Assembly: GCF_000003815.2 (NCBI RefSeq)
Contig: NC_049979.1
Location: forward strand, 7,034,729-7,098,728
Direction: 5' to 3'
Source of the DNA: Branchiostoma floridae
Lineage: Eukaryota; Chordata; Leptocardii; Amphioxiformes; Branchiostomatidae
DNA length: 64,000 nt
Shown: positions 1-64,000 of the stretch, one piece after another
Numbering within the stretch: position 1 is the first letter of the stretch
How the letters are laid out: the number at the start of each line of letters is the position of its first letter
Made by a program: the position numbers and the translations under genes
Notes under the pieces: generated by a model
What the model saw: the letters and a program-made list of their open reading frames with translations, nothing else
Told to the model about the DNA's origin: nothing
Database searches by the model: none

Positions 1-3000
1 GACATGGTAACCACCTCGCCTGGCGCTCCTGTCAGGGACAGTTCCACAGTGTCGCCGTACGTGTGGATGTTGGTCACCCGCTGGGGGGACATTGGGACCC
101 ACTTGTCTGTCTCACCAATGATCATTACCGTCTTGTTCGTCCTGTATGGTATCAATGCAAGAATCAATATTCACTAAATGGGTAGTAAAATTGATTTCTG
201 CTTAAAGTAATGTAGTGGTAATATACATATGTGGTGGTAATATAAGAATTATTTTTTAACAAAGCTGGTACAGAAACATGATAAATGGCATATTTTCCAG
301 CAATGGTACATTTAACGTTATGTAGTTAAATGGGTCATAGAAGAAATCGATTCCTACAATCTTGGCAGTGTTGCAGCAATTGTTGATTCTGTCCAACACC
401 AAATCTATATATATCATTACAAACTAAAATGTTATTAACAAATCCGTTATACACATATGCGACATCTAGCGGCACGTACAGGAGGTTCAGGAAAGGTGAG
501 GTGTACCACACGGCGAAGTCGTCCTTTCCGCACTGCTTTAACAGCAGGTTTTCTGAGGCAACACCGAACGGTGTTAAGGATGTCGTTGTAAACGGCAACG
601 TAAAGGCCATGCCGAACATCATCTGGAGAAGATAATCTTTTTTAAATTTTTTTTTATTTGCAAATCCATGCCCGTAGGCTAATTGCAAGGTACAAATAGT
701 AAAAAAGTAACAAGTTTCTATTCTATACATCTATCTATATGCATGATTCTACATTCTTTACTGGGGGGTTTGACTTCTTCTTTGGAAGCAGTGGCTGATG
801 AAAGGAGATAATAAAGATGTCGTCGATCGAAAACTCATTTCAAGAACACCAGTTTATTTTCCTATCTTAAGCCAGGGTCTGTTTTGGTCACGTCTCCAGT
901 GCATTTTGTTACCTCCATGACATGTCATGGAGGTTATATTTTACCCTGCGTTTGTGTGTGTGTGTGTGTGTCTGTCAACAAGATAACTCAAGAACGGCTG
1001 AATGGATATTCATACTTAGTGTGTTGGTGGGGTGTGATAAAAGCTGGAAGTGATTAGATTTTGGGCCCCCTAGCGGCTTCCCTTGGTACTGCAGCGCAAC
1101 TTCCGGGTTTGCTATTTCGGTGTTCTGAACATGCTATGGTCACGATTTTTAAGGATTAGATAGCTCTTGTGCTCAGAAACAAATGACATAAGTTTGGGCC
1201 CCCTAGCGTCTAGTTTTGGGATAGCAGGGGCATTTTTGTCAAAAACTTCTGAAGAGGATAGCTCAAGTAGGGAACAACGGACTTTCATGATTTTTGGTAT
1301 GTAGGTACCTCAGACAATGTTGTACAAAATGAAATGCTAATTATGCAAAATAGGAGAAAATTTGCATAATTAATGACAACATTCAATCATAGCAGTTTTT
1401 TCTATGTATCTCTTGTCTTGGACATGATATGGTCTTGAAATTTGGGTGGTAGATAGCTTTCAGTGTTATGACAAAGTAGAGCAAGTTTCAGCCCCCTAAC
1501 ATTCAATTTGGGACCTGCAGGGGCGTTTTTGTCAAGACATTCCAAAGTGGATAACTGCAGAAAGGATTGACGGATTGGCATCATATTAGGCATGCGGGTA
1601 CCTTAGGCAAAGATGTTCATAATGATATACATGTTATGCAAATGATGAGTTAATTTGCATAATTAATGAGTAAATTGTGTAATTCCATTGTTTTCAATAA
1701 CTGGGCTTCAATAAATGTAACACATGGTAATTATGATAGGTAGAATATAAGCAGATACCAAATATGGTAATGAGGAACTTATTTGCATAATATATGTAAA
1801 AATTGCAAAACCGCTTTATGATCAATAATGGTAATTTTATAATTGTGACATGTGTACGTTAGTCAATGATGAACAACACCATGCATAAATTATGTTAATG
1901 TTTTAGTCAAGTGCATGAAATTTACGAAAGCTCTAAATTTTCATGGAGGTATGAGGTCGCCGAACTCTAGTTTGTTTTACTGTCGATTTTTTTATTAGCT
2001 GATTTCAGATCCTCGTGGAATCTGTTGTAAAATTCCCATAACTTTTGCAAATAAAGAACAAGAAGCGAAGAAATTAAGGAAAGATAAGGATATTGTCAAA
2101 CTGCCGTCTTGCTCCTTATTAAGTTATTTACATAGCTTTTCTCGGAAGATTCTCGGAACAGTCGTATGGGAATCTCACATAGATATTAGCCACCAGTCAT
2201 GCCATTGACGGCAATATATCTATGAGTAGAATGATACCCCTCTCTCCTCACCTCTCCGAAGCCTGCCGTGACGGAGGTGATGTTCCAGTCGACCTGCAGG
2301 TCCGCAGCCAGGATGATCCCAAACCGGAAGCCGGAGATGTCGCTGTACGTCGTCCACACCTCACCCTTAGGACCCAGATCAAGCTGGAACGCTTTCTGTA
2401 GTCGGTAGATGTCCCCAGTGAACACCACACAAATACTTATGCCCCTCAAGCATTATCGACCTCTGTGTTCCCTTAATCATGATCGTTACGTTAAGTGTAT
2501 TGCATGTCCAAATCAACAGTTATCACACTTCACTACATTTGTTCATTTTTAGCTCACTCTATAGGTTGACATTTTTTTATTAGCTAATTTGAGATCCTCA
2601 TGAATTGATAGTTATCACACTTGACTACATTTATTCATCTTTAGCTCACTATATAGGTTGACACTATGAACTAGAATGAAGTACAAGACTTCGGAACCTG
2701 TGCGATCTGTAGGTCTATAGCTGTTGCTGGTCGTGATGGCTTCAGCAGGAGACCTTCTGCATTGCAGGACCTGCAAGACAAGTCAGTGGCAGCGTTAAAA
2801 ATAACAGATAACTTACAGAAATAAGAGGTAAATGTAGATACATTCCAAATCAGAAAAGGTTATACATGGAGCTTTGTGTGAAATTCAAATATTATCACAA
2901 TTGAATATTGGGGGGAAATTTGATCAAAGATAATTGAATCATCACTCCTGACGAAGGTCAACGGATGTGCGGCCGAAAATTCGAGGTGAGCAAATTTTGT

Positions 3001-6000
3001 GTTGTATGACAGTAGAAAAACTTCAATATGGATTATATCAACACAGATGAGCTTTCATGCTAATTGATTAAAGACGTTTTTGTTTCCATCGATCCACTTT
3101 TAACGAGGAAGTTCTTCTAACCTCATGATGAGCTTGACATCCGCGCCCTTCACCATGTCGCTCGGTCCAACCGGCCCGGCGCTGAGGGTGGTTACAGCCG
3201 CCTGGAGTCGCGGGTAAGGCTCCGTAGCATGGCCTTGATGCGTGAGTATGGTAGAATGGTCAAATATGGCTTTGAGCTGTCGAGGACATACTTTCGTCTT
3301 CTTTTATGCTATTGGCGTTGTGTAAAATGGTTACGTTAACTCCTCGGGCTGTTTTCAGACAACGACTTATTCTCCTTCAAGCTGAGCGTTTATGCAAAAA
3401 AAGATTTTTCGCCCAACGTGGGGCTCGAACCCACGACCCTGGGATTAAGAGTCCCATGCTCTACCGACTGAGCTAGCCGGGCTATTTTATGATTAGTAAG
3501 TGTCAGTTTAAATTACAGCCAAACAGGACTGTTCTCCGTACCGTATGGACTGCCAGTTTGGTTCGTGGTACTCCAGAACGTGTCCTTGTAAGGGCGCACT
3601 CCGAGCGCATGCGCCATGATGGACCCGATGCCGATGCGCCACTGCTCGTTCCCAGGGTGGTAGTCACCACTAACTCGAGCCTACATGCGCAACAATGGTC
3701 CTGAGAAGGTTTTTAAAGCATATGCACACAGTTATATGGTCAAACGTCTGACAAGCCCAAATTTCAAAATGGTAGGTCCGCGAAGTATCATTTCTGTCAT
3801 TTTTTATCTCTTTTTTTTTTCAATTGAGTTTAACAACATTTTGTGGAAGGATTGACAATCACATTTGTCAACCACAACCACCCGGAGATCTGATTGTAAG
3901 GCTTGATCCACTCACACCAAGAAGGACCACTAGCCTTTCTGTCATAAGGGGCACTGGTAGCATAAGTGTAACAGCTATATGTCCTATGTCTGAAATACGC
4001 TGTAACACAGGCGTTATTCCTCCAATTGGCGTCACTCTCTGACTTGTCTATATTTTATCTAGTCCACAACAATATTCAAGTTAAATCGTCTTGTAGTCCT
4101 AGAGGTTCAAATTGATTGCTAGGTCAGGTAACACTTTTCTGTGTATCTCGTCTGATATGATAACATAGCTTTACCTAGCCTGGGTACCATGCGGAAAGTA
4201 GTTCGCTCCGGCGTTCATCATATACTATATACAGTCGCTTCTCGCTATGACATTCATTATACACTGTATACTGTCGCTTCCCGCTCTGACATTTATTACA
4301 CACTGTATACTGTCGCTTCTCTGCTGTTCTCATGATAGCAGAAGCGAACATAGAAGCAAACTGCTATCCGGATGGCACCCAGGCTAAGCTTTACCTGTGT
4401 AACAGCGGGAATCTGTACACTCTGCAGCGCGTGTCGCGGGTTGGCCATGCAGTACTGGATGTTGAGGTCGTGTGAGGACGCCGCCTGTCCGAACTGCATC
4501 AACCATTGCTTCCCCAGGCTGGTGCTGGACAGAGTCGCCTTCAGACCTTTGAACTCCACATCAAGCCAATCCTGACGTCGTAATTAACCAAACAAATTGA
4601 TTAGCAACCAAGCGTCTGAATGTTTTATAGTCAAGTCCGTACGATGTCGACATGCATGTTACGAAATTGTTGGTGGTAGTAAGGCCACACTGACTTAATT
4701 CTATGAATGACATTCGAAAGCGCATTAATTTTCGTCTGTTGTCAAAAAAATGAGGCCACATGTTACACAATAGCATCCCCGGTTAATCAGAATTTCATGC
4801 TTGCCAGAGGATCTGCTCTTCAGGGTAGGGGACACTTGCATGGTCAGCGCATGGGGCCGCAGCGCCCTTGTTCCTTCTTCGGATAAGAATTAAAATATAG
4901 ACATCATTGTACTGGCGACGATGGTCTCTACAGGCTTACTGCATGTGAACGAAAGACAAATCAAACCTGGGAAAGTATGGTCTGGAGGTGGCCATCCGCA
5001 TTTTTTTATGTACTATTTTTTTTTCGCCCGCGTGCAATAGTTTTTCGGTGTCAAAAGGATGTCATCCATAGAATTAAGTCGGTGTGGCCTAATAGTAAAC
5101 TTACTTCATTCAGAAGGTCTATTACCTGTTCATAAACGATGAGTCCCCACTCGGCAGACTGGGTAAACAGGTCGTCCCAGAACATCTGTGAAGAGAGACC
5201 AACACATGTCATTTCAGCACCACGGACAGGGAGAAAGGTCAGGGTGGTATATGCGCCATGCATCTTCAATAGCTTTGTCGCTAGCTACAACGAAATGCTG
5301 TGCACTGCATTTGACTATTCTAGAAGTACAGTAGAAGCTGCTTAATTGCACGGTCTATTTTCCAGTGAATCTCGTGCAATTATCCGGCTGGTGCAATAAT
5401 GCGAAGTTATTCAGCTGGACCGCACCGGTTTGGGATTTTGGGATTCCGTGCAGTTAACAGAAGTGTGCGTTAATCCGTTGTGCAAATAACTGGCTTCTAC
5501 TGTATCAGCCTTGCTTTGACTTCTTTTCATTTCTACAGTACAAGGGATTTTATGAGATACCTTTTAGTCATCTTGAGTTTTCATCATTAGTATCCCAGAG
5601 GCGTAAGCGACTTATGCCAACATTTACTGATATTGAAATATGATTGTTGTTTGACGTGCTCCTCACCATGTCTATCGGCATTGACGTCGTCGACTGCTTT
5701 TCAACGATAAAGCTGTAGTTTCCGCCATTTTGTTTCGCGTACGTGGTGTCTTTTGCCCTAGAAAAGAAAAACCCGCTCTTAGATGCAAAGTCTGTAAGAT
5801 AAACGTATCATTGACAGAAAATCATCGTTGACACAGCATTTAACGAGATGAAAGCCACTTCCGACCCAGACACAAACCCGCGTCCCAGAACTCCGCCTGC
5901 AGCTGTTTGGTACCAGGCGGAGTTCTAGCGACATGTCTGCATAGCAGAATGGATGAAAGTGTACTCACCAGTATCTATTGTGCGCAACAATAGGGAGTCC

Positions 6001-9000
6001 TATCTTTTCATACAGAGCCCTGAGGACATAAAAACCAAGCGACATTGCAGTTACTTACGTACTGAATAGGTGATTTAAGAGTCACACAATCTGCCTCGGA
6101 GAGAGATAAGCTGAACCATTGTTCATAATTGTTAACTTTGCCTCATCTGCATATATTTGAGGTGAAAGCTAAGGGTCTGTACAGCCATTATGTGACACAC
6201 AGTTTTTGTGTAAAAATGCTACATCGATCGCGTAAATGACGGGCGAGCACCAATCGGTTTTGCCGTGCTGTGGCGTCACCTGAGTCCGTTCGGGAAGACG
6301 TCCGGCCGCGCGTCCCACGTCTTCACCCCGCCTGCCACGCCTTTGTAGTACCACCAGGAGTCCAGCTGCAGGTACCTGTGGGGACGGGATTTTTTGTTTG
6401 TTTGTTTGTTTGTTTGTTTGTCAATCGTTGCGTGTCATGTCGTTCCTTCTGTCGCGATTTGTTTTCCTTTTCCTTTTTTTATTATGTGTGTTAAGTGGCT
6501 TTACAGTCGGTCAGTCAGAACAAGGACGCTCTATATAACGTCCTTACTCAGAAAGACAAAAGTTAGTTCGAGAAAACAATCCGTTTAATGTCAATGTTTA
6601 AAGAAATGCATTGAAGAGAATGCGACTCACCTGTAAGGTATCCCAGCCTCCTTTGTATAAGCCATCACGTCCACCATGGTCTCTTCATAGTTCTTCCCGG
6701 ATTCCGTGTGGTAGTAATAGTAAGCTCCTATCAGAACAGAAAACAGAAAGTTAGACTCGTGATACCATTGCAGAAATCAGCCAACGTCTTGACGCCGAAC
6801 TTTTTCCGATATAACCTTCTTTGTGATTTGTCTTAAACTAAGGGCACAATCCGATGTACGTGCAATTTGTCCGTACGTTTTTTTTGGGAGGCCACGTCCG
6901 CCACGTATTTCTGAAAACGTTCAGGCTGTACAGGGCAGGCGCGTCGCCCATACTGGCACGTACGGGGGGCCAATCCGCAGCCCGATGGCACACAAAGTTT
7001 TCCCTGCACGTACAGTTCTACGGTGTGTCTGCGTGCTCCCAAATCCGTCGGATTCCATACGACTTCGTACGGAGGCGGTACTCACGACTTACGGATCCCA
7101 AAAGATTGCCCACGTTTTGGCACGTAGACAGCACGTATTTGCATGTACGGCGGGTTTACGCTCTATCCAACTGAAGACTTCATTGGTTCTTCCGGCGTCG
7201 GTGAGAAGTGATGATACTAACCGTTATCTGTCCAATAGCCGATGTAGTTGCTGGCAAAGTCACTCTCTGTTCTTGCCCTAGTTTTTCCGTATTGCTTCAT
7301 CAGTGTCCCTCCCCACTCGTGTAGTGCCTGCAAGGTGTGTACAGAAAATATATTGATTGGTCGTTCTCTTGTTGTTTCTTTCTGGACTCGGTTATGTTTA
7401 TATCATATGTTTAAATCAGTATAATTGCACCTTACTGTCCTTCTGCATTGAAGCTCGTCACTTTAAACTTCATATTCGGGGCCAAGGTGTTATCGTCTTA
7501 CCACCGCCGAAGGATACATGATACTTTTACCTTTATTTGTAAAACATATGCAGTTATTTTCTTACTTTCGCGTTACCTACCTGGTTGATACCTTTGTCAT
7601 AGAACAGGATGGTCTGATAGTCAAAATTTGGTGGGATGTTTTCCACATCCCCCATGATGCCATAGTTGACCTCTCCGCCGAACGTGCCGCCCCCCGTGCC
7701 GTTGTGCCAGACCGAGGCCGCCATGAACTGACTGAAGGGGGACAGGACCACGGTGTGCAGGGTCCGGTCGAAGATGGCGAGAGGACCGCCGGTGATGCCG
7801 GACCGGATCCCTGTCGTCTGGTAATACCACCTGTGGCAGACACGACAGACAGTCTCTCATCCGTGAATAGTTTCATCAGGTCGGTACGTCGCGGAATAAA
7901 GAGACTCTTCTTACACAACCATTGCTTTATTCTCACCAACGTTTCAGTGACCGTCTGTCACATTCTTCAGGGCAATTCTTACTGGTTCGCATTGTACATC
8001 AGGACAGATGTCGCTGCTCAGACAGTTTCTATCACAAGGCATAATGCTATTAATAGAATATATTTTTGGAGGCGCGCTTAACCTTTAGTTCATAGTTGCC
8101 TGGTGATAACAACTTCTACTGTCCATAGCCGTGCTGTAAATGTGCGTGTTGGCCGGGCATGAAGAGACAAGTGAGGTAGTCTTGGTGGACTAACTATCCA
8201 GCCAACATGTGGCCAAGGTATTGATGATATATATACAACATATACAATGATATATAATATTATGATTCTCACCACACTGAACCTAGACTAAAACAGGAAC
8301 TACGTATCACTCAGCTTTGCCGTGCTTATAAAGTGTCCTTGCTCATTACAAAACCGGGGACCACTGTTCGATGCGAAAACGTCTCAGCCTATGCTACAAC
8401 AGTAGATTGTACTTACTCTCCGGCCCCGATGCTGGCCCCTCCGAACATGTTCCCTCCGAAGGACAGGTAAGCGAGTAGGCCCGCCTGCCCCTCCAGCGCG
8501 ATGGTGGGAAACCCCGTGCAGGTGTGTTCCTGGTTCCCGACGCTGGTGCCGTTCGCGCCGTCTGGGAAGTGCTACACAACATACCAGACAGCAGTTGAGT
8601 TCATGAGTTAAGGGTGAGACATGTCCCGCGCTCCTCTAATACCAGATCTCTTATTGCTGGGTTCTCAAGAAGACATGCCATCATTGTTGCGTGCAAGCAT
8701 TGAAGCCAGAACACATTGCTGTACTAATATGTTGCAGAGATGGATAGATACCAAACAGAATTGTATCATATATGTATAACTATATGTTTGTGGGTACAGT
8801 ACAGGAAATCCACAGAGACTACGTATACATAAATTGAGTAACTGTCCAACAGCGTTAGCGTTACACACAGCACCTTCCCTCCAAACGAATATTTTGTCCA
8901 ACCGTTACATCGTGCCGTGTATCTCACCCCCGATAGGACGATACAAGAAGTGTGCGGCACCAATTTCACATACTGTACTCGTTGTTACCTCCGCGAAAAT

Positions 9001-10008
9001 GGAGGTATTGTTTTCGTTCTAGGTGTTAGTTTGCTTGTTTGTCGCTGAGTGTGTCCCCAGTTATATTTTCTATTGACATTAAATGTATTTCTGACCTGCC
9101 CAAACACGACAGCAGGTGCATCCATGTAGTAACGGTAGTATGTCTCCACCCTGACTCCCCCGGCCTGCCAATGGATGGACTTGTACTGGTACTTCCCCAG
9201 CGGGTCGGTACCCAGGCCGCTAGCGAATGTAGTGTACAACAGACTGCCATCTGCCGTGCTGTACAGCTTCCCATTCACCTAGTTATGGACACAGGGATCA
9301 ACCGATTCTGTAACCCATCGACAACTAATCACTAGATTGATTACTGACTGTTAATGCGACGTATCAAAATTAATTAATAGGCTGAGGATCTGACAGTGAT
9401 TACGCTGATGTCTTTGAAACTAGCGTTGTAGTCTTTAGCCCCCCTCCATATAGACGTACTGTTGTACTGGCATAAGTAAGAAGGTTGTATCCAACCAAGA
9501 AGGTGTAACAATATATTTTAACACGGCGTACGAGATTAATACAAAAGATTTCCCTGTACCTGGAAGAAGATATCTGCGCTGTTGAAGCTAAGAGTTGAGT
9601 TTGGTACGTTCAGCTTAAACCCGCCTGAAGCCTGGTCCACAACAAGGTTGATCGGGTTCGTGTCCGTCGGACTGAAGGCTGTAAACAGACAATACGGGAA
9701 CTTGATTCAATGCAGGTATTCTGAGTATTGATGCATGCACCTGATTAAAACACACAAAATGTCCTCTCTTACCTCGTACGTTACATCAACCGACCACAGC
9801 AAGTCGAAGGTGCCAGACAGTACTTGATAGAGGATGGGCGACGGTGTCATGCGTGCAGTAACTCGTAATGTGAAACGCCCCCTTCCCACTACCGTCACCC
9901 CACCCCCACTTTTCCACTGCCTCGCCGTTAGAAATAGAGGTACTCAAAACTTAACTTGCCTGTCACTACCCCCAGCCATGTCAGCAACAGAAGGAAAATG
10001 TGCCCCAT
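1..10008 (-). CDS. Secreted glycoside-hydrolase-like protein, 18 exons, 3' end beyond the window
   Basis: Exons in transcript order: 10008-9960, 9678-9560, 9278-9096, 8571-8417, 7830-7581, 7327-7222, 6727-6631, 6375-6280, 6019-5969, 5757-5667, 5185-5126, 4571-4395, 3680-3542, 3233-3122, 2770-2698, 2395-2252, 622-480 and 141-1. All junction phases agree, giving about 728 codons without a stop. The start MGHIFLLLLTWLGVVT is a signal peptide, so the product is probably secreted or lysosomal. An N-terminal beta-rich half (YSTADGSLLYT, GGASIGAGEWYYQTTG) is followed by a probable TIM barrel: GYWTDNGAYYYY, RYLQLDSWWYYKG, VAHNRYW, FWDDLF, YEQDWLDVEF and SGDYHPGNEQWRIG. The Asp in LQLDSWW recalls the Asp of GH36/GH27-type barrels; this is inferred by eye. 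A beta-rich C-terminal part follows. Intron 1 appears to use a GC donor (AG|GCAAGT). Substrate is unknown. The family call is tentative, but the gene itself is secure. Confidence 0.8.
911..1950. repeat. Dispersed repeat with ACCTCCATGA ends
   Basis: The block starts ACCTCCATGACATG at 911 and ends TCATGGAGGT at 1950, so its termini are inverted. Inside are a (TG)n run at 952-970, the phrase AAGATAACTCAAGAACGG at 979-996, and repeated AT-rich segments with TTTGCATAATTAATGA. A diverged relative with the same internal phrase lies at 41843-42410. It fills the intron between the exons at 2252-2395 and 480-622 of the glycoside-hydrolase-like gene. No transposase reading frame is visible. A short piece of similar start (ACCTCCGCGAAAATGGAGGT) also occurs at 8990-9009. 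Confidence 0.6.
3410..3482 (-). tRNA. tRNA-Lys (anticodon CTT)
   Basis: The minus strand folds into a normal 73-nt cloverleaf. The acceptor stem pairs GCCCGGC with GTTGGGC through two G-U pairs. The D arm carries TAGCTCAGTCGGTAGAGC (internal A box). The anticodon loop is CTCTTAA, so the anticodon is CTT (lysine). The T arm has GGTTCGAGCCC (internal B box), and the discriminator base is G. There is no intron. A T-run on the transcript side is not obvious. It lies inside an intron of the glycoside-hydrolase-like gene, between the exons at 3542-3680 and 3122-3233, in the same orientation. Confidence 0.95.
4222..4325. repeat. Tandem repeat, about 2.5 copies of a 42-bp unit
   Basis: The phrase (C)TGTATAC(T/A)GTCGCTTC(T/C)CGCT.TGACATT recurs with a period of about 42 bp. 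It sits in an intron of the glycoside-hydrolase-like gene just below the exon at 4395-4571. The copies differ at several sites, so the array is not very recent. Confidence 0.7.
4681..5091. mobile_element. Non-autonomous TIR element, AAGGCCACA family
   Basis: The left terminus AAGGCCACACTGACTTAATT (4681) and the right terminus AATTAAGTCGGTGTGGCCT (ending 5090) are inverted copies, each followed inward by a GAATGACATT/GGATGTCATCC-like segment. No coding capacity is visible. Related elements with AGGCCAC/AGGCCATG termini lie at 44961-45216 and 46028-46542. It sits in the intron between the exons at 4395-4571 and 5126-5185. Confidence 0.7.
5327..5504. mobile_element. MITE with TACAGTAGAAGC termini
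   Basis: TACAGTAGAAGC at 5327-5338 is repeated inverted as GCTTCTACTGTA ending at 5504. The inner arms are only partly palindromic (GTGCAATTATCC, GTGCAAATAACT). No coding capacity. Intronic in the glycoside-hydrolase-like gene. Confidence 0.65.
6388..6421. repeat. (TTTG)n microsatellite
   Basis: About eight uninterrupted TTTG units. It lies just upstream, on the minus strand, of the exon at 6280-6375. The short open frames reading MFVCLFVCL here come from this repeat and are not genes. Confidence 0.9.
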
Positions 10009-10105
10009 TCTAGACCATGAAGCCAGTAATGACGGGAGAATCAGATGAGTTTATTGTACGAAGGCTTGCCTCTGCTATACTACTGTCCGGTGGCTCTGTC
10101 GGTGT

Positions 10106-11136
10106 GGGTTCGCTTAAAAGGCTGGGCTGTCTACCAGGCCAGGCTACCTGGCCTGTCTACCTGGCCTGGCTATCACGTCAGGCTGCTCAGATCCCCCCAT
10201 TCATAGCCCCATCATATGGCACTCAGCCAAAATAGCTGATTGACAGGCATAGTAATTGCTAATCTCAAACCCTGCCAGTGACCTGATGCTGGCCTGTCCA
10301 CCACTGGCTGGGTCCTTTGGGAATGTGTCTCAGGGAGGCCTTGCTTGCAGCGTGTCAGGAACACAAGTACCAGTACTGTGTGGGTGTATGTTTGTGTGTG
10401 TGTGAATGTGTGTGTGTTTGTGTGTAAGAATGGGCTTGCCAGCAACAGAAATTCGTTTCTTTATTGAACGTCTGTCTTCTAGAACAGAAACTATCTCAGC
10501 TTATGCAACAAGAAGGAAGTCAGCATATCACTGTAAAGCTAAACTTGTACTGACCAAGGGGGTATCATTACATGTACCTCCTTGTTCTCTATGCTAGTAT
10601 GCCATGTTGACATATACAATCTCGGTAGTCACATAGCCTTTTTGAGGCTGTGGATTGTTATCCACTGTACAATTTTTGTGTCTAGGACAGAGCCCAATCC
10701 TCTCCTTCCACTGCCAATATTCTCTCCAACCCCCTTGTACAAGTTGGAGTGGGGATTTTAAGTACTGTAATCAGCACAGATTTTGTGACATGTCAAAAGA
10801 TTTGAACCCATGACCTCTGTTTTTAGGTCTAACAACCTACAGCATGTACCGAACACATGTGCTGGTACAGTACTTGAATGTGTTCCTGACACAGTCCGTA
10901 AATGAAGGCCTTCCAGACACATTCCCGAAGGGTCCAGCCAGTGGACAGGCCAACCTCAGGTCACTGGCAGGGTTTGAAATTAGCAATTACTATGCCTGTC
11001 AATCAGCTATTTTGGCTGAGTGCCACATGATGGGGCTATGAATGGGGGGATCTGAGCAGCCTGACGTGATAGCCAGGCCAGGTAGACAGGCCAGGTAGCC
11101 TGGCCTGGTAGACAGCCCAGCCTTTTAAGCGAACCC
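10106..11136. mobile_element. Foldback DNA transposon, non-autonomous, 10-bp TSD
   Basis: The element starts GGGTTCGCTTAAAAGGC and ends GCCTTTTAAGCGAACCC. It is flanked on both sides by CTGTCGGTGT (10096-10105 and 11137-11146), a perfect 10-bp target-site duplication. The inverted arms run about 10106-10378 and 10850-11136. They contain repeated CAGGCCAGG/CCTGGCCTG units, so they could form a strong hairpin. The loop (10379-10849) holds an impure (TG)n tract and no coding sequence. A 9-10 bp duplication with long terminal inverted repeats is typical of Mutator-like elements; the superfamily assignment is inference. Confidence 0.85.
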
Positions 11137-11614
11137 CTGTCGGTGTCAGTCTATTCGCAGAACGGCTTCTGAGGCCTAGGTCACCCACGATCAGGCAAAA
11201 GTCTCGTGCCGATTCCAAAGTCCAACGACCCCCAAATCAAAGGTCATTCTGGTTAGTTCTGTTGACCTGCCGTGACCAGTCAAACCCCATTTAATAGAGC
11301 ACACAAGGACATGTTGTGAAGCGGGTCACGATTTGACTGCTATATTCTAACCATAGTTTAGAATGGCGTAATGATTACATATCTAACATCCCTTACGCAA
11401 TGCAGCCACGCAGATAAGTTGCATCGCAAAATGACAGCTACCTCCTGAAATTATCACCGTGTAATAAATAGACTCTGTCTGTGAGCGGGACGTCAAACCT
11501 TCCTGACTTTCAGTCACCTTTGACCCCGAAACACGAATGGAAATGCAATAATATACACAATAACTTGTAGGTTAACAAATGACCCGCGTGGTACGAACGG
11601 AACTATAGTTTGAG

Positions 11615-11750
11615 TAATCTCCAACCAGATCCACGGTGCGTAATGCATAGTATCAAACTTACCGGTGCCCGTTTGACACTCTTAGCCGGCTATACTCCTT
11701 GGCCAGCTTTGATACTATCTTATGGCACCGTAGGATCTGCTTGGAGATTA
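11615..11750. mobile_element. MITE, TAGTCTCCAAGCAG family (diverged copy)
   Basis: Termini are TAATCTCCAACCAGAT and, inverted, ATCTGCTTGGAGATTA, with inner arms TAGTATCAAA/TTTGATACTA. The flanks TAGTTTGAG (11606-11614) and TAGTTTGCG (11751-11759) match at 8 of 9 positions and are probably a 9-bp target-site duplication. Sister copies lie at 41586-41765 and 54136-54264. Confidence 0.8.
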
Positions 11751-12119
11751 TAGTTTGCGGTGGGTTTGAAAGAGAGGGGTTGGATACAGGTGATGAGTTG
11801 TTCCAATATTGACAAAGGATTGTGAATGGGCTAAACGACTCGTTCATTTAGGTTCGTTAAATCATTTTTTTTTGTACATAGCCAACATAGCATAACATTA
11901 TAACTTCAGTCTGTGACTACAACCAAGCTGTCTCAATTGTACCTTGTTGGCACGTCATAGCGTTTAGCCGCGCCTTTTCCTGGGCACTTTCCGCCTTTTG
12001 TTGTGATGACGTCATCGAAATCTCCACCGAAACTAAGTTAGCCAATACACTGTTTACAGTAAACTTTGACTCAGATTTTAATCAATCACTACATAGCGAA
12101 TCGGTCAATACTAGGCGCT

Positions 12120-14217
12120 ATGGAACAAGCACGGAAAATAGAACAGGACTGCGACACATTTGTGCGCGTTTTTATGGCTTCCTCCCTCCCTCAACTTCGC
12201 TACATGTTCTGTAGGGCTGGACTGACAGCACAGGAGGTAAATCGTCGGGTCGCTTCTTGCCAAGCTATGGTGAGTACGCAAGATTCTCCTTAGGGATGAC
12301 ATGTTGTACAGACCAAGGAGGGTAAAAAAGACAGGAGTACAGAATTTGTGCACAAACACGATGGCCTATCTGGTAGTAGCACAATGCAATACCGTCGGGT
12401 TTAGGATTGCCAGTACATCAGGATCCATTGTGTTCCCCAGTCGGCAGTTTGGCGCTTGACCTATGAAGAGCAACAACAAGATGTTGTCAAGCGCAAAATC
12501 GATAACAACTTGAAGCTACTAGATGATTATCCATGAATGCACGTTCAAATGTAGTGATATAAATGAATAAATGAAGACCTTTATTGCAACAAAAGATACA
12601 TGAAATACATATAATGAATCTAAGAATTAGTAAGATACACAAGAGTCGTATTCTACTACGTGAATTCGACTTCTTCTCGCTTCTTTTGATTTGTGATAAC
12701 GTGTTCTTTGTCCCTACCAGGTATTGGATAGTCTCTGGCACTGGGCACAGCAAGACAGAAATGTCAACCTTCTGAACATAGGATTCTTCCGACAAAGCCC
12801 TCCTCACGTACGTGCACACATAGCAATGCAGCGTTTCAAACAACCCCATCCACAGCCACCTATGACCATCTTACTCGATCAGGTATGAACACGTTTTTTT
12901 GGTCATTCTTCCTACTACGTCTGCCGTTTAGAGAGCACGGATAAAGAACAGTCTCATAAACAAAAGCTCATGATTTGCAACATTCAAAACCCTTAACTTC
13001 GGGAGATCAGTGCACGAGTCTGTCTACTTCGTGGTAGCTAGGCGCTAGTTTATCACACACTGTCGTCTGCAACAACGTCTGTCAGATTTTTGTTCGTCCA
13101 TAACTTGTAAGACCATACAGTATTCTTATTTCTTTATTTGTTTTTTTTTCGCATAGTGAAAAGGAGGACAAAACAGGTGCAAATGCACCTTTGAAGCTTT
13201 GAATGCTGCCCTCGCGTACATAAAATTCATTTATACCGCAACAAAATATACCATACAATGATATGTACAGTGATAACAATATACATTATCAAAATATATA
13301 ACCGTTAGGCAAAATCATGGCACTAATATAACTAGCGTGGTCTTAATGCTAGGCAAGAGCTGCAACCAGCAAGTGGTCCAGGTGCAGGTGCAGGTACGGT
13401 CAATACAGTAGCAGGTACCAAATCTGTTGAATGTAGCCCTCAAAAGTTGTCGTTTAAATGGCATTACGTCAGACTGTTCTGCTGCTAACTTAAATGTCGA
13501 ATTCTTCTAAACGATATGAACCTACCTAACCCTTCTCAGATTCGTCTTCTGTGCCATCGTGACCAGGAGGTTCTTGAGTTTGTGAGAGACTTGAACTTCC
13601 AGATGAGCTACAGCCGAAACTGCCTTGGTCACTTGACTCACATCAGAAGTAACTCCTTCAGCTGTGCAGCACTGTGTCGGGTACAAGGGCTATGTACAAT
13701 CAGGGGACAGCGGGCCGTTAATATCGTGACCTGGGGCGGAAGCGTGCCCCTACCGCGGCATTTGAAAGAGGAGTACATCAACTACGCTTCAAGGTACATT
13801 TGGCACCCGCTGGTTGGCTTGCAAGTGCTTCTGAACGGGGAACGTTCGCCATCGGGGCAGATGGTTCAAGTGGTTCCCGCCAATGCACCTTTCATGTTAC
13901 TTTGTTCGACCTACACGTTCAATCAGCACCACGATGGCAGAGTGGTGGAGGTGTACCCGTGCAGTTATTGTAGGGCAATGTTTCCCTCTACGCGTTCTCC
14001 AAAAGGCTACGTACATTATACTTTGTACAAAAGTAGCGAGACTGGCGAAAGTGACAGCTACAACCGTTTTTCAAAGGGTAATTGTGCCGAATGTGCAGCG
14101 TTCAGTGCGATGTTTCACGTCACTAAGCAAACCTGTAGAATTGTTGGTGCGGATCCAAGAGTAACCGTACAGAGGTTAGGAGTCGGTCAACTATCGGTAC
14201 CACTTACACTGTGCTGA
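12120..14217 (+). CDS. Uncharacterised Cys-rich protein, 329 aa, three exons
   Basis: Exons 12120-12269, 12721-12882 and 13540-14217 have clean GT-AG borders, all in phase 0, giving 329 residues. I do not recognise the family. The N-terminal 100 residues look helical (MEQARKIEQDCDTFVRVFM, QDRNVNLLNIGFF). The large last exon encodes a compact part with paired cysteines: SCAALCRVQGLC, then YPCSYCRAMF, then GNCAECAAFSAMF, then KQTCRIVG. The CAEC and PCSYC pairs resemble zinc ligands of deaminase-like folds, but here the PCxxC pair comes before CAE, the reverse of the usual order, so I do not make that call. No signal peptide or membrane segment is seen. Start choice: this ATG precedes the helical region; an ATG upstream at 12066 is also in frame. 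Confidence 0.75.
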
Positions 14218-14892
14218 CATGAAAGCGTTAGGGGGCACACTCCAGTTTATTTGGTACACCCTCAACTCTGACGACCATCTCTTCCAGGTTGTAGTATAGT
14301 TGTCCAATCCAATTTAACATTTATACATTTTACATTTAACGTTACTTCAGCTAAATACGGTAGGTGCTTGGTACAGTCTGAATTACATGTGTTCGGGCGT
14401 CCGTCTAGGCGTCTGTACACACATGATAAGTTGACTCAGTTTTAAATGTTTCTTATCCCCAATGATTAGTATTTTACTACTGTGGTGTGTTGATAATTTA
14501 GTATTGTGCAATCAGTGTGTACTTTTAAGGTTTTCATGCATTGAAATATTTGGCAAATACGTCGTTCGTGTCGGATATTCGGAATCTATCTTCAAATCTG
14601 CCATTCTAAACATCAGACGAGCACGCCATCCGCCATCACGCCTGTTTAATACAGGTAGCACACAAATGGAGCTTTTGGACAAATTGATTCATGTCCTTAT
14701 CATAAAGTGGTCTGTATCATGCATATCGATATCAAAATATGATATATACCGTCAGTATCTCGAGTAGCACTCAATTCGTCCCTGAGCAAAAATGTGTCAT
14801 CGTCTGATTATAATTGTAACGTTACTTTTGTTATCATTTACAATTCGGCAAGCCCTGCGACAAGTCTTAGAGCCGGGTGGCCATCAGCGGTG
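14218..14892. other. Spacer without recognised gene
   Basis: This holds the 3' flank of the Cys-rich protein gene. An open frame at 14462-14767 has no splice context, composition or family resemblance that would support a gene. I see nothing else here. Confidence 0.5.
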
Positions 14893-14902
14893 GAATAGGA
14901 AT

Positions 14903-16501
14903 CACGGCTGTTTCAAAGGCCCTGAATTCGATCACTTAGTTCGAACGTGGGTTCTACGAGGCATAGAACACGATCCCCCGCCCGCCGCCGATCCACGTGA
15001 GCCGGCTGATTGCGCAATAGTGCACGCTGACTTTGACCCCCGTGCAGGCATGCATATCCGGGTCACAGGCGCTTCATATTTCAGAGGCAACATGGCCACG
15101 GTAGAAGGAACACTTGAACGTAAAAAAACACCCGAAAATGCGCATTTTCTTGGTCAGAGCCGCATTTTTCCCCGTAGAAGAGTGGATAAGTGCCTTCGTC
15201 ATTGAACATCCGACTTAGGTAAGTTAATTCGATCGTTTAAAGACTTTATACAGTTTTTTGTGTGTCCAAATGCAATTTGCAACAGCTAGACGGAATGTTG
15301 TCGAGTGCTTGTATAATTTCGGAATTTTTCGCACGGTTTTTTTTATTTCTCAGTGGAGGAATACAACGAGATGATGTTTTTCAGAGCGATGACGTCATTA
15401 CTGCGAAACAAATACCTGCTGTCTGATATTGTCTCGTTTGTTGTAGTAACAAAAGTAGAGCATTTTATAATAGAATATATATATATTTGAAGTGTGCTTC
15501 TTTCACAAACATTAGCCAAGTCAATTGCAATCAAATGAGTCTCCAAATTGAATTTTGAAAGTAGACAGTAACACATCCATAGTTCATGCAGTGCATGGAG
15601 GGGAAGTTGCATACATATAATACATGGGACACTATTTTATACAAAACTTCTATACTTCTAATTTTTATGAAAATGTTTGAAATCAGTGCACAGACAGTAC
15701 TTTGGACTTAAAGCTGTAATATTTTTCTTACTGTAAGTAAGTGTAAGTTTTATTACTGGTACGATTTTAAAAGCTTATGTAAAAAGGTACTAGTACTTGC
15801 AGACACTGGATATAAAATCAAAGGTGGTCCGGTTACAATCAATTGGTCTGGTATACTACTTACAAAGAATTGCTCTTCAGATTTCCACTTTGTCAACAAC
15901 TATGTCATCAGGAAAAAATTCTGTAATCCACTATCCCTACCATTGTACCTTGAAGCCATGTTTACCATGTGTTATCTATGTTTAAGGCTTGACAAGTGCT
16001 GGGAGAAAATGAAGTACCAGGAATGAGAAGAGGATGACAACTCACACAAGTCCTTATTCAAGGTAGCCCCAAGGTATGTGTGCATATGTATAAATCATTT
16101 GTATTTATAATACCCTGCATCTACATGTAGAGACAACTATATTCTGGACATTCTGAGAACTTGTGACAGGTTGCAGGGAACGTTTAATTGTCAGTGTAAA
16201 TAATAAAGGTCTTAGGAAGTGTGAATAATGAAGACCAACTTGACCAGAACAAAAAAATTATAAGCACACTGTGTGAACGGTTGTATATTCCTCAGCTCAG
16301 TGAAGTCATATACCACATTAGGTGTGAACATTTTTACAACCTTGTCGACTTTTAATGCAGAAGTTATACTATGCAAGAATGCATTCTGCAAGTAGTTCTT
16401 TCATGTGGGCTGCATGTATTTTCACTTCCCATTTACCCAATGTTTGCCTCAGTTTCACAATCTATTTTGTATCTCTACTACAGGCCAGACTATGCTGACA
16501 A
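14903..16501 (+). repeat. Left inverted arm of the 4.58 kb element
   Basis: This is the reverse complement of 17900-19486. A consensus splice donor, TTAG|GTAAGT, lies at 15219 and points inward. A pyrimidine-rich acceptor-like CTCTACTACAG lies just before the point where arm similarity stops. Confidence 0.9.
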
Positions 16502-17899
16502 CAAATTGCATGCTGCATCCTTTATTCAAAACAAGTCTTTACAAGGATCATGAACTAATTTATACAATGCAACAAGATAAGTGAGTTAAAAAGGTTACTT
16601 CACAGAAGCAAAATTCCTCTTTTAATCTGTCAACAGACTGAACATTTGTCATATCATGATGCTAGGAGGCAGTGATATGTGGAATAACTGTCACCAATCT
16701 TAGTCTGTATTTAACATAAATGCACACAAACCATGCAAGGTGACAAGTTAATTTACTAGGGGAAACTGAACTGCAGCTAGCAGTGGTGATGTAAAAATCT
16801 AGCTAGTGAGTCAACTCTGGGACATCACAGAACCTGGCATGGACATTGAGGAAGTTGGAGTTGGACACTATCCACATTCTGACAGGACTCTCTTAGTAGC
16901 CACCATGGACAGCAGTATGACCTGTAGCCAAGCAAGAACATGGGGAAGATTTGTGTTAAATGCTGCAATATGCTACATGTCTGAATAAAGATATCTGTAG
17001 ATAAAGTATGTTTCATTCCATACCACTAATTTAGACAAATCTCATTTTCTACGGCTACCTAGTATTGATCTGATCAGGTCTAGGATGCAAACAATGTTGT
17101 CATTCATATGCATAAATGTCTTATGATGCATCCTTGTCTTTCTGACCTGTAAAAGATATGAGTAAGGAGATATTATATGTAGCAGTACAACTATAAGGAA
17201 AGGTAGAAGGTAAGGGCAAAAGCACCAACATAGTGTTTCTGAAATGAAATTATAGCTTATCTGCATACTATATCAAATTAAGGGACTAAAACAACAGGGC
17301 TGGGGAAAAGGATATGCACAAAAAGTTGCATGGTATGTTTCACCCTACATGGGTGGCTTCAGACTGAGAGTATTGCTGATAACAAATCAGAATCAACATG
17401 TCAGAAAGGAAAGTAAGTTAAGTTAGCTTTATGCAAAAAAGAGCAAGCTAGGATGAGAAATAAAGAATGCACATCTCCATCATATTGTTTTATTCTGTTG
17501 GTAGGCATCTTCCATTGTATCAAGATAAGATTCATATAAATGAAGTTTGGGTAATAAATGAATGAGAGTCATTCCAATTCCACTATGACAATGTATCACT
17601 CATCTTAAACTAAGGATTCTAATGAGAACTTGACTGCAGCCATCAAAACCCTCAGTCTGTGCTGAGGTTGCAGTGTTGCAAAGGTCAAAATGGAGATCAG
17701 CCACATTTGTGTATTGTATATCCAATGTTTAATTGAAGGTGGAACTCTCTCTGGATAGACAATTATCATTACATACCTACACGACATATTGATAGCTATA
17801 AGAAATGAATATTCTCACCTGGATCTAAAGTATTCCTAATTTCATGTTCCCCAGATAACAGTGAACCTCTGCTTTTCATGGCTGGAGACTGGGCTATGC

Positions 17900-19486
17900 T
17901 GTCAGCATAGTCTGGCCTGTAGTAGAGATACAAAATAGATCGTGAAACTGAGGCAAACATTGGGTAAATGGGAAGTGAAAATACATGCAGCCCACATGAA
18001 AGAACTACTTGCAGAATGCATTCTTGCATAGTATAACTTCTGCATTAAAAGTCGACAAGGTTGTAAAAATGTTCACACCTAATGTGGTATATGACTTCAC
18101 TGAGCTGAGGAATATACAACCGTTCACACAGTGTGCTTATAATTTTTTTGTTCTGGTCAAGTTGGTCTTCATTATTCACACTTCCTAAGACCTTTATTAT
18201 TTACACTGACAATTAAACATTCCCTGCAACCTGTCACAAGTTCTCAGAATGTCCAGAATATAGTTGTCTCTACATGTAGATGCAGGGTATTATAGATACA
18301 AATGATTTATACATATGCACACATACCTTGGGGCTACCTTGAATAAGGACTTGTGTGAGTTGTCATCCTCTTCTCATTCCTGGTACTTCATTTTCTCCCA
18401 GCACTTGTCAAGCCTTAAACATAGATAACACATGGTAAACATGGCTTCAAGGTACAATGGTAGGGATAGTGGATTACAGAATTTTTTCCTGATGACATAG
18501 TTGTTGACAAAGTGGAAATCTGAAGAGCAATTCTTTGTCAGTAGTATACCAGACCAATTGATTGTAACCGGACCACCTTTGATTTTATATCCAGTGTCTG
18601 CAAGTACTAGTACCTTTTTACATAAGCTTTTAAAATCGTACCAGTAATAAAACTTACACTTACTTACAGTAAGAAAAATATTACAGCTTTAAGTCCAAAG
18701 TACTGTCTGTGCACTGATTTCAAACATTTTCATAAAAATTAGAAGTATAGAAGTTTTGTATAAAATAGTGTCCCATGTATTATATGTATGCAACTTCCCC
18801 TCCATGCACTGCATGAACTATGGATGTGTTACTGTCTACTTTCAAAATTCAATTTGGAGACTCATTTGATTGCAATTGACTTGGCTAATGTTTGTGAAAG
18901 AAGCACACTTCAAATATATATATATTCTATTATAAAATGCTCTACTTTTGTTACTACAACAAACGAGACAATATCAGACAGCAGGTATTTGTTTCGCAGT
19001 AATGACGTCATCGCTCTGAAAAACATCATCTCGTTGTATTCCTCCACTGAGAAATAAAAAAAACCGTGCGAAAAATTCCGAAATTATACAAGCACTCGAC
19101 AACATTCCGTCTAGCTGTTGCAAATTGCATTTGGACACACAAAAAACTGTATAAAGCCTTTAACGATCGAATTAACTTACCTAAGTCGGATGTTCAATGA
19201 CGAAGGCACTTATCCACTCTTCTACGGGGAAAAATGCGGCTCTGACCAAGAAAATGCGCATTTTCGGGTGTTTTTTTACGTTCAAGTGTTCCTTCTACCG
19301 TGGCCATGTTGCCTCTGAAATATGAAGCGCCTGTGACCCGGATATGCATGCCTGCACGGGGGTCAAAGTCAGCGTGCACTATTGCGCAATCAGCCGGCTC
19401 ACGTGGATCGGCGGCGGGCGGGGGATCGTGTTCTATGCCTCGTAGAACCCACGTTCGAACTAAGTGACTACACTGTAACAGCCGTG
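17900..19486 (-). repeat. Right inverted arm of the 4.58 kb element
   Basis: Mirror image of 14903-16501. The inward-facing donor is conserved here as ACTTAC|CTAA on the plus strand, ending at 19180. The low divergence between arms implies recent insertion or ongoing gene conversion. Confidence 0.9.
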
Positions 19487-19802
19487 GAATAGGAATGGGT
19501 CCGCTGAGAGTCGCTTTCCTCAAATTTACCCCCAAGGTCACGGTAGGCACTTACTTCCGGGGTCGATGTTCGCGTTAGTGTTCTGGAAAGCGCTATGGAA
19601 TACCTGAGGGAAATTAAGGAAATAAGCAACCACAACTACTGGGCGGGTCAAACATATCGTCATTTCCGCTCTCTTTCTCATGGCTCTTTCCTTCCTGTTG
19701 GCTGCCAGCCGAAGATCGTTCCCATTTGTTGTATAGTACTACTCAGTGAACACTACACAACTTACACAACTGTGACCAACACGGACTTACACAACTGTGA
19801 CC

Positions 19803-20592
19803 ATGGCTTCTGACGACATGGTGTACTGTAAGAGAGGATGTGTCTATGCTTTGTCTTTCGTCCCCGTCGTGGGAGCGATTGCACTGGTTGTGGCAGGCAT
19901 AGTGGTAGCCAGACCTGCCCTAACGGCCCTCCGTCTCCACCAAGCGGAGTGTACGGTGACATCCTCCAGTATAGGCGCGGACGTGACCTGCAAATGCCCG
20001 CTAGGAAGGAACTGTCGGTCCACATTTCCGTGCTTAGAGATCGCAGTGCTGTACTCTGAGAAAGGACGTAACAACTCGACATACAACGTCTCCGGGACGG
20101 GTCACAACACAACGGGCCACAGAAGTCTACTAGTGGACACACAAGGCTTGTTCGGAAGGACGCCACAGGTACTTAATTCTCTCTACGGTATTTCCACCTG
20201 TATTGATAACTCATAAAACTTTGCCATTAGATTGGAAAAACCTATGTTACTCTGAATGCCAAGGTCTTGTTGACGTATTAAAAATAGAAAAGTAATCATC
20301 TGTTTCTTGTTGACAGTGTGCCGTTCGGCCATGTGGTAAGGCAGCTGACGATAACTCCAAGGAAGTGGCGGACTATTGGGAGTCCTGGGGTACTGTAGGC
20401 CAGCAGTTCCCCTGCTTCTATGATCCCGACCACGACGCGGAGGTTTCCCGTACCGTCATCTTCAGCAGCAAGTGGGCGGCCTTCCACGCGCTGTTCTGGC
20501 CGCTGCTGCTGATTTTCCTCAGCCTGGCAGCAGCGTACTTCATCTGTTACCGGTTCCACTGCTGGTGTGATGATGGCACATGGAATGATTAG
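19803..20592 (+). CDS. Calcium-activated potassium channel beta-subunit-like protein (KCNMB family)
   Basis: Two exons, 19803-20168 and 20317-20592, encode 213 residues, close to the 190-280 of vertebrate KCNMB proteins. The topology is right: a short cytoplasmic N-terminus, a first membrane helix (YALSFVPVVGAIALVVAG), an extracellular loop of roughly 120 residues, and a second helix (ALFWPLLLIFLSLAAAYF) near the C-terminus. The loop has the family cysteine pattern: ECTV, CKCPLGRNC, FPCLEI, CAVRPC and FPCFYDPDHD. The stretch FPCFYDP...VIF...FH.LFWP is the most diagnostic. N-glycosylation sites (NNST, NVSG, NTTG) also lie in the loop. These subunits sit with BK (Slo1) channel alpha subunits and tune their calcium and voltage gating; that role is inferred by family. 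It lies just downstream of the large transposon. Confidence 0.85.
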
Positions 20593-21774
20593 TACAGACA
20601 TAGTCCGTCTATGGATAATCGTAACCAGAGGAAAAATGAACGGTGGTTGAATGGTTTGAATACGAGTATCTCTCTCAGTGAAGCCGTCATGAAGACACTT
20701 GAACTTTCATGCCAAGTTTTTAACGCAAGTAGGGGGGGGGGGGTACCTATCAAAACTATAAATTGATTGCACTAATGTTAGCCATGAAACCATATTGATA
20801 TTACAATGATGACAGAGTTGTCAGCGTGTACTATGTACAATGGAGTACAACTGTGCCAGACTATATGAATGTTGTGCGATATTTGTGTGGTTGGATCTCA
20901 AAACAGCCTTAAGTGACAAGACAATTTCTTTATTCAAATTCTATATACAAAATTGGTGGTTGCAAATGAAGGCTTTTAACGAATATCACATATTCCGTGT
21001 ACAGCTTCGTAAGTAGACACTCTGTGTCTTTTACGCGTTAGCCCTTACGTTAATACCATGCTTTATGTCACTTTGACCTATGCAGCAACGTACATATGTA
21101 AGTTACCTGCCTGGATGTCTATTTTCTGGTAAATCATACCTGATATCTTTTTAACCTTCATTTGTTCTTGATACAAAAAAATGGTTTATTCCTTTCTTTA
21201 TTTCTATGCAAACCTAATGAACCATTTACGCTATTGTGTTCCCCGTATCTTTGTACCAGATAGAGCTAAAATTTGAGCGGTTGACTTGAGGTACAATGTA
21301 TGTTTTACTGATTTCGATGAGAGTAGAGAAAACTGAACCGTTGTTCTCAGAAATGTGAATCCGTTTGAGTCGGTGTCAAGGACATGTCGTAAGGTGTTCC
21401 ATGTCCCGCGTTAGGCTTAGGTCCCAATTACACCGGTGCCCGTCAGGGATGTGGCCCCGGCCGGGCTCCGAAGCCACAAATTTGTCCGGGTGGACTGCCG
21501 GATACCGGGGGGACTCCTCGGTGGTCCTCACGGGTAGGTCACGGCGTCTATTTGTTACCTGACCCTGGATTCGTTTTAAGTCTGACTTAAATTCAACCCG
21601 GTGCCCGACCGGGCACAAAAATAGCCCGGGAGCCGCAAGGTGTCTCACGGGCCCAGGTAGGGGTCACAGCCCGAAAGTACAACAAAAAAAACAGCATGTG
21701 AACTGCCCGGCAGGGCCCTTTGTTCAAATTGTGACCTAAGCTTTAAGTTCAGTGTGACACATGGCTTGTTAACT
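20593..21774. other. Convergent spacer between the KCNMB-like and kelch-like genes
   Basis: It holds both 3' flanks. A run of about 12 G occurs near 20733-20744. Possible minus-strand AATAAA signals (TTTATT) for the kelch-like gene lie near 21185-21202. A GC-rich TIR element occupies 21413-21744. No gene is seen. Confidence 0.6.
21413..21744. mobile_element. GC-rich MITE, GCTTAGGTC family
   Basis: Left end AGGCTTAGGTC, right end GACCTAAGCTT; the inner arms carry CCCGGCCGGG and GCCCGGCAGGGCC. It shares its termini and the adjacent GGGGCCCGGCCGG core with the elements at 30631-30835 and 35266-35499. Confidence 0.65.
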
Positions 21775-23545
21775 TCAGTCCGACTCCGAGTCCCCGCCAT
21801 CATCCCTCGCCTTACGTTCCGGAAGGTACAACGTCACGGCTTTGATGCCAAACCCGCCGAGGGGGAACTGGCACAGTTGGTCCGTCCACTTCCTCGTCTT
21901 GACGTTATGGCACAGCGTCTCCTCACAATCCAAGACGTACACATCATCTCCTAAAGACGCGCAGCCTCTGTCGTATGGGATTTTCAGGTCTCTGGGGATT
22001 CTGACTCTGAACCACTGCTGCGAGCTGACGTTGAAACAGTCCACGCCTGGCTGGTAGGCACCCAGGATGTACACTGTGTCCTGGACCGCGGCCATGCAGT
22101 GTCGCCAGCGGTTGGTCGGCAGTTCGGATATGGCGGTCCACGTGTTGCTTGCAGGGCTGTATTTGTGCAGCCAAAACGTGTCGCTGTCCTTTATCTCACA
22201 GTTGACGTAGATGTCTCCCATGCAGGTCACGGCAGGCTCATAACACGTCCTCCCCTCCGGGACGTCTCGCACGAACACCCAACTGTTGTCCCTAGGATCG
22301 TACCGCTCCACGGAGTGGATGGGGTCGTCGTACTGAAAACCTGCAATGGCGTAGATGAAGTCTCCGCAGGGCACCAGCCCGAAGTAGGCGCGGGCTTGCT
22401 GGATGGGCGCAGTGTTGAACCAGGTGTCTGTTAGGGTGTTGTAGCACACGGTCTGATTCTGTAGAGCGCCTAGTTTTGTTCCTGTCGAGTGGAACTGCCT
22501 TGGGTAGTCTCTGGGCTTTGCGTGGCCACCGACAACAAACAGGTAGTTGTCCAACACCGCCACACCGAACCCTCGTCTGCTGGCCGTGTTGGGCAGACGC
22601 GTGAACCGAGACCAGGCGTCATTCTTGTCGTCGTACGAGTGAAACTGTCGCAGTCCAGGTTCGGGATAGTGAACGTAGTGTGCGTTAACGGCGGCGACGA
22701 CAGGCTTGTGGTGATAGCGCTTTTGTCGTACACGTTCACGCTGCTCCTTGGTTAGTCTGAGAAGGAAAACGACCACATTTTAGTATGCGACAGATGATCT
22801 ATAGAATATAGTGAACTATTTCTATTCTCTAGGTAAACTTAAATATATTTACTTTTTAGGTTCTGGTCTATTCTGAACGGAGAATACAGTGTTCAGTAGC
22901 TAAGTTGAATAAGTAATCATCTAATTTCAATGGCAGATAGGTAAATAAAGATCTACATTGCCAGAACCTGCTGAGTTCCTTGGACTGCAGATATCTGTGA
23001 TAGTTGTCACTCAGGATCTTCCCGGTAACGTCTGTAACCTTGCTGATGCTGTATTTGTCCGCCATGATGAACAGAGTCACACAGTTCTTCTCATCCACCA
23101 GGCCAGCTATGTGGTCCAGGAGGGGCAACACCTGTAGGAAATTGGCCATCTCCAGGACTTCCTCCAGATTCCCATAGTCCAGACAGAATTCCGACGTGTA
23201 CAGAAAGTCTAAGACAGTCTCGAAGATTTCTGCGCGGAAGTCGTGCAGCTGCACCTCGCTCTGCCTGCTCTCCATCATGTCGCACTCGAACATCGCTCGG
23301 AAGTAGTCGGAGGACTCCTCCAACACCCGGCGGTGCACGAGGAACGACGTCTCCTCCACGCACACGGTTATGTCAGATTCTTCGTTCACGAAGAAGAAGC
23401 AGACATCGTAACCTCCTCCTGACGTCTTCTTGCGCTTTTTCTCCTGCACGTCTTGATCCATGATTGAATCAAGCTCACGCTGCGTGGCCGCCGCGACGTC
23501 ATTGGTCCAGCCAGCAGCCCATTCAAGTGCCGATAACGTCAACAT
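21775..23545 (-). CDS. Kelch-like BTB protein (KLHL family)
   Basis: Exon 1 (23545-22968) encodes a BTB domain (DITVCVEETSFLVHRRVL, SSDYFRAMFECDMMES, LDFLYTSE) and the start of a BACK domain (MADKYSISKVTD). Exon 2 (22756-21775) encodes six kelch blades with repeated GG/G and W spacing (GFGVAVLDNYLFVVGG, GLVPCGDFIYAIAGFQYDD, AVQDTVYILGAYQPG). KLHL proteins are usually substrate adaptors for CUL3 ubiquitin ligases. The spliced model is about 519 aa with donor AG|GTTCTG at 22967; it shortens the BACK domain, which is unusual. Without splicing, exon 1 runs on in frame (YLPLKLDDYL) to a stop at 22868. The frame is open upstream to an acceptor at 23618, so an earlier coding exon is possible. Which KLHL subtype this is cannot be told. 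Confidence 0.85.
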
Positions 23546-23618
23546 CTCCAAACGGTGGATACCTGCCCGCCTGCCACGATCACGGTCTAGTACAGGTCTT
23601 GTCCATTTGACTGGGAAC

Positions 23619-26600
23619 CTGTAAAGGGAACACGTTTATGAAGGTTATACACCCAGGTAAACGATATTCAAATACAATTCAATCTCTAGAACTGGATAAA
23701 AGACGGATATCATTACTTCCGGACGTTTCGACACTCTTCTTCAGCATCAATTCTGATCGACCGTCCGATGTATTTACAACCCTATCCCACCCCCCACCCC
23801 GCTCCCTGTCCTGCCACGCCGTGATCCTGCACGGCGCCACGACACTCGACAGAGAGGATATGGAGATGGATAACGGGCCAGTTACTGCCATGGTAATGCA
23901 ATTTCGTGGAATCAAGTGTCTCAGTTTGGCATCGTAAAACACATGAAATGCTAGTGCTGCTCTCTCGCTTGTCACGAAGGCCTCGTGTGGCGTAAGCCTT
24001 GATATAATAGGTGCAAGAACGGAAAAGCTTTGTTCCTATTAACCGAATACCTTCTTTGGTACTGGGCCTGGCTACTTCAGGCGTTATGTAACGAAATAAT
24101 TCATAATTTGTATTCGAAGTAGGAAAAGTGGTCAACGTCTGACAGAGGTCATCATTTAGGTCATTCCCGTTGACCGAGCAGAGCTTATTTGAAGAAGCAT
24201 CTGTCACAGATGACAGACAACTCAAGCACTATCTATCACCAAAACGGCGTACGTTGCTGGCGTCATCTGTCAATCATTGACATAGAATGCTTCTCTCTCG
24301 CTTGTCACATCATCGATCACTCAAAACGCTTACCTGTTTTAAAACACACCACGCGGCAGCATGTCGGTCATCACCGTAGCTGACAAGGGCACCCACCCGC
24401 AGTACATCACCCGTAGGTGGTACATAGCCATGCAAGGTTGTTGACGTATGTAGGAACATCTTCTTTTGGAGTAAATGTGTTTAACGGGTGACGGACTGTA
24501 GCAGGTACTAGTTACGGAGGCCTGAGCGACATGAAACGTGATGAGATAAAGCATGTGATGTTTCTGAGGATCGTGTATCAGAGTTATTCTTAGGGCGTTC
24601 CATGTCAGCGCAACGAGAACTAGGTCAGCCTCGTGCGGAACAAGTGTCAAGTGGACTGCTTGGCGAGACCGTGATATTTCAGCTATCCTAACCCACCCTG
24701 CTGGAAGCTAACACCCGCCAACCATTCACCGTGATGAGTGACAGAAGCGTTTTTGCCTGCAACGATTACCTCAAGCTCCATTGTGACTGTTGCTAGTATG
24801 CATGTAGATATCTCTCGCCAAAACCATACAAGCGGTGCTTATTCAATCAACTGTGTCTAGGAATCCCAGCACATGTTGTATGACTTCCTAGTTTTTAATA
24901 GTGGGATCTAAAGGACGTAAGTTATTTCTGCTGCCCCTGGTTACTATCGGGGACTAAACACCGTCTGTAATCTTAGACCTCCCAGACAAGATTAGCCAGT
25001 CTTGTCTCTTTAGCAGACGCAGTGTGGGAATGTCAGCGTGATGATCTAATAAAATACTTCACCGGGAGCTTGCTTCGCAAAATCATGACATGGTAACATA
25101 ACTTTAGTGTGTTTTACGCTCCTGGCGTCTTAACCAAGAGATCTTGAAGCTTCATCTTAATTTTTGGTTTCTGATTCAAAATTAGATTGCAAAACCACCC
25201 CTGCTCCTTTGGAGATGATGTACGTTCCTTTTGAGATGATATACATATCTTTTCTGATGTGACTTTTTGACATTCTATATTTGTGCGTGGTCAACGAAAA
25301 GGTCGAAATTGCTGCAAGATATAAACGGAAAGCAATAAAAGATGTAAAAGCTATAAAAGGTGTAAAAGATTGATGACACTCTCTTCAACACGAAAAAGAA
25401 GAACCACTCTGCATGGTGGGGACAACGCGTACAGAACGAAGAAGAGTTTAATACCCCTGTCACATTATCCACGATCTATGGGCGTATCGATGGAAGATCG
25501 GCCATATTCAAGATCGACAAAGGGTTGCGCGTATGTTTCACCTGAAAACCGTCCCTATCACATATAAGCCATACTTTGTACCTTGTAAAATTATAAGCGA
25601 GGCTCGGGGGATTGCCGCAGAATCGTCGTCCGATCGATTTTCGCCAAATAAACAAACTAATGGCCCGGAGTGAGGGACACACCATGGCTACCGATCGGGT
25701 TGTTGATGATGTGAAAGTGGTGAACACCAAATGAAATATGACCAGTCCTATTAGATAACCTGTGCCCTGAGCGGCCTCGCAGCTGTTCTCATCCGTTAGG
25801 TCATGTGCAGAACGGCATTCATGGCCCTCTGTTTGAGTTATTCGTCAGTGGTATTTTGAGTGGTCGTTGATGTTGTTGTTGTTGTTGCTACTACACGATG
25901 TTATTGCTGTTCTAAAGAGCCCATCTAATGACTCGAGTTAAAGTTAAGTCAGCTGAGGATAAGTCTGTTATGTCGGTGCTGTTCTTGGAAATCATTAGTG
26001 GCGTACTTTTTTGTCAACTTTGTCCGGAAGGTTGAGCCATAAGTGTGTCCGTGTATGGAAAATAACTGCCCTATTTTGCGTAGAATAACAAAAACAGATT
26101 AAAAACAGCCTTGTTTTTTTCCTTATCAAGGTCATCGCCAATTTTCCTTATGTCGGAAGTAGATACAATGTATATCGCACCGTCAGGGCATATGATGCCT
26201 TAGACACAAATCTATACGCGCTTAATTTCGACGAAACGGCCAAACAGGGGAAAGACTCGATGTCCTGAAGCTGATATGTTTGTAAACAATCTGAAGTCCA
26301 CCCGGCGTGGTGGAAACTTCCAACGCACCATGTGGAAACTTCCAATGCATCATGTGGAAACTTCCGTTGCATCATATATTTTCGTTTTTATCAGCTTGCA
26401 CGCATTCCTCGCCGTGATGAAATATCTGGGAGCCTTATAAACCGATCTGTTGAATGTCTGCCGACACCATGAAGTCTAAACACAGTTTGTTATGTTAAAC
26501 ACCACAGTGTCGTGTACGCCGATGTCGAACCAAAGGGTGAGTCGTCAAAAGGTCAGGCTTTATATAGCAACCGCCTGAGATAGTCAGCATGCCGCTACGA

Positions 26601-27600
26601 GCCAACTCATGTCGCGATGTTAGCTGTAAGTCTTCGGTCTGTTACTACATCCACACTAATGTGACCACCATCGACGGGTACTCTCCACACTAATGCAAAC
26701 AGCCCGCATGCCAATCCCATAACTACCCACGTCCTTGTGGTTAAACAGGGCATAGCGGTATCCAAAATGCCAACTGCAAAAAAACGCAGAATTAACCACC
26801 TATAAATCTTTTCCATTATTTCAATAGAGCATAAAATCAAAACATGCCCAAAAGTGAGGACATGGACTGGTAGCAGAAGCACTGAATGGAGGGGTTTGCA
26901 ATGATGACATCGGCATCAGCTGCCTCCAAAATGTGTCTAAAATCGCTGCTCAGTCTGTCCTACCTTATGTGTCGCTCCCTTTCGCAGTGTAGTGTGTGGG
27001 GAGTGCCCGGTCATTCGCTCATTCTGGGCACAACACCGTCTCGCGGCCACTGTGCGAGGCGAGGGAGACGACGCGATGAAATGTTGTCATAACCCCGGTG
27101 AGTATGCGGCCGGGGGACAGTCAGTCGGCGCTGCCAGTCACGAGAGGTGGGCAAGACGTCCCGCCGGCAGGAGGAGGGTGTTGGGACTGATGGGCCATGA
27201 CTGATGGGATCTTAATTGACAGCTTTTCCACGTCATTCGCGCCCTTGAGAAGTCAAGGAGTCGCCAGAGTTATTAGCGCCCGTGCCAGAGAACCCGGAAC
27301 CTTTTGGCAATTCGTCAGAACGTAACAAGTTCAAGTCGTGTACGTGCAAGTTCAACTGGACTTCACTATGAATTGGCAACATGCTGAGTTAATGAACATG
27401 GGAGACGGTACAATTGAAATCTGTCAGCTGACTGGAGTGTCATACGTGCACACTCCATCCGTCTCAGTAGGCAGATCCGGGATAACAATTATTTCTCTAT
27501 GTGTGGTTTCTCTCTTTCCTCCATTATCCATTTATCAAGACAATATCAATAAAACTTTGATTTAATAATAATATCAAAGTGCTCCTTGTTAGAAAAAATA
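23619..27600. other. About 4 kb without a recognised gene
   Basis: Open frames here (for example 24339-24650 and 26607-26882 on the minus strand) lack splice context or recognisable domains. There is a three-copy 22-bp tandem repeat at 26308-26373 and a short GTT microsatellite near 25868-25886. I see no other structure. Confidence 0.5.
26308..26373. repeat. Tandem repeat, three 22-bp units
   Basis: Three adjoining units of GTGGAAACTTCC(A/G)..GCA.CAT. Units 2 and 3 are almost identical. Confidence 0.85.
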
Positions 27601-27911
27601 ACTGCTTTATTCAGCATAATGCTATCTTACATGGCTCCCTTCAAAGGACAGCAATTAATAAAAATCAATACTGTATCCTGGTAACAATATCTCAGAAGTA
27701 GTAGGACGTAATACCTATAACTCTATAACAATGTACATTTGATTGACAGAGGTAGTTAAAAACACCTGATAAAAGCTCCTTGTTAAAACATGATATTAAT
27801 CATATGTAATTTTATCAATAAGATATGTAATAGAGATTGTAAGTATTTAGGCAGTCGATTTTCAAATATATCATAACTTAACTGAGCAAAGAAGTCGGGA
27901 ATAGACAAGGT

Positions 27912-30900
27912 TTAGTTGCGCCCTGTATCTCCCGTCAACATCAGCGTGGCCCCGGCGACCACAGCTACCCTGAAAGCCCGGCTCCGCCCGAGCGCCACCG
28001 CCCCGCGGACCAGGAGCGGCACGATCCGCCTGGTCCTGTGTGGACCCTCCGGTACCAGCTCGTACACGGGGTACTCTCCGCACAGGTCGGCGGCTGTCTG
28101 CCCCGCCACCTCCGCCAGGTTCTCCACCTGTGCGCCCGTACTGGTCATCAGGACAGGCTGCTGTCCCGCGTCCTTCGCTGCATTAAGGTAGGCTTCTTCT
28201 TCTTCCTCGGTAAGAACCTGGATAGATTATAGAACAGCTATGTTTACTGATTGAATGCATAGATTATGCACTATCAGATACCATTTTCACTGGAAGAAGC
28301 ACCGCTAGAATCCGGAGTGCCTGCAACGCTAATTCACAATTAATTATCCCTAGGGTAACCTATATCCATTGTTTTTAAACAAAGTATTAAGAGATACCAA
28401 GTTTCAAACAGTAATATTTTCAAAATGTCTAGATTGAAACCACCATCCGGCAACTTTATATCCCTAAAAACCTTTTTTAACAACGGATATAGTTACCCCG
28501 CGGATAAAGGTGAACCAGCGTTAGTCATATTTGTTAATCAAACATGCTTTTATCCGCTGTGATGTTGCGATGTTTACCTTGACTTTGAAGTGTCTGGCCT
28601 GTTGTGCGTTGCTAGGGAGGATGCTGTCATCCAGGCGGCTGATCATACAGACTTCCTGCGTCATGTCCTTGTAGACGGCAACACCCTGTCACAGGTGGGA
28701 ATTATTAGTCTATATTCATGAATACGCTCAGTTGAAATAACTACGTGACAGGTTGTTAATCTGTAATAACACAAAAGGGTTGTGATGTCTGTTTTTATAT
28801 CAGTGAACTTGGTAACATTTGATATGGCATGTGTATTTGTTGGACAACGTTGGTTCTTCAGAAACAGGGCAAGAGTTAATCACGCTCGGCTGATTGGACC
28901 TAAGAAAACCTGACATAAAAAAAAAATACATTAGCCCATGGCTACTTCCCCTCAGCCAATGAGGAGCCCCCATTTTCTGTTCATATATCCACATAGTATG
29001 GTGCTACGAAAAAAAGTGTGCTGCTATTTCATGCAAATGAGGAAAAAAGTGTGATGATATCAAGAAAACAGGGGTGATTTCAGCCTGAAAAGTATGGGTG
29101 ATATACGCATGTGACCCGTTCTGACCAATCCTCGCTTACCTTTGAGACCTTCTTCTGGGACCAGAATAGTGTCATGTGATAACTGACCAATCCTATGCTT
29201 GACTTCTAATTGCCCAGAGGAATATGAGCAGACTTTCTGTCTGTCCAGGCATCTTGCCCAGGAAGGTCTTGACAAGATTAATGACCGTGTGCCTGACACT
29301 CTGTCACAGCTTTTCAAGCAATAACAAGAAAGATTGTGGACTTTTAGGACAAAATAAAGTAACATTTTGTAAAGCTGATCAACTAGAAAAGCTTCGGGGA
29401 AGTATGCCATGGGCTAAGTTAGTTACCCCATGGCCTTGGGCTCGTTTTCTGTGTATATCGCCAGGCCCGACACCTCGGGGATTTCTAGTCTCCCCTCGGG
29501 CTTCGCCCTCGGGGAGACTAGAAACCCCTCGGTGGGCGGGCCTGGCGATATACACAGAAACCTCGCCCCGCCCATGGGGTAACTATTACGTATTACGTAT
29601 TTTTCGGTAACTCTCCTGGGCAACGTTCCAGAAACGATATCGATAACAAATTAGTAGTGTTGTGAGTCATGCCTTCTACCTTGAACTTCATAAAAGTTCG
29701 TTCCACAGAAAAGGCAAAGTTTTGCATGGCCGTATCAATGCCTATATCAACACCCTACTGACGTTTTGTGGCCTCCTTAAATACTCCTATGTCAATGCCA
29801 AGCTTGATTGGGTGATTGGGGGTTGCCAAAGCAGGCAGCTGGAACACATCTCAGTAGAGGATAGCTAACGAGGCTTCCCACCCTCAGTCTAGTCAGCTGT
29901 ACATGTACGCCGGAGGGTTGGGACATAGGGCGAGGCTCATTGCTGAGAAATTTTCCTGACTTGACACTGCGATAAATGATTTTCACATTTAATGGATGAT
30001 CTTCATGTTGTGCACATGGTACGCCAAAAAGTAGTTACTCAAGAAACTGGATATGGTTTTGGAAACGGTCAGACGTTTCAACTGCTATCCAGCAGTTTTC
30101 GTCAGTGGCACTGTGCACATTTTCCCACCAGATCTTCAAGTGGTCAGGCTTCAAGTGGAGCGTCACACGACAACGTTCAATGTAGCTCTTATAAAGACGT
30201 ATTCTTGGCCTGAATCAATCTAGGGCTCACGGTTCGGATAGTGTCATAGTTTTTGTACGCTTGGTAAACTGGAATGGCTCTTTAAGTAATGCTCGGGTCC
30301 TTACCCGCTTTGCGTCCATCAGAACAGTAACGTGATCTGTCAGGTCGTCTTTCGGCACCTCAAACGCCTCCACCTGATTGATGACGTCAACATAGAACAG
30401 CTCCTCCTGAGGGGCGACATCGTCCTGTCAATAAGAATACAACAAAATCAGCAGTCTGCAAATACAGGACTTGCATAAAAGTGGCAGATGACAAAAATTT
30501 AACTCTAGAGGCAGAGAAATAGTGTCGTCGTACACACATAATATTCAAATAACGTTACATTTAGTTCAACAGAGTATCAGTTCAAGAACAAGATGAGTTT
30601 TCCGATAACTCATGTGCATGTGCATGTGTATGGCTTAGGTCACATTTCCAAACCGGGGCCCGGCCGGAATGTTTTAAGAAACGAAAAATTAAAATGTATA
30701 CCTAGAAATATACACAAATCATGCCCATGAATCTTATTTTGGCGCTTTTATGTATTTTGATGTGTTTTATATTATTCTTTTTGCTCCCCAAAGCTGCCCG
30801 GCCGGGCCCCGATTTGGAATTGTGACTCAAGCCTATAACAGGACCATTGCGCGTGGATTATATGTGTAACATGGGCGTTTTGCTCCTTCTCGCCGGTGTT

Positions 30901-31367
30901 GAGTGAATAGACCTACCGTAGATCGCCTGACCCTGAGCCCGTCTATGCCGTCAGGAGAAGGGTACTGAGGGAAGGGGTGCGGCAGGTATGGTGGAGGTAG
31001 CCATGGCTTCGGGTATGGCCGGGGAAGTACATACGCCTGGAAAGCACACAAAAACAGAGGTTAATCTAAGCCACTTCTATTCTATTTTCATAAATGTATT
31101 GTTAAACAAGTTGTTGTAACGCCATGATGAGTGTAAGGCACTCACTAGGTTTATCTAGGTCCGCCCTCCAAGTGTCAGTTTGAGAAGTTTGTGTGCGTTA
31201 CACGGAAAGCCAATTCAATCCTAATTGGCCTTCCACGTAACAAACACGATTCGGATTGAATTGGCTGTAACCTCGTAACCTGTGCCAGCTGTCAGATTGC
31301 GAAGACAACCTACCTGGGTAGATACGGCGCAGATGACGAGAAGTGAAACAGCAGCGAGCAGACCCAT
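27912..31367 (-). CDS. BRICHOS-domain secreted precursor (paralogue A)
   Basis: Exons 31367-31314, 31036-30917, 30424-30305, 28685-28578 and 28217-27912 are all in phase 0 and encode 235 residues. Exon 1 is a signal peptide (MGLLAAVSLLVICAVSTQ). Exon 2 is a Pro-rich linker (YPKPWLPPPYLPHPFPQYP) ending in a basic RVRR. Exons 3-5 form a BRICHOS domain: VTVLMDAKR, then GVAVYKDMTQEVCMISRL with the first conserved Cys, then DLCGEYPVYELVP with the second. After the domain comes a furin-like RTRR site, then IVPLLVRGAVALGR and a hydrophobic, basic tail. BRICHOS domains act as intramolecular chaperones for aggregation-prone segments of secretory precursors; the cleavage and role here are inferred. A likely poly(A) signal lies at 27606-27611. 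Its twin is at 34115-36719, divergently oriented. Confidence 0.88.
28325..28532. mobile_element. MITE with AACGCTA..TTCACC ends
   Basis: Ends read AACGCTAATTCAC and, inverted, GTGAACCAGCGTT; inner arms are GGGTAACCTATATCC and GGATATAGTTACCCC. It is the same family as 44016-44238. It lies in the last intron of BRICHOS paralogue A. Confidence 0.75.
29421..29584. mobile_element. Highly palindromic 164-bp MITE
   Basis: AGTTACCCCATGG at 29421 mirrors CCATGGGGTAACT ending 29584. The arms continue inward almost perfectly (TATATCGCCAGGCC / GGCCTGGCGATATA; ATTTCTAGTCTCCCC / GGGGAGACTAGAAA) around a short CCCTCGGGCTTCGCCCTCGGG centre. The overlapping open frames on both strands are products of this palindrome. 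Confidence 0.85.
30631..30835. mobile_element. GC-rich MITE, GCTTAGGTC family
   Basis: Starts GGCTTAGGTCACATTTCC, then CCGGGGCCCGGCCGG; ends CCCGGCCGGGCCCC..GTGACTCAAGCC. It is closely related to 35266-35499, sharing ATACACAAATCATGCCCATGAA in inverted sense. Located in intron 2 of BRICHOS paralogue A. Confidence 0.75.
31208..31268. repeat. Short inverted repeat upstream of exon 1 of paralogue A introns
   Basis: AGCCAATTCAATCC at 31208 is mirrored by GGATTGAATTGGCT ending near 31268. A hairpin or degenerate MITE in intron 1 of BRICHOS paralogue A. Confidence 0.6.
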
Positions 31368-32383
31368 GTCTCAGCGCTCTGGACTCTGTAAAATAGGATT
31401 AGCTAATGTTATTGTAGACCTTGATAACAATGTGACGAAGTCCTCTCAACTGTAGCAGTCCAGGGTGATTGTTGTAGTTCATGGAGAGATTTCTTCCCTC
31501 TGTTATAGCTGGAAACCTACGGCAAAGTCGAATGCAATATTGCGCACAATGATCCAAGGTCTCCAAATTAAACTCAAGACAATGGCGGAAATTGTCACCG
31601 TCTCTGTTCACCGTAGTTTAAGTGCCAGAAATACGTTTGCTGAACTGTGATATTTCCAAGGGACACTGTATAAGGGACGGAGTGACAGATGATGCGTCAA
31701 GAATATTTTTAAGCATATCAATACACTGCACAATACATCAAGACATACCAGTGGCAGGTGAATGGTCCGCTCGAGTTCTGCATGGATGCAGCCTTCAAAT
31801 GCCGCAGTACCAGGTAGACGGACTTTATATTTCTGTTGTTATTCACCAGCTCGCCTACAGCTGGAAAACCCCCATCCACACATCAGGGAAGTTACGTGAC
31901 GCGGGAACTGCTACCTACGTCATCATGCTGACTCAGGAAGAAACATGGCCCGTATTTCTGCCCTCAGCTTCCGGGATGCAAGCCGGAAGTTGGGTTAAGT
32001 GACGGACTCTTGATCTGCTTGTAATTACACCAGTCATTATTGTTTAGAAATAGCCAACTCTAGTATTACAGTAGAATATTGTTCATAACTGTCCATTGTC
32101 ACTTGTACTGTTGTACATCTACTATGTTTATACCATGTACTTGCAATTAGCCCTCGGGCACGAACTTGCCAATAAACTTCTTCAATTATCATTATTGAAC
32201 ATTGAACATCAAACATGTTACAGTGCACGTTCACCGTTTCCTGCTGTGAAACGTTCCGGGTGGATGTACCACCACTCCAGTTTTAATTTGTAACGCTACC
32301 TTGGTACAATAACATATACTGTAGACTCGTGGGAAGTGACACGTTTTTTTTGGGGGGGGGGGGGGCTGTGCGCTGATTTGCAA

Positions 32384-32450
32384 TGTTCAACCAAGGAGCT
32401 TTTAGATAGATCTTTTTAAAAGCTCTTTGTAAAAGCCCCTTGGTTCAACA
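32384..32450. repeat. Hairpin repeat, CCAAGGAGC type
   Basis: TGTTCAACCAAGGAGCTTTT is mirrored by AAAAGCCCCTTGGTTCAACA. Similar hairpins with a CAAGGAG stem lie at 33998-34034, 42749-42787, 49829-49863 and 50147-50184. Confidence 0.75.
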
Positions 32451-32626
32451 TAGACGTGGGCTAAGGTTTTATTACATACCGGTGACAGGGAGTTGGCCTG
32501 ATGAAGGAGATAGATAGATAGATAGATGGTTTATTGCGCAACAATTGTATCAGTGACAATGTATGGCAATGTATATACAACAAAAGGTACAGTCTAACAC
32601 TACACATATAAGTTATATTGCAATAA

Positions 32627-32714
32627 TTTCGGTTACTACAATACTAGTGGAAAATACGGTAGGTATTACAATTTCGGTTACTACAATACTAGTGGAATCT
32701 ACGGTAGGTATTAA
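32627..32714. repeat. Two-copy 44-bp tandem repeat
   Basis: The phrase TTTCGGTTACTACAATACTA is repeated directly, each copy followed by GTGGAA..TACGGTAGGTATTA. Confidence 0.9.
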
Positions 32715-33282
32715 ATATATGGGGGCGGTATAAAACCTTCTCCCGCAATGGACTAATTTACTCTCTTCCCCTGCATTGAGATCCTTAGCCCATGTTGAAT
32801 ATTGCGAATCAGCCCTCATTCCTCCCGAATAAACACCGCTGCTCCGAAAGCCTGCGATGACCGAATTCAAATGTACTACTGTCCACCAGAAGCAGTCGAG
32901 TTTGTTTTGGGTGTAATGTTATTTGGCGGCGTTTCCGTGGAGGCGTTTTGCATGTTTTTCTGGAACTGCGACCGACCAGTCTGGCAGATGTGAAAAGCAC
33001 ACACCTTCAGACAGGCGTCAAAGGCACCTCCATAAAACATAAAAGATCGCTCCGAAAGCAAGCCCGACTGCTACATCTGCTTGGATTAAAGAAGTTCCAT
33101 CTTGTGGCCTAGTTTCCACCAGATCCTCCTATAAAATGGGGAATGATTGGCCAGGAGTTCGCGGGAAAGTTAACAGCGCCTGCCAGTGAAACCATACGAT
33201 TGTCAAACTCCTCGGCAACAGACGAATATGATTTAACATTCTCCCTACAGTCAGCATACCTTATTCTCAAAGCAGACAACGG

Positions 33283-33400
33283 TTGGCTTGCGGAGATAGC
33301 AGTGGTCGGGATTTTTTCTGGCTCGCTTCAACCTCTGCTTGGTGAGGGAAGCGAAAAGTAAAATCCCTATCACTGCTATCTCCGCGAACCAACCTCTGCC
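33283..33400. mobile_element. Palindromic MITE
   Basis: GGTTGGCTTGCGGAGATAGC at 33283 is mirrored by GCTATCTCCGCGAACCAACC ending about 33396, with GTGGTCGGGATTTT / AAAATCCCTATCAC inside. No coding content. Confidence 0.8.
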
Positions 33401-34114
33401 TGGAGAATAACCTTCTTGGCGAAGGTAATAAGCATGACTAGCCTGGAAGGGACTACACCCTCAGCTTGGAGAGTAAAAATATACCATCAGAGATCCGGCG
33501 AATTACCAGGAACCCGAGCTCCCTAGCTTGTATCCCAAAAGAGGACAAGCTACTCACTGGAAGACCGTACCCCACGCTACTTGTGTATGCAACTTTAACC
33601 ATGTCAGGAAATTACACAAACTGTGCGGCAGTTTATTGAAGTAATGACCAACTCCGCTAGGTGCGCTCTCCCAGTATCACTGCTAATCATGGCCATCAAT
33701 CATGCTAAGTCAGGACTTCCGGAAGAGTTCCAGTACCCATGGAGTGGCCTTCGGACAGGTTAACTTCAATGGGCATCCGGTCTATTTCAAGTAGATGCCT
33801 CTTATCTCATCTGGAACCTCACCGGACATCAAATAAAGCAACGCCCTTCACACCTGGCATATAAAAACCACGAAAGCACAACCATGCTCAATCCAGTACC
33901 TGTGACTGTAACCGTGAGAAACAAGAAAACTCCTGAAACAGTGCGAAAGGTGAGGCTGAAACAATTGTTGTATCTCGATCATCGTCATAGCCTTTACTTC
34001 ATAACATCAAGGAGTTTTTTTAACCTCCTTGATAACTTTACCTGTTTATCATCTTTGTCCCGCTGAGAAATTGTCTTACTAAACCTTACCGATTTTTCTG
34101 CAGATTAGATCAAG

Positions 34115-36719
34115 ATGAAGTCCCTTCTCGTGTATGGATTCCTTGTCTTCTGCCGGGCTCTAACAATGGTGAGTTTAAGATAATTCAATTTTCTTGAGGT
34201 TCATTCATTTCATTGTGGGAGCTACAACACGTACAGGTCAACAAAGTTAGCACGTCTATAAAGATTTCATAGGTCTACCGGTGGCTATAAAACAGATTTC
34301 CAGTGTGCGTTAATTCCATTTGTTCCGTCTCCAGGCCATGCCTCCTCCGCCAGACTTCGACCCGAACCCACAGCCCTTCGATCCTTTGGGGGACGAGCCA
34401 TTTCCACTGGAAGTAAGTGTGAAGAAGAGGCCAAAACGGTCAGCAAGTAAAAACTAAATATGTCGATCAAAACAAGCGAGCGTAACATTTTCACTGGTCA
34501 CGTTCAACGGTTATAAGTATAAGATTTTCACAGTTCAATACCTTAATGCTTGATTTGTTGACGACTTTTCATAGCGGTCACTATTCAACCACTAAAATTT
34601 TACCATCGCCATTACTGTGCTGACGCTGACGCGATAAAACCTTGTTTTCAAGATTCAATGCCTTGAGCAACGCATCCACCCCAAGCTACAGGATACCGAA
34701 CGTACTGATTAAATGGATTTGCAGTGTTAGTCTGGTATCCAGCCGTATTATAGGTCCCGATCCGCGAGTCTCTTCTGTCCTCTCCGCTAGCCTGGTTTCC
34801 AGTCGTCATTATAGCTTCGGACTCTCTTCTGTTCTCTACGCAAATACTTGTACTTACGGAGAGGACAGAGGAGACTTGCGATCGGGAGCTATAATACGGC
34901 TGGATACCAGGCTATTGCAGTATTTGCATGTTTGGATACATTATCAGTCGGTTCTTTCTGACGGTTTGATGTGTCGACTACGGCAGTACACTCCATTGTT
35001 AGCCTCCTTCGTCTTGTATTGACATTGTTTGATCCATATAACCAACCGGATCTTTCCAGTGTGCATTCTTGGAAAGCAATAAACATTTGTGCCATTTTGT
35101 TAACGGATCTCCTTCGGTATGTCCAGATCGAGCCCGGAACCCTCCAAGCTGACATTCTCACCCAGCAGGAGGTCTTCAGAGTCTCCCAGAGCAGCATGTC
35201 AGATGACGTCACTGTGCTGATGGACGCTAGAAGGGTGAGTTCTGTTACAGTTACAGTTATAAGTAAGGCTTAGGTCCAAACCGGGGCCCGGCCGGGATGT
35301 TTTAAGAAACTCAAACCGGGGCCCGGTCGGGCAGCTTGCGGGAGCGAAAAGTATGATATAAAAGACATCAAAATACACAAAATATCAAAATAATATTCAT
35401 GGGCATGATATGTGTATATTTCAAGGTATACATTTTAATTTTTCCCTTTCTTAAAACATCGCGGCCGGGCTCCGGTTTGGAAATGTGACCTAAGCTTTAT
35501 AGGGGTATATCCATCTCCTTGGGAACAATCCACTCTTTCAGTCACATATATAGTTGTAACATTACTACTTGTAGGAGCATTTCACTCACTTTGAAGCACA
35601 GCAAACGATTTCTTTTCTATCTGTGACTGGACTGTGTGAACTAATGTAACGTTATGTGTAAATGTCAATCCACGAAATCGTCTTCCGGGAGGGACGTAAT
35701 TTAACGGGGGTTCTGTGCTCGAGGAGGTGCCTCGATCACGTTAATCAGCCTCATTACTCACTTTGGGTACATACCTATGGCACTGGCTGCAAATACACCA
35801 GATAGATAAATAAATAAATAAAGCCTCCTCCCCGGACTCACAAAGTTGGGACAACTAACAAAATAACGCCCCCTTCCTCACCCCAGGGAATTACAGTGTA
35901 CAGGGACGACACCCAGCAGGTGTGTCTCCTCAGCAACCTGTACGAAAACCTAATGCCGACCGAGTCTGCTGACGTCCGTGGCTGGAAAATTAAGGTACAA
36001 AAGTTCACAGCAACTTTAGAGACCTAAAAGCTTTCCTACAGCGTTATCAGACATGGACAATGCATTAAAGACCTTGTGTAAGCAACGTTACAATTTGAAT
36101 TGTACTTAAGATAACCAACATCTCTACGAAGCTTGTGACACAGTTGTGTGTTTAATACCTGACCGTGACAGTTCCACTAGGCGGCGATCGCTAAACATCC
36201 GTTGAGCGACCAAATTGAATTTGTGTAAACTTGATTTTAATCGGAATATGATGTGAGATACAAAAGTACGATTCAAAAGGCTACAAAACACACAAAATGT
36301 GAAACGTGCTTTGTCTATGAATTTTGGCAAATATTTGGTCGCTTAGCCTAACTTAGTAGCTAAAGGTATGAACAGGTACGTGATGTCACCTTACCAACTA
36401 ACTCCGGGCTTTTCAAAAATAGTTGCTGTTGGACGGAGAAGAGGAAGCCGACTTTCTGGACAGCCTGGACGAGAGCGAACGACAGCGCTATGTCGTCATG
36501 AACGTCCTGGGGAGCGTCAGCGAGGAGACGGCAGAGGCACTTGGGGACGAGATCGGAGAGCTGTGCGGAGACTACCCCGGGCTGGAGATCGCCCCTGCTT
36601 ATGGTAACACCCAGGGTCGGCAGAAGCGCGTGGTGCCCCTCCTGGTTCGCGCAGCTATCGTTGTCGGCAGTGCAGTCCTCCTGAAGGGAGACACACGCCA
36701 AACAAGTGCACACCAATGA
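34115..36719 (+). CDS. BRICHOS-domain secreted precursor (paralogue B)
   Basis: Exons 34115-34168, 34335-34412, 35127-35234, 35887-35994 and 36423-36719, all in phase 0, encode 214 residues. Exon 1 is a signal peptide (MKSLLVYGFLVFCRALTM) of exactly the same 18 codons as paralogue A. Exon 2 is an acidic Pro-rich linker (PPPPDFDPNPQPFDP). The BRICHOS part reads VTVLMDARR, GITVYRDDTQQVCLLSNL (first Cys) and ELCGDYPGLEIAP (second Cys). Exon 4 has 36 codons in both paralogues. The C-terminus has a dibasic GRQKR site followed by VVPLLVRAAIVVGSAVLLKG, matching IVPLLVRGAVA in paralogue A. The pair thus arose by inverted duplication, and the region after the basic site is under similar constraint. 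Secretion and cleavage are inferred from sequence. Confidence 0.88.
34727..34914. mobile_element. Palindromic MITE with duplicated left arm
   Basis: TAGTCTGGTATCCAGCCG at 34729 is mirrored by CGGCTGGATACCAGGCTA near 34912. The left arm is present twice in tandem: a second, diverged copy starts GCTAGCCTGGTTTCCAGTC near 34787. Located in intron 2 of BRICHOS paralogue B. Confidence 0.75.
35266..35499. mobile_element. GC-rich MITE, GCTTAGGTC family
   Basis: Starts AAGGCTTAGGTCCAAACCG and ends CGGTTTGGAAATGTGACCTA AGC. CCGGGGCCCGGCCGGG occurs at the left end, followed at once by a second CCGGGGCCCGGTCGGG; GCGGCCGGGCTCCGG is at the right end. Located in intron 3 of BRICHOS paralogue B. Confidence 0.75.
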
Positions 36720-38514
36720 TGCTCGGATGAGTTTCATTTCAGTGTTCTTTTTAAATTGGGTGAGCAAGGTTCCGAACTCATCAACGTCGTCTGTTAACAC
36801 TACTAGTACTTCATTACAATACAAAGTCTTTTCTGTAGTTATATGGAACAGGTGTACAACAGAAACAACGACGAAAAGATAGTGAGTACACGCCTACGGC
36901 AATCGTCTTTCATGTTCTAAGTGCAATAGAATAAGTACTTTTCTGTAAACATTTAAGCCATCTGTTAAAAAGAAAACACCTGATGTTAGATCCGAACTAG
37001 TTACATGTATATCTAGATGGGAATCAGCTGTCAGTTAGTTTATTCTTAGTTCCTCAGTGCTGGATTGTCACTTCAACTCAATTATTTCTAGTGAATGGTG
37101 TACAAACTTTTGAAATGGCTACGAATACAGAGATGAAATCAACACTTCAATCAACTTTGTCATCTTTCATTTGTCGCAAACATTAACAACGGTTGTATGG
37201 AATGAAAACTGCGCCATAAAGTGTGACATTCTACTCCCAATAAGATAATTGTATAGGTACGTCCGTCATTACTGTTCTCAACAAGGGCTAGGTTTTCTGA
37301 GAGAAGGTAGACTTATTTCTGATAATATTCTCAATAGTGGTTAATTATTCAGACTATCCCTTCTGATCCACCGTGATTGATAAGAAAACTCTCTCCCGTC
37401 CGGAGTTGTTAAACCATTTGTGCCATCTAATCCAAGCATCCGTCCAAATTACTGTAGGCTGTGTGAATGTTGTTTCTAGTATGTAGTGTTTGACTTATGA
37501 CATACGCCCTGAGAGTTTGACTTCTCAGGTAACATGCGGTATGATCGATCTGTTCAAACACGCACTGATGATTGAAAGGAGTCGTGTGCAGGTTTCAGAC
37601 GCCCTGTTAGACCCGTCTGACGGCCCGCATGACAACACCTTCTTCAGAAGATGGCCTGGGGCTGGGGTTCAGTCAGGGCAGGACATCAGAAAAGGACAGG
37701 GTACGATTTTAACATACTTACTTTGTTTGCTTTTCAAACTGTTGTGGAACAGCACGATAAGATGTACTTTGCCGTGCTTGATGTAAAAAGAAATGCTTCC
37801 ACCTTCCGGACGACTCAGAAAGACCATGTCTTAATGTCCAATTTCATGCATCTAATTTCACGCATCACCGATGAATACCCTTTCAATAGGGCCAAAACAT
37901 TCTTTTGGACATTCCTTCGGAAAGGACTTCTTGTAATGTGGCGTTCATATGTTTTTGCTACCTTAGATTTTATGCAAGAAATTCTATAATCTATCGATGT
38001 CATTTGGAAACCCTTTGTGTCGGTAGATGACTATGAAGTAAATCACGTTTACCAGAATCTTAGTTCAACACCTTTATTCAATCAAAGCAGGAATTGAGAC
38101 CCGTTTAGTAACACCGAAGTTGACATAACATGTAGTTACCCGTATATCATTCGTCCTCCTCCAGTACATACGTAAAATACATCCCAATGGTTAATGTCTA
38201 ACCACAAATTTGCCCATGAAAGATACCAGGAGTTTTTTTAAACATGCCAACATTTGCTGTTAACTTTTTCAGCACAATAACAATGATAACGATGTCAAAC
38301 GATAAGGAAAGTTAATCTGAATATGCATTTGTCTTCGGCCAAATGGGGAAACCTAGCCACCGTGACTGACACGGCTACAGCACATAGAATTATTCGAGAA
38401 TGCTTGGAAACAACTCCACCGATATCATCGAACTCAAGAACCACATGATGAATGGAGGACTACTTTCTGTCTTCCTCATCCTGCTGCGCGAAGCTCTCCG
38501 TGATCACCAACGTG
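36720..38514. other. Convergent spacer without recognised gene
   Basis: It lies between the stop codons of BRICHOS paralogue B and the EF-hand gene. A minus-strand AATAAA signal (TTTATT, about 38070) suits the EF-hand gene. Open frames near 37490-37989 have no supporting domain or splice context. Confidence 0.55.
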
Positions 38515-40619
38515 TTAACCCAGGCTCTTCGCGAACTCTTCGTAGTTGATCTATAGCAGAAGGAGTAAAATACCAATCGCTATAGTGACTTAACATCATC
38601 ATGTGAGAGCATCACCATATCAAGAAGTCATTACTGTTTGAGAAGATGGGATGGGATATCAAACTCAATTTTTAACGAGTCAAATTGAAGCCAAAAGTTT
38701 CAACATTCAAATCAACGTCAACATTTGCTGTATTTTACTCCTTGAATAGTTAGTTGTCCAGAACAAGACTCGTTGATTTATCTGCCGTAATTGTTCGGTG
38801 CTCATAGTTTTAAAAAACTGGAACCCACGTTTCGATAGTGAGTTAGTATTAAGTTTATGAGTCTAACCTTGCCATCTCCGTCAGTGTCATATTCCTTCAT
38901 CATGAAATCCAATTCGCTGTCGCTCTGGTCCGAGCCCATTTCTTTCATGGCCTGGCGGATTTCCTCCTTATTGAGAAAGCCGCTACCATCCTGTGATTGT
39001 TGGTCGGGACATTATTTCAAGCAAAGAAGACTCCATCATAACTTGTTTGACAGTGTTGTGTTAATATCTTTTAGATAGGAAAAGGTAAACAAAATCCATG
39101 TTGATCTCATTATCCCATGCCACTACCTTACGTTCAAACAATTGTCCCTAACGACCCAGCCATGGACAGTTTCATAATAAAAGTATACGCTGGTACCTTG
39201 TCAAAAACTTGAAGAGTTCAAGCGGTGAATCCACCATTTTGTTCCTTTCCATCATGGCGATGAATTCCTCTACACTCACGGCTCCATCTTCGTTAGTGTC
39301 GATTAACTTGACCCAATCACGCCTTTCCTGCAGAGGATGATATCATGTTTTGTGATCGTTACTTTCTAACTCGTGATGATTCCGCATACTGCCTAGGTTA
39401 CACATAGCCGAATTTGGCTCCCGACTCTCTCCCGACTATGGTTTAGGAGTGATTCGGGAGCTAGTCGGCTGTAGTCGGCTGTCGTTCGGCTGTCGTTCGG
39501 CTGAGTCGGCTGGTGTTCGGCTGCTCCATCCGAATGTTTTGAAATGTTCAAAACATTCGGCTCTGAACGGCAACTCTGGAATGGGTCGGTTGGTGGTCGG
39601 CTGGTGTTCGGCACGGTCGGCTAGTGTTCGGTTGGTGTTCGGGAGTAAGTCAGCAGTCAAATTAAATCTTAACCACTCCATAAACATTGCTGATTTACTC
39701 CCAGATTGTTTCCAACTTACCAATGATTCACCCCAAGACCTTAGACAAATCTCTGCTAACTCATTCCCAAGCAAAAAGACTATTGCCAGAACGTAGACGA
39801 ATCACTCCCGAACTTCACACGACCGACATCCAGCCAAAAGCAAAAAGACCCATAAATGCCGCACTGGAGCTATATGTGATCTAAATTTGATCTCTTGGTG
39901 ATGTTTACAAATAGAACAAAGGACATTCTTGATTAAAAACGAAAATGAGCACTCTTTTGAAAATCGCTGATTATGTCTATTTCAAGTCGAAAAAGGGTCG
40001 GCAATCGGTTGGGGATCAGTCAGGAGTGATTCGGCAGTCTGCGGCTAGAGGTCGGGATGGTTGGTGATAGGTTAGTTAGCATTTGGGACACAGTCGGGAG
40101 TAAGTCATTTACTGATCGGGAGGTGTTCGGGACATATTCGGCACTAAAAAATAGGCGTGGCCTAAACTGGTCAGACTACTCCCGAACTACTGCCGACTTG
40201 GGTCGGCTAAGAGTCGGCTAGCGTTCGGGAGCCAAAGTCGGCTATGTGTAACCTAGGCATTAAGCTAGGTGACGGATTCACCATGTGCATAATTTTCGTT
40301 CATCATGTCGTTGTTGCTCCTATTGTGAAGGTTTTGGGGTCACTTGTCCTGCCTTCACTTTCTCTTGCGATACGAAAAACTAAAAGCCGCACATTTACAC
40401 AGAATTTACGTATCACAATGTTGACATAACCCAGGACGCAGACAATACCTTTGTTTCTTCGTCAGATAGCTCGGCACCCATAGCCTCCATGAAATCGATG
40501 ATTTCCTGAGCAGTGACAGTACCATTGCGATCCATGTCATGCAGCAAGAATTGCTTAAGGGCGTCCTCCTCGTCCTTTGTCAGTCGACTTGCCCCTTTGT
40601 TCTTTTGTTCCTGTGCCAT
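38515..40619 (-). pseudogene. Calmodulin-like four-EF-hand protein, frameshifted as assembled
   Basis: Coding exons 40619-40449, 39327-39197, 38990-38868 and 38550-38515. Four EF-hand loops are visible: DMDRNGTVTAQE, DTNEDGAVSVEE, (K)DGSGFLNKEEI with its first Asp expected at the exon 2/3 junction, and DTDGDGKINYEE. The intact protein would be about 148 residues, the size of calmodulin or troponin C, so it is a cytosolic calcium sensor. Exons 1, 3 and 4 join in phase 0. Exon 2 is 131 nt rather than 132: where KFFDK is expected, the T-run has five T instead of six, which shifts the frame and reaches a stop in exon 3. All splice sites are intact and the codons either side are well conserved, so a sequencing error is as likely as a true mutation. 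Intron 1 contains the element at 39390-40259. Confidence 0.8.
39390..40259. mobile_element. 870-bp TIR element with subterminal TCGGCTG repeats
   Basis: TGCCTAGGTTACACATAGCC at 39390 is mirrored by GGCTATGTGTAACCTAGGCA ending 40259. Inside both ends are clusters of short motifs, TCGGCTG, GTTCGGCT and TTCGGGAG, many on the left (39460-39650) and fewer on the right (40000-40235). The centre has no transposase-like frame. Clustered subterminal motifs like these are where transposases of some families bind. No convincing target-site duplication was found. Confidence 0.8.
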
Positions 40620-41297
40620 TGCTATATACAAGGTCGGAGGAACCATAAAGAAGTAACGATGATTAAGAAATCTGAAAATGTTGACGCAGTTTGAACAGCT
40701 ATGAAATTTGATTCTTAAACCCAAGGCAGTAACGTCGTTATTGTTCGACACAACAAAACGGTAATCTACGACAACCATACAACGTTACTGAGACCACTTT
40801 CGTTAGTAGAACAAAACATACCTTATTCCCTTCTCTGATGACGAGCTATGAAGCGTTTGTCTGAGTTAGCTCAGGTATCACTGGACAGAGACCGCGGTTG
40901 AACACACCCACTTCGTGCGTCTGGTGCGAGTGAAATAGTTCGGAAGGGTAATCAAATATGGTGTAAGACAGAAAAACCGGATCGACTACAAAAGAGGGCC
41001 TTCCAAGTATTCGTTATGTAAACGAGCCATAGCGTCCACACACAAAAAAAATTACCTGTTGATACCAGGACATAATATCCTTGCTGGTTAGAGGCTTTTC
41101 TTACAGTTGTCATTTTGTGACATTTGCCCCGGGTTTCTTGTATTGTAAAGTTTAAGGTTTAAGAATTTATACCAGTTGTAACGCAACACGTCCAATGTCC
41201 TGATGTGACTGTTGTTCTTACCAAGCGACTCGAGTTACCATTTGAATATTTTAATTACCTCCATGAAGGCAACGTTTCTCTCTTGGTATCTGTGCGT

Positions 41298-41834
41298 ATT
41301 TTCCAAGCAGAGGTTGAATCGCGCAGATATTGTAGTAGTCAGAAAAATCACACGGGCGCTTTTCCTACCCCTGCCTCAACACGCATAGGGGCGGGGATAT
41401 CCTTTCAAAATCCGTGTTAGTACCCCGCCCCCCGTATCATAAAAAGATCGTTAGCAAAATAGTTTTACTGCCCCGGATTAACGCGCACCCGGCACATTGG
41501 GAACAAGATTCAACGGGCCGCGCCGGCACCCGCTGCGATCTCTAATACTAGTACTCTATTCACTGACAACAATCTGAGGAAGAGGTAGTCTCCAAGCAGA
41601 CCCTACGGTGCCTTAGAAATAGTATCAAAGCTGGCAAGGGACTTAGTATAGCGGCTCCGGTGCCCGTTTGACTCCCTTTGGCCGGCTATCTCCCTTGGCC
41701 GGCTATACTCCTTTGCCAGCTTTGATACTATCTCTTTAGGCACCGTAAGGTCTGCTTGGAGACTAGTAGGAAAAGCGCCCGTGTAATTTTTCCGACTACT
41801 ATATCTGCGCGATTCAACCTCTGCTTGGAGAGTA
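41298..41834. mobile_element. Outer MITE with 10-bp TSD, carrying a nested insertion
   Basis: The left arm 41300-41368 (CCAAGCAGAGGTTGAATCGC, CACGGGCGCTTTTCCTAC) is mirrored by the right arm 41766-41829. The direct repeat ATCTGTGCGT flanks it at 41288-41297 and 41835-41844, a perfect 10-bp duplication. A second element, 41586-41765, abuts the right arm from inside. Confidence 0.75.
41586..41765. mobile_element. MITE, TAGTCTCCAAGCAG family, nested copy
   Basis: TAGTCTCCAAGCAGACCCTA at 41586 is mirrored by GTCTGCTTGGAGACTA ending 41765, with GGTGCC..TAGTATCAAAG arms and a GGCCGGCTAT-rich centre. Sister copies are at 11615-11750 and 54136-54264. Confidence 0.85.
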
Positions 41835-41842
41835 ATCTGTGC

Positions 41843-42410
41843 GTGTGTGTTCCTCACCAAGATAACTCAAGAGTGGACGGATGGATTGGACGAATTGGTA
41901 CTATATATTATGTGTTGGTAGGCTGTGACAAAAAATGGAAACAATTAGATTTTCAACCCCCTTGCGGTTTTCTCGGTAACCACAGCGGAAGCTCCGGTTC
42001 TGGACAAGCTATTGTAGATTTTCATGATTGGGGGTCTGTAGGTAGCTTAGACAGATGTACACAATAAAGTACAATAGATGAGCAAATTCTAGCATAACTA
42101 TGTTTTTAATGTATCTTTTGTCCTGGACATGCTATGGTTTGGATGGCAGATTAGGACTTAATCAAGACTTAATTTGCATGATCAATGAGGGAATTTTATA
42201 TCCAGTTTTCCATAATAGGACTCTAATGCATTTAACACTTATGCAAATAAGTTTCTCCTATGCAGAGCTGAATCCGTGTCGCAGAAACTCCCCTATATTC
42301 ACTGAGCATAGTTCTATTGAGACTGATATTAGTTACCGGTATGCATGCACCATCTCTTAGTTTATATGCATACTTGTGAATATAATTCCATGCATGAATA
42401 AATTTCCATG
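41843..42410. repeat. Diverged copy of the ACCTCCATGA dispersed repeat
   Basis: AAGATAACTCAAGAGTGGACG and the following 150 bp match the block at 979-1120. The sequence ATTACCTCCATGAAGG at 41258 may be its original left end, later split by the nested MITEs. Confidence 0.5.
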
Positions 42411-42748
42411 AGTTGGCATGGACTACCAGGTATTGTACTCCTGTGTACTTATACTATATACAGAACCAGTTGTGTATATTTCATGTGACTTCTCCATGGT
42501 GGAGATGTCAACGTTAAAACTGAGAATGACCGCTGGATGACTTGTTACATCTAACCTAATGAAAGTACATGTAATAATGGGACTCATTCAGTTGGTGTTT
42601 CATTTATTTTCTTTGATACACAAAATCTGTGCTAGCATCCTTTTGAGTGAATGGTTATGGTAGAGGGTGCTTAACAAAACATTGTTTTATTGACACCATT
42701 ATTGTTTCTTGGGGCATTATAGATATGCACCAAACAGTCTAGTATAAA

Positions 42749-42787
42749 CAAGGAGGTTGAAAAACCTTTTTTCAACCTCCTTGGTAT
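42749..42787. repeat. Hairpin, CAAGGAGGTTGAAAA type
   Basis: CAAGGAGGTTGAAAAA is mirrored by TTTTTTCAACCTCCTTG, a near-perfect stem. Confidence 0.85.
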
Positions 42788-44015
42788 AAAGAAGAACAAC
42801 AAGACATTATTCAGAACAAGACTCTCAAACAATCAGGTACACGTTATTTCTAACATTAAAGACATTTTATTGGTAATGTTTGTATTGAACAGTTTTAGTT
42901 TTGGCAATACATATCTAATATCTCAATTTCTTAATTATAATATGGTAAAGCATGATTTGCAACTGAGTTAAAAAAAAAACTTTTAAAACAATTACCATTC
43001 TACTCCCACTCCTCAAAACTTTCTGTCAGAAAAATTGATGGCGAAGTTGATCCATTCCAAAAATGGCACTTCAACGTACAACTGTATGTATTTAATATAG
43101 CATGATTGCATCAATGACATATCCCTTCTGGAGTTTAGTTTCACTTTGTTGGTTTGCTTTTCACTCTTGAAACACTCTTCAACAGGTTTACTCTCTTCAA
43201 CAGATTTAAAATCACATTTACATATACTTTCAACTAACATTACATGTAACATTACTACAACAGAAAATATTCCAATGATACCCACCACTTCATTCCACCA
43301 AACATCATGTAATGTCACTGTGAATGTAGATTGCCTACCAAAATAAACTTAGGCAATAAATATTAAGACAGGCATCTGATGATATTGCACCCTTTTCCAC
43401 AATAAGGCTATCTTAAACTACTTCTGTGGATGTAGTGTTTGTGAAGATAACAAAAATGCTTGTTTAAAAGAAATAGGCATACATCTTTCACAACTATCAA
43501 ATCACAAAGCTGTACTAGTTTTCCCTGTCCTAGTCAGTTATTAAACATGATTGTTTACAATGTTTTTGTACATTCCCTATGCTATGATCAAAACATACCC
43601 TGGCATTATAGTTTCTCCTAATTTTAAATATTGTAATAGGGACAACTTCAGTTTTAGCACAATTTTTTTTACAAGTCTATATCTGCTAATTTCTCATAAC
43701 AATGCTTCCCATAATGTTTAAAGTTTAAAATGGGGATTTTCGACTGATTGTTTATACTTACAGGAAACCTCTAGGTGGGATTAAAACCCTGAGCAGCATT
43801 GCAACAGACCTCAGTCTCTTACTTCTCCAGTCCCTCCACAGAAAGGTGAAGAGATGTGCTACACAAATAGTCCACTCTACAATGTCAGTGATAACTGAGG
43901 TACACTGTCACCTGTCAGATAGTCATCTCTGCATAAGAGTTTTACTGGCTGTCGCATAACTTAACAGAGTGAGGATTAAGCACTCAGTAGGTGCTGTGCA
44001 GCTCCACATACATGT

Positions 44016-44238
44016 AACGCTAGTTCACCTTTATCCGTGGGGTAACCTATATCCATTGTTTTTTAAAACAGGGTATTTAGGCACATCAAGCCGAAAGGTG
44101 GTAGTTTTAAACTGCAATGTACAGAAAATACATGTATTGCAATTTGAAACCAAAGTCCATTGACGTGATATCTCCAAGTACCCTGTTTTTAAAAGCAATG
44201 GATATAGGTTACCGAACGGATAAAGGTGAACTAGCATT
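44016..44238. mobile_element. MITE with AACGCTAGTTCACC ends
   Basis: AACGCTAGTTCACCTTTATCC is mirrored by GGATAAAGGTGAACTAGC; inner arms GGTAACCTATATCCATTG and CAATGGATATAGGTTACC. Sister of 28325-28532. Confidence 0.85.
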
Positions 44239-44636
44239 ATATATTTCCCACTGGGAAATTAACAGTGAAAAGGCAAAAAATGGAGGTCCAGGCTGAAGTA
44301 CAAATAATACAGCTATGGGGGCCAATGACCTCAATCTAATATCATGGAAGCCAGTTTCCAATTAGTTACAATGTCACAGTTATTCTGCCCTGTCATCAGG
44401 CAACAAGGCCCTAATACATGAAATCAGGTGGTATAATTGAAATGTATTGACAGTTGCTTACACCATTTTCTTTAATGAAATACCATCTATTTTACATACA
44501 GGATGATATCTTGTGTTAAAAGAGAATTGCAGCCAGAGAATATTTTGTGAGGAGGGATTTAAGTGTAGAGAAGGAAGTGAGCTGCAAATAGAGGCCACAG
44601 ATGTAAAACTATCAGGCAAACTTCCAGCCATCCTTC

Positions 44637-47600
44637 TCATCCCCTTGCCAATGTCAAGAACTCTTCCCTTGTCTTGGGATCTTCTCGGAACACTCCCAGC
44701 ATGCAGCTGGTGACAGTCTTGCTGTTGAGTTTCTGTACTCCTCTCATCACCATGCACATGTGCCTGTAGAGTCCAGAAATCATGCAGGTTAGGACAACAT
44801 GTAGAGATATCATAATGAGAAGAAGCTCACGTCTTAAACCTGCTTAGGAATATAGGGATTCTATTTGAAATGTAAACAAAGAAAAGTACAGTGACTGTGA
44901 TTTTTTACATGTCGTAAATTAGAGCTAACACACACACTCACACTCACATTTTGTGACTCTAAGGCCACATCTAACTAATTTGTTGGTTCATAAACTTTCA
45001 AAAATAAAAACAATATGCTTAACTGGAAAAACATCAGGAAGACAAAGCCTATGGACCAGATATATGCCTTGGTGCACTCAGGTTTATGGGTTGGACATGG
45101 TCATATTCAAGTTTTACTCCCTAGCTGCCTGTTACATTTAACGATTTATGATGTCCGCTTGCTATATTTTCACTTAAAAAATCCGTGAATCAAACAAATT
45201 GAATTGGTGTGGCCTAAAGGTTGCAGGTGGAGCTTCTGCACATTTTGGAGGAAGATGTAGAGCTTGTCAGCAGCATATCTGCTCTGTCTGGGTGAGGAGG
45301 TCAGCTGTCACACAACAAGCCTCCAAGGTATGACCTCTGGCCTGGCATGTCAACATAGGCACATCTCTGTGGTGATGCAGTGCATTTCAAACATCCCCAC
45401 CAGAGAACACATCCAGGCAGAATGCTAATATCACATAGGGGGAAAATACTACTTGTGCACTCTTCTCTTCTAGTCTAGATATTGGGAGACAGTAGGGGCA
45501 TCTTCTCTGGATAGTTTTAAAGAACACTTGCAGAAAGATGTGCAAAAGCTAGGTGTGACAGGTTGTTCAGTGTAATGTAGCCAGATGCTGCTGCGCAGCG
45601 TGCCTGTGAAGCTGGTGTGTTACACTGAAGGGCGGTTATACCGGCTATATAGATACAGATGCAGACATGATGATGTCAAATCTGGGAACTTACGTTGCCT
45701 CACACACAACTGCCACTCCGGCAGGCTGGATGGCCTCACTCAGGGCCAGGGCTATCTGCTTCGTCAGCCTCTCCTGAACTGTGAAGTACAGGAAGAACGG
45801 GTGCTTCATTGTACAGTCAACACTGAAAATTGTCAATGTGTACAACACTGGTGATGTTCAATGCCAAAATCACACCAATGCAAAAAAATTTTCTTTGACA
45901 TCTGCCATTCTTTAATCTATATCTTTTCATGAGGTTTCATCTTTTCATTAAATCATCTAAAAGCATTGTTTTGTACTTGTCGCAACCTGAATAAAAATAA
46001 AGTCAAAGAGAAGCATGTTTCATTCATAAGGCCATGTTGATTTGATTATATGGATGACATCCTCTGGGAACTCCAGAACTGATGCGAGCGAGCGGATAAA
46101 AAAAAAAGTTTGGCCCAAAAAAAAGTTGACTTCAATATGAAATCTAAGTGGTCAGGAAGGTTGAACATAGGACTAAACACACATTTTTGAGTATAGCAAA
46201 TTATCAAGTTTCCACAGACAATCAGGTTCAGGTCCGGATCTGGAAATGATCCTCTGGACCTGAACGGAACCTGTACCTAAATTTTCTGTACTAGTACCTA
46301 CCCCTACCAACAATAAATTTTTTTTCACATCTTATTCTTTGACTTTAGATTTATTTTGGCATTCTATGGCATTAGTTATCTGTTTTTTGATACTTTTTTT
46401 CAAATTTACGGCATGTATGTGCTCATTTTACAGCTGCTTTGCACAATTTACTGTGTGGTCAAAAACTTTTTTTTTTTTGGAAATGGCCGAAAATTGGTGC
46501 GAGCTCGGATGTCATCCATATAATCAAATCAACATGGCCTAAGCTATAGATACAAACATGTTCAAAGCAGCTTACCTTGTAACCTTCTACTGTACATCTC
46601 TACTATTCTGAAAGGAAAAAACAAAACAGAAATGATTATTTTTTTCATAAGTGCCATCCATCCCATGGATATATGAGCGCTTTTCCTTATCAGCAGCACG
46701 AATCAATACCAATAAATTCAAGGGTCAAAATGTATGTATGTGTGCACCTCACCCATAACTGTGTTTTTGGTGAATTTTTAAAAACAGATTGATGTGCTTA
46801 GAAACAATATCATAATTGTTTTAAGTCTGATTTATGCTCACTCTCACATTGAGCTGTTTATTTGGGTAATATTTCATCTATACAAGGATGTTTTGATAAA
46901 GAGACTTTCAAATTATCTTTACTGAATTAAATGTAGTTTAAAAATCTATGATTTTCCAAGTCTCAGGCCTACCTGGCTATTTTACTCAGTCCAAGCACCT
47001 TTTTGTTTGGCAGATATCCCACAGAAACCTGCAAGACAATGAAATTTTGGTGAAATATACACAAATGGTTCTTTATACAGTCTAAGTACACATTAACATC
47101 TGTTGGCTGATGTACCCTACTTCAAAACCTATTCATCACCATGGATCGTACTGAAAGACGGACCACAAACTCTCCCCGGCATGACAACAGAAAGAATTGT
47201 TGTGTGCTTAGTTTTTCATAAGTACCCAGAAACTCATAAGATTCTAATTGCTGGTTGGCTATCGAGAAATTGTAACATGTGTAGACGTCACCGTCAAGCC
47301 CATCTATACTAGTTGTAAAACCTGCTGGATGTCCAGACAAACTTCTACTTCATGTATTGGTGCCGACCACATCCTCCTAACGCCCGGTCCCCAACGGCAT
47401 TACCTTATGGGGCCCTGCTATCCCATGCCCTATCAGTGGCTATTATGATTGTCGCCACAAACAAGCTGTCGACCAATCAGAGAATAGGCCTTTCTTGGGC
47501 TTGTTGTTGTCGCAAGCTGTCTCGCAAAGGCCGCTGGGAAGCTATCAGCCAATCATGTTACGTATTACCATGGCTTTGTTTGCTCACCATGCCGACGCCC

Positions 47601-50600
47601 GATCCCCAACGGCTGACTGCCCATATAAGGGCAAGCTCATTAATATTCATAAGCAAGGCACCCCTAATAACCGAATACTGTGGCTGAGTTGTCAGGGGTG
47701 ATATCATAGGCTTTGCCGTGATTGTCAACCCTGAGTGTGAGGGTGGCCGACCAATGATACAACCACAAAGCCTAACAGGTGTTCCAATACCAGCACTCTG
47801 GTACACAGACCTAATGACATAGTTTCCAGCCACTTTATATAGCACAATGCTGTCAAAACGTAAAAGGGGAAGGCCAATGTATTTCTAAACCATAAAGTCT
47901 CATGTTTTGTTGTCCATTAGGTAAGTACACATTACCATCTGACATTGCCTCCTTCAAATTCACCTAACTACCGGTACAAAAGCTGCCTTTCCAAGAATTT
48001 CCTGTGCTTCAATAATCTTAACACAACAGGGCATTGGTTGCACTTAGTTCTCGCTGGTAAGACTACTAACACGGCCTGATCTACTGGGACCAAATGGTGC
48101 TCACATAATGAGAACAACTCAATATCTCGCACTATCACCATCTCATCAGTGTCCTCATCAAATATTGCATCAGACACTACATCTGAAAATCAACACAGGA
48201 AGCAGTTTACAAACAAGCAACAAAGCAAAACAGCAGCTAAACAGCCTTTTTCTGTGATGCTTCACTGTCGTTGTTCTTCCTTTGATAAGAACAGGCAGTG
48301 TGACCAAAATGTGGCAACAATTAAGACTAACCCACATTTCAGCTCAAAACAGTTTGTTAAATGTCAGGGTCTCAAATAGCACTGGTTAACAGTTAATTTT
48401 TTATGCCTGTTGATAAGTTCTATTATTCAGGCTCACTTTCACATTCTTAGTAGAATAAAGTAAAATTTACGTAAATCCAGTAATTTGAAAAGACAAGTAA
48501 AGCACCAACAGAAGAGGCTGTTCAGGAATCTGCGAGTGTTGTTATCATATTTTACAAAGTACCTTTCCAATGAATGGCACCAAATGATGTTCACACATGG
48601 AAAACATCTCTATGTCCCTCACTATCACCATTTCATCTGTGTCTTCATCGAACACTGCATCATTCAGAATTCCTGCAAGACACAGATGGCATCAAACATA
48701 TTCAAAGTTAAAGATACATTTTCAGGACATACTGTACTTTATAGTAGATCTTGTGTCTGTCGCTATACACAATACCTCCCATTAGTTTTCCCTCTCTTTC
48801 AATAAAAGGATACCTACGCCCTCCTTATGCAATTTTATGGCTGTCATAAACAAATTGCCTGTAAAAACACCCCTCTTTTCAGAATCAGTTACAATTACCT
48901 GTGCATCAGGTTGCACAATTTTTTCTCTGAATCAAGACCAATTTTGTCACAGGATGAAATTATTCGTCTGCACACTCCCTTCAAGTTTTGTGATGCATAA
49001 TATCAATCAGTTCCAAGTGCAAACTTTTGGCTTTGCTCATAAACAGTGGAAATTGTTGTAAAACAAAAGGTCACTGAAATAATCCTCCAAGTTTCATGGA
49101 TGATCAGAAAAAAACTGAGGGTTTCTGATATGATGGTCAGCTGTTCAGTTGCCAGAAATAATCACGAACCCATTGGTGAAAGCAAGTGGTTTTCAAGGAG
49201 CATATATGCATGCCACAAGTGAGGCCCTGATAGAACCAAATCCCTCCTTCCTCCGCTCTCCGTCCGGTTTAAGGTGTGGGGAGAATGCCGGGGCCCCTTT
49301 GCTTCCCCTCATGCCGTCCTCTGATTTCACCTGTTACCAGACTTCTGAGACCCTAACCTTCTCCAATACTCACATCTTACTCTTCAACCCCATTTCTTCC
49401 CCTCGCCATCCTTTACCCCACTTCTGTCGCTGTGCTACTCTCCCCCCTCGCCTCTCGCCGGGTTTTTCGTTGATCGTTTCAGCGTATGGGAAAAAACACT
49501 AGAAAAACTTTATTCTGTGTGACGCTACTTTATCGGGTTACACTTTTTGGCCCTTAGGAGGCTGGTCGCCTGTTGCAATTGAGACATCAACGGTCATTCC
49601 GGCTACCGTGTGGCGTGTATCTGCGGTTTGGCGGGAAATAGCTGCCTCGGTCGGGCCTGCCGCCCCACGGGGCAGAGGGTGGCAGGGGCGGATATGGTGG
49701 GGGACGCCATCTGCGGGGCTTGCCTGGACTGATGGGTCAGTATAACCTTGCCCCTAACTACGCGCAAAGGAAGTCGGGATAGTACATATCACCATCAGGC
49801 CGGCCAGTGACACTCAGATGACCAAGGAGCCTGATAAAAGCCCCTATATAACCTTCTTGGATAGACAAAGGACAGTTTTGTTTTAAATGAGCCTCACAGG
49901 ACCTCGAAGATGATGATGATCACCTTTGAAAACTCTACTCTACTCTACTCTACTTGATATCAAAAGGAGTATGAAGAAATTATATAACGTTATATAAGCT
50001 GGTGTGTTACGCCGAAATTATATAACGTTATATAAGCTGGTGTGTTACGCCGAAGGGCGGTTATACCGGCTATATAGATACAGATACAGACATGTGAGAC
50101 ATCCACGGGGGCTGGAAGTCAGTCGCTGAGAAAAAATCCAACTGTTTACCAAGGCCAAGGAGATAAAAGCTCCTTGGTTTACCAGAGTACTCGTGACTAA
50201 ACTTCTGAGAGGCCACGTGTAAAGAATGCATAAATCTGTGTCTAACCTTGGAGATCCTCCTGGTAGCCCTTGGTGAAGAACATGAGCGCCTTGGCCGCTC
50301 TGCTGGGCGTTTTCAGCAGCCCTTGTCGGGCCGGTTCTTCCCCCACGCTGCTGAGAATGGTGTGGTAGGCCGCCTCCATATCAGGGAGGGCTCGGTTCAT
50401 CTCGTCCACGGACCGTGTTCGCTCCACGATGTCGATGTCTCGTGACGACTGGACTCTGGTAAGCGGCGGTCTCCCCCTGCGTGCCCGCCCCCCATCCTCG
50501 GACTCCTCGGCGCTGTCGTCCTTGCCAAGAGGTTTTCTGCCAGGATCGGTGTGCGCCCTGACGCGGCTTTTCAGCGAGGCGACGTCGTCGAAGAACGCCT

Positions 50601-50637
50601 CGTCTGATTCGGGGGTTGGTCCGTTGACGATTGACAT
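44637..50637 (-). CDS. GCH1: GTP cyclohydrolase 1
   Basis: Six coding exons: 50637-50247, 48672-48563, 47028-46973, 46607-46576, 45778-45694 and 44763-44637. They encode 266 residues (human about 250). The enzyme converts GTP to dihydroneopterin triphosphate, the first and limiting step to tetrahydrobiopterin, as a cytosolic homodecamer with zinc. A variable N-terminal region with RRGRPP and acidic stretches is followed by the conserved core: [43 protein letters not shown] with zinc-ligand Cys and the catalytic His of [40 protein letters not shown]; then [20 protein letters not shown] with the second zinc Cys, ending [10 protein letters not shown]. An extra copy of exon 2 lies at 48085-48182. 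A perfect TGACGTCA (CRE) lies 120 bp upstream of the ATG. Head to head with FANCL. Confidence 0.97.
44961..45216. mobile_element. AAGGCCACA-family TIR element
   Basis: AAGGCCACATCTAACTAATT is roughly mirrored by AATTGAATTGGTGTGGCCT. It lies in the last intron of GCH1. Confidence 0.6.
45455..45680 (+). mobile_element. 5'-truncated LINE 3' end, inside GCH1
   Basis: A plus-strand frame reads [20 protein letters not shown] and stops, which resembles the extreme C-terminus of non-LTR retrotransposon polyproteins. It is followed by about 100 bp ending in an AGATACAGATGCAGACATG microsatellite-like tail. The tail segment AGCTGGTGTGTTAC..TATATAGATACAG recurs at 50031-50095. The fragment ends roughly 15 bp from the splice donor of GCH1 exon 5 and is antisense to the gene. 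Confidence 0.55.
46028..46542. mobile_element. AAGGCCATG-family TIR element, 515 bp
   Basis: AAGGCCATGTTGATTTGATT is mirrored by AATCAAATCAACATGGCCT, and the arms extend inward through TATGGATGACATCC / GGATGTCATCCATA. Intronic in GCH1, between exons 4 and 5. Confidence 0.85.
48085..48182 (-). pseudogene. Duplicated GCH1 active-site exon, 12 nt shorter
   Basis: This copy reads [20 protein letters not shown] then [10 protein letters not shown], against [20 protein letters not shown] then [14 protein letters not shown] in the main exon at 48563-48672. The acceptor (TTTTCAG) is intact with the same entry phase. A usable donor (CCA|GTAGAT) ends the copy in the same phase but four codons early, dropping FIGK. 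CEHH is kept and the changes are conservative, many at third positions, so it was recently or is still under protein-level selection. It could be an alternative exon spliced instead of exon 2, or a copy beginning to decay. Confidence 0.75.
49829..50095. repeat. Cluster of short repeats in GCH1 intron 1
   Basis: Includes a CCAAGGAGC..CTTCTTGG hairpin (49829-49863), a GAT microsatellite (49910-49919), a (CTACT)n run (49933-49953), two direct copies of a 37-bp unit containing TTATATAACGTTATATAAGC (49978-50052), and a LINE-tail-like end with AGATACAGATACAGACATG (50075-50093). Another hairpin, CCAAGGAG..CTCCTTGG, is at 50147-50184. Confidence 0.75.
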
Positions 50638-50756
50638 ATTCAAATGTCTGTGGGAAACGTTTTGTAGTACCAGAAGGAGGACAGCAGCGAGAGATTGTTG
50701 TTGTCTTCAGCAGTCAGGTCACCTTTTAACTGCGTTTAGTAACCTTTGACCAGGCT

Positions 50757-50764
50757 TGACGTCA
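50757..50764. promoter_or_regulatory. Candidate CRE (TGACGTCA) upstream of GCH1
   Basis: A perfect palindromic cAMP-response element 120 bp before the GCH1 start codon, in the GCH1-FANCL divergent spacer. Mammalian GCH1 promoters are known to use a proximal CRE with a CCAAT box. The same octamer also appears elsewhere in this window, including non-promoter sites, so it could be chance. Confidence 0.4.
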
Positions 50765-51761
50765 CGAGCCACGCCTACAAAGTAAAGTCCATTTTGGATG
50801 TGTAACGTTTATCATAACAATTTATAGTTTTAACCACAAGACAGCAATTAAACATTTATAAAATGTTATGAACTGTAATAAAATATTCATTGTTTGCAAA
50901 TGAATGTAGTACTGGAGTATTCAAAATTGTAATATTTTGTATCAATAATGATGAGAGGGACCGATGAGAGTACCCCTGAAAGGTTGGTTGAGTCCACTAT
51001 TCGTGGCGCGAAAAAGCGTGCAAGGGCAGAGGATGTCAACATGAAAGGAACTCATTGACGTGCGACGATCACAGTGATTCAGATCGCGCAATTATCTGGT
51101 ACGGTGTAATTTCTACTTCCCACGATGTTCTGAAAGCCTCCTGTGGGATTCGAGGTTGTGGTTTTCACGTCAGAAGAACGGACGTCAGAAAACGGCGTGC
51201 GTGCCGCTGGCCATCTGCTGGCACTTATGATTGACTTTGATTAGGGGAAAATCGCTCTAGCAGCGCAGTCTAGGATAGATGCAACACTTGAGGTATATAA
51301 CCGATATAACGGTAGACCTGGAAATGGTACCGTGGTGGAAGGGATGCGTTTCAAGGATCAATGACGTACTATTTCCCAGGCAGAATGGGTATTGCAGCCA
51401 CACAGGTCACACAGTTGTAACTTGATATAACTTACATAACGTTAACGTTATAACTTTATTTGTGCACTGCAGTTTGATACACTTGGACAAAATTCAACCT
51501 AAATCTAAACCAGTATTTAAAGATCATCTAGATGTTTAGAGTGCTAAACTTGTGTGTGTTGCTAATGCAAATAAGTATGTAATTGCCTCATCTAAACAAC
51601 TTTGCAGGTATTTCTTTTATGGCATTGCTATTTAATAGACTATAAGCTCTTTTATGCTTTTGAATACACATCTGCAGCAACAGAGAGAGGAGTAACTTTC
51701 CTGTTTACATATGAGGGGCCTTCACCTTTGACATATTACCCACAATTCCTGTCGCTACAAA

Positions 51762-51978
51762 TACTGTAAATGCATTTAAGTTTGTGGGGATTTGATTTCG
51801 CGGTAGCGGGAAAAATGACTTTTCGCAGTGGATTTAAGTTCACGGTAACACCATAGATTGCAGCCTAATACCATAATAGAAAAAATGTTTGCGGTGGCTT
51901 TAAGTTCGCGGTGAAGTGGTCACCTCGAAAACCGCGAACATTTAATAATCCACCGCGAACATTTCTGCATTTACAGTA
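51762..51978. mobile_element. TACTGTAAATGCA-type MITE next to the FANCL start
   Basis: TACTGTAAATGCA is mirrored by TGCATTTACAGTA, with TTCGCGGTAGCGGGAAAAAT and TTCGCGGTGAAGTGGTCACC inside. Diverged relatives occur at 55544-55754, 56851-57061 and 60644-60820. Confidence 0.9.
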
Positions 51979-52092
51979 TGTACTCTGAGTCTCAGAAGTG
52001 TGAAAGAGCTTATAATGTGAACACTCCTTTCAACATTTCTGAAGGAGGATTATGGACTGAGAGCCCACCTTGCAGGGAGTGGCACCACAGAG

Positions 52093-55000
52093 ATGTTGTC
52101 TGGACCAGGCAGAACCGCATCAGTATGCCCCATGCTCCTGCCACAGAACACTCAGGCAACTCTCTACGATGGCTTCATCACTGCTGGGGTAGGTCAATAC
52201 TGACAGAGGGTCTGCATGCTCTTTTCTGTAAGGCGTAGACAGGCAAGTTTTATTTCCCGTAACTCGAAGGAAAGCCATATTATCTAGTAGATGTAATTCG
52301 TAGTGAGGCGACCAAATTTACTATTTAGCGTAATTGCCTTCCTTGATTTAGCATAATATGTAGGGAGACCTTCTTAATTCAGCGTAAATCGTTGTCGGGA
52401 CCCCCCATGCAGACCCTCCTGACACCTTACTGTCACTAGACCTGTCCATCAGGAGCTTGAATTGGTGAAGCTAAGTCACTGAATGTATTTGTCCAAAATT
52501 AGACTAATTGATCAAAATGTTTCATGCCTGCTGATGGCTCTAACTGTGTTACTCTTGTGGTTTTTAACTGGAACAACAATGACATGTGCTCCAGGGAAAG
52601 GAGTATCGACTGAGGATTCAGTTGCCGCCATCCAGGGAGCTGAAGAGTGCTAGGTACCCATTTTAATTGAATAATCCTAATAATCATGAAATGGAATAGA
52701 TTGGACTTTGCTTAGAGCATCACTTCTTGGTCCACATCATAGTGAAAAAATAGCTATTTTATTGAAATGTACCGGTAACATCATTGTGTAACCATCTTTT
52801 GATTTTCATACATGCACAAAGTGGAAAGATGATGCCCTCTCCTGAACAAAGATAAGAAAACGTATATAGTTGAAACAGTAACATAGTAATCGAGCAGGTT
52901 AAGTTAACAGAGCAGATGCAAAAGAAAATCAAGTGGAGATTGTTCCAGTTATAAATTTTAAAATCAAATCATAACTGTCCTGCGCTTTCATGATATACGA
53001 TATATTTCCATTGCAGACAGTTACTTTGTTTACTTACTAACTTAATCCATGAACTGACTATCAGTAACATTACTTACAGAATAGACTGTGATTGGAGACT
53101 CCAGCTTGTACTTCAGGATAAGCAGGACATCTTCAAACAGGTGGGTTTCCAGTATTGTCCCACAGGTATTAAACCTTCTAAGTAACTTGTCACTCTGGGG
53201 ATGATATTGAACATTGTTTTTCCTTCCAAGATCTTACACACATTCCTCTATTTCTACAATCTCTGTAGTGCATGTAGTATGTAATATTTTGTTTTACATT
53301 ATATGTTTATGAGCAAACCAAATATAGTGTAAACGAGAAACAAAATTGTCTTGTTCATTCCAGAGGTTGGAGCAGAGCCCTGACCTGACTACTTTCCTGG
53401 TAGAATTACAAAACCTGCTGGTATGTGGGTACATTCTGTTCCTTAAGATTGAATTTTCAGACAGGCAAATAAGCAGTTTATTTCTATGTGTAATTTTGTA
53501 TAGTACATTTAGCCACCACAAAAATATACACATACAAATATGTCAAATAATCATGTACTCATTTACAGCATTTATGAAAGTGAACACATGAAAAAAACAA
53601 AAATTTGTGCATCATTATTTTAGTTTACCAATTTATGAAGTTTATCATAAAGAGCTATTAATAAGTTGCCTCATATTTTCTTGCAGGAACAGACATCCTC
53701 CCAGCAGTCGTCTGTGGGCCCCCCTCCCCAGTACTTTACCAAGCTGGTACAGGAGATAGACAAGCTGGGCTGGGACAGGTGATCAAGAACTTTGGACAGT
53801 TTTAAGACATAGCTATGAGCAGATAAACGAAACTATTCATTCTGTTACTGCTTTAATCCATCTGTGTAACTCAGGTAGAATCTTAGCTTGGTGATAAATA
53901 TCCAGTATGGATTAATGTAGATGTAGGTCTGTACCCACCTCAGGTTAGCATCTTTACTTCTAGTCTAAGTTGGATAATTTGTAATTTGGATGGCTGTGAA
54001 GCTCTGATGCTGTTTTTCAGGCTGGCGTACATAGACCCGAGCTTCAAAAGCTTACAGGTGCAGTGCAGAGATGCCTGCCAGAGGGAGCACATTCTCACCA
54101 TCAATCTCCACAACCAGGTAGGTTATATGAAGGAGTAGTTTCCAAGCAGACCCTACAGTGCCTTAGAGATAGTATCAAAGCCGGCCAAAGGGAGTCAAAT
54201 GGCCATACTCCTTGGCCAGCTTTGATATTACCTCTAAGGCACCGTAGGGTCTGCTTGGAGACTAATGAAGGAAGAGGTATTCTCTAATATGACTGTTTAG
54301 CCATAGCCGACGCTGTAGGGCTGATCTCTAATAATAGGACTGTTTAGCCATAGCCGATATTGTAGGGCAAATTCACATTTTCCCAAAATTTCACATCAAC
54401 CCTTGTAGTAATGTGTGCCACCAAGAGTGGTCGATTCCACAGCCATGAAAAACAACAGCCCACAGTCCTATGATAATACATACAAGGATAATAAAATACA
54501 TACTTTCAAAGGTTCCTACTCCTAAATGTTATGTTTTTAAGGTTTGTGGAAAATAAAATGCTTTGTCTTTGATATGAACATCAGATGGAAAAACAGAAAG
54601 TCATGTCAGTTGTGAGCAAAAGATCATAAACCTGATACCTTAATCATGTTATTACCCTTGTCATTTGTCTCTATCAGTATCCACAGATGACCCCTACCTG
54701 CACAGCTGACCTGCCAGGCAAGGTCAACTTCAAGTGGTCCCAACAGGTTTGTACATCATTGCCTGATAGGTTACTTAAGTTTGAATCTATCTGAAGGAAT
54801 GAATGTTGTAGACGTTTTAAAATGTTTTCTGTGATTTATGTCATATTAAATCATTACAAATGTGGTAACACTCAAAGTATGATTTAGAGATCAAAGCCCA
54901 TTTTCGACCAAAAGCAAGTGGGAAATAAAGTTACAAGTTTTCAAACAAGTATCCAGAAACACATTGCAAATGTAATTTTCAAGCTCAACAAAATATTTCT

Positions 55001-57731
55001 TTAGAGCTGCCAAGGTGAAGTTGTCCAATGGTTGTTCGCATTATAATGTGTTACACCTGGCTGTAATTCAGGGGGGGGGGGGTCGGTTAATGCTTTATAA
55101 CGCAACTGTTCACTTGTCCAGGTTCAATGTCAAGTGGTCGATAAAATTACATTTTGGGATTCCGAAAAATTTTACTAGCAGAACTGGAACACTCTCCTCT
55201 GGAGTACAGCATGGCTTTAAGATACATTAACAATGTAATATTAATCTGTATGTACTAGTATCACCTTCACACCTTGGCATGTGTGATTCAGGACAGTCTG
55301 CAGGGAGTTCTGCACCAGTTTGAGAAAGCACTGGCCCAGTACCAGGACTTCTGGGATAACATGAAGGAGTTGGACAAAAGCACCTGGGTCCTGGAGCCAG
55401 AGAAACCCTCCTACAAGGACACAGTCAGGAGGATAGCTTTGGGTGAGATACTGTAGTTTGGTATTGTATTGTATTTTTCATGGATTATGGGATCCTGTGG
55501 TATGGCCAGCCTGCACCTGCAGGTGGAGACCTTTGAATTCTGGTACTGTAGATACAGAACTGTTCGCGGAGGTTTAATGTTCGCGGTTTTTGCAATGGCC
55601 GCTTTACTGCGAACTTAAAACCACCACAAACATTTTCCCATGGCATGAAGAGACTGCAGTGCATGGTACTACCTCAAACTTAAAATCACAGTGAAAAGTC
55701 CCTTTTACTTCTACCGCGAAATTAAATCCTCGCCAACTTAACTGCATTACAGTAATCTGCATGTACAAATTATGTTTTCATGGGCTTGCAATATGCATAT
55801 GTTGGAATCATGACAGACCTGTCACTTCTTTTACCACAGGAAACAATGCTTCAGTGCAGATTACTGTTGACCCTGCCCATCCCAGGATGCTGCCTGAGTG
55901 CAGGTTTCTAGGTGCTGACCATGGTAGGCTCCTATGTCCTTACAAAAATAGTTAGAATGTTATGATTAGGTCATGGTAAGAAATCATACATTACTCTTGT
56001 AAGATTAAGGAAAAAGAGACTCCCTGATGAAAAAGTGATGATTATGTCATTGATTATTCTTTATACAAATGTATTACAATAGTGTGTAAACATTATGTTG
56101 ACAATTTGATTTGATTGAAGACCTAACATGGATAACGTTACTCGTTTTGCAGTGATAAACCCAATAAAGCAGAGTCTGAATGCCAACCTACACTGCTGGT
56201 AGGTGAATACAAAATTCAACCTTTGTTTGTACCTACATGTAGTATACATCTAGCCTGGATAAGTAACAAGGCATGCATATCAATAGTAACAATAGCCCAA
56301 ATCTCCCCTATGTTGTCTCAACTGTTGGTGGTGTTTTGTACAAAAAGGTTTGATAGAGCAGTTGTCACTTTTCTGTAAAAAAATCAGCTAGGCACGAACA
56401 GACTATCGTGGAATCATGTTTGTAGTGGTTTTAGGTCTTGTTGATCTATGGTTGATCTTGTCAACTGTACCAACCATTCGTCTGTACACAGGGATCCCAG
56501 ACAAACTCTACTGCCCAACCTCCAGAATGTTCTAGCGGTGGACTTTCCCTCTCCAGCAAACTCCAGCAAAGAGGTGGGTGTGGACAAAATAAGTATCTTT
56601 TAATTTCTTCAATAGATCCCGGAAGAGATTTACAGTATCCAACATAAACATATAAATAGCTAGCCTGATTAACTCTTGCTTATAGCAGCCCATCCAACAT
56701 TTGCCGGCCTCCTAAGATGGGCTAGTTACAGAGTTTGTGTCACATAAATAGCCAAGATGAAGCCATCACTGAATCCTGAATGGTACCAGGACTGACTGCT
56801 TTTATCCCAACTTGAGAAATGTATTAATCATGATTGAGTATCACTCTAAATACTGTAATTCATGATTTTTTAAATTTACTTTAATGTTCATGGTTTTCAC
56901 GGTGATGACTGTGATGTGAACTTATAATTACTGATAACAAATAAATCGCTGACATTTTTTATGCACACCTGCTGCCACTTTGAACATTTAGTTCCGAGAG
57001 CAAGTTAAATTTTCTCAGACCGTGAAAATTTGGTACGGAGAAGACAAAGTGAATTACGGTAGTCTAAGCTGTTTGAATTGACTTGTTTTCCCAGGACTTT
57101 AACATGGCCTGTAGTATCTGCTATGCCTACCGACTGGGAGAGGAGATACCTGATAGGGCATGTGATGACCCGAGATGCAGCAGGCCATTCCATACCACCT
57201 GTCTTATAGAGGTGTAGTATTAAATGTTTACTTCTTTTTGGTTTTGTGTACGAATGTTTGATTCACATTATGCAAAGTAGGGGTGGGTATCGGTACAGAA
57301 TAGTCAGCTCCAGGCCTTTAAAATTTTGTTTTATTGACCTGTATTCTTTCTCCACACCAATCTACAAGTATTAATTTTGTTTTTGTTCCAGTGGCTAAGG
57401 GCACTGCCATCAACTAGGATGAGCTTTAATGTCATCTTTGGAGAGTGCCCATACTGTAGTAAGGTAAGCTAACAATGAGTATTTCTTCTCAATGAATATT
57501 TTGGTTTTAATTCTTTTATTCAGTCTTTCTAGATATAGACAACACTATGGACAAAGCAGATAAATGCTTCAAACTTGAAGTACAAAAATACTTTTCTGCT
57601 TGAATACACAGTAAGGCCTTAGGGTGGAAATAGCAACTATTAAAATAATACAAAACAATATTTCTCTCTAATACATTTACCTAATTTTGTCTTTACAGCC
57701 TATCACAGTAAAGATGACTGCAGCCAGATAG
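52093..57731 (+). CDS. FANCL: Fanconi anaemia E3 ubiquitin ligase FANCL
   Basis: Fourteen exons: 52093-52188, 52595-52653, 53080-53140, 53364-53420, 53687-53778, 54021-54117, 54678-54746, 55292-55442, 55840-55923, 56153-56198, 56492-56573, 57095-57211, 57392-57463 and 57699-57731. Phases agree throughout, giving 371 residues; human FANCL has 375 residues and 14 exons. It is the catalytic E3 of the Fanconi core complex, monoubiquitinating FANCD2/FANCI with UBE2T at DNA crosslinks. The N-terminal ELF domain starts CPMLLPQNTQATLYDGFI. The double RWD (UBC-RWD/DRWD) region includes LGWDRLAYIDPSF, STWVLEPEKPS and HPRMLPECRFLGADH. The C-terminal RING has CSICYAYRLGEEIPDRACDD, CSRPFHTTCLIEWLRALPS, FNVIFGECPYCSKPITVKM, so all zinc ligands are present. 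A poly(A) signal AATAAA lies at about 57886. Confidence 0.97.
54136..54264. mobile_element. MITE, TAGTCTCCAAGCAG family
   Basis: TAGTTTCCAAGCAGACCCTA is mirrored by TAGGGTCTGCTTGGAGACTA. Flanks ATGAAGGAG (54127-54135) and ATGAAGGAA (54265-54273) look like a 9-bp duplication with one mismatch. It begins 19 bp after the end of FANCL exon 6. Confidence 0.9.
55544..55754. mobile_element. TACTGTA..GTTCGCGG-type MITE
   Basis: TACTGTAGATACAG at the left, TGCATTACAGTA at the right, with GTTCGCGGAGGTTTAATG and ACCACCACAAACATT inside. FANCL intron 8. Confidence 0.7.
56851..57061. mobile_element. TACTGTAATTCAT-type MITE, diverged
   Basis: TACTGTAATTCATG at the left and GTGAATTACGGTA at the right, with GTTCATGGTTTTCACGGTGA inside. 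FANCL intron 11, ending 33 bp before exon 12. Confidence 0.6.
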
Positions 57732-59228
57732 CAGAGGGCTCAGATAGCAGTGGGAATAGGTGGCAGCAACCGTTGCAAGTCTGCAATATCACAGGATACA
57801 CTCTAGAACACTAACCTGGTCAATCGTTTCTGTAGCTGATGGAATGAATTTGCCAAACTTGCCAACAATAGAAAGGAATTCCACCAATAAACATTTTTGT
57901 CATTTTCTGACCCTGTAAAAAAAGGGTCAAGTAAGCCAAGTTTACTACAAGCTATCACTGAAGTGAAACTGTGTTGTTCAATAATCAATGTTTACTATCG
58001 TTTCAAGGCTACAGACAGCAGGCTACAGTACATTTGCATTTCTACTTTTCTCTTGTAATACTAGTATTCTACCTGGGCATCCAGAGAGCCACCTGGTTTG
58101 ATTTTAATAGCAAAACATGTGACTAAATCATTGATTAGATGTTATATCATCAACAAAGCTGTATTTTTGTCAGAGTGGTAGTTTGCCCTCTTAAAACACA
58201 TTGTGCAAGGAAGATGCTAATACATGTACTAGTTAAAACAGTTTTGTGAAGACTACATACAAGCCAGAGGTAAAGTATGGCTTGTACATCTTCTATTTAG
58301 ATATTTTTCTTGGAATGTCTATTACATAACAATACCATTCTTATATTGTAGCACTTGCTATGTTTGAGGCATATATCTTAAAGCCTAATAGAGGGTTACA
58401 ACAAAGACAGAGGTTCTTAGTTTCTATTTGGTGACAGAGTTAGCTTGTGTTGTACAAAAGAGTGTAAATATACTGTTCAATATTCTACCCACATGTGTCC
58501 ATGTTAAAACAAAGTACTTAAGTGCTTGAAAATCCAAGTTCAACTAATTGTAACTTAGTCTTCAGATTAGTGACTCTACTGTAAGCCTGTCCAACTGATC
58601 CATTGGTCACTGTAAATTGCTGTCTACAGTTCCATTGTGCTGTCTTTAAAGACAAAGTACAGAACAATCTATAGTTGTTATTACAAGTGAAAGAGGGTGA
58701 AGGTAGATCCATGGCCTAGGGGCAATGGGTTTGACTGTGTCCAGGGCACAGTATTTGAAGGCAAAGTCCATTAGTGTTCTTCTGCCACCTTTTACCTCAC
58801 CAACTTAAGTCAGGTACCATTTTTGTGTGAAGAAAGTCATGTAAAAAGCCTTTTCCATGGACACAGCCAGGAATTGAACCTGTAACCTCTTTACCTCGCG
58901 TGAGCTAGCCTGCAGACACTCTACCATTCAATGTCACAATAAAGTTTGTTGTCAGCCATGGTTGACAGGTGGCAATTGGTGACATTTCAAGTCTTTATTG
59001 CTAAGCCTTACAGCAATGAAAGCCCCAGGTCCACCTTAGCAAGAATGCTTAGCACAAGGTCATAAATATTCTATAAATCTGTTTTGCCATTACATGTACT
59101 TATCTTTTATGAGCTGTTGTGCATAAAGCCACCTATCGTTTCTTAATTGATACAAAAAGCTAGTCAGGTGTTTGAACCATAATAGGCACTCATCGTAATT
59201 CTGTAAAGGCTTATTCTTCGTGGAATCC
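57732..59228. other. Tail-to-tail spacer between FANCL and VRK
   Basis: It holds the two 3' untranslated regions: AATAAA for FANCL near 57886 and a minus-strand signal (TTTATT) for VRK near 58994. A tRNA-derived repeat lies at about 58690-58930. No further gene is seen. Confidence 0.65.
58690..58930 (-). mobile_element. tRNA-derived SINE, probable
   Basis: On the minus strand, a box A-like TGGTAGAGTGTC (58915-58926) is followed about 35 bp on by a box B GGTTCAATTCC (58870-58880), the spacing of a tRNA-type pol III promoter. The region does not fold into a complete tRNA (TGCAGGCTAGCTCACGCGAG replaces the anticodon arm). The downstream body and end are uncertain. Confidence 0.5.
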
Positions 59229-62200
59229 TCATGTTCCATTGGACAGTCTTCCTCTGGCCATCAGGCCTGGGGAAGTCTGTGTGGCAATGGTGCTCAAGGC
59301 ACGGGCCTTCCTACCTCGCTTTGCAGCCGCTGAAAGAAAACAAGACTAAAGCACTGAACATGTTCAAATGATAAGGAATGACACCAAGAATGTCAGAATG
59401 ATTGTTTGAAACTCAGGTAAGACTACATGCACATGAACGAGTAACAAGGTCTTCCAATTAATTCCAATGTGACATGATTGTAAAAACAGGTGAGATAACA
59501 TAGAAAGTTGGATCACGATGTCTCAGTAACAAATATTTGTATTTTAGGATTTCGATTCTAAAAACATGAAACATTCCTCTAAATCAATGATACCTGCTTT
59601 GGGCTTGGGTGACTTGGATGCTGGTGACTTTGCTTTCCTCGATTTTGCTGCTACATAAGGTTATAGATATAGAAATAAAGGTTGAGTAATAACAGATTTT
59701 TGGCATCTTTCAAAAATGTCAGTCACTCTTAGTCTTATTACATCTTATTGACAAAATGTTTCCCGCTTACCTTTGGCCTTTGCAGCTTTCGGTTTTGGTT
59801 TTGGGGAAGGAGAGTCTGAGTCTGAATCATCATAAACCCTCTTCTTCACTGCTTGCTTTCTTGGTGCTGCTTTTTTCTTAGGGGGTGGCGAGACATCCGA
59901 GTCATCAGATCTCCTCTTTACGGCTTTCTTTTTAGGAGCTGCTCTCTTCTTAGGGGAAACAGACCGGCCTTTCTGTGGACTCTGAACATCATCGTCTGTG
60001 CTGGATTTGATTTGTCCTTTCTGAAAAAAAACAAAAAAACATTTCACATGGAACATGACAAAATTACATTGATGTACCAATTCAACAACAGATAGTGCCT
60101 ATACCTTACAGCTGTCAATGGTGATTCTTTGAAATGAACAATAGGAGAAAAACGTTCTTGAAGCATTTTGACCACAGTCGGCATTCGAACTGTGCATTTA
60201 CTTTATGCAAGAATAAATTGAATCAGAACATACAATTTGCGTAAAACATTATGGTCATAAGTGTAACACAAATTACCTGCCTTTACTTTTTTTGGTCAGG
60301 AAGAAAAGGCTTGGTTGGTGTTGCTCTGTAGTCCACTACCCATAAATGTTATACCCACCTTGCTGGCCTTTGGTTTTGCGGCAAGAAAGTCAAATTTTCC
60401 ATCATCCTTCCAGCCCGCCTTCTTCAAGGCAGATGTGAACAAGCCTCGGAGATAGTTGTAGTCTGGTCTCTCCTGGTATCTGCTTGAGTTCAACACGAGA
60501 CCACTGGTGTACTCCAGGTACTTCCGCATCTCATCTGTAACAATACAAGCCAGCAGGGCAATGTACATGTACTTCCTTAGGTGACTTTTAGAGCACTGCA
60601 AGGTCCCCTCATCCTCAGAGACATGAAATTACCTCAATAGGGGTACTGTGAATGCATTTAATTTCACAGGGATTTAATTTCGCGTTAGCGGGAAAATGGA
60701 GTTTCCGCAGTGGTTTTGAGTTTGTGGTAGCGCCATAGACTAGTCTTAAGTTCGCGGTGAAGTAGTCACCACAAAAGCCGTGAACATAAAACCATCGCAA
60801 ACATGTCTGCATTTACAGTAGTTTTATATCCGCTATGCAACCTCAAACCAGGGTCTATCTATTACATAGATGCTAAAGATTTGCAAGTATCTTTATAAGA
60901 TTAAGCCAAACTTTATATCTTCCAAGATGAAAATGGTTTGGCACCTCCAAGTTTTGATTTAAGTTGCTATTTGTTATTCTTTGTTGGACAGTTGTTTACC
61001 TGGGCAGTCCCCCTCTGGAAAACAGGCCTTCAACAAAGATGGAATGTTCCTCAAGTATCTGTAGAGCAAAGGAAGAAGATATGGTCAAATGTAAAGCTTA
61101 CCCTATCAGAATGTCAATGTACAAAGGAATCTAACAAAGGCCACAGCAAGTACTTTTCGTGGATGACATCAGCATGCTCATTAATTTTGCCTGATTTGGA
61201 AGAAAAACAAAAACAAACTTTTCCCCCTCCAGAGATGGTGAACATGACTAGAAAGTACCAAAATGGGAGAATATATTGTGTGGTACACTTGATTGCACTT
61301 GAAGAAGTGACACTAGTGAGGAACATGTAGCCATGACCGTAGATGTAAAAATGAAACTACATGTAGTCCGATTGTAGATCTGAGTAAAAGTGGCACCAAT
61401 TAGTAGCCATGACTGTCAACTTGGTAAATGAAACCAGTCTACCACCCTAGTGTCACTTTGTGCACGTCCTGAATGCAAAAAAAATGTTGGCTGCTGTACC
61501 ATGTTTTGTCGCTTCCATTCTGTGTTTATGGTATCTATTTTGAAAATCATGTTTTATCACCTGTATTGTCTTTTTTGCCCTCATTCAATTTGGGGTCTAG
61601 GACTAGATAGGTAGGTAGGTACATTTGTAGGTAGAGTATGTCATCCATAAAACTTATTAAAAGTTCAGATCAAGACCTGGGCCTAATGACTAAGTTAACA
61701 TTTTTTTTTCTTACTTGATCTTCTGGTCCCTGAGATAGTCACAGTTGGCGAGGTTGTCCTCCCAAGGCAACTGTCCACAGAGCCATTGCAGCAGTACATA
61801 ACCAAGGATCTCAATATCTCCTCTTCTAGCCGCAGCTGCCGTGAGGGAAGAACTGTCAAATTCATGTTTAAAAGTTAAACAAAACACCAAAACCTAATTA
61901 ATAAATGCATAGGGCATACTCTAAAGTTATAGATAAACATTTGTAATACTAGAACATAGATGTAAGCTGTAAACTGAACTGAAGGATGATAATAATCTTT
62001 TTCCAAACATGGACTTACGGACACCCTTGTGTGCATCTGAGCTGGTAAACTCTGGAGTCCCGTCGTGTGCCTTCCGTGGATCCTCCTTATAATCCCTGTG
62101 ACCACTGTCGGGCAGGTAGCGATATGCAAGTCCATAGTCAACCAGGTAAACCTGCAGGTTTTATCAAGGTTTTAGCTCCAGCATACATGTACGGTCAAAC

Positions 62201-63846
62201 CTGTCTATAGCGGCCACTCAAGGGACTGGAGAAATATGGCCGCTATAGACAGGTGGCCACTATTTAATAATAGAGAAAATGTTGATCAATTGACCATGAG
62301 CAAGCTACACATGATTTCAGTTCCCACTAATCTTTCTCACCAAGTAACATTGTCTCGATCTGTAAATTCACCGACAAAGACTTGCACTTTATTGCTCAAG
62401 GCATGCATACCTTCTGCTACCGCCAAAATGACCCTGTAAGGAACTCCAAATCCTCCCAAACAAATCCAAGGGACCGACCAAAAGTGGCCACTATGGCCAT
62501 GTGGCTGCCATGCAAAGGTGGCAGCTAATACAGGTTTGACTGTATATGTGTTTTTTCCTGCACTAAGGTGGTACAGGTGTAACCGTGTATGGAAATGTTT
62601 TATGTGAGAAAACAAGACTCATTTCTATTGGAAGCTTCCTAGTCATAACATTGTATTTTTTTGTATGATATTGAGCGAATATCTGTTGGATGAATTAATA
62701 AATTGGATGAGTTTTGCATAACAATACTCTTTGGAGATACAAACATGTGAATAAGATGTTCCTTCTCACCTGATCTTGTGTATCTTTGGTAAATCCCAAT
62801 AAGAGGTTTGACCCCTTAATGTCAGCATGAACAAACTGGTGCTCATGCAAGTATTCCAGGGTGTGCAACTGTAAGTTATGAAAAGATAATTAGTTGTCAC
62901 TTAGAAAAGAAGAACACATGGGATGGACAAAGTCTTGCCAGATTCAAAGTTCAATCTAAGGTTGGACACGTTTATGTGTATACACATATCACAATTTACA
63001 TAGGAAACATCTAATTGATGTGTTTTCAATTCAAACTAGTTTGATTTTAAAGGTTCAGCTATATTCCTCATATCCATTTTTAAGAAAAAAAAAGAACCTC
63101 TTGTGGGTAATTTTTGTATGTCATATTTGACCAAATTTTTTATCAATTGACCATACAGTGTCTAAGGTTTTAAAACCTTCCAGACAGGTAATACTTCCTC
63201 AAACAAAATGTTGTTTGCAATGACTCCCTTAAGTGTCTACTGAGGCATAATACAAAAATCTACTTACAACTTAGTAAACGTACAAGGCTTAGCACAATCA
63301 CAATTTGATATTTGAAATGTTGTTGGCAATGTGTAGAAAGAAGTAAAACAAAAATTTACACAAACAAAATTTGCTGTTTTACCAGTCTTATGGCTAACAT
63401 GGCCACATCTCTCCTGGTGAAAACTTTCCCTGCTGACTCAAACATCTTGTGCAGGTTCTCCCCAAACCTCTCCATCACCATGAACCTCAGCCGCATCTTC
63501 CCTTCATGGGAGCCTGATCCGATGTACCTCGGCACTCCGAGGTGTTTCATCTTCTTAGCTTTCATCCAGTCTCGGACTAAAACAGCACAAACAAATACAA
63601 GAATAGATTTTAAAACATAAGCAGCTCCAATACATCATTTTACTGATTCAAGTGGTAAGAACGACAATAACAATTTACAAAAAACACTACCAAAATTATC
63701 ATAATATCCTCTATGAATGTGCAAATATTTCTCCTCTATGTTTCCATATAAAGTCCATCACGTCTCACATACTTACTCATGTCTTGCTTTGCTGTCCTCA
63801 GGTAGAAGTTTATTTCTGAGAACAGGGGCCCATTGTCATGTGGTTC
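59229..63846 (-). CDS. VRK-family Ser/Thr kinase (VRK1/VRK2 orthologue), 5' exons beyond the window
   Basis: Ten exons: 63846-63777, 63576-63383, 62868-62770, 62151-62019, 61835-61715, 61058-61000, 60534-60359, 60020-59771, 59650-59594 and 59329-59229, phases all consistent, about 419 residues. The N-terminal glycine-rich loop and VAIK-type Lys lie off the right edge. Visible kinase motifs are [37 protein letters not shown], the catalytic loop [13 protein letters not shown], the DYG in [23 protein letters not shown] and [14 protein letters not shown]. VRKs phosphorylate chromatin proteins and BAF in the nucleus. The tail is long and basic, with repeated [17 protein letters not shown] and KRGRKARA blocks and no obvious membrane anchor, which favours a VRK1-like nuclear form. 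It ends [16 protein letters not shown].., a weak match to the VRK1 tail. Confidence 0.95.
60644..60820. mobile_element. TACTGTGAATGCA-type MITE
   Basis: TACTGTGAATGCATTTAAT is mirrored by TGCATTTACAGTA; TTCGCGTTAGCGGGAAAA and TTCGCGGTGAAGTAGTCACC are inside, as in the copy at 51762-51978. Intronic in VRK. Confidence 0.85.
62189..62546. mobile_element. MITE with TACGGTCAAACCTGT ends
   Basis: TACGGTCAAACCTGTCTAT is mirrored by ATACAGGTTTGACTGTA, with GCGGCCACT / AAGTGGCCAC inner repeats. It lies in the VRK intron between the exons at 62019-62151 and 62770-62868. Confidence 0.8.
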
Positions 63847-64000
63847 CTGTAGAAATATTCATTACATACTGGTACAAATTACTGGTATTAGATCTGAAGC
63901 ACGGAATAATGAAACTAACTGTATCAGTAATGGTCTAAGGCTCTACATTCAGTGCAGAGGAACTTCAATGTAGTAATCTGGTTCATGGCACATAACTTAT

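Follow-up and report, generated by a model that had tools for sequence, protein, structure and literature searches.

The genome of the lancelet Branchiostoma floridae carries two GCH1 genes, one in the window (the whole 64-kb stretch of DNA analyzed here) and the other on a second contig, C5, and a different copy of a duplicated exon 2, which encodes the zinc/catalytic motif CEHH, is broken in each of them. We consider it probable that an old pair of mutually exclusive exons was followed by gene duplication and then by reciprocal exon loss, by which one alternatively spliced gene turned into two. The ancestral GCH1 gene would have undergone a tandem duplication of exon 2, and both copies, termed 2a and 2b, would have been retained as alternatives, with one or the other included in the transcript. 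Later, a 6-7 kb segment containing the whole gene would have been copied to another chromosome-size contig. A deletion of 486 bp would have taken the end of 2b and its donor from the window gene, which should make the 2a enzyme only, while the C5 gene would have lost the acceptor of 2a to a deletion of 9 bp, with a transposon now sitting at that position, and should make the 2b enzyme only. An ancestral gene with both exons intact is a reconstruction from the two extant genes, and splicing of the pair in that ancestor would have been mutually exclusive.

The window corresponds to C1:7034729-7098728, C1 being the contig to which it belongs, and its GCH1 gene lies on the minus strand. The features of the gene are as follows (window positions; scores are for the profile PF01227).

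44604..50845, minus strand: extent of the homology between the two GCH1 genes, collinear with C5:8617173-8624211.
50247..50637, minus strand: coding part of exon 1, from the ATG to the donor AAG/GTTAGA (391 nt; end phase 1; open frame scoring 31.1 bits).
48563..48672, minus strand: exon 2a, intact, with the zinc/catalytic CEHH, FIGK at its end and the donor AAG/GTACTT (110 nt; 45.4 bits).
48500..48562, minus strand: stretch of 63 nt just 3' of the 2a donor, identical in both paralogues (C5:8619463-8619525).
48085..48182, minus strand: exon 2b, damaged, whose acceptor is intact but whose donor has been deleted along with the 12 final coding nt, which encode FMGK in C5 (98 nt; 37.7 bits).
48084..48085, minus strand: deletion junction in 2b, at which 486 bp of the paralogue (C5:8619896-8620381) are absent.
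46973..47028, minus strand: exon 3 (56 nt; start phase 0; no difference from the C5 gene).
46576..46607, minus strand: exon 4 (32 nt; likewise without a difference from the C5 gene, whose copy was found with this very string of 32 nt).
45694..45778, minus strand: exon 5 (85 nt).
44637..44763, minus strand: exon 6 including the stop codon (127 nt).

The sequence-only reading had recognized two homologous exons, and both were recovered in our analysis at the places it gave, on the minus strand (48672-48563 and 48182-48085). As it had described, the intron separating 2a from 2b is 380 nt long, the two exons share the same phase and CEHH, the acceptor of 2b is intact, and 2b lacks the codons of FIGK (98 nt against 110 nt in 2a). 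Within the window, the two exons are alike at 74 of 99 nt and at 26 of 33 residues, and their differences are distributed as 7, 2, and 16 over codon positions 1, 2, and 3 (16 of 25 at the third position). The homology of 2a and 2b is not a matter of chance, given this likeness and the scores of both exons above the PF01227 cut-off. Human GCH1 has a single exon 2, which is also 110 nt long.

Either exon alone, 2a or 2b, links exon 1 (phase 1) to exon 3 (phase 0) with the frame open, in agreement with the earlier description. Since the intact forms of 2a and 2b are each 110 nt and lead from phase 1 to phase 0, exactly one of them must be included. When 2a and 2b are joined, the reading frame shifts to an immediate stop (...HLVPFIGKM and then the stop codon), so the expectation that inclusion of both would simply duplicate the segment had to be abandoned. 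When both are skipped, the frame also shifts, and a stop occurs 14 codons past the codon at the exon 1/3 junction. Thus, the frame itself penalizes anything but the inclusion of one exon.

The second GCH1 gene was found by a PF01227 profile search of the same genome (513 Mb, 431 contigs), in which all 12 of the 12 candidates were scored. The search yielded 11 matches at two loci, the window and C5, with two exon 2 matches at each locus. Ten of the 11 matches were above the cut-off, corresponding to exons 1, 2a, 2b, 5, and 6 of the window gene and their C5 counterparts, and the eleventh, exon 3 of the C5 gene, was at the edge (26.8 bits, or 27.3 bits with its neighbours). The coding exons of the C5 gene span positions 8617374 to 8624178. 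We compared 60 kb of C5 with the 64-kb window (E up to 1e-10), and beyond the GCH1 block (27 kb before and 26 kb after it in C5), matches to the window were scattered, out of order, and repeat-like. The alignment indicates that the C5 locus is a segmental duplication of the gene together with ~200 bp of upstream DNA.

Several other features of the two loci are worth recording. In each of the two genes, a cAMP-response-element-like site, TGACGTCA, precedes the ATG by ~120 bp (window 50764-50757 and C5:8617250-8617257), and the mammalian GCH1 promoter has such a site as well. Intron 1 of the window gene contains two tandem copies of a 38-bp unit, TTCGGCGTAACACACCAGCTTATATAACGTTATATAAT (50054-49979), for which no exact match on that strand was found in 20 kb of C5 surrounding the GCH1 locus there. 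A repeat at 950-1694 of the window recurs with 84% likeness in the C5 gene, within its last intron (C5:8622675-8623420). Elsewhere in the window, open frames matching BTB and kelch domains on the minus strand (23635-21775) probably belong to one kelch-like gene, and an open frame at 19776-20216 matches the family of calcium-activated potassium channel beta subunits (28.4 bits).

Outside exon 2, the gene pair showed a dN of 0.015 and a dS of 0.113 (230 codons), with 8 changes over 528 nonsynonymous sites and 17 changes over 162 synonymous sites (Fisher P 1.8e-6). Both genes stayed constrained after the gene duplication. The noncoding divergence between them was 179 of 1688 sites (10.6%) over seven stretches chosen from blastn blocks, and this value is likely low because of the regions omitted from the count, namely everything unalignable, the beginning of intron 1, the sequence immediately preceding exon 6, and the blocks of 70-88% identity in introns 1 and 5 (49806-49930, 48677-48752, 45012-45440, and 44887-45010). 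The intron between 2a and 2b was less diverged than the other noncoding stretches (24/334 versus 155/1354, P 0.022).

These values bear on the possibility that the C5 locus represents a misplaced haplotype or a segregating duplicate instead of a fixed paralogue, which we regard as unlikely. The dS of 0.113 is not far above the average synonymous rate given for lancelet polymorphism (0.070-0.075, in an excerpt of PMC4284660), and lancelet pangenomes have been called highly dynamic (in an excerpt of PMC12373286). On the other hand, the noncoding divergence of 10.6% exceeds the heterozygosity of lancelets, itself high (3.2-4.2%, in an excerpt of PMC12862219), the collinear homology between the 60 kb of C5 and the window ends at both ends of the gene, and the two loci are on large contigs (29.6 Mb for C5 and 35.3 Mb for C1).

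In the C5 gene, 2b is intact (C5:8619798-8619907, 110 nt), ends in TTCATGGGCAAG (FMGK), and is followed by the donor AAG/GTAGGG (U1 -9.7). The match of window 2b to this exon ends just before those 12 nt and resumes 486 bp further on. As 2a ends in FIGK, the long form of 2b is ancestral, and the window thus lost 486 bp, the loss of four codons from 2b being one end of this deletion. The sequence-only reading had held that window 2b keeps a donor. The GT in question (CCA/GTAGAT) is indeed in the right phase, but it is former intron sequence moved there by the deletion and pairs with U1 at -1.9 kcal/mol, while the other five donors of the gene range from -5.6 to -10.7. Among 2500 random GTs of the window, 50.7% pair with U1 at least as strongly. 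We therefore rejected a functional 2b donor in the window, as the strength of this GT is that of the median random GT.

Two alternatives concern the present use of window 2b. The first supposes that alternative splicing of 2a and 2b continues in the window gene and that the 2b subunit without FIGK would be inactive or dominant-negative in the oligomer. The acceptor of 2b is intact, CCA/GT is in the right phase, the frame of the predicted form without FIGK is open (262 residues), and few changes have accumulated in 2b since the gene duplication. Nevertheless, we consider this very improbable on account of the weak GT, the origin of the four-codon loss in a 486-bp deletion, and the four lost residues themselves, to which each of the five solved chains shown aligns without a gap (1is7 with FVGR, 6z80, 7ala, and 1fb1 with FVGK, and 37xd with FFGK). 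In the second alternative, window 2b would now be a poison exon that lowers GCH1 output. Of the GTs listed within 416 nt of the 2b acceptor, the one at 47963 (TAG/GTGAAT, U1 -6.8) is the strongest, and splicing to it from the intact acceptor yields a 219-nt exon with a shifted frame and an in-frame stop inside. We regard the poison exon as improbable, albeit slightly less so than continued alternative splicing, since the arrangement shows no sign of conservation, the deletion being absent from C5.

The lesion in the C5 gene affects the other exon. C5 2a lacks 9 bp, GCAGGAATT, with the acceptor AG among them, and a 794-bp terminal-inverted-repeat transposon is found at this site between TCT copies (C5:8618563-8619356). 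The ends of the element are ~32 bp (CACGATAG...), and its target duplications are 3 bp. Elsewhere in the genome, at least 39 further long matches to it were found, with 40 of the 241 candidates scored and the element itself counted among those 40. Both ends were found in four of the nine other loci scanned, and these four copies are 967-990 bp with a target duplication of 3 bp as well. As the target duplication is 3 bp in the other copies, the loss of 9 bp seems to have been an event distinct from the insertion. C5 2a may retain a cryptic acceptor that is in frame. We also considered the end of C5 2b as a recent copy of 2a by gene conversion and rejected it, as 2 of the 12 nt distinguish TTCATGGGCAAG from TTCATTGGAAAG and the introns begin differently.

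Altogether, the two paralogues have a different exon broken in each, and both are otherwise under selection. Adjacent, homologous, same-phase exons with an open frame are represented by C1 2a and C5 2b (110 nt each), but the two are not intact within one gene (C1 lacks the end of 2b and C5 lacks the acceptor of 2a), so that no present-day gene can be classed as a member of the genes with mutually exclusive exons. With 2b intact in C5 and 2a intact in the window, the present choice is most likely between two genes and not between two exons of the window gene. Mutually exclusive use, as the sequence-only reading had suggested, thus stands as far as the anatomy and the pattern of purifying selection are concerned and fails for the window gene of today, in which 2b is without four codons and its donor. 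The lesions were observed in the one assembly examined and may be polymorphic.

Since the gene duplication, the damaged exons have received 1 and 2 nonsynonymous changes, in comparison with 4.2 and 4.5 expected if they were neutral (P 0.08 and 0.18, respectively; joint 0.028). The damaged exons have therefore decayed little, suggesting that either the losses are young, probably well after the gene duplication, or some constraint remains. The two changes in C5 2a each replace an aspartate that is retained in C1 2a, both copies of 2b, 1is7, and 6z80. At the first of the two sites, the solved chain 37xd has E, as does C5 2a.

The predicted proteins of the C1 gene with 2a and of the C5 gene with 2b are both complete with 266 residues each. 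They differ at 15 residues, 8 of which are in exon 2 (from 2a to 2b: GILN to EVVS, V to I, M to L twice, and I to M), and one of the two M to L changes adjoins the cysteine of CEHH. In the comparison with solved structures, 15 chains were matched and alignments were shown for five of them. The full spliced 2b protein matched 1is7 with an E value of 1.9e-96 and aligned without gaps against the GCH1 chains 1is7 and 6z80, which we take to be rat and human GTP cyclohydrolase I, respectively. The products of intact 2a and intact 2b would represent this same enzyme, both being alignable to it gap-free. As the solved GCH1 chain 37xd has the same 10-residue stretch as 2b, an active 2b enzyme seems plausible. 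In our reading, both genes would be expressed and their proteins would differ in function.

The relative order of the two duplications can be deduced from the divergence of the exons. The same exon differs little between the loci (2 of 98 nt for 2b and 2 of 102 nt for 2a), while intact 2a and intact 2b are alike at only 85 of 111 nt (76.6%) and at 29 of 37 residues. Thus, the exon duplication came first and the gene duplication later. A Ka/Ks-type comparison of the intact copies, which the earlier reading had proposed as a check, gave a saturated pS of 0.744 against a pN of 0.112, and the 37 codons contain 12 synonymous and 8 nonsynonymous codon changes without any stop. Intact 2a and 2b are considered old, as their synonymous sites are saturated. 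Lancelet orthologues separated by ~120 Myr are 79.5% alike in coding DNA on average (in an excerpt of PMC4284660). The exon pair would be of similar depth or older, as a rough estimate from one short exon.

We simulated the divergence of the exon pair with an omega of 0.05 on the 2a branch, neutral 2b, and equal branches, the target being no more than 8 nonsynonymous and no fewer than 12 synonymous codon changes out of 37. At most 9 of 20,000 neutral runs were as extreme as the observed pattern (at the best of 7 branch lengths, and again at the best of 7 finer lengths), and 17 of 20,000 were so at one length when the simulation was started from the 2b sequence. With an omega of 0.1 for 2b, 11,261 of 20,000 runs reached the observed pattern. 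An earlier simulation of 33 codons gave 0 of 300 runs at each of four branch lengths. When neutral 2b was given a shorter branch, the pattern was reached in 654, 3880, 4453, and 3069 of 20,000 runs at 2a/2b ratios of 5, 10, 15, and 20, respectively; at ratios of 7.5 and 5 with a 2b branch longer than in those runs, 336 and 421 of 20,000 runs did so. The rejection of neutral 2b holds under equal branches and lapses once the branch of 2b is made shorter than that of 2a by a factor of 5 to 20. We retain the result under equal branches because exons 380 nt apart share time and should mutate alike. Assuming equal branches, both 2a and 2b would have been under purifying selection for long.

The damage to window 2b, together with the restriction of the selection test to equal or similar branch lengths, would fit a simpler account in which 2b is a dead copy that was never used. 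We find this account extremely improbable. The exon pair has more synonymous than nonsynonymous codon changes, saturated synonymous sites, and no stop, C5 2b is full-length with both splice sites intact, and the observed pattern was almost never reached by the neutral runs under equal branches, whichever sequence they were started from.

If the pair was an alternatively spliced one, as we propose, traces of its regulation may be sought around the exons. The 63-nt stretch following the 2a donor is identical in both genes, while identity extends over 6-15 nt at the four other exon-to-intron starts compared. Before 2b, 25 nt are identical between the genes, and the other eight exon edges have identical runs of 3-15 nt. 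Within exon 2a, none of the 18 synonymous sites differs between the two genes. The 63-nt stretch may be a candidate splicing element or a gene-conversion tract. Its pairing with the region before 2b was predicted at -44.0 kcal/mol in C1 and -35.4 kcal/mol in C5. As many as 10 of 495 background stretches do as well as -44.0 (3 of 151 when matched for G+C), and the pairing was thus rejected as a device for exclusion, being not beyond the background and weaker in C5. With this background and with three target regions tried, the pairing stays a weak lead. A distant branch point, which is near the upstream donor, needs a long AG-free zone. The AG-free zones before 2b are 52 nt in C1 and 48 nt in C5, within introns of 380 nt and 335 nt, respectively. 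Enforcement of exclusion by a distant branch point, as described for OGDH in an excerpt of PMC7969005, was consequently not supported.

Reciprocal exon loss is a known fate. In an excerpt of PMC9741552, an exon pair after gene duplication may be kept complete in both genes, be kept complete in one gene, or be left with one exon in each gene, and the partitioning of homologous exon pairs between gene duplicates is given as an outcome of subfunctionalization. The GCH1 pair appears to represent the third fate, each gene keeping one exon. The same excerpt describes the human calcium channels CACNA1F and CACNA1S, in which, as proposed for GCH1, the ancestral exons were tandem duplicates used in a mutually exclusive way and each gene kept a different one (PMC9741552). 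The two channel genes involve three exon pairs, with one exon per pair annotated in each gene, whereas GCH1 involves a small segmental duplication and a single pair, in which an enzyme's zinc/catalytic motif is encoded, and its broken exons are still readable. In the FYN family (FYN, SRC, YES1, FGR, and FRK), paralogues each kept one ancestral homologous exon, similarly to GCH1, albeit FYN retains both exons (PMC9741552, same excerpt), unlike either GCH1 gene in the genome searched. What is new here is the GCH1 gene, the catalytic nature of the exon, and the fact that both lesions are still readable. We found no description of duplicated GCH1 exons or of a swap of the zinc/catalytic exon in the passages of open-licence papers examined, nor did GCH1 occur in the titles listed for work on exon pairs, and this absence is weak evidence, as only open-licence papers were covered. 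The mitf duplicates in fish, reportedly described by Altschmied in 2002, are said to be whole-genome duplicates that involve alternative first exons and not homologous internal exons.

GCH1 catalyzes the first, rate-limiting step in the synthesis of tetrahydrobiopterin, on which dopamine, serotonin, and nitric oxide depend. Exchanging its zinc/catalytic exon would be a means of tuning the tetrahydrobiopterin pathway. As a tentative extension, possible but doubtful at present, lancelets may have swapped this exon for a period in the order of 100 Myr, with kinetics or feedback differing by tissue, before the swap was replaced here by two genes, and the 63-nt stretch may be a remnant of the switch. 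The ancestral state with two exons should persist in other lancelets. With the lesions located to the base and the intact exons in different genes, the GCH1 pair would offer a clean test of how alternative splicing becomes separate genes.
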